This document shows, one piece after another, positions 1 through 64,000 of a stretch of DNA of 64,000 nucleotides. Made by a program: the position numbers and the translations under genes. This stretch comes from Limnohabitans sp. MORI2 (lineage in GTDB: Bacteria; Pseudomonadota; Gammaproteobacteria; Burkholderiales; Burkholderiaceae_C). The notes beneath the pieces were generated by a model. The model did not search any database. It saw nothing but the letters and a program-made list of their open reading frames with translations, and was not told the DNA's origin. Location: NCBI RefSeq assembly GCF_027925025.1, contig NZ_AP027058.1, forward strand, positions 1,984,001 to 2,048,000. The letters are read 5' to 3'. Each line of letters begins with the position of its first letter. The stretch's first letter is position 1.

Positions 1-947
1 ACAGCACCGCCGCCTACCCCCGCGACTTGGTGGGCTACGGCCGCAATGTGCCCCACGCCCAGTGGCCGGGCCAAGCCCGTATTGCGGTGCAATTTGTACT
101 GAACTACGAAGAAGGCGGCGAGAACGCCACGGTGCACGGCGATGCTGGCAGCGAAATGTTTTTGAGCGAGATGTTCAACCCGCCCAGCTTTCCAGACCGC
201 CACTTGAGCATGGAAGGTATTTACGAATACGGCTCACGCGTGGGCGTGTGGCGCATCCTGCGCGAGTTTGAAAAACGCGGCCTGCCCCTCACCGTGTTTG
301 GCGTGAGCATGGCGCTGGAGCGCCACCCCGAACTCACAGCCGCGTTTGTAGAACTAGGCCACGAAATTGCCTGCCACGGCTACCGTTGGATCAACTACCA
401 AACCATTGACGAAGCCACCGAACGTACGCACATGAAGCAAGGCATCGAGATCATCGAGCGCCTCACCAGCACAACACACGGCAACAGCATTCATGGCGCA
501 GGCTGGTACACCGGCCGTGACAGCCCCAACACCCGCCGCCTCGTGGCCGACCACGGCGGCTTTGAATACGACAGCGACTACTACGGCGAAGACCTGCCCT
601 TTTGGATGAAGGTCAAAAAAAGCAATGGTGATGTCGTGCCCCAACTCGTTGTGCCCTACACACTCGACTGCAACGACATGCGTTTTGCCCTGCCCCAAGG
701 CTTTAGCCAAGCGGACGACTTCTTTGTGTATTTGCGCGACAGCTTTGATGCGCTGTATGCAGAAGGTGACGAAGCCCCAAAGATGATGAGCGTGGGCATG
801 CACTGCCGCTTGCTCGGCAAGCCCGGGCGCATTGTGGCCTTGCAAAAGTTTTTAGACCACATTGCCAAACACGACCGCGTGTGGGTGCCACGTCGCATCG
901 ACATTGCACGCCATTGGAAACAAGCGCATCCCTACAGCGGCAACTAA
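1..947 (+). CDS. puuE: Allantoinase PuuE, polysaccharide-deacetylase type (5' truncated)
   Basis: Metal-dependent allantoinase of the polysaccharide-deacetylase superfamily, which opens the allantoin ring to allantoate in purine breakdown in the cytoplasm. The reading frame is open from base 3 (STAAYPRD, then LVGYGRN), so the true start lies before the window. A TTG at 27 is only the first possible start inside it. The run VGYGRNVPHAQWPGQARIAV is the characteristic PuuE N-terminus, and EIACHGYRW and GMHCRL are NodB-like metal/catalytic segments. The next gene, 16 bases on, is a UraD-allantoate amidohydrolase fusion, so gene order follows the pathway from ureidoimidazoline through allantoin to allantoate. 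Family assignment is firm; only the N-terminal few residues are missing. Confidence 0.9.
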   Translation, partial: STAAYPRDLVGYGRNVPHAQWPGQARIAVQFVLNYEEGGENATVHGDAGSEMFLSEMFNPPSFPDRHLSMEGIYEYGSRVGVWRILREFEKRGLPLTVFGVSMALERHPELTAAFVELGHEIACHGYRWINYQTIDEATERTHMKQGIEIIERLTSTTHGNSIHGAGWYTGRDSPNTRRLVADHGGFEYDSDYYGEDLPFWMKVKKSNGDVVPQLVVPYTLDCNDMRFALPQGFSQADDFFVYLRDSFDALYAEGDEAPKMMSVGMHCRLLGKPGRIVALQKFLDHIAKHDRVWVPRRIDIARHWKQAHPYSGN

Positions 948-963
948 ACAGCAGGACAACCCC

Positions 964-2721
964 ATGAGCCACATCACGCTGAACCAAATCAACACCCTGC
1001 CCCACGCCGAGGCTGCGGCTTTGCTCACTGGCTTGTATGAGCACTCCGATTGGATTGCTGCGCAAGCTTTGGACATGCGCCCCTTCGCATCGGCTGCCGC
1101 GCTCAAACACGCGATGGTCAAGGTGCTCAACGACGCAGGCCGTGAACCCCAAGTCGCCTTGGTGCGTGCCCACCCCGAGTTGGCTGGCAAAGCGATGGTG
1201 AGCAAAAGCCTCACCGCTGAATCGACCAACGAGCAAACCAAAGCGGGCTTGACCAACTGCACCCCCGAAGAGTTTGCGCACATCCAGCAACTCAACGCCA
1301 GTTACAACGACAAGTTCGGCTTTCCGTTCATCTTGGCCGTGCGCGGCCCACGCGGCTCGGGCCTGAACAAACAGCAAATCATCAGCACCTTCGAGCGCCG
1401 TTTGCACAACCACCCCGACTACGAACTGGCCGAATGCTTGCGCAACATCCACCGCATTGTGGAGATTCGCTTGAACGACAAACTCGGCTACGAGCCCGCG
1501 CTGGGCCACGAGGTGTGGGACTGGCACGAATGGCTGGCCCAGTTCAGCGACGCACCCGATGCACTCACCGTCACCTACCTCACTGACGCACACCTGAAAT
1601 GCGCCCGCACGATTGAGTTAGGCATGAAAGCGTGCGGCTTTGATGATGTGCGCATCGACGCCGTGGGCAACGTGGTGGGCGTCTACAAAGCTGCAACGCA
1701 AGGTGCCAAAACTTTGATGACCGGCTCGCACTACGACACGGTGCGCAACGGTGGCAAATACGACGGGCGCTTGGGCATCTTTGTGCCCATGGCCTGCGTG
1801 CGCGAGCTGGCCCGTGCGGGCCAACGTTTGCCCTTCAACCTCGAAGTCGTGGCCTTTGCCGAAGAAGAAGGCCAACGCTACAAAGCCACGTTCTTAGGCT
1901 CTGGTGCTTTGGTGGGCGACTTCAAACAAGAGTGGCTGGACCAACAAGATGCCGATGGCGTCACCATGCGCCAAGCCATGAAGCAAGCCGGCTTGAAGAT
2001 TGAAGACATCCCTCAACTCACTCGCAACGCGGCTGACTACTTAGGCTTTGTGGAGGTCCACATCGAGCAAGGCCCTGTGTTGAACGAACTCGACATCCCG
2101 TTGGGCATCGTCACCTCCATCAACGGCAGCGTGCGCTTTGTCGGCGAAGTGGTAGGCATGGCCAGCCACGCAGGCACAACACCGATGGACCGCCGCCGTG
2201 ATGCAGCGACTGCTGTATCCGAGCTTGCGTTGTACGTTGAAATGCGCGCCGCGCAAGAGCCGAACTTGGTGGGCACCATCGGCATGCTGACTGTGCCCAA
2301 TGGCTCGATCAACGTGGTGCCGGGCCGCTGCCAATTCAGCCTCGACTTGCGCGCCACCACCAATGAGTTGCGCGACAGCCTAATGCACGATGTGTTGGCC
2401 GAACTCAAAGCCATTTGCGAACGCCGTGGCTTGCACTTCACCCTCGAAGAAACCATGCGCGCCAGCGCTGCACCAAGCGACGCCAAGCTGCAAGCTGCGT
2501 GGGAACACGCCGTGCAAAGCTTGGGCGTGCCCGTGTTCCACCTGCCCAGCGGTGCGGGCCACGATGCGATGAAGCTGCACGAAGTCATGCCACAAGCCAT
2601 GTTATTTGTGCGCGGCCAAAACGCAGGCATCAGCCACAACCCGCTTGAGTCGACAACGAGCGACGACATGCAACTGGCCATCGACGCCTTCATGCACTTG
2701 CTGCAAAACACGCACGCTTAA
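964..2721 (+). CDS. Fusion of OHCU decarboxylase (UraD) and allantoate amidohydrolase (AllC-like)
   Basis: A 585-residue protein with two enzymes of the ureide pathway. Residues about 5-170 are the UraD domain (decarboxylates 2-oxo-4-hydroxy-4-carboxy-5-ureidoimidazoline to S-allantoin), with the catalytic HPELA at 70-74 and the NDKFGFPF signature near 116. Residues about 195-585 are an M20/M28-type amidohydrolase of the allantoate amidohydrolase/N-carbamoyl amino acid hydrolase family, with GSHYDTV (H256), D268 and the EEE cluster at 300-302. The start at 964 is preceded by AGGA. A longer in-frame extension to 862 would overlap puuE and is rejected. Domain identities are well supported. Allantoate as the substrate of the second domain is inferred from the fusion and neighbours; other carbamoyl or ureido compounds are possible. 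Confidence 0.88.
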   Translation: MSHITLNQINTLPHAEAAALLTGLYEHSDWIAAQALDMRPFASAAALKHAMVKVLNDAGREPQVALVRAHPELAGKAMVSKSLTAESTNEQTKAGLTNCTPEEFAHIQQLNASYNDKFGFPFILAVRGPRGSGLNKQQIISTFERRLHNHPDYELAECLRNIHRIVEIRLNDKLGYEPALGHEVWDWHEWLAQFSDAPDALTVTYLTDAHLKCARTIELGMKACGFDDVRIDAVGNVVGVYKAATQGAKTLMTGSHYDTVRNGGKYDGRLGIFVPMACVRELARAGQRLPFNLEVVAFAEEEGQRYKATFLGSGALVGDFKQEWLDQQDADGVTMRQAMKQAGLKIEDIPQLTRNAADYLGFVEVHIEQGPVLNELDIPLGIVTSINGSVRFVGEVVGMASHAGTTPMDRRRDAATAVSELALYVEMRAAQEPNLVGTIGMLTVPNGSINVVPGRCQFSLDLRATTNELRDSLMHDVLAELKAICERRGLHFTLEETMRASAAPSDAKLQAAWEHAVQSLGVPVFHLPSGAGHDAMKLHEVMPQAMLFVRGQNAGISHNPLESTTSDDMQLAIDAFMHLLQNTHA

Positions 2722-2757
2722 AGCCTGCGCACCACCCATAACAACCAGAGACACACC

Positions 2758-4008
2758 ATGAGCCAAACCCCATACGCCCAACTCGACGCTTGGATTGACG
2801 CGCACTTTGACGAGCAAGTGAAGTTCTTGCAAGCCTTGGTGCAAGTCCCCACCGACACGCCCCCCGGCAACAACGCCCCCCATGCCGAGCGCACCGCCGA
2901 GTTGCTCCAAGGCTTTGGCTACGAAGCTGAAAAGCATGCCGTGCCGAGCGACGAGGTGAAGGCCTATGGTTTGGAAAGCATCACCAACCTCATCGTGCGT
3001 CGCAAGTTTGCTGAAGGCGGCAAAACCATTGCGCTCAACGCCCATGGCGACGTCGTGCCCCCGGGTGACGGCTGGACCCACAAGCCTTACGGCGCAGAGA
3101 TTGAAAACGGTGCCATGTATGGCCGCGCCACAGCGGTGAGCAAGAGCGACTTCTCCACCTTCACTTTTGCAACGCGCGCATTGGAGTCACTCGGCCTTCC
3201 ATTGAAAGGCTGCGTCGAACTTCACTTCACCTACGACGAAGAATTCGGCGGCGAAAAAGGTCCAGGCTGGTTGCTCTCACACGGCTTGACCAAACCCGAC
3301 TTGATGATTGCAGCAGGCTTCAGTTACCAAGTGGTCACCGCCCATAACGGCTGCTTGCAAATGGAAGTCACCGTGCAAGGCGAAATGGCGCATGCCGCCA
3401 TTCCCGACAGCGGCACCGATGCGCTGCAAGGCGTGGTGCATATCCTGAATGCGCTGCACGCGCTCAATGAGGACTACAAAAAAGTTACCTCCAAGATTGA
3501 AGGCATCACCCACCCTTATCTGAACGTGGGGCAAATCAGCGGGGGAACCAACACCAACGTGGTGCCAGGCAAAGTCGTGTTCAAACTCGACCGCCGCATG
3601 ATTCCCGAAGAGAACCCTGCCGAGGTGGAAGCGTCAATTCGCCAAACCATTGAGCAAGCCGCTGCCTCCTTCAACCCACCGCGTGGCGGCAAGCAACTCA
3701 AGGTCGACATCAAACGGCTCTTACTCGCCAAAGCCATGGTGCCGCTCGCTGGCAACAAGCCTTTGGTGGACGCCATTCAAAAACATGGCGGCGAGTTGTT
3801 TGCCGAACCCATCCCCGCTGTGGGCACACCGCTCTACACAGATGTGCGTTTGTATGTGGCGCAGGGCATCCCCGGCGTCATCTACGGCGCAGGCCCACGC
3901 ACGGTCTTGGAGAGCCACGCCAAGCGCAACGATGAGCGTGTGATGTTGGAAGATGTGCGTCGGGCGACCAAGGTGGTGGCGCGCACTCTCTTGGATTTGT
4001 TGAGCTAA
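2758..4008 (+). CDS. M20 family metallopeptidase / ArgE-DapE-like deacylase
   Basis: A 416-residue zinc hydrolase of the M20 family (ArgE/DapE/carboxypeptidase G2 relatives). Visible metal and catalytic positions are H96 and D98 in NAHGDVV, D131 in SKSDFS, and the E161-E162 pair in YDEEFGG. A dimerisation domain lies between, with a second histidine motif near ESHAKRN at the end. It follows the UraD-AllC fusion by 36 bases on the same strand and has its own AGAGACACACC leader, so it probably belongs to the same transcript. Context suggests a ureide or carbamoylated intermediate as substrate (for example ureidoglycolate-type chemistry), but sequence alone does not fix it. The M20 fold is certain; the substrate is not. 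Confidence 0.8.
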   Translation: MSQTPYAQLDAWIDAHFDEQVKFLQALVQVPTDTPPGNNAPHAERTAELLQGFGYEAEKHAVPSDEVKAYGLESITNLIVRRKFAEGGKTIALNAHGDVVPPGDGWTHKPYGAEIENGAMYGRATAVSKSDFSTFTFATRALESLGLPLKGCVELHFTYDEEFGGEKGPGWLLSHGLTKPDLMIAAGFSYQVVTAHNGCLQMEVTVQGEMAHAAIPDSGTDALQGVVHILNALHALNEDYKKVTSKIEGITHPYLNVGQISGGTNTNVVPGKVVFKLDRRMIPEENPAEVEASIRQTIEQAAASFNPPRGGKQLKVDIKRLLLAKAMVPLAGNKPLVDAIQKHGGELFAEPIPAVGTPLYTDVRLYVAQGIPGVIYGAGPRTVLESHAKRNDERVMLEDVRRATKVVARTLLDLLS

Positions 4009-4040
4009 ATCTAACTCGTGGGGGCTCTCTCCGGATAGGG

Positions 4041-4220
4041 TTGAGCCACTTGGGTACGGCGGCCGCCTCATGCTGGAGTACCAGAAATCGTTGGCCGCCG
4101 TACCCAAGCGGCTCAACTGTTTCATCTGAAAAACTGCTCGCCGCAGTCTGTAGGTGGAGGCAGTGGGCAGGTGACGATTTCTGGTACTCCAGCATGAGGA
4201 ACCTGCCCACTGCGTCCACC
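4041..4220. repeat. Two adjacent long hairpins with mutually complementary 26-nt loops
   Basis: Hairpin 1 has 24-nt arms at 4041-4064 and 4093-4116 with one mismatch (4048/4109) and a 28-nt loop. Hairpin 2 has 20-nt arms at 4153-4172 and 4201-4220 with one mismatch (4159/4214) and a 28-nt loop. Bases 4066-4091 of loop 1 are the exact reverse complement of 4174-4199 of loop 2, while the two stems are different sequences. The unit can therefore fold either as two hairpins with kissing loops or as one long stem. It fills most of the 318-base gene-free stretch 4009-4326. I saw no other copy in this window. It has no U-run, so it is not a standard terminator. It could be a REP/MITE-like element or a structured RNA. 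Confidence 0.85.
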
Positions 4221-4284
4221 TTCAGCGAGCTCAGCAAAACAAAAGCAGAAATAGGGTTTCTCCTTAAAACAACCCAAGGCAATT

Positions 4285-4306
4285 TTGTATACAGTTTTGT
4301 ATGCGA
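4285..4306. promoter_or_regulatory. Tandem GTATAC-type operator sites before the purine permease
   Basis: TTGTATACAG (4285-4294) is 9/10 of a perfect palindrome, and TTGTATGCGA (4297-4306) is a degenerate second copy one helical turn away. Both lie just upstream of the permease ribosome-binding site (AAGGAGAACC, 4317-4326). The same TTGTATACAA core occurs perfectly at 6821. GntR/FadR-type regulators are known to bind TTGTATACAA-like palindromes. Assignment to that family is inference, and no such regulator gene is in the window. Confidence 0.5.
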
Positions 4307-4326
4307 AAAATCCTCAAGGAGAACCG

Positions 4327-5814
4327 ATGACCCAATCCACTCACCCCGTCGACGAACACTTGCCCACCGGCAAGCTCGCCGCTCTCGGTCTGCAACACGT
4401 GCTCGTCATGTATGCAGGCGCTGTGGCTGTGCCACTCATCGTTGGCCGTGCTTTGAAGCTCAGCCCCGAACAAGTGGCCATGCTTATCTCTGCTGACTTG
4501 TTTGTGTGTGGCTTGGTCACGCTCATTCAGTCGTGGGGCGCTACACAATGGTTTGGTATTCGCTTGCCCGTGATGATGGGCGTGACCTTCGCCGCTGTTG
4601 CGCCGATGGTGGCCATGGCTAACGCCAACCCCGGCGACGCAGGTGCACAACTCATCTTCGGTGCCATCATGGGCGCAGGTGCCATCTCGATATTGATTGC
4701 ACCGCTGGTCAGTCGCATGTTGCGCTTCTTCCCACCCGTGGTGACCGGCACCATCATTGCCGTCATCGGCATCAGTTTGATGCGCATTGGCATCAACTGG
4801 ATTTTTGGCAACCCCTTCGGCCCCACTGCACCCTCCATCGTCAACCCAGAACACGCCAAGTGGCTGGCTGACGCTGCTGCGGCTGCATCAGCCCCCGGCT
4901 CCACCTTGCCTGCAGTGCCTAAAGATTTGGCCCTGATGGCCAAGATGCCCAACCCCAAATACGCTGACCTCACTGGCGTGGGCATTGCCGCATTGGTGCT
5001 GGGCTCCATTTTGTTGATTGCCAAATACGCCAAAGGCTTCATCGCCAACATTTCGGTGCTCTTGGGCATCATCATTGGTGGCATCGTGGCCACCAGCATG
5101 GGCTTGATGAACTTTGACAAAGTGGGCAAGGCCGACTGGTTTGGCATCGTCACACCGTTCCAATTTGGTATGCCTGTGTTTGACCCCGTGCTCATCCTCA
5201 CCATGACTTTGGTGATGATCGTGGTGATGATCGAATCCACCGGCATGTTTTTGGCGTTGGGCGAAATGACTGACCGTCATGTCGACCGCCCTGCACTCAC
5301 CCGTGGTCTGCGCACCGACGGCTTGGGCACGCTGATTGGCGGCATCTTCAACACCTTCCCCTACACCAGCTTCTCGCAAAACGTGGGCCTCGTTGCCGTC
5401 ACGGGCGTGAAGAGCCGCTTTGTGTGTGTGGCTGGCGGCATCATCCTCATCATCTTGGGCGTGATTCCTAAGATGGCAGCTTTGGTTGAGTCGCTCCCCA
5501 CCGTCGTCTTGGGCGGCGCTGGCTTGGTGATGTTTGGCATGGTGGCGGCCACCGGCATTCGCATCTTGGGTGGTGTGGACTTCAAGAACAACCGCTACAA
5601 CAGCTTGGTTGTCGCCATCTCCATCGGCATCGGCATGATTCCGCTGATTGCGCCTAACTTCAAGCAATGGATGCCCCACAACCTGCACCCACTGATTGAG
5701 TCTGGCATCTTGTTGGCTTCGTTGTCTGCTGTGTTGTTGAACTTGTTCTTCAACGGCGCGTCAGAAGACGAATCCGCAGCAGTAGCCGCAGCCCGTCAAG
5801 CAGATAGCCACTGA
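4327..5814 (+). CDS. NCS2 family nucleobase:cation symporter (xanthine/urate type)
   Basis: A 495-residue inner-membrane purine permease of the nucleobase:cation symporter-2 family. Hydrophobic helices run through the whole protein. The family signature near residues 355-385 (SQNVGLVAVTGVKSRFV, then GGIILIILG) and the QSWG and VMMGVTFA segments of the N-terminal half are clear. Start 4327 follows AAGGAGAACC; an upstream in-frame ATG at 4285 has no such site and would sit inside the operator. The position behind ureide-degrading genes makes urate, xanthine or a related purine the likely substrate. It is separated from the previous gene by the paired-hairpin region, so it probably has its own promoter, and it ends in a strong terminator. 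Confidence 0.9.
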   Translation: MTQSTHPVDEHLPTGKLAALGLQHVLVMYAGAVAVPLIVGRALKLSPEQVAMLISADLFVCGLVTLIQSWGATQWFGIRLPVMMGVTFAAVAPMVAMANANPGDAGAQLIFGAIMGAGAISILIAPLVSRMLRFFPPVVTGTIIAVIGISLMRIGINWIFGNPFGPTAPSIVNPEHAKWLADAAAAASAPGSTLPAVPKDLALMAKMPNPKYADLTGVGIAALVLGSILLIAKYAKGFIANISVLLGIIIGGIVATSMGLMNFDKVGKADWFGIVTPFQFGMPVFDPVLILTMTLVMIVVMIESTGMFLALGEMTDRHVDRPALTRGLRTDGLGTLIGGIFNTFPYTSFSQNVGLVAVTGVKSRFVCVAGGIILIILGVIPKMAALVESLPTVVLGGAGLVMFGMVAATGIRILGGVDFKNNRYNSLVVAISIGIGMIPLIAPNFKQWMPHNLHPLIESGILLASLSAVLLNLFFNGASEDESAAVAAARQADSH

Positions 5815-5834
5815 TCGGCGCTCACGCTCTGTTG

Positions 5835-5865
5835 AAAAGCCCGTCAAAATGACGGGCTTTTTCTT
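5835..5865 (+). terminator. Intrinsic terminator after the purine permease
   Basis: Inverted repeat AAAGCCCGTC / GACGGGCTTT around an AAAAT loop, followed by TTTTTC. It lies 20 bases after the permease stop codon. Confidence 0.9.
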
Positions 5866-6009
5866 TGAGGACTGCACAGCGCATACAGCGTCAGGTGTCG
5901 CATAAGCAGTAATACCAACGCCTCGGCTCTACTCGGCCGTTACACTCGTATCTCAATAAGCGGCCACCTCGGCACACCAAAACTAGACACCTCTTGGAGC
6001 ACATCAAAC

Positions 6010-6699
6010 ATGGAAATTCTGCAAAGCACTGACTTCTGGTTGGGCTTGATGCTGATCATTTGGATCAACATCATCTTGTCAGGCGACAACGCTGTGGTCA
6101 TCGCATTGGCCGCGCGCAGCTTGCCTCCCGAGCAACAAAAGAAAGCCATCTTCTTTGGTTCTGGCGCAGCGGTGGTGTTGCGTATTGGCTTGACCGTGGT
6201 TGCGGCCAAGTTGATGACTTTGGAATACCTGCAAATTATTGGCGGTTTGTTGCTGCTGTGGATTGGCGCGCAATTGTTGGAAGCCGAAGAAGAAAGCGAT
6301 GAAGAAGCCAGCGAGCACAGCAACTTGTTTGCCGCCATTCGCACCATCTTGATCGCTGACTTGGTCATGAGCTTGGACAACGTGATTGCCGTGGCTGCTG
6401 CAGCCAAGGGCGACGAAGTGTTGCTCATCATCGGCTTGGCTATCAGCATTCCGTTGGTCATCTTTGGTAGCACCTTGATGATCAAACTCATGGAGCGCTT
6501 CCCCATCATCATCACCCTAGGTGCCTGTTTGATCGGCTGGGTGGGCGGCGAAACCGTGGCCAACGATGTGGTCCTTAAAGAATTTGGCCAAGCCAATACA
6601 TGGTTCCACATGGCATGTGCTGCCGCAGGTGCTGTGATCGTGTTGGGCTGGGGCAAATTCAAGTCTGCACAACATCACAAGGCTGTAGAAGCTGAATAA
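6010..6699 (+). CDS. TerC family integral membrane protein
   Basis: A 229-residue inner-membrane protein of the TerC/YjbE group, with about seven hydrophobic helices. The hallmark acidic segments are present: ILSGDNAVVIALAAR near residues 20-34 and ADLVMSLDNVIAVAAA near 116-131. An acidic loop (EAEEESDEEASEHS) joins helices 3 and 4. Relatives are linked to manganese export or metal loading of secreted proteins and to tellurite resistance; which role applies here cannot be told. I looked for a yybP-ykoY manganese riboswitch in the 195-base leader and did not find its conserved elements. Monocistronic, with terminators on both sides. Confidence 0.88.
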   Translation: MEILQSTDFWLGLMLIIWINIILSGDNAVVIALAARSLPPEQQKKAIFFGSGAAVVLRIGLTVVAAKLMTLEYLQIIGGLLLLWIGAQLLEAEEESDEEASEHSNLFAAIRTILIADLVMSLDNVIAVAAAAKGDEVLLIIGLAISIPLVIFGSTLMIKLMERFPIIITLGACLIGWVGGETVANDVVLKEFGQANTWFHMACAAAGAVIVLGWGKFKSAQHHKAVEAE

Positions 6700-6727
6700 G
6701 CCAATCTGCTTTTTCACTACGACCCAA

Positions 6728-6754
6728 GAGCCAGCCTTCGTGCTGGCTTTTTTC
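6728..6754 (+). terminator. Intrinsic terminator after the TerC-family gene
   Basis: GAGCCAGC / GCTGGCTT stem with a CTTCGT loop followed by a run of T. Confidence 0.9.
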
Positions 6755-6820
6755 ATACCCGCATGAGCGACGAGGAGCGCACCGCAAAAGTGCAGCTCCC
6801 TGTGTTGGTGCATCGTCAGC

Positions 6821-6912
6821 TTGTATACAAACCAAAGTCGCGCACAATTTGCGCTCAACACCACGCAATCGGGCGCACACAGCAGGCACCTTTATTGCAA
6901 GGTCGTATACAT
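6821..6912. promoter_or_regulatory. GTATAC operator pair before the ABC importer
   Basis: A perfect 10-base palindrome TTGTATACAA lies at 6821-6830. A second site sharing the GTATAC core (TCGTATACAT) lies at 6903-6912, 82 bases downstream, just before the importer gene. They match the sites before the purine permease at 4285. Shared control by one GntR-like repressor is inference from this identity. Confidence 0.5.
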
Positions 6913-6945
6913 CGATCCTTTCTCATTTTGTTTTCAGAGGCCCTC

Positions 6946-7980
6946 ATGATCAAACGTACCTTCATCAAAACCACCCTCGGCTTGGCACTGGCTGCCAGTT
7001 TTGCAGGCGTTTCAGCGCAAACCACACCTTTGAAATTCCAACTGGACTGGCGCTTTGAAGGCCCTTCCGCCTTCTTCTTGGTGCCCGCCGCCAAAGGTTA
7101 TTTCAAAGATGCGAAGTTGGATGTAACCGTGGACGCTGGCAACGGCTCTGGCGGCGCGGTCAACCGCGTGGCTTCTGGCGCTTATGACGTGGGCTTTGCA
7201 GACTTGGCTGCCTTGATGGAATTCCACGCCAACAACCCAGACGCACCCAACAAACCTGTGGCCGTGATGATGGTCTACAACAACACGCCCGCTTCGGTGA
7301 TGGCCTTGAAAAAATCAGGCATCAAAACCCCAGCTGATTTGGCAGGTAAAAAACTGGGTGCTCCCGTTTTTGATGCAGGCCGTCGTGGCTTCCCCATCTT
7401 CGCCAAAGAAAACAAAGTGGGCACCGTCAACTGGGTGTCCATGGACCCACCCCTGCGTGAAACCATGTTGGTTCGCGGCGATGTGGACGCCATCACTGGC
7501 TTCACTTTCACATCGTTGCTCAACATCGAAGCACGCGGCGTGAAAGCTGAAGATGTGGTGATCATGCAATACCCAGACTTTGGCGTGAAGTTGTATGGCA
7601 ATGCCATCATCGCTTCCCCCAAGCTGATCAAAGAGAACCCCGCCGCCCTCAAAGCTTTCTTGGCCGCCTTCGCCAAGGGCGCCAAAGACGTGATCGCTGA
7701 TCCCGCCAAAGCCATTGAAACCGTCAAGGCACGCGATGGCATCATCAATACCGAACTCGAAACACGCCGCTTGAAGTTGGCAATTGACACCGTCATCAAC
7801 AGCCCTGACGCACGCGCTGAAGGTTTTGGTCAAGTCAAAGGCCCTCGCCTGAGCTTGATGGCCTCTCAAGTGTCTGATGTGTTCAACACCAAAACCCGCG
7901 TGAAGGCAGAAGACATTTGGAACGGTTCGTTCTTGCCCACGGCCAAAGAACTCGACGTGTTGCCCAAAGGCAAAAAGTAA
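6946..7980 (+). CDS. ABC transporter substrate-binding protein, NMT1/NitT-TauT type
   Basis: A 344-residue periplasmic binding protein with a Sec signal peptide (MIKRTF, then a hydrophobic stretch, cleavage likely after AGVSA at 24). The mature part opens LKFQLDWRFEGPSAFFLVPA and continues with the SGGAVNRVASGAYDVGFADL segment typical of the NMT1/THI5-like fold. Such proteins bind sulfonates, nitrate, hydroxymethylpyrimidine or aromatic ligands. The start at 6946 follows CAGAGG; a longer in-frame extension from 6763 runs through the previous terminator region and is rejected. The ATPase and permease follow directly. Since the upstream sites match those of the purine permease, a purine- or pyrimidine-derived ligand is a reasonable guess but unproven. 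Confidence 0.85.
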   Translation: MIKRTFIKTTLGLALAASFAGVSAQTTPLKFQLDWRFEGPSAFFLVPAAKGYFKDAKLDVTVDAGNGSGGAVNRVASGAYDVGFADLAALMEFHANNPDAPNKPVAVMMVYNNTPASVMALKKSGIKTPADLAGKKLGAPVFDAGRRGFPIFAKENKVGTVNWVSMDPPLRETMLVRGDVDAITGFTFTSLLNIEARGVKAEDVVIMQYPDFGVKLYGNAIIASPKLIKENPAALKAFLAAFAKGAKDVIADPAKAIETVKARDGIINTELETRRLKLAIDTVINSPDARAEGFGQVKGPRLSLMASQVSDVFNTKTRVKAEDIWNGSFLPTAKELDVLPKGKK

Positions 7981-7995
7981 TTTAGGCACTGTTGC

Positions 7996-8820
7996 ATGAC
8001 CGCATCTCCTGAACACTTTGTTGATTTCCAAAATGTCTGGCTGGCCTACAACGACGAGTTGTTAGCGCAAAACCACTTTGCGGTAGAAGACATCAACCTG
8101 CAAGTCACACAAGGCGAGTTCATCGCCATCGTGGGGCCTTCGGGTTGTGGAAAGTCCACCTTCATGAAGCTCACCACGGGTTTGAAAAAGCCCAGCCGTG
8201 GCACGATTCATGTGGATGGTCAGCCCGTCAACGGTCCGCTCAAAATCAGTGGCATGGCTTTCCAGTCGCCTTCGCTCTTGCCCTGGCGTACCACGCTAGA
8301 CAACGTGTTGCTGCCCTTGGAAATCGTGGAGCCCTACCGCTCCAACTTCAAAGCTAAAAAAGCCGAGTACGAAGCCCGCGCCATTGCCCTGCTGCAAAGC
8401 GTGGGATTGACAGGCTACGAGCGCAAGTTTCCATGGGAGCTGTCTGGCGGCATGCAACAACGCGCCAGCATTTGCCGTGCGCTGATTCACGAGCCCAAGA
8501 TGCTGTTGCTCGACGAGCCCTTTGGCGCGCTCGACGCCTTCACCCGCGAAGAGCTGTGGTGCACGCTGCGCGACTTGCAAGCGGCGCAAAAGTTCAACGT
8601 CATCTTGGTCACCCATGATTTGCGCGAGTCGGTTTTTTTGGCTGACACCGTGTATGTGATGAGCAAGAGCCCAGGCCGCTTTGTGGTCAAGCGCCACATC
8701 GACCTGCCCCGCCCGCGTGACTTGGAAGTGACTTACACGCCCGAGTTCACCGACATCGTGCACGAACTGCGCGGCCACATTGGGGCCATGCGCAAAGACG
8801 GCGTCAACTTGGGGCAATGA
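7996..8820 (+). CDS. ABC transporter ATP-binding protein (SsuB/TauB-like)
   Basis: A 274-residue cytoplasmic ATPase of the NitT/TauT importer class. Walker A GPSGCGKST is at 47-55, the Q-loop at FQSPSLLPW, signature LSGGMQQR, Walker B LLLDEPFGALD and the H-loop in VTHDLRES. It starts 15 bases after the binding-protein gene. Its stop overlaps the next start in ATGA (8817-8820), so ATPase and permease are translationally coupled. Confidence 0.92.
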   Translation: MTASPEHFVDFQNVWLAYNDELLAQNHFAVEDINLQVTQGEFIAIVGPSGCGKSTFMKLTTGLKKPSRGTIHVDGQPVNGPLKISGMAFQSPSLLPWRTTLDNVLLPLEIVEPYRSNFKAKKAEYEARAIALLQSVGLTGYERKFPWELSGGMQQRASICRALIHEPKMLLLDEPFGALDAFTREELWCTLRDLQAAQKFNVILVTHDLRESVFLADTVYVMSKSPGRFVVKRHIDLPRPRDLEVTYTPEFTDIVHELRGHIGAMRKDGVNLGQ

Positions 8821-9590
8821 AGATGAATCAAAAACAACTTGAAAAATGGGCGCCCTGGGGCTTGCTGGTTTTCACGCTGGTGGTGTGGCAAGTGCTGTGC
8901 ACGGCGCTGAATGTGTCTGAGTTTGTGTTCCCCTCGCCGCTGCGCATTTGGGAGCAAATGGTCGAGTACCGCGATGTGATTGCCGGCCACGCTTGGCGCA
9001 CCTTCTGGGTGACCATGGTCGGCTTTGGCATTGCCATCGTGGTGGGCGTGTTGCTGGGCTTTGTCATTGGAAGCTCGCGCTTGGCCTATGCCGCCGTGTA
9101 CCCGCTCATGACCGGCTTTAACGCGCTGCCCAAAGCGGCGTTTGTGCCGATCTTGGTGGTGTGGTTTGGCATTGGCGTAGGCCCGGCCATCTTGACCGCA
9201 TTCCTCATCAGCTTCTTCCCCATCATGGTCAACATCGCGACCGGTTTGGCCACCTTAGAGCCTGAGCTCGAAGACGTGTTGCGCGTGCTGGGTGCCAAGC
9301 GCTGGGACGTGTTGGTGAAGGTGGGCTTACCCCGCTCGTTGCCATACTTCTACGGCTCGCTCAAAGTGGCCATCACCTTGGCGTTTGTGGGTACCACCGT
9401 GTCAGAGATGACCGCTGCCAACGAAGGCATTGGCTACTTGCTCATCTCCGCAGGGTCGGCCATGCAAATGGGCTTGGCGTTTGCGGGCTTGGTGGTGGTG
9501 GGTGCGATGGCCATGGTCATGTACGAGCTCTTTAGCTGGGTGGAGAAACACACCACGGCTTGGGCGCACCGAGGCTCGCAAAACCACTGA
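8817..9590 (+). CDS. ABC transporter permease (SsuC/TauC-like)
   Basis: A 257-residue inner-membrane permease of the BPD_transp_1 family with about six helices. The EAA-type loop that contacts the ATPase is visible as LEPELEDVLRVLGAKRWDVL, followed by VGLPRSLPYFYGSL. It forms a complete importer with the two preceding genes. A strong terminator follows. Confidence 0.92.
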   Translation: MKMNQKQLEKWAPWGLLVFTLVVWQVLCTALNVSEFVFPSPLRIWEQMVEYRDVIAGHAWRTFWVTMVGFGIAIVVGVLLGFVIGSSRLAYAAVYPLMTGFNALPKAAFVPILVVWFGIGVGPAILTAFLISFFPIMVNIATGLATLEPELEDVLRVLGAKRWDVLVKVGLPRSLPYFYGSLKVAITLAFVGTTVSEMTAANEGIGYLLISAGSAMQMGLAFAGLVVVGAMAMVMYELFSWVEKHTTAWAHRGSQNH

Positions 9591-9602
9591 GGTTTGAGAG
9601 AC

Positions 9603-9631
9603 AAAAAAGCCGCTTCGAGAGCGGCTTTTTT
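9603..9631 (+). terminator. Intrinsic terminator after the ABC importer operon
   Basis: AAAAAAGCCGCT / AGCGGCTTTTTT, a nearly perfect hairpin flanked by A and T runs that could stop transcription in both directions. Confidence 0.92.
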
Positions 9632-9652
9632 ACGTCTTTAATATTCATTAAA

Positions 9653-9710
9653 AACACTAACTTCGCCGAATATCTAGTGTTAATTCGATAAATTCGCGTT
9701 ATTTGCGAAT
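9653..9710. promoter_or_regulatory. AT-rich leader of the ion-channel block with two inverted repeats
   Basis: AACACTA (9653-9659) pairs with TAGTGTT (9675-9681), and ATTCGC (9692-9697) pairs with GCGAAT (9705-9710). The stretch is clearly richer in A and T than its surroundings and lies between a terminator and the first gene of the channel block. It is the most likely promoter/operator region, though no consensus -35/-10 pair is convincing. Confidence 0.35.
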
Positions 9711-9775
9711 ATCATCAAACCCACTTTCGCCCGGCTCAAATAACCCTATGTTGAAGCCGGATTTCCTTTACTTGA

Positions 9776-10363
9776 ATGGCGATACCCATGGCATCTTCCA
9801 CAGATCACACCTCCGAGCATCAACACCTCGGCACAACCACCGCAGACAAGCTCTTTATTGCCTTTTTGGTGCTCGTTGTTGCTGCCGTCACCTTATTGGG
9901 TGTCGTCAACTACAAAGAAGCCATCAAGGTTGAAACCTCCAAAAGCAATGGCGAGGCTTGGGTGGCATGGCTGACCGAAACCGGCGCCACACGCTTTGAA
10001 GCTGATACACAACACCCAGCCTGCAAAGGCGGCGTCAAACCAGCGGCCGATGCCAAAGCTGGTACACCCGGCACTTGGGGCGCTTGTTTGACTCACATCT
10101 TGGAAACCACCGAGCTGAAAGATCAAATCAACCCATTCTTCAACGTAGCGCCTCACTTTGTGGCCGCTTGCGATCCCAAAGACCGTACGTTGATGGGCGC
10201 CATCCTGTTAGAAGACTTGATGCCGACACCTCCCGGTTCAGCCACCCCATTCGTGGCCTCTCAACTGGTTGAGACGGATGCCATTGACTACAAGATGCAA
10301 CTGCGTTTGTCCGTATGTGACAAAGGCGGCTATGCCATCAAAGTTGCTGAATTTGAATTCTGA
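9776..10363 (+). CDS. Hypothetical single-span membrane protein at the head of the ion-channel block
   Basis: A 195-residue protein of no family I recognise. It has a polar 25-residue N-terminus and one transmembrane helix at about 26-45 (LFIAFLVLVVAAVTLLGVV). A predicted periplasmic domain of about 145 residues follows, with four cysteines (in PACKGG, GACLTH, AACDPK and SVCDKG) that could form two disulfides. The start could be ATG 9776 or the in-frame ATG 9788/9791 region; no ribosome-binding site settles it. Its stop is 9 bases before the first channel gene, so it is cotranscribed with it. A role as an exported auxiliary or sensor subunit of the channels is inference from position only. 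Confidence 0.7.
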   Translation: MAIPMASSTDHTSEHQHLGTTTADKLFIAFLVLVVAAVTLLGVVNYKEAIKVETSKSNGEAWVAWLTETGATRFEADTQHPACKGGVKPAADAKAGTPGTWGACLTHILETTELKDQINPFFNVAPHFVAACDPKDRTLMGAILLEDLMPTPPGSATPFVASQLVETDAIDYKMQLRLSVCDKGGYAIKVAEFEF

Positions 10364-10371
10364 GGTCTGAC

Positions 10372-12015
10372 ATGAATACCACGACAAAACAAGACAAATT
10401 CCTGGAAGACCTCGACGTCAAATCCATTCTGGGCCAAGACGAAGAAGCCAACATCGACCGCAACTTGCCGATGCGCAAGTGGCTCTACTCTTGGTTGCTG
10501 GATCCAAACATCCCCGGCAACTTCCAAAAAGAACTCGACAAGTGGATCAGCTACTTGATCATCGGTAACTTGTTCAGCCTGATGTTTGAACACGTGCCAG
10601 CGGTGTATGAGCCCTACCGCACCTGGTTTGAGCTGTTCGACATCTTCTCAGTGGCCGTGTTCACCATTGAATACGCCTTGCGCTTGTACCTCGCTCCTGA
10701 AGACGAGGAATTTAAAAACCGCAAGCATGCGCGCTTTAGCTTCGTCACAAGCCCCTTTGCCATCATCGACTTCTTGGCTGTGGCTCCTTTCTACTTGAAA
10801 GCCTTCATTCCAATCGATTTGCGCGTGTTGCGATTCCTGCGACTCTTGCGAATCTTGAAGTTGTTCCGTGTGTTGATTCCAGCGCTGGCTGAATTCAAAG
10901 AGCTCAACAAGAACCGCACCTTCCGTCAAAAAGTGCATGCACTCGTGTTCCCCAGCGAGTACGGCGGCACCATGCAACACATTTTTGAAGTGTTCATTGG
11001 CGTATGGGTGATCTTGTCTGTGATGGCCGTGATCTTGGAATCCGTCAAGAGCATCAACTACATCTTGCATTTGCAATTCGTCATCTTGGACGCCGTGGCT
11101 GTGGCCATTTTCACAGTTGAGTACTGCATGCGCATGTACGCTTGTGTGGAAGAACCTGGCTACAAAGGTGCCTTCTTGGGTCGTTTCCGTCAGGCCAAGA
11201 ATCCATCGACTTTCATCGACTTCTTGGCGATCTTGCCCTTCTTCTTAGAAGTGTTCCTGCATCACCTCATCGACTTGCGCTTCTTGCGAGTGTTCCGTTT
11301 GGCACGATTGCTCAAACTCACACGCGGCAGCGATGCGACCGCCGTGTTGGTCAAAGTGGTGGTGCGCGAGTGGCCAGTGATGGGCGCTGCCACCTTCATC
11401 ATGATGTTGCTGTTGGTCTTGACCGCCAGCTTGGGCTACTTGTTTGAATACGACGCTCAACCTGAGAAGTTCGAGAACATCCCCACCTCTATCTACTGGG
11501 CGGTCATTACCTTGGCCTCTGTGGGTTACGGTGACATTTCACCCGTCACGCCCATGGGCCGTGCCATGACCAGCGTCTTGGCGCTGTTGGGCATTGGTAT
11601 CTTCGCCATCCCTGCTGCGTTGTTGGCTTCTGCCTTCAGCGACGAATTGGTGAAAGAACGTGACCAATTGAAAGCCAACTTGTTTGCCATTTTGAAAGAT
11701 GGCCACATCAGTGAAGCAGAAGCCGCCATCATCCGTGCAGAAGCCAAGCGCCTGCATTTGACGGTGGAAGAAGTGAACAAGCTGATTGAGGTGGTGATCA
11801 AAGAGCACGAGCTCGAAGAGCGCAACCCGCTGCCCATCCACAAGATTGCCGAAAACCCAGCCTTGGCTGTGGAGCATTACAAAGTCCTGTTGGGCCAGAT
11901 TCGTCAACTCGGCGTGCAAGTCGATGCTGCGCAGTTTGACCAAGCAGCTCAACAAGGCGAGCGTCTGTCTGCCAACGAATTTGCCTTGTGGCAAAAAATT
12001 CAAGGTAAGGCTTAA
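10372..12015 (+). CDS. Voltage-gated K+-type channel with two tandem voltage-sensor domains
   Basis: A 547-residue inner-membrane protein. Residues about 57-168 form a first voltage sensor whose S4 (149-168) has arginines every third residue (R151, R154, R157, R160, then K163 and R166). No pore follows. A second sensor spans about 203-318 with S4 residues R303, R306, R309, R312, K315 and R318. It leads into S5, a pore loop with the K+ filter SVGYGD (383-388), and S6. The C-terminus (about 425-547) is cytoplasmic and helical, containing the LKDGHISEAEA segment shared with other channels here. Ordinary bacterial Kv channels have a single sensor, so the sensor-sensor-pore order is unusual. It resembles the gene at 15672. 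K+ selectivity is inferred from the filter. Confidence 0.88.
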   Translation: MNTTTKQDKFLEDLDVKSILGQDEEANIDRNLPMRKWLYSWLLDPNIPGNFQKELDKWISYLIIGNLFSLMFEHVPAVYEPYRTWFELFDIFSVAVFTIEYALRLYLAPEDEEFKNRKHARFSFVTSPFAIIDFLAVAPFYLKAFIPIDLRVLRFLRLLRILKLFRVLIPALAEFKELNKNRTFRQKVHALVFPSEYGGTMQHIFEVFIGVWVILSVMAVILESVKSINYILHLQFVILDAVAVAIFTVEYCMRMYACVEEPGYKGAFLGRFRQAKNPSTFIDFLAILPFFLEVFLHHLIDLRFLRVFRLARLLKLTRGSDATAVLVKVVVREWPVMGAATFIMMLLLVLTASLGYLFEYDAQPEKFENIPTSIYWAVITLASVGYGDISPVTPMGRAMTSVLALLGIGIFAIPAALLASAFSDELVKERDQLKANLFAILKDGHISEAEAAIIRAEAKRLHLTVEEVNKLIEVVIKEHELEERNPLPIHKIAENPALAVEHYKVLLGQIRQLGVQVDAAQFDQAAQQGERLSANEFALWQKIQGKA

Positions 12016-12025
12016 GCCCCAAACA

Positions 12026-12057
12026 AAGCGGCCACGCTTGACTGTGTGGCCGCTTTT
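12026..12057 (+). terminator. Intrinsic terminator after the first channel gene
   Basis: AAGCGGCCAC / GTGGCCGCTT stem with a 10-base loop followed by TT. The short T run may allow partial read-through into the next channel gene. Confidence 0.75.
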
Positions 12058-12100
12058 CTATTCCAACACGACCTACCTTCCCATTCGTTAGACCCTCGCA

Positions 12101-13012
12101 ATGACTACAGGTTTTAAAAACACCCTGATGGAAATACTGGACGGCTCGCCCAAACATACGGCGAGCCGATACGTGGAGTGGCTCATCACCCTTGTGGTGC
12201 TGGTGAACTGCTCGGCGGTGATTCTTGATTCCGTTCCAGAAATTCACGCTGAATTCAAAGACTTCTTCCACGAGTTGGAGTTTTGGAGCGTGATGTTCTT
12301 TACCGTGGAATACATCGCACGCGTGTGGTCTTTGGGCGCCAAATACAGCCGAGAAAACGGTGGCGCATGGAAGGGACGTTTCGAATACATGTTCAGTGCA
12401 TTTGGCTTGGTGGACTTTTTTGCCACCATGCCTCACTACATGCACATGTTCTTCCCGACGCTCGATTTGCGTATCTTGCGTGTGCTGCGACTGCTGCGAA
12501 TTTTGAAGCTCTCCAAGTACAACACAGCGCTGCAAGACTTGTTTCACGCCATCCACTCAGAGCGTCAAGCGTTTGGCTCTGCTGTGTTTTTGCTGACCAT
12601 CGCCACCATTGTGTCGGCCTCTTTGATGCACTTTGCAGAAGGCCACCATCAGCCCGAGTTTTTCGGCACGATTCCTCACTCGATCTACTGGTCGATCGTG
12701 ACCATCACTTCCGGCTATGGCAACGTCGAACCGATGACCAAAGCGGGCGAAGCCATCGCACTGATCACCGGCTTCTTGGGCGTGTGTATGGCCGCCATCA
12801 TGACCGGTATCGTGGCCTCAGCGTTCTCCAACCAAGTGGCACGCAAGAAAGCCGCGTTTGAGGCTCAACTGCGCGAAGTCTTCAAAGACGGCAATATGTC
12901 CGAAGAAGAGCAAGAAACATTGAAGCGTTTGCAAGCGCACTACCGCCTGTCAGATGAACAAGTCGAAGCCATGATGCTTCGCGCCAAAAACAAATCGTCC
13001 GCCAAGGACTGA
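12101..13012 (+). CDS. Voltage-gated ion channel with non-canonical TSGYGN filter
   Basis: A 303-residue six-helix channel of the voltage-gated superfamily. S1 starts near residue 24. S4 (122-138) carries R124, R127, R130, R133 and K136. The pore loop reads TITSGYGN (201-208) where K+ channels have T-V-G-Y-G-D. Compared with its neighbours (TLASVGYGD) it is one residue shorter, with Ser in the Val position and Asn for Asp. After S6 comes a cytoplasmic tail with FKDGNMSEEEQ and LSDEQVEAM, shared with the other channels. Seven bases separate it from the next channel. It is probably a cation channel; the altered filter makes K+ selectivity doubtful. Confidence 0.85.
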   Translation: MTTGFKNTLMEILDGSPKHTASRYVEWLITLVVLVNCSAVILDSVPEIHAEFKDFFHELEFWSVMFFTVEYIARVWSLGAKYSRENGGAWKGRFEYMFSAFGLVDFFATMPHYMHMFFPTLDLRILRVLRLLRILKLSKYNTALQDLFHAIHSERQAFGSAVFLLTIATIVSASLMHFAEGHHQPEFFGTIPHSIYWSIVTITSGYGNVEPMTKAGEAIALITGFLGVCMAAIMTGIVASAFSNQVARKKAAFEAQLREVFKDGNMSEEEQETLKRLQAHYRLSDEQVEAMMLRAKNKSSAKD

Positions 13013-13019
13013 GCGAACC

Positions 13020-13976
13020 ATGACCACAGCAGTTCCGACCCCCTCTACCTACCAGCGCATCAAGCGCCGCACCTTCGAAATCATGGAAGGTGAAGTACCG
13101 GACAAGTACAGCAACTTCGTCGAAATCTTCATCGCCTTGCTGGTGGTGGCCAACGTGATTGGCATCATCTTGGAATCAGTCCCTGAGATCCACGACGCTT
13201 TAGAACACGAGTTCCATTTGTTTGACATGTTCAGCGTGGCTGTCTTCTCGATTGAGTTCGTCATGCGCGTTTGGTCGTACAGCGAAAAGTACATTCACAG
13301 CGGTGGCACCGCATGGGATGGCCGCAAAGAATATGTGTTTAGCTTCTACGGCATCATCGACTTTGTGAGCACTGTGCCGTTTTACTTGCAGTTGATCTTC
13401 CCTGGCGCTGACTTGCGCGTGCTTCGGATGTTCCGTTTGATGCGGATTTTCAAACTCTCACGCTACAACAGCGCGTTTGAAGACATGGTGGCAGCGGTTA
13501 AAGCCGAGAAAGATTCTTTCTCCTCTGCGGTGTTCTTGCTGTTCATCAGTTGCTTGCTGTTCTCTTCGCTGATTTACATCATCGAAGGCCATGAGCAGCC
13601 TGAAGTATTCCCCTCTATTCCGGCCGCGATGCACTGGTTTGTCATCACCATCATCTCTGGCTGGGGCAACGTGGACCCTGTCACTTTCGTGGGCACGATC
13701 TTGGTGATCTTCACGCAAATTTTGTCCATCGCTTTGGCCGCCATCCTGACCGGTGTGGTGGCTACTGCTTACACGGCGCAAGTTGAGCGACGTCAAGCTT
13801 TGTATGAAATGGAAGTGCGAAACGTGCTCGCCGACGGTGTTGTGACCGAAGAAGAGCAAGCACAACTTAAAATCATGCAAGCCAAACTTGGCATGTCTGA
13901 TGAACAAGTCGAAGCCATCAAACACCAAATGGAAGAAGAGAAGCAAATCTCTGACGCCAATAAACAAGTTAAATAA
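13020..13976 (+). CDS. Voltage-gated ion channel with ISGWGN filter
   Basis: A 318-residue channel closely related to the preceding one. S4 (131-148) has R133, R136, R139, R142, K145 and R148. The pore sequence is TIISGWGNVDP, with ISGWGN at 212-217, so the filter tyrosine is replaced by tryptophan and the aspartate by asparagine. The tail carries LADGVVTEEEQ and MSDEQVEAIK, matching the motif in the neighbouring channel, and ends in a charged EEEKQ segment. The two channels lie seven bases apart and may form heteromers. Ion selectivity cannot be assigned from sequence. Confidence 0.85.
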   Translation: MTTAVPTPSTYQRIKRRTFEIMEGEVPDKYSNFVEIFIALLVVANVIGIILESVPEIHDALEHEFHLFDMFSVAVFSIEFVMRVWSYSEKYIHSGGTAWDGRKEYVFSFYGIIDFVSTVPFYLQLIFPGADLRVLRMFRLMRIFKLSRYNSAFEDMVAAVKAEKDSFSSAVFLLFISCLLFSSLIYIIEGHEQPEVFPSIPAAMHWFVITIISGWGNVDPVTFVGTILVIFTQILSIALAAILTGVVATAYTAQVERRQALYEMEVRNVLADGVVTEEEQAQLKIMQAKLGMSDEQVEAIKHQMEEEKQISDANKQVK

Positions 13977-13994
13977 CTCAGCAGAGGTGACCCT

Positions 13995-14207
13995 ATGGAC
14001 AACGGCGCATACGAAAAATACAAGCAAGAGAATCCAGACGTTTACACACCTCTGTCGACCTATGACTACCTCGACAAGTTTGTGCACCAACTCACCAATA
14101 CAGAACTGGTCGTATGCGGCGTAGCGATTGCTTTAGCGATCATCGCCATTTACAAAATCTTCACACGCAACAAAGACAAGCAATCTGAAGATCATCACGA
14201 CGAATAA
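13995..14207 (+). CDS. Small single-span membrane protein in the channel block
   Basis: A 70-residue protein with a polar, tyrosine-rich N-terminal half, one transmembrane helix at about 36-54 (LVVCGVAIALAIIAIYKIF) and a charged tail ending in DHHDE. The start is preceded by AGAGGTGACCCT. It lies 18 bases after one channel and 12 bases before the DUF4337-like gene. No family is recognised. Its shape is that of a small channel-accessory subunit, which is inference from size and position. Confidence 0.7.
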   Translation: MDNGAYEKYKQENPDVYTPLSTYDYLDKFVHQLTNTELVVCGVAIALAIIAIYKIFTRNKDKQSEDHHDE

Positions 14208-14219
14208 CAAGGAAGAACC

Positions 14220-14792
14220 ATGAGTGAAGTTCCAGAAACTGAATTACCAGAACACGGCAACGATCCATTCCGCACGCGCTGCGCCATGCTGGTGTCGTGC
14301 TTGGCCATGTGCTTGGCCATTGCCAGCTTGGGCGGCAACAATGCCTCTAAAGAGAGCATGAGCAACAACATCTTGGCCTCTAACGCGTATGCGTTCTATC
14401 AAGCCAAGAACATTCGCCAGACCGATTACAAAATCGCTGCTGATGAATTGCGCATTCAAATCGCCAACGACAAGCTATCTTCTGCCGCCAAACAAATGGC
14501 AGAGAAAAAACTCGAAGCTTATGAAAAGAACATCGCTCGCTATGAGTCAGAGCCAGAAACGGGCGATGGCAAAAAAGAGCTGATGGAAAAAGCCAAAGCG
14601 CACGAGCACGAGCGTGATATCGCTTTGCGCCAAGACCCTTGGTTTGACTATGCAGAAGCGTTGCTACAAATCGCCATTGTGTTGACTTCGGTGGCCATCC
14701 TCACCGGCGCACATGTGCTGTTCTGGGTACCTTGTGCCTTGGGAGCTTTAGGCATCCTCTCGACCATCAACGGTTTTATGCTTTTCATCTAA
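14220..14792 (+). CDS. DUF4337-like membrane protein
   Basis: A 190-residue protein with the layout of the DUF4337 family: a short acidic N-terminus and a first helix at about 21-40 (CAMLVSCLAMCLAIASLGG). The conserved stretch NNASKESMSNNILASNAYAF follows, continuing in QAKNIRQTDYK. Then comes a long charged helical region (about 75-145), and two closing helices occupy the last 45 residues. The start follows AAGGAAGAACC. DUF4337 function is unknown. Its place among channel genes suggests a shared membrane complex or regulation. Confidence 0.8.
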   Translation: MSEVPETELPEHGNDPFRTRCAMLVSCLAMCLAIASLGGNNASKESMSNNILASNAYAFYQAKNIRQTDYKIAADELRIQIANDKLSSAAKQMAEKKLEAYEKNIARYESEPETGDGKKELMEKAKAHEHERDIALRQDPWFDYAEALLQIAIVLTSVAILTGAHVLFWVPCALGALGILSTINGFMLFI

Positions 14793-14830
14793 GCATAAAA
14801 ATCATCAAAGCCCCGCAAGGGGCTTTTTTG
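14774..14830 (+). terminator. Double hairpin terminator after the DUF4337-like gene
   Basis: TTTTATGCTT (14774-14783) and AAGCATAAAA (14791-14800) form a perfect 10-base inverted repeat across the stop codon. It is followed by AAAGCCCC / GGGGCTTTTTT (14808-14830), a standard rho-independent terminator. The sodium channel gene starts 30 bases further on. Confidence 0.85.
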
Positions 14831-14859
14831 TCACGTTCACTCTGATCCATTTCTTAGCA

Positions 14860-15675
14860 ATGCAAAGCACTTCTTCGGCAACACCTTGGCGTGAACGAAT
14901 TGAGCAATTCATCACGCACCGCACAATTCAAAGTTTTTTAGTTTTCCTCATCGTCGTCAACGCGGCCATTTTGGGCATTGAAACCAACCACGATGTGATG
15001 GACGTATGGGGCCATGAGTTGTTCTTGCTCGATCACATCATCTTGGGCATTTTCATTTTAGAAATCGTGTTGCTCATGGCTGCACGTGGCTTCTCTTTTT
15101 TCAAAGATGCTTGGTCCGTGTTTGACTTCATCGTCGTTGGCATTGCCTTGGTGCCTGCTTCTGGCTCCTTGTCTGTGTTGCGTGCGCTGCGCGTGTTACG
15201 GGTGCTGCGCCTCATCAACAAAGTCGAGAGCATGCGAAAAGTCGTGGGTGGCTTGCTCAGCTCACTGCCAGGCTTGGGCTCGGTGTTCGGCCTGATCATG
15301 ATCATCTTCTATGTGGCATCGGTCATTGCCACCAACCTGTATCACAAAGATTTTCCAGACTGGTTTGGCAGCCTAACCACCAGTGCCTTCACCTTATTCC
15401 AAGTGATGACGCTTGAGAGCTGGGCAGATGGCATTGCACGACCAGTGATGGAGGTGTTCCCCTATTCTTGGGTCTTCTTCATTTTGTTCATTTTGATCGC
15501 CACCTTCATCATCTTCAACTTGTTCATTGCCGTGATCGTGGATTCCATCACTGCAGACAAAGACAAAGACCATCGCGATCACCACCACCAACTCAGCGTG
15601 CAAGAAGAGTTACAAGCGCTTCGCCAAGAAATGGCAGAGCTGCGTCAATTACTGATTGAAAAGAACACACGATGA
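14860..15675 (+). CDS. NaChBac-type voltage-gated sodium channel
   Basis: A 271-residue channel of the bacterial single-domain Nav family. S4 (about 104-120) carries R108, R111, R114 and R117 in LRALRVLRVLRL. The selectivity filter TLESWAD (184-190) has the ring-forming glutamate E186 and matches the TLESW hallmark of NaChBac/NavAb. S6 (about 203-228) contains FNLFIAVIVD. The tail has a His/Asp-rich stretch (DHRDHHHQ) and then a short coiled coil (245-268), as in known bacterial Nav channels where it assembles the tetramer. The stop overlaps the next start (ATGA at 15672), coupling it to a K+-type channel. Confidence 0.93.
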   Translation: MQSTSSATPWRERIEQFITHRTIQSFLVFLIVVNAAILGIETNHDVMDVWGHELFLLDHIILGIFILEIVLLMAARGFSFFKDAWSVFDFIVVGIALVPASGSLSVLRALRVLRVLRLINKVESMRKVVGGLLSSLPGLGSVFGLIMIIFYVASVIATNLYHKDFPDWFGSLTTSAFTLFQVMTLESWADGIARPVMEVFPYSWVFFILFILIATFIIFNLFIAVIVDSITADKDKDHRDHHHQLSVQEELQALRQEMAELRQLLIEKNTR

Positions 15676-17264
15676 CCACCCATCACACATCGCCACTCGC
15701 CAGCTTTTACAAATGGGTGTTTGACCCAGAGTTCAAGCACGGCTTCCAACGTCAAGTTGAACGCACCATCGCGTTCTTGATCGTGGCGAGTGTGATTGCG
15801 GTATTGCTCGAGAACACACCTGAAATTTACAACGACTACAAGCATTGGTTTCATTGGTTTGATGTTCTCACCGTCGGTATCTTCACGGCTGAATATGTCA
15901 TGCGGGTAGCCACTGCTCATCTCAATCCTGAGTTTGCAAATAAAAACTTTCCACGTTTGCGATATACCTTCAGTTTTTACGCACTGATCGACTTGATTGC
16001 CATCGCACCGTTTTACTTCGCACGCTTTGTCGATGTCGATGTGGAAATGTTGCGTGTCTTGCGAATCATGCGACTGGCGCGAATGTTCAAACTCTCACGC
16101 CAAATCATTCCTGCATGGCACGAGTTTCAAGAACTGAACCAAGGGCGCAGTTTCCGAGCCAAGGTCTATGCGATGCTGGAACCCACCGGCCACTCTGGCC
16201 GCCTGCACACCTACATCGACAATTTCATTGTGTTTTGGATTGCGTTGTCGATCATCTGTGTTGTGTTCGAAACCGTTGAATCTGTACGCGCCTTATTTGC
16301 CACCGAATTCGCCGTCATTGACGTGATCGCATTCAGCGTTTTCACTGTGGAATACATCGCTCGTGTTTACTGTGCCCCTGAAAACCCAAAGTACAAGCAC
16401 CTGAGCATGCCGCATTGGTCGCACATGCGGTCTGGCCAAGCCGTCATTGATCTGCTGACCATCTTGCCTTTCATCTTAGAGAGCTTCTTTAGCCAACACA
16501 TCGATTTGCGTTTCTTGCGTGTCTTCCGCTTGATGCGCATGCTCAAGCTCACACGCTACACCTCTGCGATGGAAACGCTCTACAAAGTCGTGTTACGCGA
16601 ATGGCAGGTCATCTTCGCGTCGGTCTTTGTGATGATGTTGTTGGTGGTTCTGACTGCTAGCTTGGGCTATTTGTTTGAACACACAGCACAACCCGATAAG
16701 TTTGAAAACATTCCTCAATCCATTTACTGGGCTGTGGTCACTCTGGCTTCTGTGGGCTATGGCGACATCTCACCCATCACGCCCATGGGCCGCGCACTCA
16801 CCGTGGTGTTGGCGCTGGTAGGCATCGGCATTTTCGCCATCCCCGCTGGTCTGTTGGCGTCTGCATTCACCGACCAACTCCGCATTGACCGCGATGCTTT
16901 CAAGCAACGTCTGATGCTGGCTTACGAAGACGGCATGCTCGACAACGCTGAGCGCGAATTGATCGTGGCAGAGTCTGAACGTTTGCACTTGTCACATGAA
17001 GAAGTCAAACGCCTGACTGAAGAGGCACGCGCAGAATTCGCCGCCAAAGAAGTAGAAGATCAAACACGCGCCAACGGTTTAGTCTTGGATGCCAAAGCAC
17101 ACCCTGCATTGGCCAGTGCTCAGTTCAAATTACTGGTGGATCAGTTGGCACTCATTACACAAGCAGCAGGGGAAGATGCCTTGCGCAAACATCTCAAACA
17201 GATACCCACCGAACATCAGATCGAACTGGATGTCTTGGCCCTTGTGTCAAAGCGAACGCTTTAG
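15672..17264 (+). CDS. Second K+-type channel with two tandem voltage-sensor domains
   Basis: A 530-residue paralogue of the channel at 10372 with the same sensor-sensor-pore order. The first S4 (126-143) has R128, R131, R134, R137, K140 and R143; no pore follows. The second S4 (278-295) has R280, R283, R286, R289, K292 and R295 and leads to filter SVGYGD (360-365). The pore-flanking segments are nearly identical to those of the paralogue (ASLGYLFEHTAQPDKFENIP). The tail contains YEDGMLDNAERE and LSHEEVKRL, the shared cytoplasmic motif, then a further region of about 75 residues. It is translationally coupled to the sodium channel gene, which argues for matched amounts of the two channels. 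Confidence 0.88.
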   Translation: MTTHHTSPLASFYKWVFDPEFKHGFQRQVERTIAFLIVASVIAVLLENTPEIYNDYKHWFHWFDVLTVGIFTAEYVMRVATAHLNPEFANKNFPRLRYTFSFYALIDLIAIAPFYFARFVDVDVEMLRVLRIMRLARMFKLSRQIIPAWHEFQELNQGRSFRAKVYAMLEPTGHSGRLHTYIDNFIVFWIALSIICVVFETVESVRALFATEFAVIDVIAFSVFTVEYIARVYCAPENPKYKHLSMPHWSHMRSGQAVIDLLTILPFILESFFSQHIDLRFLRVFRLMRMLKLTRYTSAMETLYKVVLREWQVIFASVFVMMLLVVLTASLGYLFEHTAQPDKFENIPQSIYWAVVTLASVGYGDISPITPMGRALTVVLALVGIGIFAIPAGLLASAFTDQLRIDRDAFKQRLMLAYEDGMLDNAERELIVAESERLHLSHEEVKRLTEEARAEFAAKEVEDQTRANGLVLDAKAHPALASAQFKLLVDQLALITQAAGEDALRKHLKQIPTEHQIELDVLALVSKRTL

Positions 17265-17286
17265 GCCCAGCGTTTGACGTGGTCTT

Positions 17287-17316
17287 GCAAGTCGGCGACA
17301 GCTGACTTGCGCGTTT
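17287..17316 (+). terminator. Possible weak terminator ending the ion-channel block
   Basis: GCAAGTCGGC / GCTGACTTGC stem (17287-17310, one G-T pair) around a GACA tetraloop, followed only by GCGTTTGGGTTT. The lack of a clean T run makes efficient termination uncertain. Confidence 0.4.
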
Positions 17317-17333
17317 GGGTTTAAGGTACGGGT

Positions 17334-17948
17334 ATGACTTACTTCTATGAACCCCGTTTAGGCCACGGCCTACCCCACGATCCCTTCAACGCCATCGTCG
17401 GCCCTCGCCCCATTGGTTGGGTATCCACCCGCAGCAACGATGGTGTGTTAAACCTCGCCCCCTACAGCTTCTTCACCGCCTTCAACTACATCCCGCCCAT
17501 TGTGGGTTTCTCAAGCACAGGCCCCAAAGACTCGCTGCGCAATGTGCAAGAGAACGGCATGTTTGTGTGGAACCTCGTCACACGTCCCTTGGCTGAAGCC
17601 ATGAACCAAACCTGCGCGCCTGTGGGTCCAGAGGTGAATGAGTTTGAACTGGCTGGCTTAGCCACAGCACCATCCCGCGTGGTGGATGTGCCGCGCGTGG
17701 CCGATAGCCCCGTATCGTTTGAGTGCCGCAGCACGCAAATCATTCAACTCGAGGGTTTGGACAAACAGAAAGTCCCAACGTGGTTGGTCTTGGGTGAAGT
17801 GGTGGGCGTGCACATTGCTGAACACTTGCTCAAGGACGGCATTTACGACACCGCCAGTGCAGGACATATCTTGCGAGGAGGTGGACCTGCTGATTACTTC
17901 ACCATCGGGCCTGAACAATTGTTCAAGATGTGGCGTCCGAAAAATTAA
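17334..17948 (+). CDS. Flavin reductase-like FMN-binding protein
   Basis: A 204-residue protein of the flavin reductase-like split-barrel family. The N-terminal FNAIVGPRPIGWVSTRS and NLAPYSFF segments are typical of this group, where they contact FMN, and LGEVVGVHI near the C-terminus is also conserved. It could reduce flavin for a partner monooxygenase or act as an uncharacterised FMN oxidoreductase; no partner is adjacent. It converges with the histidine kinase gene, the two stop codons being directly adjacent. Confidence 0.85.
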   Translation: MTYFYEPRLGHGLPHDPFNAIVGPRPIGWVSTRSNDGVLNLAPYSFFTAFNYIPPIVGFSSTGPKDSLRNVQENGMFVWNLVTRPLAEAMNQTCAPVGPEVNEFELAGLATAPSRVVDVPRVADSPVSFECRSTQIIQLEGLDKQKVPTWLVLGEVVGVHIAEHLLKDGIYDTASAGHILRGGGPADYFTIGPEQLFKMWRPKN

Positions 17949-19352
17949 TCATGTGAGATCAGCGCGCGTTTGAAATTGCACGGACACACACAGACCATTC
18001 GGTTGCGCAGGCGTGAGGCTCATACGCGCATCTAACAACTTGGCATAGGTTCCCACAATCGCCAAACCGAGTCCGACACCAGCTTTGAGTGCCTCGCCTG
18101 CTGCTCCTTGTACGCCGCGCTGGCTGATTTGCTCAAGTTTGTCGCTGGGTACGCCTGGACCGTTATCCGTGACGGACAAGGTCACGTGCGTGTAGGTTTG
18201 CGTCACAGACACCGTGATGTGGCTTTCCCCATGAGGGCTTTGGCCATAACGCAAAGCGTTGTCAATGAGGTTGTTCAAAATGCCTTCAATCAGTGCGGCG
18301 TTGCCATGCACCTTGACCGTGTGATCAATGCCCTTTGCCCCCAAATCAATACCTGCGGCATCGGCACGTGGCAAGAAGCGCAAGACAGCCTCACCCACCA
18401 AAACATCCAATGCCAGCTCGGTTTGCTCCAGTGTCTGTTTGGCTTCGTCGGCCAACGCCAAGGCCAACAACTGGTCCACCAAATGACTGGCTCGCTCTTG
18501 GCTTTGCGCAATGCCTTGCAGTTGTTCGCGCCATACCTGCGGATCGTTTTGGCGTAAGCCGTAATCGGCCAACGCACGAATGCCTGCCAGAGGTGTGCGC
18601 AACTCATGCGCCACATTACCCGAGAACTCGCGCTGCGCCTGCACGCTCGCCGCAATACGCCCTAGCAAGGCGTTGATGGCTTTGCCCAATCGCTGCACAT
18701 CGCGGGTCGTGGCGCTCACGGGCACAGGCGTCAGGTCACGCGCATCACGTTGCCCCACGGCTTCTTCCAAAGCAGCCAAAGGCGTCAGGTCGTCTTCAAT
18801 CGCACGTTGCAGCCAAGCGGCCAACAAACCCAACAACAGCAACTGTGGAACGATGGAAAAGGTCAACAAACGCTGCAACAACCGATCACGGCTGGCTGTG
18901 GTTTGTGCCATCACCACATAAAACTCACCGGGCTGATGACGATGCACAGTCACCGTGCGCAGCACACGCCCTTGATATTCCATGGCAGCAAACTGCGGTT
19001 TGCTTCCTTCAAAAAACTGTGGCGGACGCAAGCCTGCGTGACCTGCCAACAAATTACCGCTAGGGCCCAACACCGCAAAGTACAGCGACTCGCTTTGGTC
19101 AAAAAGTACGGTGCTCATCTCTTGTGCGGACAGGCTTAAATCCAAATTGCCCGACTCATCAGCCGAGCGCTGCACATGGCTAGCCACCAAGTACGCATCA
19201 TCCAACAACGCACGGTCAAACGCCTGCTGTGCGAAGTACGACGCGATGCCCACCACCAAGGCTGCACCCACCAACCACGTGGCGGCCAAGGGCACCAGCA
19301 CATGGCGCATCAAACGGTTACGAAGCGAAGGCTTGGCGTGTAGATCGCTCAT
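17949..19352 (-). CDS. Sensor histidine kinase (QseC/TctE-like)
   Basis: A 467-residue membrane kinase. Helix 1 is at about 18-38, a periplasmic sensor region at about 40-160, and helix 2 at about 163-180. The HisKA site is NVAHELRTPLAG with H249. The ATPase part shows the N box in NNLIDNALRYG, DNGPGVP and GVGLGLAIV. The sensor part resembles the 2CSK_N domain of QseC/TctE kinases. It overlaps its response-regulator gene by four bases and faces a heavy-metal RND pump, so metal sensing is a reasonable inference, not shown by any visible metal motif. Confidence 0.9.
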   Translation of the reverse strand: MSDLHAKPSLRNRLMRHVLVPLAATWLVGAALVVGIASYFAQQAFDRALLDDAYLVASHVQRSADESGNLDLSLSAQEMSTVLFDQSESLYFAVLGPSGNLLAGHAGLRPPQFFEGSKPQFAAMEYQGRVLRTVTVHRHQPGEFYVVMAQTTASRDRLLQRLLTFSIVPQLLLLGLLAAWLQRAIEDDLTPLAALEEAVGQRDARDLTPVPVSATTRDVQRLGKAINALLGRIAASVQAQREFSGNVAHELRTPLAGIRALADYGLRQNDPQVWREQLQGIAQSQERASHLVDQLLALALADEAKQTLEQTELALDVLVGEAVLRFLPRADAAGIDLGAKGIDHTVKVHGNAALIEGILNNLIDNALRYGQSPHGESHITVSVTQTYTHVTLSVTDNGPGVPSDKLEQISQRGVQGAAGEALKAGVGLGLAIVGTYAKLLDARMSLTPAQPNGLCVSVQFQTRADLT

Positions 19353-20038
19353 GGCTGTTCCTCTAAAACGTAGCCAATGCCGCGCAGCGTGCGAATCTTG
19401 GCACCACTGTCGGCTAGCTTTTTGCGCAACCTTGAAATGAAGGCTTCTAGCGCGTTGTCCCCCAAAGCCTCATCAAAATCAGACAGTTTTTCTGACAACA
19501 CCCGCTTACTCACGGCTCGACCTGGTGGCGTCATCAATTCACACAACACCTCAAACTCGCGGGCTGGCAACGCCAAGTCGGCATCCCCCATAAAGACACG
19601 GCCTAGCTTGCGATTGAGCCGCAAACGGCCCACTTGCACCTCATCGCTCACACCTTGGGTGCGTCGAACCAAGGCTCGCAAACGGGCTTCGACCTCATCC
19701 AAATCAAATGGCTTACCCAAATAGTCATCGGCGCCCGCGTCTAGGCCTGCAATACGCTCATCGGTTCGATTGCGAGCCGTCAACACCAACACAGGGGTCC
19801 GGTCCCCACGCGCACGCGCTTCACGCAAAAGCTGCAAGCCGCTGCCCTGTGCGGCATGAGGTTGGACATTGAGTGGCAAATTCAAATCTAGCAACACCGC
19901 GTCATACGCCTGTACGCGCCAAAAATGCCCACCCTCTTCCAGATGGCTGGCGGCGTCCACGCGGTGACCTGCATCGCTCAAGCTGCGCAGCATGACCGTC
20001 TGCAAGACGGCATCGTCTTCAATCAACAAAATTCGCAC
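19349..20038 (-). CDS. OmpR/PhoB family response regulator
   Basis: A 229-residue DNA-binding regulator. The receiver domain has the acidic pair E7-D8-D9, phosphoacceptor D51 in LLDLNLPL, and K of GKPFD. A short extra segment (NVQPHAAQGSG) follows the phosphorylation site. The winged helix occupies the last 95 residues (LPAREFEVLCELM and the final GIGYVLEE). First gene of the two-gene operon with the kinase, divergent from the RND pump operon across a gap of about 48 bases that must hold both promoters. Confidence 0.93.
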   Translation of the reverse strand: MRILLIEDDAVLQTVMLRSLSDAGHRVDAASHLEEGGHFWRVQAYDAVLLDLNLPLNVQPHAAQGSGLQLLREARARGDRTPVLVLTARNRTDERIAGLDAGADDYLGKPFDLDEVEARLRALVRRTQGVSDEVQVGRLRLNRKLGRVFMGDADLALPAREFEVLCELMTPPGRAVSKRVLSEKLSDFDEALGDNALEAFISRLRKKLADSGAKIRTLRGIGYVLEEQP

Positions 20039-20070
20039 AAAAGTATTCGCCAGAGTTAAATCAAAGCACA

Positions 20071-20088
20071 GGTCAGGAACTGGTCAGT
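20071..20088. promoter_or_regulatory. Direct repeats, candidate response-regulator box
   Basis: Two GGTCAG hexamers, 11 bases start to start, lie in the short gap between the divergent regulator and RND operons (coordinates good to about one base). OmpR-type regulators usually bind such direct repeats one helical turn apart. Function is inferred. Confidence 0.4.
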
Positions 20089-21382
20089 GAAGATCAACGA
20101 TAAACGTGGCATGAGCATACGACATAACCTTCCAGACCGCTTGCGTACAACCGCTGATCAATTGCTGAACACCCCCACCAAACGCTATGTGGCGGCGGGT
20201 AGCGCATTGGCCATTGCCGTGCTGGCTTATGCCTTGTTGAATACCGACACCCCCATCAAACCACCCGCGCCCCTGCCCATTGTGCAAGGCCAACAGCTGC
20301 GTTTCCCTGCAGGTCACCCGCAGCTGGTTTTGCTAGGCACCATCGAGGCGAAAGCTGCCGATAGCATCACCATCGAACTGCCAGCACGCTTGGTTTGGAA
20401 CGAGGAACGCACGCAACGCATCTATCCCGCCTTTGCCGGTCGTGTGTTGACGCTCAACGCCGACATTGGTCAAAGCGTGAATGCGGGTCAAGTACTGGCC
20501 ACCTTGGCCTCCCCAGAGTTCGGTGCTGCGCAAGCGGACACAGCCAAGGCCTTGGCAGATGCCCAAGTGGCAGACCGCGCATTGGCTCGCCACCAAACGT
20601 TGTTTGAAGCCGACGTCATCTCTCGCAAAGAACTCGACCTGACCGAAGCAGATGCCTTACGCGCACGCGCAGAGTTGGCGCGTGCACAAGCCCGCACACG
20701 CATGTACGGCAGCAGTGCCAATACCGTCAACCAACAACTGGGCTTGGCCGCGACAGTCAAAGGGGTGGTGGTCGAGCGCAACCTCAGCGCAGGCCAAGAA
20801 GTTCGCCCCGACCAAGGTGGTCCCGGCAACCAAGCTTTGTTTGTGGTGAGCGACCCCAGTGTGCTGTGGGTGCAAATTGATGCGCGTGAATCTGACACGG
20901 CGTCCCTCAAACCCGGCACGAAAATCAAGCTGAGCTTGCCCAATTTCCCTGACCAAAGCTTTGATGCCAAGATCACCGCGACCGGTGACTTCATCGACAG
21001 CAACACCCGCTCCATCAAAGTGCGTGCCGTGATTGACAACGCGCAACGATTGCTCAAAGCTGAAATGCTGGGCACTGCGCACATTGAACGCAAATTGACG
21101 GCTGGCGTATTGGTGCCTGCCAGTGCGGTGCAATTGCGTGGCACCGAGCATTGGGCTTATGTACAAACCGAACCCGGTGTGTTTGAACCCCGCCGCGTCA
21201 AGCTCGGCTACGAGGGGCTGCAAGAAGTGCTCATCGTCGATGGCGTGCAAGCCAACGAATTGGTGGTCAAAGAAAACAGTTTGCTTTTAGCGCGTGAGTT
21301 TCGCAACGCACAAGACGAAGCCCGACCACACACCAGCGCCACATCTGCATCTACAGCCGCTAGCAGTACAGGTCAAAAATGA
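20087..21382 (+). CDS. RND efflux periplasmic adaptor (CzcB/CusB-like membrane fusion protein)
   Basis: A 431-residue adaptor with an N-terminal anchor helix (about 37-50). A barrel-sandwich lipoyl half follows (AGRVLTLNADIGQSVNAGQVLA), then a short alpha-hairpin (about 145-205) and beta-barrel and membrane-proximal domains. The lipoyl halves and the ELPARLVWNEERTQRI segment fit the heavy-metal adaptor group. GTG 20087 has AGGA upstream; ATG 20111 is an alternative. It overlaps the pump gene in ATGA. Confidence 0.88.
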   Translation: MKINDKRGMSIRHNLPDRLRTTADQLLNTPTKRYVAAGSALAIAVLAYALLNTDTPIKPPAPLPIVQGQQLRFPAGHPQLVLLGTIEAKAADSITIELPARLVWNEERTQRIYPAFAGRVLTLNADIGQSVNAGQVLATLASPEFGAAQADTAKALADAQVADRALARHQTLFEADVISRKELDLTEADALRARAELARAQARTRMYGSSANTVNQQLGLAATVKGVVVERNLSAGQEVRPDQGGPGNQALFVVSDPSVLWVQIDARESDTASLKPGTKIKLSLPNFPDQSFDAKITATGDFIDSNTRSIKVRAVIDNAQRLLKAEMLGTAHIERKLTAGVLVPASAVQLRGTEHWAYVQTEPGVFEPRRVKLGYEGLQEVLIVDGVQANELVVKENSLLLAREFRNAQDEARPHTSATSASTAASSTGQK

Positions 21383-24300
21383 AGCGTCTGATTGACTACG
21401 CGCTGAACCAGCCTCTGTTCATCCTGCTGGGTACCTTGCTGTTTGTGATGGCAGGCGTGTTCGCCTTTAAAAACCTGTCGGTCGAAGCTTTTCCTGATGT
21501 CACCGACACGCAAGTGACGGTGATTGCCCTCTACCCAGGCCGTGCGGCTGAAGAGGTCGAGAAAGAAGTGTCGTTGCCGATTGAAGTGGCCTTGTCTGGC
21601 TTACCCAATTCCATTCGCGTGTTCTCACACACGCAGTTTGGTTTGTCATTCACCGTGGTCACTTATGACGACAAAGCTGAAGTCAACTTAGCACGCCAAC
21701 AAGTGAACGAACGCTTGAGCAGCGTCGACTTGCCCACGGGTGTGCAAGCCAACGTCATGCCCAACGCCACACCTGTGGGCGAGGTGATGCGCTACCGACT
21801 CAAAGGCGATGGCAAAACATCGACCGAGCTGCGCACCATTCAAGACTGGACCGTCGAACGTGCGTTGCGCCAAGTTCCGGGCGTGGCCGATGTGGTGGGC
21901 ATGGGCGGCTACATCAAGCAATACGAAGTGCAGCCGGACATGCAAAAGCTCCGTGCCTACAAACTCACCTTGCAAGACCTGCAAGATGCCATGGGCCGTG
22001 GCAATGCCAACGCAGGCGGCAGCTATGTGGCTCAAGGCACACAGCAGTTCGCCATCCGTGGCATTGGTTTGCTGCACTCGGCGCAAGACATTGGCAACAT
22101 CGTGGTCACGGCACGCGGCAACACGCCTGTGCTGGTCAAAGACGTGGCCAACGTGGCGATTGGTGCAGTGCCCCGCCTAGGAACGGTGGGCCAAGACATG
22201 GATGACGATGTGGTCACCGGCATCATCATCATGCGCAAGGGCGAGAACCCGAGCGTGGTGCTCAAGGGCGTCAAAGAAAAATTACTTGACCTCAACGACC
22301 GTGTGTTGCCCAAGGGCGTGCAAATCGTGCCGTTTTACGACCGCACATGGTTGATGGGCAAGACCCTCACCACCGTGTTCAAGAATTTGGTCGAGGGCGC
22401 ACTGTTGGTGTCGCTGGTGCTGTACCTGTTCTTGTCCAATATGCGCGCTTCGCTGGCGGTGGTGGTGGTCATTCCTTTGGCCCTGCTCTCGACTTTCTTA
22501 GGCCTCAAGATCATGGGCGTGCCCGCCAACTTGCTGAGCTTGGGCGCGATGGACTTTGGCATCATCGTCGACGGTGCGGTGATCGTGATTGAAAACATCA
22601 TGCACCGCTTGGCCGAACGCGGCGAAGGCATGAATGAGAAAGAGCGTCGCACCCTCATCACCAACGCAGCCAACGAAGTGGGCCGCCCTACTTTGTTCTC
22701 AATGCTCATCATCATTGCGGCGCACATTCCGATTTTTGCGCTGCAACGCCATGAAGGCCGCATCTTCCAACCCATGGCGTTATCAGTGACGACGGCGCTG
22801 ATTGGCTCACTCATCTTCTCACTCACCCTCGTGCCACTGCTGGCCTACTGGATGCTGCGCAAAGGCGTGCCCCACGGCGACAACAACTTGGTGTCATGGG
22901 CCAAGCGTGTGTATGAACCGGTGTTGAACTGGGCGCTCGAACAACCCCGCAAGGTGGTCAAAATTGCTTTGACAGGTTTTGCGGCTTCCATCTTGGCAGC
23001 TGCAAGTTTGGGCTCTGAGTTTTTACCTGAACTCAACGAAGGCACTTTCTGGGTCAACTGGGACATGCCAGCCAGCGTGTCGCAAGAAGAGGCGGCCAAG
23101 GTACTTCGCAAGGCACGCTTGCAACTGCTCACCATTCCAGAGGTGCGCACCGTCGTATCCAAAGCAGGTCAACCTGAAGACGGAACCGACCCCAAAACAC
23201 TCAGCATGGCCGAGGTGTTTGTCGACGTGAAGCCTGCCGAAGAATGGCGCAAAGGCATGACACATGACATGCTCATCGAAGAGATGGACCAAAAGCTCTC
23301 GGTCATCCCCGGTGTTGACCCCGCGTTTTCAATGCCCATTCGCGACAACGTGCTGGAATCGATCTCTCAAATCAAAGGCCAGATTGTGGTGAAGGTATCA
23401 GGGGACGACCTTGATGTGCTGCGCACCACCACCGAGGCCATGCAACGCGAGTTCAAACAAGTGGTGGGCGTACAGCGTGCCGAGATTGACCGCTTGGGCG
23501 AAGTACCTCAACTCATCATCGACATTGACCGCGATCGTGCCGCCCGCTTAGGGCTGAACGTGGGAGACATCCAAGATGTGGTCGAGTCTGCCTTGGCGGG
23601 CCGTGCCACCACTCAAATTTGGGAAGGTGAACGCAAATTTTCAGTCGTGTTGCGTTTGTCAGGCGACCGTCGCTCAGTCATCAATTTACCCGCGACCCCC
23701 ATTGCCTTACCTAGCGGTGGCTACGCCACATTAGAGAACGTGGCCACCATTCGCCAAGGCAGCGGTGCGATGAACATTGCACGTGAAGCGGGCCGACGCA
23801 CCATGGCGATTGGCATCTTTGTGAAGGGGCGTGACATGGGGTCAGTCGTTGCCGACATGAAAGCACGCGTGGCCAAAAACGTAACGATTGCAGACAGCTA
23901 CTCGGTCACTTGGTCGGGTGAGTTTGAAAACCAAGAACGCGCCATGCAACGTTTGGGCGTGGTGGTGCCTATTTCGTTACTGCTCATCTTTGTGTTGTTG
24001 TTCGATGCCTTTGGCTCCTTCAAAACCGCAGGTCTGATTTTGATCAACGTGCCCTTGGCTTTGATCGGTGGCTTTGTGGCGCTGTGGGTGTTTCACATTC
24101 CGTTGTCGGTCTCTGCGGCGATTGGTTTCATCGCGTTGTCGGGCCAAGCTGTACTCAACGGGGTGGTGATGCTCTCGGTGTTCCAACAACTGCGCAATGC
24201 AGGCTACACCGTGATTGATGCAGTCAAAGAAGGCGCCCTACAACGCCTGCGTACTGTGTTGATGACTGCCATGCTCGCAGCCTTGGGCTTGTTGCCCATG

Positions 24301-24456
24301 GCCTTGAGCCATGACATTGGCTCTGAAACTCAGCGTCCTCTCGCAATCGTGGTGATTGGTGGCTTGATCACTGCCACCTTGCTCACGCTGGTGGTGTTGC
24401 CAGCCTTGTATGTGTCGTGGTTCTCAGGCGCACCCAAACAAGGCAAACAACACTGA
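21379..24456 (+). CDS. Heavy-metal RND efflux pump (CzcA/CusA family)
   Basis: A 1025-residue inner-membrane proton antiporter with twelve helices and two large periplasmic loops. Helix 4 carries DFGIIVDGAVIVIEN with D392, D398 and E405, the signature of heavy-metal RND pumps (CzcA-like rather than the CusA variant). It pumps divalent or monovalent metal ions from periplasm or cytosol through an outer-membrane partner. No outer-membrane factor gene follows, so a TolC-like protein from elsewhere must serve. The adjacent two-component system is the likely regulator. The exact metal is not decidable from sequence. Confidence 0.9.
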   Translation: MKRLIDYALNQPLFILLGTLLFVMAGVFAFKNLSVEAFPDVTDTQVTVIALYPGRAAEEVEKEVSLPIEVALSGLPNSIRVFSHTQFGLSFTVVTYDDKAEVNLARQQVNERLSSVDLPTGVQANVMPNATPVGEVMRYRLKGDGKTSTELRTIQDWTVERALRQVPGVADVVGMGGYIKQYEVQPDMQKLRAYKLTLQDLQDAMGRGNANAGGSYVAQGTQQFAIRGIGLLHSAQDIGNIVVTARGNTPVLVKDVANVAIGAVPRLGTVGQDMDDDVVTGIIIMRKGENPSVVLKGVKEKLLDLNDRVLPKGVQIVPFYDRTWLMGKTLTTVFKNLVEGALLVSLVLYLFLSNMRASLAVVVVIPLALLSTFLGLKIMGVPANLLSLGAMDFGIIVDGAVIVIENIMHRLAERGEGMNEKERRTLITNAANEVGRPTLFSMLIIIAAHIPIFALQRHEGRIFQPMALSVTTALIGSLIFSLTLVPLLAYWMLRKGVPHGDNNLVSWAKRVYEPVLNWALEQPRKVVKIALTGFAASILAAASLGSEFLPELNEGTFWVNWDMPASVSQEEAAKVLRKARLQLLTIPEVRTVVSKAGQPEDGTDPKTLSMAEVFVDVKPAEEWRKGMTHDMLIEEMDQKLSVIPGVDPAFSMPIRDNVLESISQIKGQIVVKVSGDDLDVLRTTTEAMQREFKQVVGVQRAEIDRLGEVPQLIIDIDRDRAARLGLNVGDIQDVVESALAGRATTQIWEGERKFSVVLRLSGDRRSVINLPATPIALPSGGYATLENVATIRQGSGAMNIAREAGRRTMAIGIFVKGRDMGSVVADMKARVAKNVTIADSYSVTWSGEFENQERAMQRLGVVVPISLLLIFVLLFDAFGSFKTAGLILINVPLALIGGFVALWVFHIPLSVSAAIGFIALSGQAVLNGVVMLSVFQQLRNAGYTVIDAVKEGALQRLRTVLMTAMLAALGLLPMALSHDIGSETQRPLAIVVIGGLITATLLTLVVLPALYVSWFSGAPKQGKQH

Positions 24457-24461
24457 GCACC

Positions 24462-24971
24462 TCAAGGCAGCAAGTCAGCGCCCTTGAGGTAATCCAGCTT
24501 GCCCACATCCACCCCGTTGTGGCGCAAGATGGCGTAAGCCGTCGTCGTGTGAAAGTACAAATTCGGCGTCATCCACTGGTACAAGAAGTCGCGGCCTTTG
24601 AGCTTCAACACTCGCTCGGGGCCAGCGGGAAACGACACCACTTTGTCTTCCACACCCACCAAACTCTCGGCAGTGACCGTGCGCAAGTAATCAATCGTTT
24701 TGGCAATACGCGCTTGCAGCTCTTCAAACGTGGTTTCTGTGTCTGCAAACTTCGGCGCTTCAATGCCGCTCAAGCGTGCAAAGCCTAGCTTGCCCACATC
24801 GCAGGCAATTTGCACTTGCTTGGTCAACGGGAACATATCGGGGGCCAGACGTGCGCTGGTCAGCACCAGTGGATCAATCTTGCGCGCTTGCGCAGAGGCT
24901 GCGCCTTTTTCAAGAATGCCACTCAGGGCTGTGAGTGTGCGAATGAAGTCGGGGATGGCTTGGGCAAGCAT
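24462..24971 (-). CDS. DUF1993 family protein
   Basis: A 169-residue cytoplasmic protein matching the DUF1993 pattern: N-terminal helix with FIRTLTALSGILEKG, central LAPDMFPLTKQVQIACD, and C-terminal PNLYFHTTTAYAILRHNGV, continuing DVGKLDYL. The fold is DinB-like, with helices and a conserved histidine in YFHTTTAY. Function is unknown. A ribosome-binding AAGGAAA precedes ATG 24971. It lies 18 bases downstream of a Bug-type binding protein gene on the same strand. Confidence 0.85.
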   Translation of the reverse strand: MLAQAIPDFIRTLTALSGILEKGAASAQARKIDPLVLTSARLAPDMFPLTKQVQIACDVGKLGFARLSGIEAPKFADTETTFEELQARIAKTIDYLRTVTAESLVGVEDKVVSFPAGPERVLKLKGRDFLYQWMTPNLYFHTTTAYAILRHNGVDVGKLDYLKGADLLP

Positions 24972-24988
24972 GCGTTTTCCTTTCAGTA

Positions 24989-25963
24989 TTAATCGGCAGA
25001 AATTTTGGCGTTGAGCACCACGGGTCGCCAGCGTTTGATCTCGCGTTGAATGAGTTGGCCAAATGCCTCAGGCGTGGTGGGTGTTGCGGTGGCACCTTCG
25101 GTTTTGAGTCGGGCCACCATTTCTGGTGCCGTCAAATTGGCATTGACCACTTGGTTGAGTTTTTGCACCACTGCAGCCGGCGTGCCAGCAGGTGCCACCA
25201 AGCCATACCACTGGTCTGCTTCAAAACCCTCTAACCCTTTCACACCTGACTCGGCCAAAGTGGGCACATCAGGCAACAAGTCCAAACGCTTGGGGCTCGA
25301 CACGGCAATGGCCTTCAACTTACCTGCCTTAACCATCGGCACCAGTGCAGGCGCACCGGTGAACACCATTTGAATTTGTCCCGCCACGGCGTCGGTCACC
25401 GACGGGGCCGTGCCACGGTACGGCACATGCACCACAAAGGTTTGGGTGGACAGCTTGAAATACTCCATCGCCAAATGTGCGGCACTGCCATTACCACCCG
25501 AACCGTAGTTGACCTTGCCTGGATTGGCCTTGAGGTACTTCACCAAGTCAGCCACCGTGTTCACAGGCATCGATGGGTGAACCGCCAACACATTGGGCAC
25601 TTTGGCCACCCATGCCACGGGCGCAAATGATTTGACAGGGTCATACGGCAAATTGGGGTACACCGCCGGTGCCACCGCCAAGGTGCCCACATGCCCCATC
25701 AGCAGCGTGTACCCATCGGGTGCCGCTTTGGATGCACGATCAGCCCCCACCGTGCCGCCTGCACCGGCCACGTTTTCAATCACCACAGGTGTGCCTGTGT
25801 TCTCGGAAATTTTTTGGCCCATGGCGCGCGCCAACACATCGGGGCTGCCACCCGGCGTGAAGGGAACGATGATGCGAATGGGCTTATTGGGATACACGGC
25901 ATCGGCCCACACAGGGCCAACGAGCCAAGCAGCCAATGTCATGAGAAAGATTGAGCGTTTCAT
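24989..25963 (-). CDS. Bug family (TctC-like) periplasmic solute-binding protein
   Basis: A 324-residue extracytoplasmic receptor with a Sec signal peptide cleaved near VWA-DA (20). The mature protein starts YPNKPIRIIVPFTPGGSPD, the family hallmark. The ligand loop carries VGHVGTLAV and NYGSGGNGSAAHLA. These proteins bind carboxylates for tripartite tricarboxylate transport. No TctA/TctB genes are nearby, as is usual for the expanded Bug sets of Burkholderiales. ATG 25963 is chosen because AGGA lies 8 bases before it; GTG codons at 25966 and 25969 are less likely. Divergent from a second Bug gene. Confidence 0.9.
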   Translation of the reverse strand: MKRSIFLMTLAAWLVGPVWADAVYPNKPIRIIVPFTPGGSPDVLARAMGQKISENTGTPVVIENVAGAGGTVGADRASKAAPDGYTLLMGHVGTLAVAPAVYPNLPYDPVKSFAPVAWVAKVPNVLAVHPSMPVNTVADLVKYLKANPGKVNYGSGGNGSAAHLAMEYFKLSTQTFVVHVPYRGTAPSVTDAVAGQIQMVFTGAPALVPMVKAGKLKAIAVSSPKRLDLLPDVPTLAESGVKGLEGFEADQWYGLVAPAGTPAAVVQKLNQVVNANLTAPEMVARLKTEGATATPTTPEAFGQLIQREIKRWRPVVLNAKISAD

Positions 25964-26039
25964 CACCACATCCTAAACCTTGAATGGCTTGGCATACTAC
26001 AGGGCTAGTTTTCTCCCTTGCTTGCGAATGGATGCTGTT

Positions 26040-27038
26040 ATGCCCCTTACCCCCATGTTCACCACACGACGTCAATTTGTAGCGCACACAGCCGCATCGG
26101 CACTTGCGCTTTGCGCCACAAGTACGCACGCAGAAGCTTGGCCGACCAAACCCTTGCGTTTGGTCGTGCCGTTTGCCCCTGGTGGCAGCAGCGAAATTGT
26201 GGCGCGCGCCTTAGCGGGTGAGATGGCCAAGACCATTGGCCAAAACGTGTTTGTGGACAACAAGCCAGGCGGTGCAGGCAACATTGCCATGCAAGAAGTG
26301 GCACACGCCACCGACGACCACACCCTCATCTTGGGTCACATCGGCACACTGGCGGTGAACCAATACATCTTTCCCAAACTGCCCTACGACCCTAACAAAG
26401 ATTTCACGCCCATCACACTCATCTCTAAAGTGCCCAGCCTGTATGTGGTGCATCCTGATCTACCCGTGAAGAACCTCAAAGAGTTTGTCGCCTACACCAA
26501 GGCCAACCCCGGCAAGCTCAGCTACGGCTCGGCAGGCAACGGCAGCGCGGGGCACTTGGCATTTGAATATTTGAAGATGGCTACCGACACCTTCATCCTG
26601 CATGTGCCCTACCGTGGCACGGGCGCCATGCTGACCGACCTCATGGCTGGCCGATTAGATGCCGCAGCAGCAGGTGCACCTGCGCTGATGCAATTCATCA
26701 AAGCAGGCAAGTTGCGTTGCATCGCCACGGGCAGCAGCGCACGCTTGCCGTTGTTGCCCGATGTGCCGACCGTGGCCGAGCAAGGCTTCAAAGGTTTTGA
26801 GATGACGCAGTGGTACGGCTTGATGGCACCCAGCAAAATGCCCAAGCCCTACATCGACAAGCTAGAGAAAGAAGCTGTGGCTGCCGCACGCGGCAAAGTG
26901 GTGCACGACAAACTCAGCCAAGACACGGCGCTGGCCATTGGCAACACGCGTGCCGAATTTGAAGCCTTCATCAAACTCGAACAAGCGCGTTGGAAGCCTG
27001 TGATTGCAAGGGCGCAAATCAAGCCTGAAGGCATTTAA
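26040..27038 (+). CDS. Bug family solute-binding protein with twin-arginine-like signal
   Basis: About 332 residues, paralogous to the divergent neighbour. Shared segments include KPLRLVVPFAPGGSSEIVA, LGHIGTLAV and LSYGSAGNGSAGHLAFEY. The N-terminus reads MFTTRRQFVAHTAASALAL, a twin-arginine-like motif followed by a weak hydrophobic stretch, unusual for this mostly Sec-exported family. The start is uncertain: ATG 26028, 26040 or 26055 are all in frame with no decisive ribosome-binding site. The stop overlaps the convergent methyltransferase stop by four bases. Ligand unknown. Confidence 0.87.
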   Translation: MPLTPMFTTRRQFVAHTAASALALCATSTHAEAWPTKPLRLVVPFAPGGSSEIVARALAGEMAKTIGQNVFVDNKPGGAGNIAMQEVAHATDDHTLILGHIGTLAVNQYIFPKLPYDPNKDFTPITLISKVPSLYVVHPDLPVKNLKEFVAYTKANPGKLSYGSAGNGSAGHLAFEYLKMATDTFILHVPYRGTGAMLTDLMAGRLDAAAAGAPALMQFIKAGKLRCIATGSSARLPLLPDVPTVAEQGFKGFEMTQWYGLMAPSKMPKPYIDKLEKEAVAAARGKVVHDKLSQDTALAIGNTRAEFEAFIKLEQARWKPVIARAQIKPEGI

Positions 27039-27760
27039 GCCCCGCGCTTGAACAGCCTGACATGCATGGGCCGCACAAACGATGCACCCTCTGCGGTGCA
27101 ATGCGGCTCAAACGCCTCACGCACGCGCTGCGTGATGGCTTCGTCAATGCCGTGGTCGGCAAACGTCGGGTACAGCATGCGCTTGGCAAACTCGTCAAAG
27201 CTCGCGTAATGCACGGCTTGCGCAAACCGATGCTCAGCCATTTGCTGCCAATGCTCGCCTTTGGCAATCGCGCGATCTAAGGCGGCTTGCGCCGCGGGGC
27301 GCACCAAGCCTTCGTCGTTGTAGAGACGCACGATCTCGTTCAACGCGCCGCCATAAATTGGCTCTGACACATAAAACAAACTGCCGGGGCGCAACACACG
27401 CGCCACTTCGCGCAGAGCTTGATCCATCAAATCAAGCGGCACATGGTGCAGCGACTTGAGCATGAGTGCAAGGTCAAACGTGGCATCGCCAAACGGCACG
27501 TCTTGCGCACCTGCGGCCACAAACGTGACGCCAGCAGGCGCACGCGCTAGATTTTTGGCGTGCTGCACAGCATCCACCTCTAAGCCCGTGACGGTGCACT
27601 GCGCATAGCGCTGCACCAAGCTGCAAGATAAGCGGGCGTTGCCGCAGCCCAGCTCGATGATGGCTTGGGCTTGCAGGGGCTGACCTTGTGCGGCCACCAT
27701 CTGGGCCAGCACATCAAGCTCGTCGCCAGCTAAGGGCAACTGGTCTGGGTCACACTGCAT
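27035..27760 (-). CDS. Class I SAM-dependent methyltransferase
   Basis: A 241-residue methyltransferase of the Methyltransf_11/25 group. Motif I is IIELGCGNARLS (E36 to S45), the acidic end of strand 2 is GLEVDAVQ, and the post-I region is FDLALMLKSLHHVPL followed by LREVARVLRPGSLFYVSEP. Substrate not identifiable. It follows the rhodanese gene by 12 bases on the same strand, so they may be cotranscribed. Confidence 0.85.
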   Translation of the reverse strand: MQCDPDQLPLAGDELDVLAQMVAAQGQPLQAQAIIELGCGNARLSCSLVQRYAQCTVTGLEVDAVQHAKNLARAPAGVTFVAAGAQDVPFGDATFDLALMLKSLHHVPLDLMDQALREVARVLRPGSLFYVSEPIYGGALNEIVRLYNDEGLVRPAAQAALDRAIAKGEHWQQMAEHRFAQAVHYASFDEFAKRMLYPTFADHGIDEAITQRVREAFEPHCTAEGASFVRPMHVRLFKRGA

Positions 27761-27772
27761 GGTGCACCTGCA

Positions 27773-28117
27773 TCAACACACATTGCCCCATGTGCCCGCG
27801 TTGTGCACTTTTTGAAAACCTTTGGTCTTGAGCATCATCTTGGCCATGCCGCTGCGCGAGCCGCTGGCACAAAACACCACCACATCGCGGTCTTGCGGCA
27901 GTTCGCCCATGCGCGATGGCAACTCGTTCAACGGAATGTTGATGCTGCCCGGCGCGTTGCCCGATGCAAACTCGGCCTGCGAACGCACATCCACAAACAC
28001 CGCGCCGTTTTGGCGCAACTCGGGCAGCATGCGCACCACTTGCTTGGCAGCCCACCACTTGTAGCCAAACCAAGCGACCAAGGCCATTAGGGGCCAATAC
28101 TGCTCGATGAATTGCAT
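27773..28117 (-). CDS. Membrane-anchored rhodanese-domain protein
   Basis: A 114-residue protein with an N-terminal hydrophobic helix (about 8-20) and a single rhodanese domain. It has FVDVRSQAEFASGNAPGSIN and the active-site loop CASGSRSG with catalytic C83. It would carry sulfane sulfur as a persulfide. It lies 24 bases downstream of a TsdA-like thiosulfate-oxidising cytochrome gene, which supports a sulfur role. Confidence 0.88.
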   Translation of the reverse strand: MQFIEQYWPLMALVAWFGYKWWAAKQVVRMLPELRQNGAVFVDVRSQAEFASGNAPGSINIPLNELPSRMGELPQDRDVVVFCASGSRSGMAKMMLKTKGFQKVHNAGTWGNVC

Positions 28118-28141
28118 GCCTACCCTTTCATAAGAAAGCGC

Positions 28142-29128
28142 TTATTTTCCACCAGACAGCTTGTCTTTGAGCGCTTTCATATTGGCTTGCAAAGGTGCGA
28201 AGGGGCCGTACTTGTGTTGATCAGCCGATGCGCCATCGACATAGGGGGCAAAGGCCGCGTCCACAGGTTTGTTCCAACGTGCGGGAAAGTCTTTGTCCAA
28301 GTTGGGTTTGACCTTGCGGGGTTGGCTCAACACAAAGGCGGCGACGTCATAAGCCTCATCGGTGCTGAGTTGTGGCTGCGCGTGGCTTGAACCCAAAGGC
28401 ATATTGCCTTTGATGAAGGCTGCAGCTGTGAGCAAACGGTTCATACCTGCACCGGTGTTGAAGGTATCGTTGCCCCACAGCGGCGGGAACACATAGCCCG
28501 TGGCTGAACCTACCGCACCTGCGCGCACGCCTTGACCTTTGTCACCGTGGCAACTGGCGCATTTCTCTTTGTAAATGCCCTCGCCCACTTGCACATCGGC
28601 TTTGCGGTCTGGGGCTTTGTAGGGTGGCAAACCTTGGCCTTCAACCTTGCCGCCTGTGGGCACGCCCTTGGACAAAAAGTGAATGTAGGTGGCATAGGCT
28701 TTCATTTCACGACTGTCTAAAGGCAAGGGCTTACCGGCCATGCTGCGCTCCATGCAACCGTTGACTCGTTCGTCAATGGTGCTGACTTCGTCCTCACGGC
28801 CACGGTATTGCGGGAATGTGGCATGTGCCCCCACCCATGGCATGGCAAAGGGTTTGGTGGCCGAGTTTTCGTGACACGACACACAAGCCAAGTTGTTGCC
28901 TGCGTAGCGCATCTTGGGGTTTTTCACCTCAGGGCCAATATAGGCAAAGGTGCGTTCGGTCAGTTCTTTGCCGTAGCGCACCAAGCGACCGTAGTGGTCA
29001 TCGGGCAAGTTCGACACGTCGTAGCTTTCAGGTGCGCCAATGGTGTGGGCTTTGGCGGGCTCTTGTGCGCAGGCAGCAGACGTGGCCAAAGCCAATGTGA
29101 TGAATTGAATGATTGTTTTTTTATGCAT
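28142..29128 (-). CDS. Dihaem c-type cytochrome, thiosulfate dehydrogenase (TsdA)-like
   Basis: A 328-residue exported dihaem cytochrome. The signal peptide ends near AACA (about 21). Haem sites are CVSCH (82-86) and CASCH (190-194). The stretch RVNGCMERSMAGKPLP (C125) resembles TsdA enzymes, in which a cysteine in this region ligates the active-site haem, as does the ATKPFAMPWVGAHATFPQYR segment after the first haem. TsdA oxidises two thiosulfates to tetrathionate or works in reverse. Start 29128 has GGGAG upstream; a longer in-frame extension to 29212 is rejected. It sits with rhodanese and thioredoxin genes. SoxA-like or other dihaem cytochromes are the alternative. Confidence 0.75.
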   Translation of the reverse strand: MHKKTIIQFITLALATSAACAQEPAKAHTIGAPESYDVSNLPDDHYGRLVRYGKELTERTFAYIGPEVKNPKMRYAGNNLACVSCHENSATKPFAMPWVGAHATFPQYRGREDEVSTIDERVNGCMERSMAGKPLPLDSREMKAYATYIHFLSKGVPTGGKVEGQGLPPYKAPDRKADVQVGEGIYKEKCASCHGDKGQGVRAGAVGSATGYVFPPLWGNDTFNTGAGMNRLLTAAAFIKGNMPLGSSHAQPQLSTDEAYDVAAFVLSQPRKVKPNLDKDFPARWNKPVDAAFAPYVDGASADQHKYGPFAPLQANMKALKDKLSGGK

Positions 29129-29253
29129 GATGGAACTCCCTTTCGCTGAATCAACGAAAAGCATAAGTTCATCAAAATTAAAAGCGCTTGATTTATCGCA
29201 ACCCCACCCCAACTACATCAGCACACACTTATTTAAAGACAAAGAGTTTTGCC

Positions 29254-29691
29254 ATGACCCAACACATTGTTTGCCCACACTGCCACAGCACCAATCGCGT
29301 ACCCAAAGACAAGCTCGATGGCAGCGCTGAACTGTCGTGTGGCAAATGCCATCAGCCTCTGTTTAACCAACACCCCGCTGCACTCAACACCGCAGGACTG
29401 AACGCTCAAATTGCCAAGAGCGATGTACCCGTGGTGGTGGACTTTTGGGCCCCGTGGTGCGGCCCCTGCCGCATGATGGCCCCCGAATACGAAAAAGCCT
29501 GCGCCGCGCTAGAGCCCAAAGCTCGACTGGTAAAGGTCGACACCGAAGCCCACCAAGATGCGGGCGCGCAGCACAACATTCGCAGCATCCCCACGCTGGC
29601 TATCTTTAAAGGTGGGCGTGAGGTGGATCGCATTTCGGGTGCGCGATCAGCAGCTGATTTGGTGCGGTGGGTGAATGGCTATATTGGGTGA
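29254..29691 (+). CDS. trxC: Thioredoxin 2 (TrxC)
   Basis: A 145-residue thioredoxin with an N-terminal zinc finger (C7-x2-C10 and C29-x2-C32). The thioredoxin domain carries the WCGPC active site (68-72) and the cis-proline in RSIPTLAIF. The start at 29254 is the ATG before TQHIVCPHC; the in-frame ATG 29188 lies too far out. Cytoplasmic disulfide reductase, typically induced by oxidative stress. Divergent from the dihaem cytochrome gene across 125 bases. Confidence 0.93.
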   Translation: MTQHIVCPHCHSTNRVPKDKLDGSAELSCGKCHQPLFNQHPAALNTAGLNAQIAKSDVPVVVDFWAPWCGPCRMMAPEYEKACAALEPKARLVKVDTEAHQDAGAQHNIRSIPTLAIFKGGREVDRISGARSAADLVRWVNGYIG

Positions 29692-29740
29692 CATTCGCCT
29701 TAGGGCGCATACGCTCAATACACTCGCACTTAATAGTTCT

Positions 29741-30445
29741 TTAAAAGACGTTTCGGATTGTCTCTTTGAAGTGATCTTCACCTGTATAGCCATCAGCAAA
29801 ACTCCACCCTGTATGCAAGGACCATAAGAAACGACAAAGCTGCTTGATGCCGTCATAGTCTTGTTCCGTTGATTGATTAATGGTTTGCCTCAACACCTGC
29901 GACATATGACGCAATTGCGCGAATCCACCCTGCTCTATATTGACTGCTGATAACGTAACGCAAACATCTAGTTCTGACTGAAATCGCTTCAGAGTCAAAA
30001 TAACTCGGACATACATATCGGTATCACTTTGTAAACAGCTAGCTACTGCGTGCCACCGATCTTGTGAGTCACTAAATTTCTCTTTGAAATACGCTCTGAA
30101 AACTTCCTGAGACTTCAATTGCTCTGGAGTGCCTAAATCTGAGTGATTGCCACATGCGAACAAATATTCTGGAATTAGGTCATCTAGCAGTTCTTCATAC
30201 TGGCTTTTAAGATAGCGCTGGAGTGCAATCTTCTTTCTCTTCTCCGGCCACCACGAGATCAATACGTAGATTAGTAAACTAACAAGAATTGCCAATCCAA
30301 AATCAAAAGCAATCTGCTTGAAATCTTTTTCATCTACTAAACCAGTAACAGACCAGGCAACTAAAGCCAACGACAAAACCCCAACAAGGCAGATCCAAAA
30401 ATTGGGGCGTTTTAAAAATACGAGAAGATGCATTTGCTTAGTCAA
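29741..30445 (-). CDS. Hypothetical two-span membrane protein (accessory island)
   Basis: A 234-residue protein of no recognised family. Two helices lie near the N-terminus (about 17-37 and 45-66), followed by the positively charged EKRKKIALQRY and a cytoplasmic domain of about 160 residues rich in aromatic and acidic residues. Codon use and base composition are clearly AT-richer than in the surrounding genes, which suggests recent acquisition. It lies 11 bases downstream of another unknown membrane-anchored protein on the same strand. No function proposed. Confidence 0.7.
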   Translation of the reverse strand: MTKQMHLLVFLKRPNFWICLVGVLSLALVAWSVTGLVDEKDFKQIAFDFGLAILVSLLIYVLISWWPEKRKKIALQRYLKSQYEELLDDLIPEYLFACGNHSDLGTPEQLKSQEVFRAYFKEKFSDSQDRWHAVASCLQSDTDMYVRVILTLKRFQSELDVCVTLSAVNIEQGGFAQLRHMSQVLRQTINQSTEQDYDGIKQLCRFLWSLHTGWSFADGYTGEDHFKETIRNVF

Positions 30446-30456
30446 TCAATTTTTGG

Positions 30457-31188
30457 TTAATTGCAATAAATCACACCTCCATCCCAACCAAACAGTACGC
30501 TACGTCCACCAGCTGAATACGAGTCTTTACCTGTTTCCCGAACCGTACCGAACGCCGCAAGTCGCTTCAAACGTTCAGACTTACTTAAGCTCGGCGCGCA
30601 ATGATCAGCGCCAGCAGTCGAAGATGGCTTGGCATTGTTAGTAACCACCTTGGGAATTTGCGTATCGAAGGTCCACAGAACTTTCATACTCGCAAACTTC
30701 ACATAGTCAGACGTATCTAAAAATTGTGAAAACTGGTGCGATAAGCCTTTAGGTTTTCCAGTCGGATCAACGTTTGTAGAGAATTCAGAAAATCCAATTC
30801 TTTTTTGAAAAACTTGAAAATTATCGTTATCTGAAAAGGTAACGATGAAACTCTCTTGTTGATTTTTCTTTGCTAATTGAGGGTGCGAAAAGTACTCTGG
30901 ATAGCCGTCAATATCAAGTGAAACCAATAGCTTGCGATCGACCACCTTTGTTTTTGCTGTCACCTTCAAGTTGATAACTGACAGGTCAGACACCCACTCT
31001 TGAACCTTTTCATATTTTTCGTCGTTTTTCTTTCGATAGAAATCTTCAATTTTTCCGTAAACACTTACGACAACTACAACTCCCAGCAAAGCAACAAACA
31101 GCGCTAATGTCAACTTGCCAACTGACTGCAAGTAGCCCTTGACTTTCGTAAACAGCTCATTCATTTCAAATTTCCTTTTGTTATTCAT
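30457..31188 (-). CDS. Hypothetical membrane-anchored protein (accessory island)
   Basis: A 243-residue protein with a cytoplasmic N-terminus, one helix at about 26-46 (LTLALFVALLGVVVVVSVYG) and a predicted periplasmic domain of about 190 residues with two cysteines (DHC and a C-terminal IYCN). ATG 31188 is chosen because GGGGGAG lies just before it and it overlaps the stop of the preceding lipoprotein gene in ATGA. AT-rich like its downstream neighbour. No family recognised. Confidence 0.72.
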   Translation of the reverse strand: MNNKRKFEMNELFTKVKGYLQSVGKLTLALFVALLGVVVVVSVYGKIEDFYRKKNDEKYEKVQEWVSDLSVINLKVTAKTKVVDRKLLVSLDIDGYPEYFSHPQLAKKNQQESFIVTFSDNDNFQVFQKRIGFSEFSTNVDPTGKPKGLSHQFSQFLDTSDYVKFASMKVLWTFDTQIPKVVTNNAKPSSTAGADHCAPSLSKSERLKRLAAFGTVRETGKDSYSAGGRSVLFGWDGGVIYCN

Positions 31189-31424
31189 AAACACTCCCCC
31201 CGAAACAAAGCCCACTCCTCACACACCTTGCCCGAGGGCAATTCGCACATGCCAACTTCGCCTTGCGGCGTGCGCTTGATGGTCAGCTTGCCGCCAGCGT
31301 TGATGCAGTGCACCGATGCGGGGTTGGCCATTTCGGTGGCGGGCTTGGTGGCTGGTTCAGACGGCGTGCAGGCGCAGCTGGCTATGGCAATAGCGCAGAA
31401 GGTGGCAATTTGCGGCAGATGCAT
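31185..31424 (-). CDS. DUF333-type small lipoprotein
   Basis: A 79-residue protein with a lipoprotein signal (AIAIASCAC, lipidated cysteine likely C17). A DUF333-like domain follows: NPASVHCINAGGKL, then GEVGMCELPSGKVCEEWALF and a final GEC, with four conserved cysteines. DUF333 proteins are small outer-envelope lipoproteins of unknown role, sometimes labelled hemolysin-like without proof. Higher GC than the two genes it heads, to which it is coupled by a four-base overlap. Confidence 0.82.
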   Translation of the reverse strand: MHLPQIATFCAIAIASCACTPSEPATKPATEMANPASVHCINAGGKLTIKRTPQGEVGMCELPSGKVCEEWALFRGECL

Positions 31425-31581
31425 GTCAATTAACCGTCATGTATTCGTTTATTAAATTTAAGTTAATTCTATTGTGTCTGTTTATCGACAATTAGCAGGC
31501 TCACGGTTTGCACCCAGCCATCCAGTATGCTCACTGGCTCACGCACCTATTAAGCCCCTTTTTTCGCCCGTTCTGCCCCAC

Positions 31582-34500
31582 ATGTCTAGCCCCCACGCCA
31601 CCGGTTTTATGGTGCTTCATAGCAACCAGCTAGAGGGCCTGCGCGAGTTGGCGGTGCAGTTCATCCGCAACCACCCGCTGCCCGTGCTCGCGCCCGAGGT
31701 GCTGCTGGTGCAAAGCAACGGCATGAAGCATTGGCTAGAACTGGCTTTGGCCAAAGACCTAGGCATTTGCGCGGCCACGCAGGTGGAGCTGCCGTCTGCC
31801 AAGCTGTGGCAGATTTACCGCGCCGTGCTGGGCCCCAGCAATGTGCCCGCGCACATGCCGCTGGACAAGTCGCCACTGGTGTGGCGCATCATGCGCTTGC
31901 TCCCCAGTTTGTTGGCCAAGCCCAGCTTTGCGCCACTGAAAAACTACCTAGGCCAAGCCGAGGCTGACGCGTCGCCCATGAACCGCCGCGCGTATCAACT
32001 GGCCGCGCAGCTGGCCGACGTGCTAGACGGCTACCAAAACTACCGCGCCGATTGGCTAGAAGACTGGGCCAATCACAAAGACACACTACGCACGCAAACA
32101 GGCACAGCCACACCCCTGCCCGCCGCACAAAGCTGGCAGCCAGAGCTATGGCGCGATTTGCTAGACGACCTTGCGGCTGACGCCGAGGTGAAGGCTGAGC
32201 TGCAACACAGCTACAGCTCACGCGCCAAAGTGCACGAGGCGTTCATGGCCAAGATGGCCACCTTGCCCGAAGGCCAACGCCCTGCGGGTGTGCCGCACCG
32301 CATCATGGTGTTTGGCGTCACATCGCTGCCCATGCAAACCGTGCAGGCGCTGGCCGCTTTGGGCCGCGTGTGCCAAGTGCTCATGCTGGTGCAAAACCCC
32401 TGTCAGCACTACTGGGGCCATGTGGTGGAAAGCCGTGTGCCATTGGCTAAGTTGAGCAAGCAACGCCAAGCCCATAAAAAAGATTTGCCGATTCCGCAAG
32501 ACGATGGCTCGTTGAGCGAAGCCGATCAATACAAGTTGCACACCGACACGCACCCCCTGCTGGCCGCATGGGGCAAACATGGCCGCGACTACTTGCACTT
32601 GCTCGATGGCTTTGACGACGTAGACCAATACAAAGGCCAGTTCAACCGCGTGGATGTGTTTGTCGACCCCGCAGACACAGCCGCCGACGAAGGCCGCAAG
32701 CCCACGATGCTGGAGCACTTGCAGTCGTCCCTGCTCAACCTTGCGCCACTGCCCGACCACTTAACCGACGTGCCCGCAGACGACACCAGCGTGCGCTTTG
32801 TGCAAACGCACTCGGCCCAGCGCGAGGTCGAGGTACTGCACGACCGCTTGCTGGCGTGGCTCGATGCCGACCCCACTTTGAAGCCCGCCGACATCATGGT
32901 GATGGTGCCCGACATGGCCAACTTTGCGCCGCACATCCATGCGGTGTTTGGCCGTTTTGCGTCGCATGAGTTACGCCACATTCCCTACACCGTGGCCGAC
33001 ACCACGCCGCGCACCGAGCCACTGGTGCAAGCCCTCGACACCCTGCTGCAACTGCCCCAACTGCGCGTGACGCGCGTGGAGTGGCAAAGCCTGTTTGAAG
33101 TGGCCGCCGTGCGCGAACGCTTTGGCCTAGAAGAACACGACGTGGCCCAGCTCGACACCTGGCTGGCCGACGCCGGCGTGCGCTGGGGCCTCGACGCGCC
33201 GCACCGCAAACCGTGGGGCATTGCGCCCGACATGGCCGACGCCAACCAAAACAGTTGGCTGTTTGGCATCGAGCGTTTGCTGCTGGGCTACGCCACGGGC
33301 GCAAGCGACGACCTCGCCACACCGTGGGCCGACACCCTGCCCCAAGCAGGCGTGGGCGGGCTAGACGCACGCGTGGTCGATGGCCTGTTGCAGTGGCTGC
33401 GCCACACACAAATAGCGCTGATCAAACTGCGCCAAGAACACACACCTACCGAATGGGTGGCAGTGCTGCAGCAGCTCGTCGCGTTGTTCTTTAAGCCGAA
33501 CGACGAAGCCGATGAGCGATTGATCGAGCGCGTGATGGCTCCGCTAGAAACATGGCTGGCCGAATGCCAACTGGCGCGCCTCGACAGCCCACTGCCATTG
33601 GTGGTGGTGCGCGAACACTGGATGGCCCAGCTGCAACAGCCCGCCATGCAACGCCGCTTCTTTGGCGGTGGCGTGCAGTTCGCCACGCTTATGCCCATGC
33701 GCTCCATCCCCTTCAAGTGCGTGTGCTTGCTGGGCATGAACGATGGCGACTACCCACGCAGCCAAACCCCACGCGACTTTGACTTGATGAGCGACGCCGC
33801 ACATGCAGGCAGCACCCAATCACATTGGCGCGCAGGCGACCGATCGCGCCGCGAGGACGACCGCTATTTGTTTTTAGAGGCGTTGCTGTCGGCACGCGAC
33901 AAGCTCTACATCAGCTGGCAAGGCCGCCGCACGACGGACCACGAAATCAAACCACCGTCGGTGTTGGTGGCACAACTGATGGACTACCTCAATGCGGTGT
34001 GGACGCAGCGCAATGACAAAGGCGAACCCATGCCCGCATGCGTTGCACCACTGCAGCCGCTGCAAGCGTTTTCGCAAGCCTACTTTCGCCAAGGCACGGG
34101 TGTGCAAACCTATGCCGCCGATTGGCAACAAGCGCAAAGCAATTCAAATAGCAAAACACCGCACACTAAACAAGAAGCGGCAGACCAAGCCCCTACAGAG
34201 CTAACCCTCAAGCAGCTCAACCGTTTGCTCAAACAACCCGTGGATGTGTTTGTGCGCGACCGTTTGCGCTTGCACCTAGACACACCCGAAGCAGCCAGCG
34301 CTCAAGAAGAACCCTTTGCGCTCGACCACCTCGACAGCTACACCCTCACGCAAAGCATCGTGCAAGCGCCCGACCCCGAACACGCGCTGCAAGTGCTGCG
34401 CCTGAGCGGCGAGCTGGCCTTGGCTGGTTTTGGTCAAGCGCAGCAAGACATGCTGCTGCAACAACGCGACGAGTTGCTAGAGCGCTTTGACGAGATTGCC

Positions 34501-35151
34501 AAAAACTGGCCCATGGATGTACCCGTGCAGTCCAGCCGCTTTGCACTGGGCGCACACAGCCTGAGCGCCGAATGGGCGAATGGGCAACAGATTTGGAAAA
34601 GCAAGGCTGATCAATCCGCGTGGCTACAAGTAGAGATGCGCCCCGGCTCGGTGCTGGAAGGCAAAGAAAAAGCCAAGCACCCACGTGCGCAAACACTCAC
34701 CACGCTGTGGCTCAATCACCTCGTGGCTTGCGCCAGTGGCACGCCCACCACCAGCGTGCAAATTGGCCTCAACGGTGCGGTACAGTTAGATGCGCTGTCT
34801 CCGTCTGACGCCTTGGCTGAATTGCAAAATTTGGTCACGCTCTACCAAGAGGCATGGCACAAGCCACTGCCTGTGGCACGCAAGACGGCGTGTGCGTTTG
34901 TAATGACTCAGCTCACAAGCCAAGACACAAACGCAAGAGACCTTGCCCTGCAAGCCGCACAAGTGGTGTTTGATGGCAGCCGCAACCTCACCGGCGAATA
35001 CGAAAGCAGCACCACGCTGCAACGTGTGTTCCATAGCTTTGCCGATTTGCAAAACGAATTGCCAGACATGGCCGAACGCATGTACGGCAAGATGGTGAAA
35101 AGCGCCAGACTGCTGAGTGCAGCGAAGGCGTCTGAGGAGGCTGACGCATGA
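31582..35151 (+). CDS. recC: Exodeoxyribonuclease V subunit gamma, RecC
   Basis: A 1189-residue protein with the RecC layout. The N-terminal FMVLHSNQLEGLRELAVQFI begins an inactive SF1-like helicase fold, with QSNGMKHWLELALAKDLG and then MPMRSIPFKCVCLLGMNDGD in the central part. The C-terminal nuclease-like fold lacks catalytic residues. RecC recognises Chi and holds RecB and RecD together. ATG 31582 is preferred over the in-frame 31474 start, since family similarity begins only there; ATG 31609 is possible. It overlaps recB by four bases. The third subunit gene, recD, is not adjacent but at 57724. Confidence 0.92.
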   Translation: MSSPHATGFMVLHSNQLEGLRELAVQFIRNHPLPVLAPEVLLVQSNGMKHWLELALAKDLGICAATQVELPSAKLWQIYRAVLGPSNVPAHMPLDKSPLVWRIMRLLPSLLAKPSFAPLKNYLGQAEADASPMNRRAYQLAAQLADVLDGYQNYRADWLEDWANHKDTLRTQTGTATPLPAAQSWQPELWRDLLDDLAADAEVKAELQHSYSSRAKVHEAFMAKMATLPEGQRPAGVPHRIMVFGVTSLPMQTVQALAALGRVCQVLMLVQNPCQHYWGHVVESRVPLAKLSKQRQAHKKDLPIPQDDGSLSEADQYKLHTDTHPLLAAWGKHGRDYLHLLDGFDDVDQYKGQFNRVDVFVDPADTAADEGRKPTMLEHLQSSLLNLAPLPDHLTDVPADDTSVRFVQTHSAQREVEVLHDRLLAWLDADPTLKPADIMVMVPDMANFAPHIHAVFGRFASHELRHIPYTVADTTPRTEPLVQALDTLLQLPQLRVTRVEWQSLFEVAAVRERFGLEEHDVAQLDTWLADAGVRWGLDAPHRKPWGIAPDMADANQNSWLFGIERLLLGYATGASDDLATPWADTLPQAGVGGLDARVVDGLLQWLRHTQIALIKLRQEHTPTEWVAVLQQLVALFFKPNDEADERLIERVMAPLETWLAECQLARLDSPLPLVVVREHWMAQLQQPAMQRRFFGGGVQFATLMPMRSIPFKCVCLLGMNDGDYPRSQTPRDFDLMSDAAHAGSTQSHWRAGDRSRREDDRYLFLEALLSARDKLYISWQGRRTTDHEIKPPSVLVAQLMDYLNAVWTQRNDKGEPMPACVAPLQPLQAFSQAYFRQGTGVQTYAADWQQAQSNSNSKTPHTKQEAADQAPTELTLKQLNRLLKQPVDVFVRDRLRLHLDTPEAASAQEEPFALDHLDSYTLTQSIVQAPDPEHALQVLRLSGELALAGFGQAQQDMLLQQRDELLERFDEIAKNWPMDVPVQSSRFALGAHSLSAEWANGQQIWKSKADQSAWLQVEMRPGSVLEGKEKAKHPRAQTLTTLWLNHLVACASGTPTTSVQIGLNGAVQLDALSPSDALAELQNLVTLYQEAWHKPLPVARKTACAFVMTQLTSQDTNARDLALQAAQVVFDGSRNLTGEYESSTTLQRVFHSFADLQNELPDMAERMYGKMVKSARLLSAAKASEEADA

Positions 35152-38100
35152 CGCAAAAGCCCAACCATCAAGCCCAAGCGCTAGACGCCCTCACCTTGCC
35201 GCTGCATGGGCGGCAAGTGATCGAAGCCAGCGCAGGCACAGGCAAAACTTGGACGCTCGCTGCTTTGTATGTGCGCTTGGTGTTGGGCCATCTGCGCGAA
35301 GACGCTTTATTGCCACCGCAAATTTTGGTGATGACGTTCACCGATGCCGCCACCGCCGAACTGCGTGACCGCATTCGCATACGCCTGAGTCAAGCTGCGG
35401 CTTACTTTGATGCCAGCGCACAAAACCGTGCATTGCCTCAAGGCTTGAAGCCTGACCCTTTCTTGGTGAGTTTGCGCGATAGCTTTGACGCATCGCTGTG
35501 GCCACGCTGCGCCATGCAGCTCAACTGTGCTGCCGAGTGGATGGACGATGCTGCCATCTACACCATCCATGGATGGTCGCGCCGCATGCTGAGCCAACAC
35601 GCACTCGACAGCCGCAACCTGTTTGAGCAAAACCACCTCGACAACGCCGAAGACCTGCAACGCACCTTGGTGCAAGACTATTGGCGCGAATGGTTTTATC
35701 CACTCAGCGCCGACACGCTGCAACACATCACACCACTCATCGGCCATGCACCTGATGATTTGCTGACCACGGTGCAAGGCATTTGGCGTGACCAAGAACG
35801 CACACCAAAAACCATCGAGGCACCTGACACCACGCCCACACAACTGGTGGCGCAATATTTGGCTTGGCAAACTGTGCTGGAAGCCAAAGCCACACACGCC
35901 CGATCCCTCTGGACTGACAGCGTGTGGCAAGCCCTAGATGCAGCGATTGCCAACAAAACCATCAAAGGCCGAGGCATCACCGCACCCAACTTGGCACGTT
36001 GGTCGAATGCACTGAAAGAATGGGCCGAGCAAGGCACGCCCATCAAAACCGAATGGCTCAACCGTTTTGCCACCAGCGAGCTGACCGATAAGGGCTGGGC
36101 TGATGCCACAGGATTTGCGTTCTTTGCCGCGGTTGAAGACTACGTGGCTTATCTGCACGAAGAGCCCGACACGCACAAGCACATCGCGCTGCATGCGGCG
36201 CACACCATCGGCACGGCGTACAAAGAAGCCAAGGCGCAACGCGCTGCATTTGACTTTTCAGACCTGCTGCAAAACCTGTATCACGCGGTCATGGCCGAAG
36301 ACGGCCGACTAGCCACGGCCATTCGCCAGCAATACCCCGTGGCATTGGTGGATGAGTTTCAAGACACCGACCCTTGGCAGTACGGCACGCTCAACCGCAT
36401 CTACGACACACATGCCTGCACCGATGCAAATGCCTTGGTGATGATTGGTGACCCCAAGCAAGCCATCTATAGCTTCCGTGGCGCAGACTTGGGCACTTAC
36501 CTGAAAGCGCGTGAGGATGCGCTAGAACACAACCCACTCGCGCTGCACACCCTCAGCGGCAACCGCCGCTCCAGCGATGGTTTGGTGAATGCGGTGAACC
36601 ATGTGTTCACACAAACCGACACACCGTTTTCATCACACATTGATTTCGTGCGCGTGAGCGCAGAAGGTGGCGTTGAACCACTCACACAAGCCGATGGCAA
36701 AGCCCACACCGCCATGACGGTGTGGCACATACCCTGCGGCGAGAAACCGACCAAAGCCAGCGCGTATGTGCGCAGCATGTCAGAGGCATTTGCCAACCAC
36801 ATGGCGCAGCTGCTCAACGAGGGTGTGGCACAGCCGGGTGATATGGCCGTGCTGGTACGCGGCCAACAACACGCCGACGCCATTCGCGCAGCGCTGCGCG
36901 AGCGCCACATACCCAGTGTGTATTTGTCAGACCGCAGCAATGTGTACAAATCTCCCGAGGCGCTAGACCTGTGGCGCTTGCTGCGTGCCGCTGCATCACC
37001 ACGCCAAACCGTGTGGGTGCGCTCCGCCGTTGGCAGTGGTTTGTGGGCGCTAGAGCTTGACGAGGTGCTGCACCTCACCGACCAAGAAGCTGAGTGGGAA
37101 AACTTGCTCGACAGTTTTCACCAATGGCATCAGATGTGGCAACAACAAGGCGTGCTGCCTATGTTGCATCACTGGATGCACAGCCAAGGTGTGGCGCAAC
37201 GACTGCTCGCACAGATGGATGGCGAGCGACGGTTGAGCAACCTGCTGCACTTGGGCGAACTGCTGCAACACGCCGCGCAGGGTTTGCAAGGTGAGCACGC
37301 CTTGGTGCGTTTCTTAGGCGAGCAAATTCATTCGCCCACAGAAAGCGCAGATGCACAAAAGATGCGCCTCGAAACCGACGCGCAGTGCGTGCAAGTCATC
37401 ACGTATCACAAGAGCAAGGGCTTGCAATACCCGCTGGTGTTTGTGCCCTTTGCAGGCAGCTTCAAAACTGAAACGGCAGCCAAGTCCAGCTACGCCGATG
37501 ACGATGAGGACACCTCAGACAAAGAAGCACCCTCATCGGTAGAAGAAGACATGCGCTTGCTGTACGTGGCCCTCACCCGCGCCCAACGTGCGCTGTGGCT
37601 GGGCATGGCTGAAACGTATGGCGACATCAGCGGCGACGCCACCAAAGGCACGCTCAAACAAAGTGCCACAGCCAAGCTGCTCAAACGCCAAACGCGTGGC
37701 GACTTGGGCACTCAGCTCAATACCTTGTGGGGCAGCTGCAAAGACATCGCCGTTCAGACCATGCCCGAAAAAGACAAGGTGGTCTATCAAGCGCCCAGCG
37801 AATCAGCCGCAGCCCAAGACGCGCTCACACCCACACGCACCCACCACAGCCTGTGGTGGACGGCAAGCTTCAGTGCCATCACGCGCGGGCTGGTGTCGGA
37901 ATCGAAGCGCGACGAAGCGGTGGCTGATGCGATGACGGATGCACAGCCCGATGTCGTGGCTGCATCACTTGCCACTGCGCCTGAACCCGAGAGCATCAGC
38001 GCGTGGCAAAGCTTCCCCGCTGGTGCGCGCTACGGCACACTGCTGCACGATTTGCTGGAATGGCTGTCGCAAAACCATTGGCCCGTGGCGAATGACAACG

Positions 38101-38741
38101 CACCTGAGTGGGCCAAACAAGCATGGGGCAATTTGCTAGAACGCAAAGTCAGTTGGTTGCAACTCGACGATGCACCGCGTGCGCAACTCGAACCATGGCT
38201 ACAAGCCGTGGTGCAAACACCGTTGCCTTTGCACGCGCTGAACGCTGCGCCTTTGACACTGCGCGACCTGAGCACCGAGCACATGTGGCCCGAGATGGAG
38301 TTCAACTTAGAAGTGAGCCATGTCAGCGCCACAGCACTGGACCAGCTCATTCAACGCCATGTGTTTGAAGGCACGCCACGCCCTGCACTACAAGCGCGTG
38401 TGATGCAAGGCTTGCTCACCGGCTCGATGGACTTGGTGCTGCAGCACGATGGCCGCTATTGGGTGGTGGACTACAAGTCCAACAAACTGCCCAGCTACGA
38501 CAGCGCCACCTTGCAAGACGCCGTGCTGCACAAACGCTACGAAGTGCAATATGTGCTCTACACCTTGGCCCTGCACCGCTTGCTCAAAGTGCGCCTACCC
38601 AGCTACGACTACGCCCAACACATGGGTGGCGCGGTGTATATGTTTTTGCGCGGCATTCACGCCGAAGGTGCGGGCGTGCATTTGCAGCGCCCACCGCAAG
38701 AACTGATCGAAGCTTTAGACGCTTTGTTTTCAGGCGCCTAA
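35148..38741 (+). CDS. recB: Exodeoxyribonuclease V subunit beta, RecB
   Basis: A 1197-residue helicase-nuclease. Walker A is ASAGTGKTWTLAAL (K33), motif II VDEFQDTDP (D402, E403), motif III GDPKQAIYSFRGAD, motif VI LYVALTRAQRALW. The C-terminal nuclease domain has GSMDLVLQHDGRYWVVDYKS with D1108 and K1110. It initiates recombinational repair at double-strand ends and degrades linear foreign DNA. Start overlaps the recC stop (ATGA), so translation is coupled. It converges closely on the next gene with only four bases between. Confidence 0.95.
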   Translation: MTQKPNHQAQALDALTLPLHGRQVIEASAGTGKTWTLAALYVRLVLGHLREDALLPPQILVMTFTDAATAELRDRIRIRLSQAAAYFDASAQNRALPQGLKPDPFLVSLRDSFDASLWPRCAMQLNCAAEWMDDAAIYTIHGWSRRMLSQHALDSRNLFEQNHLDNAEDLQRTLVQDYWREWFYPLSADTLQHITPLIGHAPDDLLTTVQGIWRDQERTPKTIEAPDTTPTQLVAQYLAWQTVLEAKATHARSLWTDSVWQALDAAIANKTIKGRGITAPNLARWSNALKEWAEQGTPIKTEWLNRFATSELTDKGWADATGFAFFAAVEDYVAYLHEEPDTHKHIALHAAHTIGTAYKEAKAQRAAFDFSDLLQNLYHAVMAEDGRLATAIRQQYPVALVDEFQDTDPWQYGTLNRIYDTHACTDANALVMIGDPKQAIYSFRGADLGTYLKAREDALEHNPLALHTLSGNRRSSDGLVNAVNHVFTQTDTPFSSHIDFVRVSAEGGVEPLTQADGKAHTAMTVWHIPCGEKPTKASAYVRSMSEAFANHMAQLLNEGVAQPGDMAVLVRGQQHADAIRAALRERHIPSVYLSDRSNVYKSPEALDLWRLLRAAASPRQTVWVRSAVGSGLWALELDEVLHLTDQEAEWENLLDSFHQWHQMWQQQGVLPMLHHWMHSQGVAQRLLAQMDGERRLSNLLHLGELLQHAAQGLQGEHALVRFLGEQIHSPTESADAQKMRLETDAQCVQVITYHKSKGLQYPLVFVPFAGSFKTETAAKSSYADDDEDTSDKEAPSSVEEDMRLLYVALTRAQRALWLGMAETYGDISGDATKGTLKQSATAKLLKRQTRGDLGTQLNTLWGSCKDIAVQTMPEKDKVVYQAPSESAAAQDALTPTRTHHSLWWTASFSAITRGLVSESKRDEAVADAMTDAQPDVVAASLATAPEPESISAWQSFPAGARYGTLLHDLLEWLSQNHWPVANDNAPEWAKQAWGNLLERKVSWLQLDDAPRAQLEPWLQAVVQTPLPLHALNAAPLTLRDLSTEHMWPEMEFNLEVSHVSATALDQLIQRHVFEGTPRPALQARVMQGLLTGSMDLVLQHDGRYWVVDYKSNKLPSYDSATLQDAVLHKRYEVQYVLYTLALHRLLKVRLPSYDYAQHMGGAVYMFLRGIHAEGAGVHLQRPPQELIEALDALFSGA

Positions 38742-38745
38742 AAAC

Positions 38746-39027
38746 TCAAGACATGCGCCCGATGGCGCAGCTCACAAATGACTTGGCATTGGTCAAACCA
38801 GCATCTAGGCCGCTGACGCTGCCATGCTCTGGATAACCCATGGATTTGAGTTTGGCGATCAACGCTTCGCGTAACGACGCATCGGCGTTGACACTGATGA
38901 GTTGTTGTTCACGATCGATCACGATGTTGGACACACCGGCCATGCTCTCCAAGCCTTTGACGATGGACTTTTCGCAGCCACCGCATTTGATGTTTTCCAC
39001 ATGCACTTGAATTTGATTCATGGTCAT
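38746..39027 (-). CDS. Heavy-metal-associated (CopZ-like) domain protein
   Basis: A 93-residue protein whose first 67 residues are an HMA domain with the metal-binding IKCGGC (C15, C18), where CopZ-like chaperones usually have M-x-C-x2-C. About 25 further residues (SGLDAGLTNAKSFVSCAIGRM) extend beyond the domain. ATG 39027 lies five bases after AAGGAG; ATG 39021 is the alternative. Divergent from a Crp/Fnr regulator, which probably controls it. Cu+ or another soft metal is the expected ligand. Confidence 0.85.
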   Translation of the reverse strand: MTMNQIQVHVENIKCGGCEKSIVKGLESMAGVSNIVIDREQQLISVNADASLREALIAKLKSMGYPEHGSVSGLDAGLTNAKSFVSCAIGRMS

Positions 39028-39107
39028 AAGAACTCCTTTTACAAACATCCGTTGTTTAATTTTTCTTGCAACGTATGCCCTTAGTGTGAACCGAGTCACC
39101 ACGAACG

Positions 39108-39127
39108 CATATGATTCAAATCATATG
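39108..39127. promoter_or_regulatory. 20-base palindrome over the start of the Crp/Fnr gene
   Basis: CATATGATTCAAATCATATG is palindromic except at the two central bases and includes the ATG of the regulator gene at 39125. It sits between the divergent HMA-protein and regulator genes. Autorepression and control of the metal-binding protein by this regulator are inferred. Confidence 0.6.
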
Positions 39128-39739
39128 AAAACAAGCCCCGCCCATCTGCCACCTTCCCTGCACAAATTACTGCCCATCCGCCTTCATGACCAGTGCACTG
39201 CCGCCTTTATGAAGAAAGGCAGCTTGCTGTTTCAAACCGGTAAAAAGCCGCAATGGATGTTTTTTGTGGTCGAGGGCGAAGTCACCCTGGAACGTCTAAG
39301 CCAGCAGGGCGACCCAGTGGTGCTACAGCGCACACGGCACGGTTTTGTGAGTGAAGCCAGTTTGCAATCGGCCAAATACCACTGCGATGCCCGCGCCGTC
39401 ACCAACTCGAATGTGGTGCAAATCCCCATTCAAGCCTTGGCAGAGGCGCTGCAGCAGGACGCAGATTTTTCGGCACGCTGGATCAGCATGCTCAACCAAG
39501 AAGTCAAACGCCTGCGTCTGCAATGCGAGCGGTTGAGTTTGAAGTCGGTCAAAGAGCGTGTGCGCCACCTCATCCTCACAGAAGGCCGAGAAGGCACCTA
39601 CGCAGTTGACGCTGGTCTGAAATCGCTGGCCAGCCAACTCGGCGTGACTCACGAGGCCTTGTATCGAACCTTGGCCAGCTTAGAAAAAGACCGAGAAATT
39701 CAGCGCGCCGACCGTGCCTTGACCTTGATTCGCGCATAA
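39125..39739 (+). CDS. Crp/Fnr family transcriptional regulator
   Basis: A 204-residue regulator with an N-terminal cyclic-nucleotide-binding-like beta-roll (about 20-115, WMFFVVEGEVTLERL) and a C-terminal winged helix (LKSLASQLGVTHEALYRTLA). The roll lacks the usual GE-x4-RxA cAMP site, so another signal is likely; there is no Fnr-type cysteine cluster either. The start at 39125 lies inside a palindrome. An upstream in-frame extension to 39020 overlaps the divergent gene and is rejected. Confidence 0.88.
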   Translation: MKTSPAHLPPSLHKLLPIRLHDQCTAAFMKKGSLLFQTGKKPQWMFFVVEGEVTLERLSQQGDPVVLQRTRHGFVSEASLQSAKYHCDARAVTNSNVVQIPIQALAEALQQDADFSARWISMLNQEVKRLRLQCERLSLKSVKERVRHLILTEGREGTYAVDAGLKSLASQLGVTHEALYRTLASLEKDREIQRADRALTLIRA

Positions 39740-39745
39740 GGACTT

Positions 39746-39790
39746 ACCCTAGAAATAGGGTATTCACACTTCAAAGCGATACTTTTTTTA
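39746..39790 (+). promoter_or_regulatory. Leader of the liv operon: GAAA hairpin and GCGATAC motif
   Basis: ACCCTA-GAAA-TAGGGT (39746-39761) is a perfect six-pair hairpin or palindrome directly after the regulator stop codon. GCGATACTTTTTTTA (39776-39790) closely matches GCGATACATTTTTAT at 43810, before paaN. The match suggests a common control site for the transporter and the catabolic genes. The regulator is unknown (PaaX or a Burkholderiales PaaR are candidates). Confidence 0.4.
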
Positions 39791-39862
39791 CGTTTTTCCA
39801 CAATAATAAGTAACACATTGAAAAGCAGCTTGATTTGATCCAACGCAAATAGAGGGTATGTG

Positions 39863-40738
39863 ATGCTTTCACAGTTTTTGCAGTTTTTGTTTTCTGGCAT
39901 CACGGTTGGTGCAACCTATGCCCTCGCAGCACTGGGCTTCACACTCATTTACAACGCCAGCAACGTCATCAACTTTGCACAAGGTGAGTTCATCATGTTG
40001 GGTGGCATGTTGGCAGTGTTGTTTGCCCAAATGGGTTTGCCTTTGCCTGTGGTGTTGGTGTTGGCCATCGTCATTCCTGCACTGGTGGGCATCTTGATGG
40101 AGAAGATCGCCATCGAACCCGTCAAGGGCGCGGACACGGTGTCACTCATCATCATCACCATTGGTGCATCGCTGGTGATTCGTGGCCTCATTCAGGTGTG
40201 GTTGGGCAAAGGCACGTTCAGCCTGCCCGCTTTCTCAGGGGACGCGCCCATTCACATTTTGGGCGCCACCTTGTTGCCTCAAAGCTTATGGGTACTCGCG
40301 GTCACCGCTTTGTTGGTGACGGCCTTGTGGTATTTCTTCAGCCACACCCTGACGGGCAAAGCCATGTTGGCCACCTCGTTCAACCGCACAGCTGCTGAGT
40401 TGGTGGGCATCAACACCAACTTTGTGTTGTTTTTGAGCTTTGCCATGTCGGCAGGCCTCGGCGCGGTGGGTGGCATTTTGGTCACGCCCATCACCATGAC
40501 GTCGTATGACGTGGGCATCATGCTTGGCCTCAAAGGCTTTGTGGCCGCAGTGGTGGGCGGTTTGGGCAATGGCTTGGGCGCTGTATTGGGTGGTTTGCTG
40601 GTGGGCATTCTCGAAGCGATGGGCGCGGGCTACATCTCGTCGGCCTACAAAGACGCCGTGCCATTTGTGCTCATCTTGTTCATTCTTTTCTTCATGCCGC
40701 GTGGCCTGTTTGGCGGCAAATCGACAGACCGGGTGTAA
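39863..40738 (+). CDS. Branched-chain-amino-acid-type ABC permease LivH, phenylacetate cluster
   Basis: A 291-residue inner-membrane permease of the LivH family with about eight helices. Signature segments are TYALAALGFTLIYNASNVINF near the N-terminus and GLKGFVAAVVGGLGNGLGAV near residues 223-242. ATG 39863 follows AGAGGG; the GTG just before is not needed. First gene of the liv block that runs into the paa genes, so a phenylacetate-type aromatic acid rather than leucine is the likely cargo. Confidence 0.9.
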   Translation: MLSQFLQFLFSGITVGATYALAALGFTLIYNASNVINFAQGEFIMLGGMLAVLFAQMGLPLPVVLVLAIVIPALVGILMEKIAIEPVKGADTVSLIIITIGASLVIRGLIQVWLGKGTFSLPAFSGDAPIHILGATLLPQSLWVLAVTALLVTALWYFFSHTLTGKAMLATSFNRTAAELVGINTNFVLFLSFAMSAGLGAVGGILVTPITMTSYDVGIMLGLKGFVAAVVGGLGNGLGAVLGGLLVGILEAMGAGYISSAYKDAVPFVLILFILFFMPRGLFGGKSTDRV

Positions 40739-40740
40739 CC

Positions 40741-41673
40741 ATGCACAAGAACGCTTACTTAGGTTTGGGCCTTGTGGTGGCCGTGTTGTTGGTATTGCCC
40801 TTTGTTTTGCCCAACAGCTATTACACCGACTTGGCCATTCGCATGGCGATCAACGCCATCATCGTGATTGGTTTGAATTTGCTCATCGGCTTTGCAGGTC
40901 AAATCAGCTTGGGACATGCGGGTTTCTTGGGCATTGGCGCTTACGCCTCGGCGGTGCTGCCTACCCACTTTGGCATGCACCCTTTGTTGGCAATGGCCGC
41001 AGGTGCTGCAGCGACCGCCGTGATTGCGGGCGTGGTGGCCAAGCCTATTTTCAAACTCAAAGGCAACTACTTGGCCATGGCCACTTTGGGCTTGGGCATC
41101 ATCATCAACATTGCGCTGCGCAACGAAGCGCAATGGACAGGTGGGCCTGATGGCATGGCCGTGCCTGCGCTCAGTGTGTTGGGGTTTGAACTCAGCAGCG
41201 ACAAGCAGTGGTACTGGGTGGTCGCCGCCTTGTTGGCCATCAGCGTGTGGGCATCGCTCAACCTCATCGACTCGCCCTTTGGCCGTGCCTTGCGTGCCTT
41301 GCATGGCTCAGAAGTCGCCTCACAAGTGGTGGGCGTGAACATCGTGCGATACAAGGTGGCGATCTTTGTCATGTCCGCCGTGTTTGCCAGCCTCATGGGC
41401 AGCATCACCGCGCACTACATCGGATTTGTCACGCCCAACTTTGCTGACTTCTTCCACTCTATTGAGTTGGTGACGATGGTGGTGGTCGGCGGCATGGCCT
41501 CGGTGTTTGGCTCCATCGTGGGTGCAGTGTTGCTGACGGCCCTGCCACAAGCACTGGCCACCTTTGAGGGTTGGGAAACCGTGGTGTTCGGTGCAGTGCT
41601 GATGCTGTGCATGATCTTTTTGCCTAAGGGTCTGGTGCCCACACTGGCAGCCAAATTGGGCAAGGGAGAGTGA
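40741..41673 (+). CDS. Branched-chain-amino-acid-type ABC permease LivM, phenylacetate cluster
   Basis: A 310-residue LivM-type permease. The hallmark NLLIGFAGQISLGHAGFLGI lies near residues 43-62, and VVVGGMASVFGSIVGAVLL near 247-265. It starts two bases after the livH stop and ends inside the livG ribosome-binding region. Pairs with LivH to form the membrane channel of the importer. Confidence 0.92.
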   Translation: MHKNAYLGLGLVVAVLLVLPFVLPNSYYTDLAIRMAINAIIVIGLNLLIGFAGQISLGHAGFLGIGAYASAVLPTHFGMHPLLAMAAGAAATAVIAGVVAKPIFKLKGNYLAMATLGLGIIINIALRNEAQWTGGPDGMAVPALSVLGFELSSDKQWYWVVAALLAISVWASLNLIDSPFGRALRALHGSEVASQVVGVNIVRYKVAIFVMSAVFASLMGSITAHYIGFVTPNFADFFHSIELVTMVVVGGMASVFGSIVGAVLLTALPQALATFEGWETVVFGAVLMLCMIFLPKGLVPTLAAKLGKGE

Positions 41674-41675
41674 GC

Positions 41676-42437
41676 ATGTCACTGCTTGAAGTCAAAGACC
41701 TCTCTATCCATTTCGGCGGCGTGAAGGCTGTTCAAAATGTCTCGTTCAACATTGACGCGGGCATTGTGTATTCGGTCATCGGCCCCAACGGTGCGGGCAA
41801 AACCACGCTGTTCAACCTCATCACTGGCGTGTACAAACCCACCTCAGGCGAGATTCGCTTGGATGGCGAAATGATCCAAGGCAAGTCACCCAACGAGCTC
41901 GCCGAGCGCGGTGTGGCACGCACGTTTCAGAACTTGCAAATCTGCATGAACATGAGCGCGCTGGAAAACGTCATGGTCGGCGCCCACCTGCGGCTAGACC
42001 GAAACCTTTTCAAAGCCGCCCTGCGCTGGCCCAGCCTGCGCCGCCGCGACGCCGAGCTGCGTGAAGAAGCGGCTGAGTTGATGAAGTTTGTGGGTCTTGA
42101 GCAGCACATCCATGCCCGCTCTGATGCCTTGTCTTATGGCGTGCTCAAGCGTTTGGAGATTGCACGTGCACTGGCCATGAAACCACGCGTCATCTTTTTG
42201 GATGAACCCGCTGCGGGCTTGAACCCCAAGGAAACCATCGAGATCGACCACTTGGTGCGCAAGCTCGCCGACTCGGGCATCACCGTGGTGTTGGTGGAGC
42301 ATGACATGAAGATGGTGATGAACTTGTCCGACCGCATCTTGGTGCTGGACTACGGCAAAAAGCTCACCGAAGGCACCTGCGCCGAAGTGCGCAAAAACCC
42401 CGACGTGATTGCCGCGTATTTGGGCGCACACGCCTGA
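41676..42437 (+). CDS. ABC transporter ATP-binding protein LivG, phenylacetate cluster
   Basis: A 253-residue ATPase of the LivG group. Walker A GPNGAGKTT, TFQNLQICMNMSALENVMVG, Walker B VIFLDEPAAGLNP, H-loop VEHDMKMVM. The signature region reads LSYGVLKRLEIARAL, with VLKR where most LivG proteins have a Q-R-R pattern. ATG 41676 follows AGGGAGAG; GTG 41670 lies inside that site. Confidence 0.92.
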   Translation: MSLLEVKDLSIHFGGVKAVQNVSFNIDAGIVYSVIGPNGAGKTTLFNLITGVYKPTSGEIRLDGEMIQGKSPNELAERGVARTFQNLQICMNMSALENVMVGAHLRLDRNLFKAALRWPSLRRRDAELREEAAELMKFVGLEQHIHARSDALSYGVLKRLEIARALAMKPRVIFLDEPAAGLNPKETIEIDHLVRKLADSGITVVLVEHDMKMVMNLSDRILVLDYGKKLTEGTCAEVRKNPDVIAAYLGAHA

Positions 42438-42447
42438 GGACCCAAAC

Positions 42448-43758
42448 ATGGAAGCACTTCGCATCATCTCTGACGAGCACAAAAACTTCTGGCGCATTGC
42501 CGTCACGCTCGAGCATGTGGCCGACGAGATCGACCAAGGCGTCAAGGTCGATCCTGCGTTTTTTGAATCGGTCTTCAACTACCTCGAAAACTTTGCCGAC
42601 CATGCCCACCATCTGAAAGAAGACGACCACCTCTTTCGCCTGATGCGTTTGCGCTCGGACAGCGCCAAAGCCATGATCGATGGGCTGGAAGACGACCACC
42701 GCATGGCCGAGCAACATTTGGCGCAACTCAAAGCGACATTTGCCCAAGCCCCACACGGCGACTACGCCTCCCTCACCGCGTCACTGCGTGACTACACACG
42801 CCGCCTGAAAAACCACATCACGCAAGAAGAGACCGAGGCCATGCCGCTGGCCCGTCAAATTTTGAAAGCTGAAGACTGGCAAGAAATTGACGCCAAGTTT
42901 TTAGACAACCAAGACCCCTTGTTTGGCGAGCAAGCGCGCGCGGACTTTCGCGAGCTCTACCACCGCGTGGTGAGCTTGGCCCCTGAGTCGATTGGCTTGG
43001 GCGGCCACAGCAGTGGCACGCTGGATCGCCACGCCAAACCAGTGTCGGGCGACATCGTGCTGAAAGTCACAGGACTGGAAAGCAGCTACGGTCGCATCAA
43101 AGCCTTAAAGGGTTTGAACCTCGAAGTGCGTCGCGGCGAAACCGTGGCGCTGGTGGGCGCCAACGGTGCAGGCAAGACCACGTTCTTGCGCACCCTCTCG
43201 GGTGTGCAGCCCATGGGCGCAGGTGAAATTTGGTTTGATGGCGAAGACGTCTCCAAAGTACGCTCTGACCAACGCATGCGCCGTGGCATTTGTCACAGCC
43301 CTGAGGGCCGCCAAGTGTTTGGCCCGCTGTCGATTGAAGACAACTTGCGCTTGGGCGCTTACACACAACCCAAAGAGTATTTGGCGCGCGATTTGGATCG
43401 GGTCTACACCATGTTCCCCATCCTCAAAGAAAAGCGCCACTTGCCTGCGGGCACGCTCTCGGGCGGACAACAACAAATGCTGGCCATTGGTCGCGCCCTG
43501 ATGGGCCGCCCCAAATTGCTGTTGCTAGACGAACCCTCCATGGGCTTAGCCCCTTTGTTGGTCGAAGAAGTGTTCAACGTGGTCAAGGCCCTCAAACGCG
43601 AAGGCATGACCATCATCTTGGCCGAACAAAACGCATTTGCCGCACTCGCCTTGGCCGACCGCGGCTATGTGCTGGAGACGGGCGAAATCACCTTGACCGG
43701 CAACGGTCAAGACCTCATCAAAAACGAAAAGGTGCGCGCTGCTTACCTTGGTATGTAA
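42448..43758 (+). CDS. Hemerythrin domain fused to LivF ABC ATPase
   Basis: A 436-residue fusion. Residues 1 to about 150 are a hemerythrin/HHE cation-binding domain with probable iron ligands H11, H54/H55 and E58 (HHLKEDDHLF), H84, and H123/E127 (NHITQEE). A linker of about 50 residues leads to a complete LivF ATPase (from about 203): Walker A GANGAGKTT with K243, ENLRLGAY-type segment EDNLRLGAY, signature LSGGQQQM, Walker B LLLDEPSMGLAP, H-loop LAEQNA. LivF normally has only the ATPase part (about 235 residues). The frame is continuous, with ATG 42448 ten bases after livG. Hemerythrins bind O2 or sense redox state; coupling to transport is inference. The downstream pathway needs O2. Confidence 0.9.
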   Translation: MEALRIISDEHKNFWRIAVTLEHVADEIDQGVKVDPAFFESVFNYLENFADHAHHLKEDDHLFRLMRLRSDSAKAMIDGLEDDHRMAEQHLAQLKATFAQAPHGDYASLTASLRDYTRRLKNHITQEETEAMPLARQILKAEDWQEIDAKFLDNQDPLFGEQARADFRELYHRVVSLAPESIGLGGHSSGTLDRHAKPVSGDIVLKVTGLESSYGRIKALKGLNLEVRRGETVALVGANGAGKTTFLRTLSGVQPMGAGEIWFDGEDVSKVRSDQRMRRGICHSPEGRQVFGPLSIEDNLRLGAYTQPKEYLARDLDRVYTMFPILKEKRHLPAGTLSGGQQQMLAIGRALMGRPKLLLLDEPSMGLAPLLVEEVFNVVKALKREGMTIILAEQNAFAALALADRGYVLETGEITLTGNGQDLIKNEKVRAAYLGM

Positions 43759-43766
43759 ACCCAAAG

Positions 43767-43800
43767 AAAAGATCAGTGGGAAAACCCTGATCTTTTTTTA
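43767..43800 (+). terminator. Intrinsic terminator after the hemerythrin-livF gene
   Basis: AAAGATCA(GT)GGG / CCCTGATCTTT hairpin with an AAAA loop followed by TTTTTTT. It separates the liv block from paaN, implying a separate promoter for the paa genes. Confidence 0.85.
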
Positions 43801-43809
43801 ACCCTCATT

Positions 43810-43826
43810 GCGATACATTTTTATCG
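43810..43826 (+). promoter_or_regulatory. GCGATAC motif and short palindrome before paaN
   Basis: GCGATACATTTTTAT (43810-43824) resembles the copy at 39776 before livH. Within it CGATA (43811-43815) pairs with TATCG (43822-43826). It lies in an AT-rich leader between the livF terminator and paaN and is a candidate operator for phenylacetate control. Confidence 0.4.
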
Positions 43827-43885
43827 ACATAAATTGATATTTTGTAACGTTTTAAACCACACACACGCCTCATTGGAGCCACTGC

Positions 43886-45553
43886 ATGTCTCACCCCTTG
43901 CTTGAAAAACACCGTGCCACCTTGGATGGTGCTTTGCACGCCATCGCCACGCGCGGCTACTGGTCACCCTACAGCGAAATGCCCAGCCCCAAGGTCTATG
44001 GTGAAACCGCAGCAGCAGACGGCAAAGCAGCCTTTGACACGCACTTGGGCCACAACTTTGAACTCAACCAGCCAGGCCAAAACGGTTGGGTGGGCGCCGA
44101 ATCGTCGCCTTATGGCGTGGCACTGAATGTGAAGTACCCCTTGTGTGATCACAACACTTTGTTGAACGCGGGCGAGGCGGCCATGTCTGGCTGGCAAGCG
44201 GTTGGCGCACAAGGTCGCACGGGCATTTGCTTGGAAATTTTGGACCGCTTGAACAAGCAAAGTTTTGAGCTCGGCCACGCCGTGATGATGACCACCGGCC
44301 AAGGCTGGATGATGGCCTTCCAAGCGGGTGCTCCACACGCCCAAGACCGTGGCCTCGAAGCCGTGGCCTACGCTTGGCGTGAACAAAGCTTTGTCCCCAC
44401 CGAGAGCACTTGGGAAAAGCCACAAGGCAAAAACCCCGCGCTGGTGATGAAGAAACATTTTGAAATCGTCGGTCGTGGCGTGGGCTTGGTCGTCGGTTGC
44501 GGCACCTTCCCAACTTGGAACACGTATCCCGGTTTGTTTGCCGCACTCGCCACGGGCAACGCCGTGATCATCAAACCCCACAGCAACGCGGTGTTGCCTG
44601 CGGCCATCACGGTGCGCACCATCCGCGCGGTGTTGAGCGAAAACGGCATCGACCCCAACTTGGTCACGCTGTGCGTGACCGATCAACGCAGCACCACCCA
44701 AGAATTGGCCACACACCCCTTGGTCAAGTCAGTGGACTTCACGGGCAGCAATGTGTTTGGTCAGTGGTTGATCGACCACTGCAAGCAAGCGCAGGTGTAC
44801 GCCGAGCTGGCGGGAGTGAACAACATCGTCATCGACTCGACCAACGCCTACAAAGCCATGCTGGGCAATTTGGCCTTCACCTTGTCGTTGTACTCAGGCC
44901 AGATGTGCACCACCTCGCAAGCCATCATCGTGCCCGCAGGCGGCATTGAGACCGACGAAGGCCACAAGAGCTACGACGAGGTCTGCGCCGATTTGGCGAA
45001 ATCCGTCGAGAAGTTTTTGAGCAAACCCGAAGTGGCTTGTGCCGTATTGGGCGCCATCCAATCCAGCGCCACGGCAGACCGCATTGACCTCGCCAACAGT
45101 GGCAAGCTAGGCCAAGTGGTGTTGGCCTCGACCAAGCTGAGCAACCCTGAATTCACAGGCGCTGACGTGCGCACCCCTGTGCTGTTGGCCTGCGATGCCG
45201 CGGATGAGAGCGCCTACATGGAAGAGCGCTTTGGCCCCATCAGCTTCATCGTCAAAGCCGCAGACACAGCAGCGGCCATTGCGTTGTCTGAGCGCATTGT
45301 GCGCACCCACGGTGCGTTGACCGTCGGTTTGTATTCCACCCAACAAAGCGTGATTGATGCCATGACCCATGCCAGCTGGCGCGGCAAAGTGGCTTTGTCG
45401 ATCAACCTCACCGGCGGGGTGTTCGTCAACCAATCGTCTGCGTTCTCTGACTACCACGGCACCGGCGGCAACCCATCGGCCAACGCGTCTTACGCAGACT
45501 CGGCCTTTGTGGCCAACCGCTTCCGCGTGGTGCAACGCCGCTACCACGTCTAA
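43886..45553 (+). CDS. paaN: Phenylacetate degradation aldehyde dehydrogenase PaaN
   Basis: A 555-residue aldehyde dehydrogenase of the PaaN type. It has the distinctive long N-terminus (RATLDGALHAIATRGYWSPY), the NAD-binding VVGCGTFPTWNTYPG and IIKPHSNAVLPA, and catalytic C341 in SGQMCTTSQ. It oxidises the semialdehyde formed when the oxepin-CoA ring opens. Unlike PaaZ of E. coli it has no MaoC-like hydratase domain, so a separate oxepin-CoA hydrolase is expected elsewhere. First gene of the paa transcript, with paaG 15 bases on. Confidence 0.92.
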   Translation: MSHPLLEKHRATLDGALHAIATRGYWSPYSEMPSPKVYGETAAADGKAAFDTHLGHNFELNQPGQNGWVGAESSPYGVALNVKYPLCDHNTLLNAGEAAMSGWQAVGAQGRTGICLEILDRLNKQSFELGHAVMMTTGQGWMMAFQAGAPHAQDRGLEAVAYAWREQSFVPTESTWEKPQGKNPALVMKKHFEIVGRGVGLVVGCGTFPTWNTYPGLFAALATGNAVIIKPHSNAVLPAAITVRTIRAVLSENGIDPNLVTLCVTDQRSTTQELATHPLVKSVDFTGSNVFGQWLIDHCKQAQVYAELAGVNNIVIDSTNAYKAMLGNLAFTLSLYSGQMCTTSQAIIVPAGGIETDEGHKSYDEVCADLAKSVEKFLSKPEVACAVLGAIQSSATADRIDLANSGKLGQVVLASTKLSNPEFTGADVRTPVLLACDAADESAYMEERFGPISFIVKAADTAAAIALSERIVRTHGALTVGLYSTQQSVIDAMTHASWRGKVALSINLTGGVFVNQSSAFSDYHGTGGNPSANASYADSAFVANRFRVVQRRYHV

Positions 45554-45568
45554 ACCAGAGCCCGCGTC

Positions 45569-46366
45569 ATGAACTACCAACTCATTCAGTTCGATGTGCG
45601 TGAGGGCGTGGCTCGCCTCACCCTCAACCGTCCCGACAAGATGAACAGCTTCAATGCAGAGATGCATGCAGAAATTCGTCATGCTTTGGACAGCATTCAA
45701 ACCAACACAGCCGTGCGCGTGCTGGTGCTCACCGGCGCAGGCCGAGGCTTTTGCGCGGGCCAAGACTTGGCCGACGCGGAGGTGCGCTTCACCCCAGGCG
45801 AAACGCCACCTGATTTGGGCGATGTGGTGGAACGCCATTACAAACCGCTCGTCATGCGCTTGAGCCAACTGCGCGTGCCCACCCTCGCCGCCGTCAACGG
45901 CATTGCGGCCGGTGCGGGCGCCAGCATGGCATTGGCCTGCGACATGGTGTTGGCCACCCAGTCGGCAGCGTTTGTGCTGCCCTTTGCCAACATTGGTTTG
46001 ATTCCAGACACGGGCTGCTCGTGGCATTTGCCGCAACGCATTGGCCAAGCACGCGCCATGGGTTTGGCGCTGACCGGCAAAAAGCTCTCGGCCCAACAAG
46101 CCGCAGACTGGGGAATGATTTGGGACGCGGTCGAAGACGCCGCCTTTGCCAGCACCGTCGATGCCTTGGCTGCCAAGCTCGCCACGATGCCCACCAAAGC
46201 GTTGGTGCGCACACGCCAAGCCATGCAATTGGCCCATACCCACACTTTTGAAGAACACCTCACCTACGAGGGCACGCTCATGCGCGAACTCGGCAAGAGT
46301 GCCGACTATGTGGAAGGTGTGTCGGCATTCCTCGAAAAACGTGCCCCTCAATTCACAGGAGAGTGA
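45569..46366 (+). CDS. paaG: 1,2-epoxyphenylacetyl-CoA isomerase PaaG
   Basis: A 265-residue enoyl-CoA hydratase/isomerase family member. The CoA/oxyanion segments are GAGRGFCAGQDLADAEV and GIAAGAGASMALACDMV, with the active-site region NIGLIPDTGCSWHLPQRIG carrying the family aspartate. In this context it converts ring-1,2-epoxyphenylacetyl-CoA to oxepin-CoA and may also shift double bonds later in the pathway. Its stop overlaps the paaI leader. Paralogue PaaF is not in the window. Confidence 0.9.
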   Translation: MNYQLIQFDVREGVARLTLNRPDKMNSFNAEMHAEIRHALDSIQTNTAVRVLVLTGAGRGFCAGQDLADAEVRFTPGETPPDLGDVVERHYKPLVMRLSQLRVPTLAAVNGIAAGAGASMALACDMVLATQSAAFVLPFANIGLIPDTGCSWHLPQRIGQARAMGLALTGKKLSAQQAADWGMIWDAVEDAAFASTVDALAAKLATMPTKALVRTRQAMQLAHTHTFEEHLTYEGTLMRELGKSADYVEGVSAFLEKRAPQFTGE

Positions 46367-46368
46367 CC

Positions 46369-46833
46369 ATGAGCCAACCCATCTCTGAGCACACCACCCC
46401 GCAAGAGTTGGCACTGGCAGCCAGCCAAGCCATGTGGACCCGCGACAACGCCACCCATGCACTGGGCATGGAACTGATATCGGTCACACCCGGCCACGCC
46501 GTGTTGCGCATGAAGGTACGACCCGACATGGTCAATGGCCATCACATCTGCCACGGCGGACTCATCTTCACTTTGGCCGACAGCGCATTTGCTTATGCCT
46601 GCAACAGCTACAACCTCAACACCGTGGCGTCGGCGTGCAGCATCGACTTCTTAGCGCCTGGCCGCGAGGGCGAAGTGTTAGAAGCCACAGCCGTCGAACG
46701 TTCGGCCTCTGGCCGCACCGGCGTGTATGACGTGGAAGTGAAAGTGGTCGGTGGCCACACCGTGGCCTTGTTCCGCGGCAAGAGCTACCGCATCAAAGGC
46801 GAAGTCATCGCCGGCCTAGAAGGCCAATCGTGA
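46369..46833 (+). CDS. paaI: Hydroxyphenylacetyl-CoA thioesterase PaaI
   Basis: A 154-residue hotdog-fold thioesterase. The active site reads ICHGGLIFTLADSAFAYACN with HGG at 62-64 and the catalytic aspartate D71. It rescues CoA from stalled hydroxylated phenylacetyl-CoA products. ATG 46369 follows CAGGAG; GTG 46363 overlaps the paaG stop and is not needed. Confidence 0.92.
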   Translation: MSQPISEHTTPQELALAASQAMWTRDNATHALGMELISVTPGHAVLRMKVRPDMVNGHHICHGGLIFTLADSAFAYACNSYNLNTVASACSIDFLAPGREGEVLEATAVERSASGRTGVYDVEVKVVGGHTVALFRGKSYRIKGEVIAGLEGQS

Positions 46834-46861
46834 TTTAAAAAATAAACGTGGAAGAGACAAC

Positions 46862-48178
46862 ATGACAGCCCAACAAAGCCCCAACAGCGCCTTGCTTGAT
46901 CCGATTGAAAAAGCCAGCCGCGATGAAATCAGCGCTCTGCAACTCGAGCGCCTGAAATGGTCGGTACGCCACACCTATGACAACGTGGCTCCCTATCGCG
47001 AGAAATGCGTGGCCAAAGGCGTGCACCCTGATGACTTGAAGACCTTGGCCGATTTGTCCAAGTTCCCCTTCATGACCAAAGCAGATTTGCGCGACAACTA
47101 TCCCTTTGGTCTGTTCGCCGTGCCAAGAGACAAAGTGGCACGCTTGCACGCGTCCAGCGGCACCACCGGCAAATCGGTGGTGGTGGGCTACACCAAGAGC
47201 GACTTGGACCATTGGGCCAACTTGATGGCCCGCTCGCTACGCGCCGCAGGCGTCAAGCCTGGCGAGATGGTGCACAACGCGTATGGCTACGGCATGTTCA
47301 CTGGCGGCTTGGGCGCACATGCAGGCATTGAGCGTGCAGGATGCACCGTGGTGCCCATGTCGGGCGGCCAAACTGAGAAACAAGTTCAGCTCATCATGGA
47401 CTTCAAGCCCGACGCGATCATGGTGACGCCTTCGTATTCGCTGGTGATTGCCGAAGAGTTTGAGCGTCAAGGCATTGCGCCTAAAGACATCTCGTTGAAG
47501 GTCGGCATTTTTGGCGCCGAGCCTTGGGGTGAAGGCATGCGCAGTGCCATCGAAGCCAAATTGGGCATTGATGCGGTTGACATTTACGGCCTGACAGAAG
47601 TGATCGGCCCCGGCGTGGCTTCTGAATGCGTTGAATCCAAAGATGGCCCCGTGATTTGGGAAGACCACTTCTACCCAGAAATCATCGACCCCGAAACTGG
47701 CGAAGTGTTGCCCGAAGGTTCGTTGGGTGAACTGGTGTTCACCTCGTTGACCAAAGAAGCGTTCCCCGTCATCCGCTACCGCACCCGCGATTTGACGCGA
47801 CTGTTAGAGCCCACCTCACGCTCTTTCCGCCGCATGGGAAAAATCACCGGCCGCTCGGACGACATGTTGATCGTGCGTGGTGTGAATGTGTTCCCCAGCC
47901 AAATTGAAGAGCAAATCATGCGCGACAAACGCTTGGCTGCTATCTACCAAATTCACCTCAACCGCGACGGCCACTTGGACAACGTGGAGGTTCATTGCGA
48001 ATTGTTGCCAACAGCGGACCCTGCAGAAACGCAACAGATCACGAAAGAACTTCAGCACCACATCAAAACCGTGATCGGTATCTCCACCTATGTGAAGGTC
48101 ATGCCAGCCAACAGCATGCAACGTACAGAAGTGGGCAAGGCACGTCGTGTGATCGACGTGCGACCCAAACAAAATTAA
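46862..48178 (+). CDS. paaK: Phenylacetate-CoA ligase PaaK
   Basis: A 438-residue adenylate-forming ligase. The P-loop is LHASSGTTGKSVVVGYT, later motifs are YGLTEVIGPGVASEC and YRTRDLTRL, and the hinge region is GRSDDMLIVRGVNVFPSQIE. It makes phenylacetyl-CoA, the first committed intermediate and the usual effector of PaaX. AAGAGAC lies just before ATG 46862. Confidence 0.95.
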   Translation: MTAQQSPNSALLDPIEKASRDEISALQLERLKWSVRHTYDNVAPYREKCVAKGVHPDDLKTLADLSKFPFMTKADLRDNYPFGLFAVPRDKVARLHASSGTTGKSVVVGYTKSDLDHWANLMARSLRAAGVKPGEMVHNAYGYGMFTGGLGAHAGIERAGCTVVPMSGGQTEKQVQLIMDFKPDAIMVTPSYSLVIAEEFERQGIAPKDISLKVGIFGAEPWGEGMRSAIEAKLGIDAVDIYGLTEVIGPGVASECVESKDGPVIWEDHFYPEIIDPETGEVLPEGSLGELVFTSLTKEAFPVIRYRTRDLTRLLEPTSRSFRRMGKITGRSDDMLIVRGVNVFPSQIEEQIMRDKRLAAIYQIHLNRDGHLDNVEVHCELLPTADPAETQQITKELQHHIKTVIGISTYVKVMPANSMQRTEVGKARRVIDVRPKQN

Positions 48179-48188
48179 TTGAACACAT

Positions 48189-49394
48189 ATGACTGAAGCA
48201 TTTATTTGCGACGCGATTCGCACCCCCATTGGCCGCTATGGCGGCACACTCGCCGCGGTTCGTGCGGATGACCTGGGTGCGATTCCTATCAAAGCACTGA
48301 TGACGCGCAACCCCCAAGTCGATTGGGCGGCGGTGGAAGATGTGATTTACGGTTGCGCCAACCAAGCTGGCGAAGACAACCGCAACGTGGCCCGCATGGC
48401 GAGCCTGTTGGCAGGCTTACCCGCTGAAGTGCCAGGCACCACCGTCAACCGCTTGTGCGGTTCGGGCATGGACGCGGTGGGCTTGGCTGCGCGCTCGATC
48501 AAAGCGGGCGAGACGGAGCTGATGATCGCAGGCGGCGTGGAGAGCATGAGCCGTGCCCCGTTTGTCATGCCCAAAGCAGACACCGCCTTCAGCCGCAACA
48601 ACGCCGTGTACGACACCACCATCGGTTGGCGCTTCGTCAATCCGTTGATGAAAAAAATGTACGACACGCACTCGATGCCGCAAACCGCAGACAACGTGGC
48701 CGCTGATTTCAACATTGGCCGCGAAGACCAAGATGCGTTCGCCGTTCGCTCACAGCAACGCTGGGCCGCCGCACATGCCGCAGGTCGATTTGCCGATGAA
48801 ATCGTGCCCGTCACCATCGCACAGAAAAAAGGCGACCCCATCGTCTTCACCACCGACGAACATCCACGGCCCGAAACCACCCCAGCCATGTTGGCCAAAC
48901 TCAAAGGTGTCAACGGCCCCGAGCTCACTGTGACCGCAGGCAACGCCTCGGGCGTGAACGATGGTGCTTGCGCGTTGTTGCTGGCTTCCGAAGCCGCTGC
49001 CGCCAAGCATGGCCTCACCCCCAAAGCGCGTGTGGTCGGCATGGCCACAGCGGGCTTGGCACCTCGCATCATGGGCTTTGGCCCAGCACCAGCGGTACGC
49101 AAGGTGCTGGCCAAGACCGGCTTAACGCTCGACCAAATGGATGTGATTGAACTGAATGAAGCTTTTGCTGCCCAAGGTTTGGCAGTGATGCGCGACTTGG
49201 GCCTGCCCGATGACGCCGCACACGTCAACCCCAACGGCGGTGCGATTGCCTTGGGCCACCCCTTGGGCATGAGCGGTGCACGTCTGATCACCACCGCCAG
49301 CTACGAGCTGGCACGTCGTGGTGGTCGGTATGCCCTATGCACGATGTGCATTGGTGTCGGACAAGGTATTGCCTTAATCATCGAACGCATTTGA
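48189..49394 (+). CDS. paaJ: 3-oxoadipyl-CoA / 3-oxo-5,6-dehydrosuberyl-CoA thiolase PaaJ
   Basis: A 401-residue thiolase. The acyl-carrying cysteine is C90 in [12 protein letters not shown], the histidine is in [17 protein letters not shown], and the second cysteine is in [10 protein letters not shown]. It cleaves the linear pathway products to acetyl-CoA and succinyl-CoA. PcaF of the beta-ketoadipate route is nearly indistinguishable by sequence; location in the paa cluster favours PaaJ. Confidence 0.92.
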
Positions 49395-49413
49395 ACAACC
49401 CTAGGAGACAACT

Positions 49414-50559
49414 ATGAAATTTTCTTTGAAGCAAATCGCCCTCGGTACTGCGCTGGCAGTGAGCGCTCTGTCAGCCTTGGCGGCCGACCCTATCAAAATT
49501 GGTTCGGTGCTTTCGGTCACTGGCCCCGCCGCATTTTTGGGCGATCCTGAACTCAAAACGCTGCAACTCTATGTGGAAGAGTTGAACAAAAAAGGCGGCG
49601 TGCTCGGCCGTCAACTCGAACTCGTGCACTACGACGATGGCAGCGATGCCAACAAAGCCAACAGCTTCACCAAGCGTTTGATTGAAGACGACAAGATCGA
49701 CATCTTGATTGGCGGCACCACCACCGGCGCCACCATGTCGATGGTGCCTTTGGTTACCAAAGCCGAAGTTCCTTTCATCTCTCTCGCCGGTGCAGTGGTG
49801 GTGGTCGAGCCTGTGAAAAAGTGGGTGTTCAAAACACCGCACACCGACCGCATGGCTGCCGAAAAAGTGTTTGACGACATGAAAAAACGCGGCCTCACCA
49901 AAGTGGCTTTGTTGTCTGAGACCAGCGGCTTTGGCCAATCGGGCAAAAAAGAAACCGAAGCCGTGGCTGCCAAATACGGCATCACCTTGGTGGCTAACGA
50001 AACCTACGGCCCCAAAGACACCGACACCAGCCCACAGCTGACCAAAATCAAAAACACCGAAGGCGTGCAAGCCGTGTTTGTGTTTGGCTTGGGTCAAGGC
50101 CCCGCCATCGTGACCAAGAACTACCGTCAACTCGGCATCACCTTGCCGCTGTACCAATCACACGGCGTGGCCTCTGACGAGTTCTTGAAGCTCTCTGGCC
50201 CTGCTGCGGATGGCGTGCGTTTGCCCTCGCCTGCTCAGTTGATCCCAGAACAACTGCCAGCGAATGACCCACAAAAAGCCATCGTGAGCGCCTACGACGC
50301 GGCCTACAAGATGAAATACAAAACCGAAGCTTCTACTTTTGGTGGCTACGCTTATGACGCGCTGTTGATCGGCGTGGACGCGATCAAGCGTGCTGGCGGC
50401 ACCGACAAAGCCAAGGTGCGTGATGCCATCGAAGCCACCAAAGGTTTGGTCGCCACCAGCGGCACCTTCAACATGAGCCCTGAAGACCACATGGGCTTGA
50501 ACCTGTCTGCCTTCCGCATGTTGGAAGTCAAAAACGGTAACTGGGCTTTGGTCAAGTAA
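49414..50559 (+). CDS. LivK-type substrate-binding protein, phenylacetate cluster
   Basis: A 381-residue periplasmic binding protein of the Leu/Ile/Val receptor family (Peripla_BP_6). The signal peptide is cleaved near ALA-AD (23-24), and the mature part starts PIKIGSVLSVTGPAAFLGDP. It is placed between paaJ and paaA, far from livHMGF, although the importer needs it. This interleaving strongly suggests that the transporter serves the phenylacetate pathway. AGGAGA precedes ATG 49414. The ligand is inferred. Confidence 0.9.
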   Translation: MKFSLKQIALGTALAVSALSALAADPIKIGSVLSVTGPAAFLGDPELKTLQLYVEELNKKGGVLGRQLELVHYDDGSDANKANSFTKRLIEDDKIDILIGGTTTGATMSMVPLVTKAEVPFISLAGAVVVVEPVKKWVFKTPHTDRMAAEKVFDDMKKRGLTKVALLSETSGFGQSGKKETEAVAAKYGITLVANETYGPKDTDTSPQLTKIKNTEGVQAVFVFGLGQGPAIVTKNYRQLGITLPLYQSHGVASDEFLKLSGPAADGVRLPSPAQLIPEQLPANDPQKAIVSAYDAAYKMKYKTEASTFGGYAYDALLIGVDAIKRAGGTDKAKVRDAIEATKGLVATSGTFNMSPEDHMGLNLSAFRMLEVKNGNWALVK

Positions 50560-50620
50560 GCCCACCGCACGTTCAGAACACGGCACACCGCACACGGTGG
50601 GCCCGTTCTGAACGGTGCGG
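50560..50620 (+). promoter_or_regulatory. Interlocking inverted repeats (pseudoknot-like) between livK and paaA
   Basis: GCCCACCG (50560-50567) pairs with CGGTGGGC (50595-50602). CCGCACGTTCAGAAC (50565-50579) pairs with GTTCTGAACGGTGCGG (50605-50620, one bulge). The arms alternate A-B-A'-B', the topology of an H-type pseudoknot or of two mutually exclusive hairpins. It starts directly after the livK stop codon and ends 28 bases before paaA. No U run follows, so it may tune relative expression or processing of the mRNA rather than terminate it. Confidence 0.6.
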
Positions 50621-50647
50621 CCAGACCGTACCTACAAAGGAAATTTC

Positions 50648-51655
50648 ATGTACACACAATCTTTCAGCGTTCCTGATGACTCTGCGCCCAAGGGCAAGCC
50701 CTCAGTGGCAGCGATTGAACCGCCCGAGTTGATGGAAACATTCAACACCCGCATTGACGCAGATGGCCGCATCGAACCGCAAGATTGGATGCCAGAGGCC
50801 TATCGCAAAACCTTGGTGCGACAAATCAGCCAACACGCGCACAGCGAAATTGTGGGCATGCTGCCCGAGGGCAACTGGATCAGCCGCGCCCCCAGCTTGA
50901 AGCGCAAAGCCATTTTGATTGCCAAGGTGCAGGACGAAGGTGGCCACGGTTTGTACCTGTACAGCGCCGCTGAAACCTTGGGTGCCAGCCGCGACCAAAT
51001 GCTCGACGCCTTGCATTCAGGGCGCGCCAAATACAGCTCCATCTTCAACTACCCCACCCTCACTTGGGCCGACGTCGGCGTGATTGGTTGGTTGGTCGAT
51101 GGTGCAGCCATCATGAACCAAATTCCTCTGTGCCGTTGCTCTTACGGCCCTTATGCCCGCGCCATGATTCGCGTGTGCAAGGAAGAAAGCTTTCACCAAC
51201 GCCAAGGCTATGAAGCTTTGTTGGTGATGATGACCGGCACTGCCGAACAAAAAGCCATGGTGCAAGACGCGGTCAACCGCTGGTGGTGGAAGTGCTTGGC
51301 CATGTTTGGGCCGCCTGATGCCGACAGCCCCAACAGCGCACAAGGCATGCGTTGGGGCATCAAGCGCATCAGCAACGACGACTTGCGTCAAAAGTTTGTC
51401 GATGCCACCGTGCCACAAGCCGAAGTTTTGGGCATCACCTTGCCCGACCCTGATCTGAAGTGGAACGAAGCACGCCAACACTACGACTACGGCCAAATTG
51501 ATTGGGACGAATTCTGGGCCACCGTCAACGGCAACGGCCCTTGCAACAAAGAGCGTTTGAACACCCGCGTCAAAGCTTGGAACGAAGGCCAATGGGTGCG
51601 CGATGCCGCCCTGGCCCACGCACGCAAACAAAACAAAATGAAGGAAGCCGCATGA
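50648..51655 (+). CDS. paaA: 1,2-phenylacetyl-CoA epoxidase catalytic subunit PaaA
   Basis: A 335-residue ferritin-like diiron subunit. Carboxylate/histidine ligands are visible in HAHSEIVG (E67), [13 protein letters not shown] (E97, H100) and [15 protein letters not shown]. With PaaB, C and E it uses O2 to epoxidise the aromatic ring of phenylacetyl-CoA. ATG 50648 follows AAAGGAAA; an upstream in-frame ATG at 50615 overlaps the interlocking repeats and is rejected. Overlaps paaB by four bases. Confidence 0.95.
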
Positions 51656-51963
51656 ACACCGCCACCAAAACCACCAAAGCCCTGAGCGAATGGCCCTTGT
51701 GGGAAGTTTTCGTTCGCAGCAAACAAGGCTTGGAACACAAACACTGCGGCAGCTTGCACGCCAGCGATGCCCAACACGCCCTGCAAATGGCACGCGATGT
51801 CTACACACGTCGCCAAGAAGGTGTGAGCATTTGGGTGGTGGAGTCCAACAGCATCACAGCCAGCGCCCCCGACGACAAAGGCGAATTCTTTGAACCCGCG
51901 AGTGACAAGATTTACCGTCACCCCACGTTCTACACCATCCCTGAAGAAGTGGGGCACATGTGA
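51652..51963 (+). CDS. paaB: 1,2-phenylacetyl-CoA epoxidase subunit PaaB
   Basis: A 103-residue structural subunit recognised by [20 protein letters not shown] and the [16 protein letters not shown] segment. It bridges PaaAC units in the epoxidase. Its start overlaps the paaA stop (ATGA) and its stop overlaps the paaC start (TGATG). Confidence 0.95.
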
Positions 51964-52742
51964 TGGCCAACTTAGATTACGTGCTGCATTTGGCCGACAG
52001 CGCCATCGTGCTCGGGCAACGCAATGCCGAGTGGTGTGGCCACGGCCCCATCCTCGAAGAAGACATTGCCATGGCCAACAACAGCTTGGACTTGATTGGC
52101 CAAGCCCGCATGCTGTACCAGTACGCCGCCACGCTCCAAGGCGGTGATGCGACCGAAGACTCGCTGGCCTACTTTCGTGACGCGCAAGAGTTTCGCAACT
52201 ACACCCTGCTTGAGCTGCCCCATCACGGCGCGTTGGTGGGCTATGCCGTCGACAACCGTGATTACGCGGTGACGATTGTGCGCAATTTTTTGTACAGCGC
52301 GTTCATGGCCTTGGTGTGGGAAAAACTGCAAACCTCCAAAGACGAACACTTAGCCGCCATTGCAGCCAAGTCGCTCAAAGAGGTGCGCTACCACCTGCGC
52401 CACTCGCATGACTGGTTGGTGCGTTTTGGCGATGGCACTGACGAATCACACGCCCGCGCACAAGCAGCGTTGAACCACTTGATGCCCTACACCCAAGAGT
52501 TTTGGACATCGAGCGATTTTGAAAAAGCAGCGCTCGCATCAGGTGCAGGCGTGGACACAGCCCAACTCAAAGCCGACTGGGAAGCCATGGTGCGTCACAC
52601 GGTAGAAGAAGCCACGTTGCAGATGCCCTCCACCGAAGGCTTTGTGACCACAGGCAAACACGGCGGTCATTCTGAGCACTTGAGCTTTTTGCTGAGCGAG
52701 ATGCAAAGCTTGGCCCGTGCACATCCAGAAGGTGTGTGGTGA
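51963..52742 (+). CDS. paaC: 1,2-phenylacetyl-CoA epoxidase structural subunit PaaC
   Basis: A 259-residue ferritin-fold partner of PaaA. It has DYVLHLADSAIVLGQRNAEW, then GHGPILEEDIAMANNSLD and LKEVRYHLRHSHDWLVRFGD. It lacks a full diiron site and stabilises PaaA. ATG 51963 overlaps the paaB stop. Confidence 0.95.
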   Translation: MANLDYVLHLADSAIVLGQRNAEWCGHGPILEEDIAMANNSLDLIGQARMLYQYAATLQGGDATEDSLAYFRDAQEFRNYTLLELPHHGALVGYAVDNRDYAVTIVRNFLYSAFMALVWEKLQTSKDEHLAAIAAKSLKEVRYHLRHSHDWLVRFGDGTDESHARAQAALNHLMPYTQEFWTSSDFEKAALASGAGVDTAQLKADWEAMVRHTVEEATLQMPSTEGFVTTGKHGGHSEHLSFLLSEMQSLARAHPEGVW

Positions 52743-53281
52743 GCCAAGAACTCAGCGCCGACTTGCACCCCGTGGTTCACCAGGTGTGGGATGCACTGGA
52801 CGGTTTGACCGATCCAGAAATCCCTGTGGTGACGCTGCGTGAGATGGGCATCATCCGCGACGTGGAACGCGTCGCAGATGACGCGGTGGTGGTGGTCATC
52901 ACCCCTACCTACAGCGGCTGCCCCGCCATGGAGCAAATCAACGACGATGTGCGTAGCACCGTCAAGGCGCTGGGCTTGCAAGTGGAGGTGCGTACGCAAC
53001 TCGCCCCCGCTTGGACCACCGATTGGATGAGCGAAGAGGCCAAAGCCAAGCTCAAAGCCTATGGCATTGCACCGCCGAATCGGCAATGTGGTGCGCCGTC
53101 ACAACAAGTCAGCGTGGTGCATTTCATGCGCAAACCGGCGCAAGCCGAGCAAGCGGTGGAATGCCCGCATTGCGGTTCGCACCACACGGTGGAGTCTTCG
53201 CACTTTGGCTCAACCGCGTGCAAGGCGCTCTACAAGTGCCTGGATTGCCAAGAGCCTTTTGACTACTTCAAACCTTATTAA
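52739..53281 (+). CDS. paaD: Phenylacetate epoxidase maturation protein PaaD
   Basis: A 180-residue protein with an N-terminal DUF59/MIP18-like domain (ALDGLTDPEIPVVTLREMG and TPTYSGCPAMEQI). The C-terminal four-cysteine zinc/iron site is ECPHCGSHH, then CKALYKCLDC. PaaD is thought to help assemble the epoxidase iron-sulfur or diiron centres. The start is GTG at 52739, overlapping the paaC stop, with AGAAGG six bases upstream. Confidence 0.92.
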   Translation: MSQELSADLHPVVHQVWDALDGLTDPEIPVVTLREMGIIRDVERVADDAVVVVITPTYSGCPAMEQINDDVRSTVKALGLQVEVRTQLAPAWTTDWMSEEAKAKLKAYGIAPPNRQCGAPSQQVSVVHFMRKPAQAEQAVECPHCGSHHTVESSHFGSTACKALYKCLDCQEPFDYFKPY

Positions 53282-53301
53282 GTTTTCCGGAGAAATCCCC
53301 C

Positions 53302-54399
53302 ATGTCCTCCCCATCGTTTCATGCCTTAGCCATCAAGAAAGTCAGCCCTGAAGCCGCTGGCTCGGTGGCCATCACCTTTGACATTCCATCGGATGCGCGG
53401 GACAAGTTTCATTTCGAACCCGGTCAGTTTTTGACCCTGCGCGCGGACATCAACGGTCAAGACGTGCGCCGCAATTACTCGATCAGCAGCCCACGCAGCC
53501 AGTTTTTAAAACACGGCGAGCTTGAAATTGGCATTCGCCCGGTTGAAGGTGGTGTGTTCTCCAATTGGGCCGCGACCCAACTCAAAGCGGGTGACACGGT
53601 GAGAGTGATGCCCCCCGAAGGTCGCTTCACCATCCAAAAACCGCGTGCCATTCACCGCGTGGGGTTTGCGGCAGGCTCGGGCATCACGCCCATTTTGTCG
53701 ATGGCTGCGACCACACTCGAAGAGCAAACCGAATCCAAGTTCACACTGATTTACGGCAACCGTCGCATGTCGAGTGTGATGTTCAACGAAGCGCTGCAAG
53801 ACTTGAAAGACCGCTTCCCCAGTCGCTTCACCATGATTCACATCTTGTCGCAGCAAGCGCAAGAGGTGGACTTGCTACAAGGCCGCATCGATGGCGACAA
53901 GATCAAAGCCATCATCAACGCGCTACTGCCCGCCAAGAGCATGGACGAGGTGTTCATCTGCGGGCCTGAGGCCATGATTGAGATCACCGAAAAAACCTTG
54001 ATCGAATGCGGCGTGCCGGCCAACCGCGTGCACAGCGAACGCTTCACCACGTCGGCATCGCAAGCGCACAAGGTGCAAGCCGACACCGATGCGTCCAAAG
54101 TCAAACAAGCCTCAGCCAAGAGCGTGCACATGACGGTGGTGCTCGACGGCAAAGAACACGAAGTCTCGCTCAGCCCCGACGAGCATGTGCTCGATGCTGC
54201 ACTGAATGCAGGGCTTGATTTGCCGTTCTCTTGCAAGGCTGGTGTGTGCAGCACCTGCCGCTGCAAGGTGACACACGGCGAGGTGACCATGGACAAAAAC
54301 TTCACCCTCGAAGCCGACGAAGTGGGCCAAGGTTTTGCACTGAGCTGCCAAGCCCGTGCGGCCACGCAAAAACTGGTCATCAGCTTCGACCACCGTTAA
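53302..54399 (+). CDS. paaE: 1,2-phenylacetyl-CoA epoxidase reductase PaaE
   Basis: A 365-residue electron-transfer subunit. It has an FAD-binding barrel (RRNYSISSPRS), an NADPH-binding domain (GFAAGSGITPILSMA, YGNRRMSSVMF and CGPEAMIE), and a C-terminal plant-type 2Fe-2S domain (CKAGVCSTCRCKV plus a last cysteine in LSCQ). It passes electrons from NADPH to the PaaAC diiron centre. CCGGAGAAA precedes ATG 53302. Last of the five epoxidase genes. Confidence 0.95.
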   Translation: MSSPSFHALAIKKVSPEAAGSVAITFDIPSDARDKFHFEPGQFLTLRADINGQDVRRNYSISSPRSQFLKHGELEIGIRPVEGGVFSNWAATQLKAGDTVRVMPPEGRFTIQKPRAIHRVGFAAGSGITPILSMAATTLEEQTESKFTLIYGNRRMSSVMFNEALQDLKDRFPSRFTMIHILSQQAQEVDLLQGRIDGDKIKAIINALLPAKSMDEVFICGPEAMIEITEKTLIECGVPANRVHSERFTTSASQAHKVQADTDASKVKQASAKSVHMTVVLDGKEHEVSLSPDEHVLDAALNAGLDLPFSCKAGVCSTCRCKVTHGEVTMDKNFTLEADEVGQGFALSCQARAATQKLVISFDHR

Positions 54400-54417
54400 A
54401 ACTCTGCCCCACCCTGC

Positions 54418-55653
54418 ATGCCTCACACCGCCACCGATGAGAGCCTGATCGATTCACCGCAGGCAGCAATACGCCTGTTGGTGACGCTGGGCTTGGTCAT
54501 CTTGGGCAACAGCAGCATGTACGTGGTGTCGGTGGTGTTGCCGGCGGTGCAAACTGAGTTTGGCATTGGTCGCGGTGAAGCATCGTTGCCCTACACGCTC
54601 ATGATGGTGTGTTTAGGGTTGGGTGGTATTTGGACTGGTCGCTTGGCCGACCGCTATGGCCTGCCCCCCGTGTTGTGGTGCGGAGCTCTGGCGGTTTTCA
54701 CGGGGTTCGCGCTGGCCTCGCAAGCGGCCAATATTTGGATATTTGGACTGGCCCATGGCATCTTGGGACTGATTGGCAGCTCATCCACTTTTGCGCCGTT
54801 AATGGCCGACACCGCCCTGTGGTGGCAAAAACGACGCGGCATTGCGGTGGCCATTTGCGCGTGTGGCAACTACATTGCAGGCGCCATTTGGCCACCCTTG
54901 GTGCAACACGGCATCACCACCATCGGGTGGCGCCCCACCTACCTCTTGCTAGGCTCTGTGTGTGGCGTGGGCATGCTGCTGCTGTCACTCAAGATGCGCG
55001 CCAAACCGCCCATCCCCAAAGTGTCTGTGGCCTCCAGTTCGACACTGCACAACGATGGTTCGCGTCCGTTTGGCTTGAAGGCCTCACACGCCCAGTTCAT
55101 GTTGTGTGTGGCGGGTGTGGCGTGCTGCGTCGCCATGGCCATGCCGCAAGTGCACATCGTCGCCTATTGCACCGACTTGGGTTACGGGGCCGCACGGGGC
55201 GCTGAAATGTTGTCGCTCATGCTCAGCTGCGGCATTGTGAGCCGTTTGGTCTCGGGCATGATTTGCGATCGCATTGGTGGCATTCGCACTTTGCTGCTGG
55301 GTTCGATGTTGCAAGGCGTGGCGTTGGTCGCCTTCTTGCCGTTTGATGGTTTGGTGCCGTTGTATGTGATCTCTGCCGTGTTTGGCCTTTTTCAAGGGGG
55401 CATCGTCCCCTCTTACGCCATCATCGTGCGTGAGCATTTTTCGCCCCAGCAAGTGGGCGAACGCGTGGGCAGTGTCATCATGGCCACGCTGTTGGGTATG
55501 GCCTTGGGCGGTTGGATGTCGGGTTGGATTTTTGACCTCACCGGCAGCTACAAGGCCGCGTTTCTCAACGGCATTGCTTGGAACTTGCTCAATGTCTCCA
55601 TCAGCGTTTGGTTGTTTTCACGCTTGAAAAAAGCACACGCTGTGCCCCATTGA
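54418..55653 (+). CDS. MFS transporter (monocarboxylate/oxalate-formate-like)
   Basis: A 411-residue twelve-helix major facilitator. The helix 2-3 motif is GRLADRYGLPPVLWCGAL, and ASLPYTLMMVCLGLGG and GGIVPSYAIIVREHF fit the monocarboxylate/OFA-type branch. It lies 18 bases after paaE and 7 bases before the dehydrogenase. Context suggests a second carrier for phenylacetate, a precursor, or a waste product; the substrate is not visible in the sequence. Confidence 0.82.
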   Translation: MPHTATDESLIDSPQAAIRLLVTLGLVILGNSSMYVVSVVLPAVQTEFGIGRGEASLPYTLMMVCLGLGGIWTGRLADRYGLPPVLWCGALAVFTGFALASQAANIWIFGLAHGILGLIGSSSTFAPLMADTALWWQKRRGIAVAICACGNYIAGAIWPPLVQHGITTIGWRPTYLLLGSVCGVGMLLLSLKMRAKPPIPKVSVASSSTLHNDGSRPFGLKASHAQFMLCVAGVACCVAMAMPQVHIVAYCTDLGYGAARGAEMLSLMLSCGIVSRLVSGMICDRIGGIRTLLLGSMLQGVALVAFLPFDGLVPLYVISAVFGLFQGGIVPSYAIIVREHFSPQQVGERVGSVIMATLLGMALGGWMSGWIFDLTGSYKAAFLNGIAWNLLNVSISVWLFSRLKKAHAVPH

Positions 55654-55660
55654 ATTTCAC

Positions 55661-56719
55661 ATGCCATTTCCCTCTCGTGGCTACGCCGCCTTATCCAGCA
55701 CCAGCCCCTTAAGCTTGTTTCACTTCGTGCGGCGTGACCCTCGCGCTGACGACGTGGTGATTGAAATTCTTTACTGCGGCATTTGTCACTCCGACTTGCA
55801 CAACGTCCGCAACGACTGGGGCTATTCCAAATACCCCATGGTGCCCGGCCATGAAATCGTGGGGCGCGTCATCCAAATAGGCGCAAGCGTCACGAAGTTC
55901 AAAGTCGATGACGCCGTGGGTGTGGGGTGCTTGGTTGATTCTTGCCGCACATGCCAGCCTTGCCAAAAAGGGGATGAACAGTTTTGCGTGAAGCAACCCA
56001 CGTATGGCTACGGCAGCTTGGATCGTCATGATGGACAAGCGACACAAGGTGGTTTCTCGGATGTGATCGTGGTGTCGCAAGACTTTGTGCTGCGCATCCC
56101 GAATGGCCTTGAACTCAGTCGCGCCGCACCCCTGCTGTGTGCAGGCATCACCACATGGTCACCACTCAAGCGCGCTCACATCACCAAGGGCAGCCAAGTG
56201 GCGGTGGTTGGTTTGGGTGGTTTAGGCCACATGGCCGTTAAGTTGGCCAAAGGCTTGGGGGCAGAGGTGACACTCATCACCCGCTCGCATGACAAAGCTG
56301 AAGCAGCCCAGGCATTGGGCATTGACCATGTGGCTTTGTCGGGCGACAAGAAAAGCATGTCTGCTCTCAGAGGCAGGTTCGATCTCATCCTTGACACCAT
56401 TCCTCAAGCGCACGACGTCAACCCGTACATGGGCTTGCTCACGCACGGTGGCAAGTTGGTTTTGGTGGGCTACTTTGGGCCACTTGAGCCGCCACTCAAC
56501 ACCTCGCCGTTGATTTTTGGCCAACGCTCGCTTGAAGGCTCACTCATTGGCGGCATTGCCGAAACGCAAGCGATGCTTGATTTTTGTGCCGAGCACCACA
56601 TCTCGGCAGACATTGAGTTGATGCCCGTGCAAGACATCAACACCGCCTTTGAGCGCATGGAGCGAAGTGATGTGAAGTACCGATTTGTGATTGACCTTCA
56701 AACACTTGCGTCTCTCTAA
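55661..56719 (+). CDS. Zinc-dependent alcohol dehydrogenase (YahK/cinnamyl-type)
   Basis: A 352-residue medium-chain dehydrogenase. Catalytic zinc residues are C42 in CGICHSDLH and H64-E65 in PGHEIVG. The structural zinc cysteines are C95, C98, C101 and C109. The cofactor fold is VVGLGGLGHMAVKLAKGLGA with an ITRS end, favouring NADP. YahK/CAD relatives reduce aromatic and aliphatic aldehydes. Near paa genes it may interconvert 2-phenylethanol and phenylacetaldehyde or detoxify the ring-opened aldehyde; this is inference. Confidence 0.87.
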   Translation: MPFPSRGYAALSSTSPLSLFHFVRRDPRADDVVIEILYCGICHSDLHNVRNDWGYSKYPMVPGHEIVGRVIQIGASVTKFKVDDAVGVGCLVDSCRTCQPCQKGDEQFCVKQPTYGYGSLDRHDGQATQGGFSDVIVVSQDFVLRIPNGLELSRAAPLLCAGITTWSPLKRAHITKGSQVAVVGLGGLGHMAVKLAKGLGAEVTLITRSHDKAEAAQALGIDHVALSGDKKSMSALRGRFDLILDTIPQAHDVNPYMGLLTHGGKLVLVGYFGPLEPPLNTSPLIFGQRSLEGSLIGGIAETQAMLDFCAEHHISADIELMPVQDINTAFERMERSDVKYRFVIDLQTLASL

Positions 56720-56752
56720 TCACTCAACAACGGCTCTGTAAAATCAAATGCA

Positions 56753-57718
56753 ATGAGTCAATGTTCCATCAAACCTGTTCAAGATCTCTTGGACAAATTT
56801 CGCGAAAGAAATCGAGTCAAAGCTGGCTCGTTGATCATTTCGGTTTTTGGCGATGCCGTTTTGCCCCGTGGTGGCGAAATCTGGCTGGGTGGGTTGATCA
56901 ACTTGCTCGCCCCACTTGATCTCAATGAGCGGCTCATTCGAACCACTGTGTTTCGTTTGGTCAAAGACGAGTGGCTCACCACGCAAACCCAAGGCCGTCG
57001 CACCGACTACAAACTGTCGGCCAGCGGGTGGCGACGGTTTGAAGAAGCCTCGAAACAAATTTACGCCTCCAACGCACCCCACTGGGACCACCGTTGGCGC
57101 CTCGTCATGTTGGTGGCGGAATTGCCGCCTAAGGTGCGTGAGCAATTGCGCCGCGCGTTTTATTGGCAAGGGTTTGGTGAACTCAACGCTAACTGTTTTG
57201 TGCACCCCAGCGCCGACTTGGCAGCAGCCTTTGATGCGCTGCGTGTCGACGGCATGGCCGATGTCCTGCCTCAACTCATGCCGCTCGTGGCCGTGAACCC
57301 ACGTCTAGGCCAATCAGCCAATGATGCTGACATTGTTCGCTCAGCCTGGGACTTGGCGCATTTGAGTGAGGACTATGTTGCGTTTGTCAAAACCTACAAA
57401 GGCATCTTGGACGCGTTGCAAAAAGCTAAGAAGCCGAGCATTGATGAAGAAAGCGCATTCCTCACACGCACGCTGTTGATCCACGATTACCGACGTTTGC
57501 TCTTACGCGACCCTGAGCTGCCAGAAGTGCTGTTGCCGGCCAAATGGCCAGGTCAAACTGCGCGCATGCTCACCAAAGAGCTCTACCGCCGTTTGCTTGC
57601 GCCCTCTGAAAGCCATCTGAACAAACACTTGATACTGGCCAACGGTGAAGCGCCTGCAGCTTCTGATTTGGTGCTGCGCCGATTTGAATGCGACCCACTG
57701 TCTGCGGACGCACTTTGA
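56753..57718 (+). CDS. paaX: Phenylacetic acid degradation repressor PaaX
   Basis: A 321-residue GntR-like repressor of the PaaX family. The N-terminal winged helix (VKAGSLIISVFGDAVLPRGG, then RTTVFRLVKDEWL and GRRTDYKL) is followed by the PaaX central domain (WDHRWRLVMLVAELP) and a C-terminal domain with FLTRTLLIHDYRRLLLRDP. Known PaaX proteins are released from DNA by phenylacetyl-CoA, the PaaK product. It starts 33 bases after the dehydrogenase gene and ends five bases before recD. Confidence 0.93.
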   Translation: MSQCSIKPVQDLLDKFRERNRVKAGSLIISVFGDAVLPRGGEIWLGGLINLLAPLDLNERLIRTTVFRLVKDEWLTTQTQGRRTDYKLSASGWRRFEEASKQIYASNAPHWDHRWRLVMLVAELPPKVREQLRRAFYWQGFGELNANCFVHPSADLAAAFDALRVDGMADVLPQLMPLVAVNPRLGQSANDADIVRSAWDLAHLSEDYVAFVKTYKGILDALQKAKKPSIDEESAFLTRTLLIHDYRRLLLRDPELPEVLLPAKWPGQTARMLTKELYRRLLAPSESHLNKHLILANGEAPAASDLVLRRFECDPLSADAL

Positions 57719-57723
57719 ACTCA

Positions 57724-59529
57724 ATGCAAGCCTTATCCCCGCTCCTCCAAGCATCTTGGGCGCAAGCCGCACCCTTAACAGGTTTAGACAAATCACTAGC
57801 CAACTTGCTTCAAAGCAAGCAACCCAGCGATGACCCACGCCACCTGTGGCTAGCAGCCCTCACCAGCCACCAATGGGGACGCGGCCATGCGTGCCTTGAT
57901 CTGACCACCTTGCAAACTCAAGCCACTGCATTGCTGGGCTGGAGCGACGAACAAGCTGCTGCTCTTCCCGCAGACCTGCACCTTGCCGCCAACACATTGC
58001 CGTGGACGCATGGCGACGCCAGCCCCTTGGTGCTGGCCGAAGACAAAGACGGCACACGTTTGTATTTACGCCGCGCTTGGACCGCTGAACAAAACATCCG
58101 TCACAACATCGCGCAGCGTTTGGCTCTACCCTGCGACGTGCCTGCCGATTTGCAACAACGCTTGGATGCGTTGTTCACACCAGCCAGCGATCGCGAGCCC
58201 GACATGCAACGCCTCGCCTGCGAGGTAGCCGCGCAAAATCGCATCACGCTCATCACGGGTGGCCCCGGCACGGGCAAAACCACCACGGTGGTGAAACTGC
58301 TGTCGCTTTTAGTGGGCACGTCTTCAAGAGAATTGCAAATTCACCTCGCTGCGCCCACGGGCAAAGCGGCGGCGCGTTTGACCGAGTCCATCAGCAACGC
58401 GCTCGCCCACATGCCCGCCGATGTGCAAGCGCGCATTCCCACGCAAGCGCAAACGCTGCACCGTTTGTTGCAAACGAATAGCAAAGCGGCACAGGTGCAC
58501 CAGCTCGCCACCGATGTGGTGGTGGTCGACGAAGCGTCGATGATTGACTTAGAGATGATGGCCCGCTTGCTGCAAGCCGTGCCACCCACCGCACGCTTGA
58601 TCTTGCTGGGCGACAAAGACCAGCTGGCGTCGGTGGAAGCTGGTGCGGTGATGTCGCAGCTGTGCACGGGCAGTTTGCTCAAAGCGCAAACCGTGACGCT
58701 CATTCACAGCCACCGCTTTGATGCCAAGAGTGGCATTGGCCAATGGGCACGCACCGTGAACGCGGACGCGGCTGACAACACGCCCGCCCTCAAAACGCTG
58801 TGGAACGCCGCGCCCGATTGGCTGGCGACATTGCCTTTGCAACAAACCATTGACGGAGACACACCCGAACCCGATGTGACACGCCTGCAACTGACCAGCG
58901 CCAGCGACCCCAAGCTGGCCGTGGGCCTGCGCTACGGATGGCGCAACTGGCTGGCTTTGCTAGACGCACACCGCCCCAGCAAAACAGCGCCAGCTGCACC
59001 GTGCAGCGATGCACAAGCCGTTGAGCTGCTCAAAGCCTTCACCGAATTTTGTGTGTTGTGCGCCATTCGCGAAGGCCCGCTGGGTGTGGTGCAGCTCAAC
59101 GCGCAAGTCGAGCACGCACTGGGCTTGGGCCAAAGCGCTTGGTATGCCGGCCGCCCCGTGATGGTCACACGCAACGACTACGCGCTCGACCTGATGAACG
59201 GCGATATTGGTCTGTGCCTGCCCGGGCCGGACGGTGCGCTACGCGTGGCCTTCCCTGCGGTGAATGGCGGCGTGCGTTGGGTCATGCCATCGCGCTTGGA
59301 CAGTGTGGAAACCGTGTTTGCCATGACGGTGCACAAATCGCAGGGTTCAGAGTTCACGCATGTGTTGCTGGTGATACCCGCGCAAGAGTCGCCCGTGCTC
59401 ACACGCGAGCTGGTGTACACCGGTCTGACGCGCGCGCGCCAGCGCCTCACAATGTGGGCCCCACAACTGGGTGTGCTGTGGAACGGCTGTGCGCAACGCG
59501 TGTTGCGCAGCGGTGGTTTGGGCGACTGA
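57724..59529 (+). CDS. recD: Exodeoxyribonuclease V subunit alpha, RecD
   Basis: A 601-residue SF1B 5'-3' helicase. Walker A is GGPGTGKTT (179-187), motif Ia LAAPTGKAAARL, motif II VVVDEASMIDLEM, motif III LLGDKDQLASVEAG, and the late motifs VFAMTVHKSQGSEF and VYTGLTRARQRL. It is about 19 kb from recBC, behind paaX with five bases between, so it may share the paa transcript. ATG 57724 is preferred; the in-frame start at 57688 overlaps paaX. The Zorya-like module begins 57 bases downstream. Confidence 0.93.
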   Translation: MQALSPLLQASWAQAAPLTGLDKSLANLLQSKQPSDDPRHLWLAALTSHQWGRGHACLDLTTLQTQATALLGWSDEQAAALPADLHLAANTLPWTHGDASPLVLAEDKDGTRLYLRRAWTAEQNIRHNIAQRLALPCDVPADLQQRLDALFTPASDREPDMQRLACEVAAQNRITLITGGPGTGKTTTVVKLLSLLVGTSSRELQIHLAAPTGKAAARLTESISNALAHMPADVQARIPTQAQTLHRLLQTNSKAAQVHQLATDVVVVDEASMIDLEMMARLLQAVPPTARLILLGDKDQLASVEAGAVMSQLCTGSLLKAQTVTLIHSHRFDAKSGIGQWARTVNADAADNTPALKTLWNAAPDWLATLPLQQTIDGDTPEPDVTRLQLTSASDPKLAVGLRYGWRNWLALLDAHRPSKTAPAAPCSDAQAVELLKAFTEFCVLCAIREGPLGVVQLNAQVEHALGLGQSAWYAGRPVMVTRNDYALDLMNGDIGLCLPGPDGALRVAFPAVNGGVRWVMPSRLDSVETVFAMTVHKSQGSEFTHVLLVIPAQESPVLTRELVYTGLTRARQRLTMWAPQLGVLWNGCAQRVLRSGGLGD

Positions 59530-59586
59530 ACAACAGCTGCAGTCACACTTGGTAAGTAGCGCCTCAGACTTGTTCACAATAGAGCC

Positions 59587-61137
59587 ATGCTTATGAATCA
59601 ATACCTCGCCCAACTCGAACAGTTGGCTGTCCCACTGGCCATCGCGGCCGTGATTTTTGTGTTCTCGCTCATCAGCTTCGGCGTGTGGGCTTCGCGCATT
59701 CGCCGCGTGCGTGCGGAGGTCGTAGCACTCGATGCCCGCCTAGGCGCACACAAGGGCAGCAGCCGCGAAGCGTTGGCGTTGGCCGAAAGCAAAACCACCG
59801 ACGACGAGCTGAAGTTTTTGTTGCGCGAAACCGAGGCGGGCCTGATTGACCTGCCCACGCAACACAGTGTGAGCCAAGGCCCACGCAGTAGTTATAGCTT
59901 TCGCAGCCACGCCGACACTTGGACGGTGCGCAGCGTGCTCGGTGGCCGCATGAACTTGGCCTTGTTCGAGACCATGCCCAATTTGCTGATTGGTTTTGGC
60001 TTGATGTGCACCTTCATCTTCTTGGCGGTGGCCTTGCAACAAGCAGGCTTGGCGCTCAATGCACTGGATGTATCAGCGCGTCAACAAGACCAAGCCTTGC
60101 AGTCGCTCATTGCCACAGCAGGCGGTAAGTTCATCACCTCCATCGCGGGTTTGTTGTGTTCACTGGTGTGGAACTGGCGCGCCAAAGTGGCGCTGGAAAA
60201 CTTGCAGTCGAGCATCGACACGCTGTGCCACACGTTGCGCAGCAAAGTGCCCGACAACGCAGCCGAAGCCAGCGTGCGGATGCAGCTGGCTTTGTTCCAA
60301 GACATCTTGGACGAGAACCGTTCACAGGTCAGCCAACTGCGCCGCTTTGAAGGCGACTTTGCCAATGCGATTGGCGATGCGCTGTCGCGCAATATGCAGC
60401 CCGCGTTTGACAAGTTGGCGCAACTGGCCGACAGCATTCAAACCTCCAGCCAAAGCTTTGGCAACGCCGGCAGCCAAGCGGCGGTGGAGCTGAGCAAAGC
60501 GGGCGAGACCTTGACCCAAGGCATCTCCAGCGGCCTCGCCTCGTTTGGCGATGCAGTGGGCACCTTGTCGCAAACCATTCAAGCCACGCGCGCCACCATC
60601 ACCGAGCTCGACGCCTCGCTGGCCCGCGCCAGCGCCATGGGCCAAACCGGCACGCAACACCTCGAAACCCTGCTGGGCAACTTGGGGCAAACCGTGCAAA
60701 CGGTGCAAGGCGCCATGTCGGGCTTGCAAGGCACGGTCGAGCGCATTGACCAAACGGCAGAGAAGTTCAAAGACAGCGCCAGCGCCATCGAAGGCGCGGT
60801 GGGCTTGCAACGTGCGGCGGCCACTGACTTCAAAGAAGCTTTGATTCCGATGAACCAAGCCCTCGGCCAAACCGTGGACACGCTCAAACAAAGCGCGGTG
60901 ACCGCCGAAGAAGCGCTGGGCCATGTGCGCACGCATTTGCAAGATGCACAAAAAGCGCTCAACGGCACGGTAGATGCACTCACCAAAGGCGTGTCGGGCT
61001 ACAGCACACAGATTGCCGACTTGCATACCAAGATGGACCAGCACTTGGCCAGCGCGGTCAACCAACTCAGCGGCAGCATCACCAACCTGGAAGAAGTGTT
61101 GGACGAGTTCATCGACGCTTTGCCACCCAAGGCATAA
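59587..61137 (+). CDS. ZorA-like MotA/TolQ/ExbB proton-channel protein
   Basis: A 516-residue inner-membrane protein. Helix 1 is at about 14-35. After a cytoplasmic loop, helices 2 and 3 lie at about 130-152 and 180-197, with GLMCTFIFLAVALQQ and TAGGKFITSIAGLLCSLVW resembling the MotA/TolQ/ExbB pore. The remaining 315 residues are a long predicted coiled-coil tail with repeated T/S-Q-T-V and LGQTV-like heptads, as in ZorA, where a long cytoplasmic tail extends from a five-subunit motor. The following gene is a matching ZorB-like stator partner. A generic ExbB/MotA-type motor with another role is the alternative. Confidence 0.78.
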   Translation: MLMNQYLAQLEQLAVPLAIAAVIFVFSLISFGVWASRIRRVRAEVVALDARLGAHKGSSREALALAESKTTDDELKFLLRETEAGLIDLPTQHSVSQGPRSSYSFRSHADTWTVRSVLGGRMNLALFETMPNLLIGFGLMCTFIFLAVALQQAGLALNALDVSARQQDQALQSLIATAGGKFITSIAGLLCSLVWNWRAKVALENLQSSIDTLCHTLRSKVPDNAAEASVRMQLALFQDILDENRSQVSQLRRFEGDFANAIGDALSRNMQPAFDKLAQLADSIQTSSQSFGNAGSQAAVELSKAGETLTQGISSGLASFGDAVGTLSQTIQATRATITELDASLARASAMGQTGTQHLETLLGNLGQTVQTVQGAMSGLQGTVERIDQTAEKFKDSASAIEGAVGLQRAAATDFKEALIPMNQALGQTVDTLKQSAVTAEEALGHVRTHLQDAQKALNGTVDALTKGVSGYSTQIADLHTKMDQHLASAVNQLSGSITNLEEVLDEFIDALPPKA

Positions 61138-61168
61138 CGCCTAAAAGTCAAAGCTAAACGCGTAACAC

Positions 61169-61921
61169 ATGCTCATCAAAACACGCCGCAACACTGCAGC
61201 CACCAACGAGCAGGTGGAAGAGTCAGGTTACATGGCTTCCGCCAGTGACTTGATGATTGGCCTCCTGTTCATCTTCATCGTCATGGTGATGGTGCTGCTC
61301 TCACGCAAGCCCGAAGAACCGCCCGAGCCACCCGCCGACCCACTGGCCACTGTGGTGCACACCATCGGGACCAAGCTGCAAAACGCGGGTGTGCCCGTGA
61401 CAATCAACCAAGTGTCAGGCGTCATCAGCTTGCCAGCCGACACCTTGTTTGCACGCGGCAGCGCCGAGCTTGAAACCTTGGGCGTGCGCACGCTGCGCCA
61501 ATCTGCCGAGCAGTTGCAACAGGTGTTGCCTTGCTACATCTATTCGCAGCGCCGCCAACTGCCCGCCGACTGCCCGCCCAACCCACAACAGGTGGAGATT
61601 GAAACCATCCTGATTGAAGGCCACACCGACTCTGTGCCCCTGCACCGTGGCGACTACAACAACTGGCATTTGGGCCTAGACCGCGCGCGAGCGGTGTACA
61701 AAGTGCTGGGCTCTGAGGGCATGCAGCGCTACCGCAACGAGCGCGAGCAACCGGTGTTTGGCATCAGCTCGTATGCCGACGAGCGCCCCACCAGCAAAGA
61801 CAACGACGCACAAAACCGCCGCGTAGAGCTGCGCTTTGTGCTGGCCTTCCAGCCCACCGAAGCGGGCGCAGCGAAAGGCCCAAGCAGCACCTTGAAGAAG
61901 ATGCAAGAGACCGTGCGCTAA
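61169..61921 (+). CDS. ZorB-like OmpA/MotB-domain protein
   Basis: A 250-residue partner of the preceding protein. One helix at about 28-45 is preceded by the proton-carrying aspartate D27 in YMASASDLMIGLLFIFIV, as in MotB and ZorB. The periplasmic OmpA-like peptidoglycan-binding domain has the TILIEGHTDSVP and NNWHLGLDRARAV segments and the NRRVELRF end. An insertion with two cysteines (LPCYIYSQRRQLPADCPP) interrupts the domain. It begins 31 bases after the ZorA-like gene. Confidence 0.8.
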   Translation: MLIKTRRNTAATNEQVEESGYMASASDLMIGLLFIFIVMVMVLLSRKPEEPPEPPADPLATVVHTIGTKLQNAGVPVTINQVSGVISLPADTLFARGSAELETLGVRTLRQSAEQLQQVLPCYIYSQRRQLPADCPPNPQQVEIETILIEGHTDSVPLHRGDYNNWHLGLDRARAVYKVLGSEGMQRYRNEREQPVFGISSYADERPTSKDNDAQNRRVELRFVLAFQPTEAGAAKGPSSTLKKMQETVR

Positions 61922-61933
61922 GAAGCCATCGCC

Positions 61934-63364
61934 ATGCAAGAGTTCTTCGCCCCCCTGCCGCAAGACTTTGACCAGCTGGCCCATGCTGTGCGCACCAAGC
62001 GCGGCGGCGGCTTTGGCAAAGACCCAGACTTGCGCACCGTGGGCGAGCGCACCTACAGCGCGTTTGAGCGCGTGGCGTTTTCACCCAACAGCACCGCACC
62101 GCGCCAGCGCGATTGGCGACACATTCCCTACGCGCTGTGGCTTGATGGTGAGCGTGGCCTACACACCCACACACCGCTGACTGATCGCTACTTTGACAAA
62201 GCCGTGCCCGAGGCGCTGAATGCGCGCCGCCCACTCAAATGGGGCCGTGGTTTGCTGCACACGTATTTGCAAGGCTTCAACCCAGAGAGCCCTGTGTTCT
62301 TAAAGTTGGCCCACACAGCTCGCGCATTCTTTTTAGACCCACGCGTGCTGGCCTCGTTGTCCGAGACCGAAGCCAATGGTTTGGAGCGGCTCATCACCAC
62401 CCTTGATGTGTTGGACCCGCTCAATGGACCCGTGCATGTGGCCAATGACATTTTGGGTATGCCAGCCGACAAAACTTTGCAGCAATGGCAAGAGCGCCAT
62501 GCGCTCACCCAAGGCTTTTGGCTGAACAACTTTTGCAAGCAAGCGTTTTTAGAAGCCTTGCAAGCGCCCGAAGAAATTCGCAGCACCATCGGCTATGTCA
62601 TGCGCATGTGCGAATGGGCCATGCACGACATGGGCAAGCCCACGCAACGCCTGCGCTACCCGCTGTGCCGCGACGAGTTTGCCTACAGCCTGCTCTCGCC
62701 TTGGTTTAAGCGCAACCCACCGCAAGACATCAAGAACGCGCTGTTATCAGAGCTGCTGCGCACCTTGGGCGACCCGCGCCACAACCACGCAGGCTGGCTG
62801 GGCGTGCGCCGCGAAGCCATCGAGACGGCCAGCCGCTGGCTGACCAGCCGCACGATGGACGCGTTTTTTGAAATCTTGCGTCACACCGAAGACGAGATTG
62901 GCCCTTACCGTCGCCGTTTTTGGGAAGCCTATTTCCACGCGGGCCACATCTTGGAAGCTTGGATTGCCTTGGGCGAGCAAGCTGTCACAGAACTGCAAAA
63001 AATTGACCCGACAGGCGAGCTGAGCTATGCCAAGATCTTGGGCAAGATCGCGCCCAACCAATGTGTGCTGATGCTGCGCATGGGCAATATCTTGTTTTGC
63101 GACTGGAGCCACCAAGGCCGCTTGCGCGCGATTGCATACAACGCCAAGCAAGCGCCAAAGCTCTACCAAAACGAGTACGAGCTGTTCCAGTTGCGTTTTC
63201 CCACCACGCTGGACTTCAACGATGGCCAACTGGATGACCCCGGCCTGTTGCACTACGAATCCGAACTGGGCGGCTGGCAGGACACAGCTCGCCGCTTCAT
63301 TGATCAGCACCTAGGGATTCACCTGAGTTTGGCTGACTTGATGCCAACTGACGCTCAAAATTAA
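61934..63364 (+). CDS. ZorC-like (EH_Signature-type) protein
   Basis: A 476-residue soluble, mostly helical protein. The C-terminal part contains the glutamate/histidine and DWSHQGRLRAIAYNAKQAP segments that I associate with the EH_Signature domain of ZorC, after RRFWEAYFHAGHILEAWIALG. In Zorya systems ZorC binds DNA and recruits the nuclease ZorD. It lies 12 bases after the ZorB-like gene, completing a ZorABC order. The next gene is acetyl-CoA synthetase, so no ZorD is present here. Family assignment relies on pattern memory and gene order, so it is less certain than for the two preceding genes. Confidence 0.62.
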   Translation: MQEFFAPLPQDFDQLAHAVRTKRGGGFGKDPDLRTVGERTYSAFERVAFSPNSTAPRQRDWRHIPYALWLDGERGLHTHTPLTDRYFDKAVPEALNARRPLKWGRGLLHTYLQGFNPESPVFLKLAHTARAFFLDPRVLASLSETEANGLERLITTLDVLDPLNGPVHVANDILGMPADKTLQQWQERHALTQGFWLNNFCKQAFLEALQAPEEIRSTIGYVMRMCEWAMHDMGKPTQRLRYPLCRDEFAYSLLSPWFKRNPPQDIKNALLSELLRTLGDPRHNHAGWLGVRREAIETASRWLTSRTMDAFFEILRHTEDEIGPYRRRFWEAYFHAGHILEAWIALGEQAVTELQKIDPTGELSYAKILGKIAPNQCVLMLRMGNILFCDWSHQGRLRAIAYNAKQAPKLYQNEYELFQLRFPTTLDFNDGQLDDPGLLHYESELGGWQDTARRFIDQHLGIHLSLADLMPTDAQN

Positions 63365-63402
63365 ACCGCCTCTAGCCCGACTCTTTTGATTTAGCTCAAG
63401 GG

Positions 63403-63438
63403 CAAGGGTTTGTCAGAACTGTCTAAGTCAGACCCTTG
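63403..63438. promoter_or_regulatory. Inverted repeat between the Zorya-like module and acs
   Basis: CAAGGGTTTG (63403-63412) and CAGACCCTTG (63429-63438) pair with one G-T mismatch around 16 bases. No T run follows. It could be a weak terminator for the upstream module or an operator for acs. Confidence 0.4.
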
Positions 63439-63502
63439 TAAGAGCGCAGTTTCACAGTCGCAGGGTTTTGACAGATACCGCCATATAAGAGGAGACCGGT
63501 TC

Positions 63503-64000
63503 ATGAGCGACATCACCATTCACCAGCCATCAGCTGAATTCGTAAAACAAGCCAACGTGTCCGGCATGGCCGCCTACGAAGCCTTGTGCAAAAAAGCAGA
63601 AACAGATTACGAAGGCTTTTGGGCTGAGCAAGCACGCGAACTGCTGAGCTGGAAGACCCCATTCACCAAAGTGCTCGACGAGAGCAACGCACCTTTCTTC
63701 AAGTGGTTCGAAGACGGCACATTGAACGCCTCTTACAACTGCTTGGACCGCAACATTGAAAAAGGCCTGGGCGACAAGACCGCCATCATCTTCGAAGCCG
63801 ACGGCGGCGAAGTGACCAAAGCCACTTACAGCCAATTGCTGGCCAAGACTTGCCAATACGCCAACGCGCTCAAATCTGTCGGCGTGAAAAAAGGCGATCG
63901 CGTGATGATCTACATCTCGATGTCGATCGAAGGCGTAGCCGCGATGCAAGCCTGTGCCCGTATCGGCGCAACCCACTCGGTGGTGTTCGGCGGCTTCTCT
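63503..64000 (+). CDS. acs: Acetyl-CoA synthetase Acs (3' truncated by window end)
   Basis: The first 166 residues of an AMP-forming acetyl-CoA synthetase (full length normally near 650). ATG 63503 follows AGAGGAG. The frame reads [18 protein letters not shown], then [30 protein letters not shown], and [14 protein letters not shown] at the window edge, all typical of the N-terminal domain. It activates acetate, and the acetyl-CoA released by the phenylacetate and ureide routes feeds the same pool. No stop occurs before base 64000. Confidence 0.93.

What the first reader, a model, noticed from the sequence alone, without database searches (positions are those of the whole stretch)
9776..17264. 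Eight-gene block with five voltage-gated channels, including a sodium channel and K+-type channels
Seen directly: five consecutive proteins carry S4 segments with arginine every third residue. Two have SVGYGD filters, one has TLESWAD (Nav type), and two have altered filters. Small membrane proteins and a DUF4337-like protein are interspersed, with gaps of 7-30 bases or overlaps. Bacteria usually carry single, scattered channel genes. Having depolarising Na+ and repolarising K+ channels in one block raises the possibility of a dedicated electrical-signalling or ion-homeostasis module. Excitability itself is inference.
Basis: partly seen in the sequence, partly recalled or inferred. Interest (0 to 1): 0.92.

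Follow-up and report, generated by a model that had tools for sequence, protein, structure and literature searches.

The report
Potassium channels with doubled voltage sensors
A freshwater bacterium carries five voltage-gated ion channel genes side by side, and two of them encode an unusual potassium channel with two complete voltage sensors per pore subunit, one of which is paired with a small unknown membrane protein that may be its helper.

Summary
The eight genes and five channels are real. In 241 listed relatives the gating residues of both VSDs are kept in all, except that 19 have a gap at one VSD1 S4 arginine. VSD1s and VSD2s form separate clades. A single-pass protein with four invariant cysteines (A, 9776-10363) lies directly upstream of B. 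In samples of 200 family and 398 phylum genomes, A occurs in 4 and 2: the same genomes that hold a tandem channel. In 61 genus genomes, 49 of 51 A genes abut a B gene; the other two stop at contig ends. I propose a Kv-like channel with a doubled sensor and A as its subunit. The "Na+/K+ excitability module" is only partly supported: terminator-like hairpins split the block into AB/CDEF/GH, and a sodium channel is near a tandem channel in 7 of the 32 genus genomes that have one. Ten library searches found no such channel described. Function is untested.

The parts
9776..10363 (+). A: 195 aa single-pass membrane protein (TM about 26-44) with a small ectodomain and four invariant Cys; proposed auxiliary subunit of B (start may be 9788)
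   Evidence: ORF; no Pfam/NCBIfam/PHROG match; invariant F27 G42 W65 C83 W101 C104 C132 G141 P152 G154 C181 G184 in 36 sequences; model pLDDT 91.5; TM by hydropathy; found only in genomes with a tandem-VSD channel in two samples
10372..12015 (+). B: 547 aa tandem-VSD K+ channel (VSD1-VSD2-pore-helical C-terminus)
   Evidence: two Ion_trans stretches; alignment; model; 241 of 241 listed relatives have two S4 motifs
10525..10905 (+). B VSD1 (residues 52-178): S4 RVLRFLRLLRILKLFR, S2 F97/E100, S3 D133
10966..11322 (+). B VSD2 (residues 199-317): S4 RFLRVFRLARLLKLTR, S2 F247/E250, S3 D283
11371..11700 (+). B pore domain S5-pore helix-S6 (residues 334-443), filter TLASVGYGD
   Evidence: alignment with Kv4.2/Kv2.1/KCNQ
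12025..12056 (+). Intrinsic-terminator-like hairpin after B
   Evidence: dG -24.7, z -6.63, then TTTTCT
12101..13012 (+). C: 303 aa single-VSD channel, filter ITSGYGN (12704-12724)
   Evidence: PF00520 5e-28; T[S/A]G[Y/F/W]G in 34 of 34 distinct C-type ORFs
13020..13976 (+). D: 318 aa single-VSD channel, filter IISGWGN (13650-13670)
   Evidence: PF00520 4e-25; [I/V][S/A]GWG in 34 of 34 distinct D-type ORFs
13995..14207 (+). E: 70 aa single-pass protein, no family over a cut-off
14220..14792 (+). F: DUF4337 protein, two hydrophobic segments
   Evidence: PF14235 7e-46
14807..14826 (+). Intrinsic-terminator-like hairpin after F
   Evidence: dG -15.0, z -4.45, then T run
14860..15675 (+). G: 271 aa BacNav-type sodium channel, filter TLESWAD (15409-15429)
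   Evidence: best solved relatives at E 3e-71 to 1e-67, among them 3rvy/3rw0, which PMC4565861 lists as NavAb
15672..17264 (+). H: 530 aa tandem-VSD K+ channel, 48% identical to B over B residues 37-512; start overlaps stop of G by 4 bases

Best explanation
B and H are voltage-gated K+ channels of an architecture that I found described nowhere. Each subunit has two complete Shaker-like voltage-sensor domains in a row and then one pore. VSD2 connects to the pore through a normal S4-S5 linker. VSD1 is an extra sensor at the N-terminus whose long S4 runs into the pre-S1 helix of VSD2. A tetramer would therefore carry eight sensors around one K+ pore. I infer that VSD1 senses the same field and biases or steepens opening through VSD2, so that the channel works as a sharp K+ efflux valve on depolarisation. 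Protein A is inferred to be a dedicated single-pass auxiliary subunit of the B-type channel. C and D are accessory single-VSD channels with conserved but altered filters, of unknown selectivity. G is an optional BacNav whose gene overlaps that of H in this clade. Shown: architecture by sequence and model, residue conservation, A-B linkage; supported: single origin of the doubling. Inferred: K+ conduction, tetramer with eight sensors, depolarisation gating, VSD1 function, A-B binding, physiology.
Against: No functional data. H-type channels and the second B copies in L118-L120 have no A, so A is not needed by every tandem channel. Single-VSD relatives with the same C-terminus exist (L129, L130, L132), so VSD1 is dispensable in some channels. 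The AlphaFold model is a monomer, pTM 0.65, with mean pLDDT 48-64 in residues 361-420 around the filter, so the VSD1-pore arrangement is not known. The tree program warns that long branches meet (H VSD1 among them). Each protein search listed only its best 120 hits, so distant members that lost charges could be missed.
Confidence: 0.62

Rival explanations
1. Dedicated electrical-signalling module: the BacNav depolarises and the tandem-VSD K+ channels repolarise, so that the cell produces regenerative voltage pulses.
For: G and H overlap by 4 bases; BacNav immediately upstream of H in 6 named loci; independent BacNav-H'-BacNav run in G250; five channel genes in 7.5 kb against 0-2 Ion_trans matches in the 148 sampled family genomes of other handles than G000 and G080.
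Against: No BacNav at E 1e-30 in 29 of 61 genus genomes, and one near a tandem channel in 7 of the 32 that have it. G080, G246 and G245 keep the other parts without G. Terminator-like hairpins between AB, CDEF and GH. In PMC4225499 (passages) bacterial Nav is tied to motility and pH homeostasis.
Confidence: 0.1
2. VSD1 is not a sensor for this pore but an assembly or membrane-anchoring domain, or an independent conduction path (proton or cation) fused to a normal Kv channel.
For: Single-VSD relatives with the same C-terminus occur (L129, L130, L132). In the model VSD1 has no direct S4-S5 linker to the pore.
Against: The S4 charges and charge-transfer residues of VSD1 are retained in the 241 listed relatives apart from 19 gaps at one position, which a pure anchor would not need; VSD1 is conserved nearly as well as VSD2 (71 against 73% mean identity to B).
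Confidence: 0.2
3. Ordinary ion-homeostasis set: a collection of Kv-type safety valves and a Na+ entry channel that accumulated by duplication in one genomic hotspot.
For: C-D and B-H are related pairs (C-D 45% in the VSD and 44% in the pore; B-H 48%); extra divergent Kv gene between F and G in relatives; composition of the block varies.
Against: Does not explain the tandem VSD or the A-B pairing.
Confidence: 0.3

Closest known systems
Kv channels (Kv4.2, Kv2.1, KCNQ; e.g. chains 7uk5, 8sd3, 9j38)
   Different: Kv subunits have six TM helices and one VSD (PMC4565861, passages); B and H have a second complete VSD in front
Two-pore channels (TPC)
   Same: Two VSDs in one chain (two six-TM repeats; PMC8665364, start of abstract in a search listing)
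   Different: TPC order is VSD-pore-VSD-pore; here VSD-VSD-pore. No TPC is among the 50 rows listed
BK channels (6+1 TM in PMC4565861, passages)
   Same: K+ channel with an extra membrane segment
   Different: One extra helix (recalled as N-terminal S0), not a whole VSD
NavAb/NavMs-type BacNav
   Same: G: near whole-length match at E 3e-71 to 1e-67, TLESW filter
   Different: Nothing notable except its overlap with H
KCNE / Nav beta single-pass auxiliary subunits
   Same: A is a single-pass protein paired with a voltage-gated channel gene (analogy only)

Membership tests
Voltage-gated K+ channel superfamily (B, H) | VSD with S4 charges at every third residue and charge-transfer residues | tested here: met
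   twice per protein in B, H and 241 listed relatives
Voltage-gated K+ channel superfamily (B, H) | Pore domain with T/S-V-G-Y-G filter | tested here: met
   GYGD in 53 of 56 B-type ORFs (3 are cut before it) and 22 of 22 H-type ORFs, three of these single-VSD relatives
Voltage-gated K+ channel superfamily (B, H) | One VSD per pore, six TM helices | tested here: not met
   two VSDs, about ten TM helices
Voltage-gated K+ channel superfamily (B, H) | K+-selective, voltage-dependent current | not testable with these tools
   needs electrophysiology
Two-pore channel (TPC) | Two pore domains per chain | tested here: not met
   one pore domain (Ion_trans_2 once in each)
BacNav (G) | Single-domain 6-TM chain related to NavAb/NavMs with TLESW filter | tested here: met
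   TLESWAD in sequence
K+ channel (C, D) | Canonical TVGYG filter | tested here: not met
   TSGYGN and ISGWGN types, conserved in 34 of 34 ORFs each
Auxiliary channel subunit (A) | Physical association with the channel | not testable with these tools
   only linkage and co-occurrence
Type IV pilin fold (A) | Long N-terminal helix plus antiparallel sheet, clear match to a pilin | tested here: inconclusive

The most novel reading that the evidence does not exclude
B and H form tetramers with eight working voltage sensors around one K+ pore, an unusually steep or two-threshold voltage switch, with A as a dedicated subunit; in this clade H is co-translated with a BacNav so that the pair makes a true depolarise-repolarise cycle in a planktonic bacterium.
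Probability: 0.1. Interest if true: 0.96.

Novelty: new variant of a known kind. Interest (0 to 1): 0.76.

Why it matters
Every Kv channel that I know of has one voltage sensor per pore subunit, and how gating charge sets steepness is a central question of channel biophysics. A natural, common bacterial family with a second intact sensor makes that question directly testable: one can silence either sensor and measure charge, slope and threshold. Partner A would be, to my knowledge, a rare dedicated auxiliary subunit of a prokaryotic Kv channel. Where a source names these proteins in the listings, it is mostly as 'voltage-gated potassium channel (Kch)' or 'hypothetical protein'.

Full report
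What is there. The window lies in a 2.65 Mb single-contig genome; among the 29 named loci the closest B (98%) is in Limnohabitans sp. Jir61. Eight + strand genes A-H run from 9776 to 17264, between an ABC-transporter permease gene and a flavin reductase gene. A terminator-like hairpin precedes A within 9598-9640. B, C, D, G and H match Ion_trans PF00520; F is DUF4337; A matches nothing and E nothing over a cut-off.

Both sensors are kept. The set is 241 proteins: the 120 listed by each of two searches and the query P0121. The S2 Phe and Glu, S3 Asp and S4 charges are retained in both VSDs in all of them, except that the fourth S4 charge of VSD1 falls in a gap in 19 and is present in the other 222. 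Mean identity to B is 71% for VSD1, 73% for VSD2, 80% for the pore and 56% for the C-terminus. Only the best 120 hits of each search are listed, so the set is biased to close members. In a tree of 89 VSDs, VSD1s form one clade (35 rows, 100/100) and VSD2s another (38 rows, 100/99), which includes three single-VSD relatives (L129, L130, L132). B and H also agree like with like: VSD1-VSD1 40%, VSD2-VSD2 43%, crosses 34-36%. The simplest reading is one doubling before B, H and the alphaproteobacterial proteins split. The tree program warns of long branches, H VSD1 among them, and the source of the extra VSD is unresolved.

Partner A. A is a single-pass protein whose model has a 51-residue helix followed by a small sheet domain (pLDDT 91.5), with 12 invariant columns in 36 sequences including C83, C104, C132 and C181. 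In 61 genus genomes A has 51 substantial matches in 49 genomes (one further 25-residue match in G212 not counted). Comparing coordinates, 49 lie within 100 bases upstream of a B match; the other 2 (G221, G256) stop at contig ends. In 200 family genomes A is found in 4, and in 398 phylum genomes in 2: the same genomes that hold a tandem channel (G000, G080, G184, G177; G000, G629; one search used a cut-off of 1e-35). In G177 both genes are broken into several frames; single stops also lie in A or B copies of G205 and in B of G216. Results against a strict rule: H-type genes and the second B copies of L118-L120 have no A. The 12 genus genomes without A show H, single-VSD relatives, partial B matches or only weak matches.

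How conserved is the block. Of 29 named loci, A precedes B in 28 (L052 starts at B), C-D follow in 20, and all eight families in order occur in 6; L056 is cut after G by its contig end. Those six also have a divergent reverse-strand Kv gene between F and G (filter TTTGYGD in the five that I translated). In L054 the flavin reductase gene follows D directly. Four Rhizobiales/Beijerinckiaceae loci (L075-L078) show A-B and none of the other families. G080 and G246 have A-F and H without G, and so does G245 from inside B onward. BacNav is found at E 1e-30 in 32 of 61 genus genomes and lies near a tandem channel in 7: G000, G184, G208, G239, G217, G236, G250. G250 has BacNav, a divergent tandem channel, BacNav in one run (L128). 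So Na+/K+ linkage occurs in several arrangements but is not a fixed unit. Many of these genomes are fragmented, so linkage counts are lower bounds.

Transcription. The 85-base B-C gap and the 67-base F-G gap hold hairpins with T tails (-24.7 and -15.0 kcal/mol; no shuffle of 200 folds as well). G and H overlap by 4 bases. I read three units: AB, CDEF, GH. The promoter scan found 1 site against a shuffled mean of 5.4, and 13 terminator-like sites against 12.2, so simple pattern scans do not resolve the units; the hairpin energies are the evidence.

How it probably works. VSD2 drives the pore as in Kv channels. VSD1 has the residues that a sensor needs, and its S4 is a long helix that leads towards the pre-S1 helix of VSD2 (184-192), so its movement could bias VSD2. 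With four subunits this gives eight sensors; the expected result is steeper or two-threshold opening. This is inference. In a freshwater bacterium with a strongly negative membrane potential the likely role is K+ efflux on depolarisation, to restore potential or turgor. PMC4225499 (passages) says that bacterial Nav channels presumably supply Na+ for flagellar stators and ion homeostasis and that the opening stimulus is unclear; this fits an optional role for G.

Filters of C and D. In an alignment-based recount C keeps T[S/A]G[Y/F/W]G in 34 of 34 distinct ORFs and D keeps [I/V][S/A]GWG in 34 of 34. They are conserved, not decayed; their selectivity cannot be predicted here.

Compared with what is known. 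A review of K+ channel structures lists 2, 4, 6 and 6+1 TM types (PMC4565861, passages). A 2024 review on voltage sensors has no occurrence of 'tandem', 'two VSD' or 'duplicat' (PMC13095418, term search and passages). Two-pore channels have two six-TM repeats in one chain (PMC8665364, abstract start in listing), a different order. Ten searches in the held library gave no VSD-VSD-pore channel. Where sources name these proteins it is mostly 'voltage-gated potassium channel (Kch)' or hypothetical. I rate it a new variant of a known kind.

Noticed in passing
L062:14472-15515 and L050, L053, L055, L057, L058, L071: Close relatives carry a further divergent reverse-strand Kv-type gene (filter TTTGYGD in the five translated) between F and G or F and H that is absent from the window; a 363-bit relative lies at G000:C1:43313-44056.
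   Followed up: partly
L152/L153 (G248), L154 (G211), L155 (G218), L162 (G226): Two or three BacNav genes within about 20 kb in several genus genomes, away from the K+ channel block.
   Followed up: partly
L128:5632-9657: G250: a Kv channel gene, then BacNav - divergent tandem-VSD channel - BacNav; both BacNavs have a TGDGWSD filter instead of TLESW.
   Followed up: partly
L075-L078, upstream gene of B: In Beijerinckiaceae/Rhizobiales the open frame of A is about 280 residues, with an extra N-terminal stretch of roughly 80 residues.
   Followed up: no
L126:2547-5803: Two tandem-VSD channel genes in a row (G218; one search shows a similar pair in G248).
   Followed up: no
L131:6396-8880: G177 (another genus of the family) has A and B broken into several frames: pseudogenes or sequencing errors.
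   Followed up: partly
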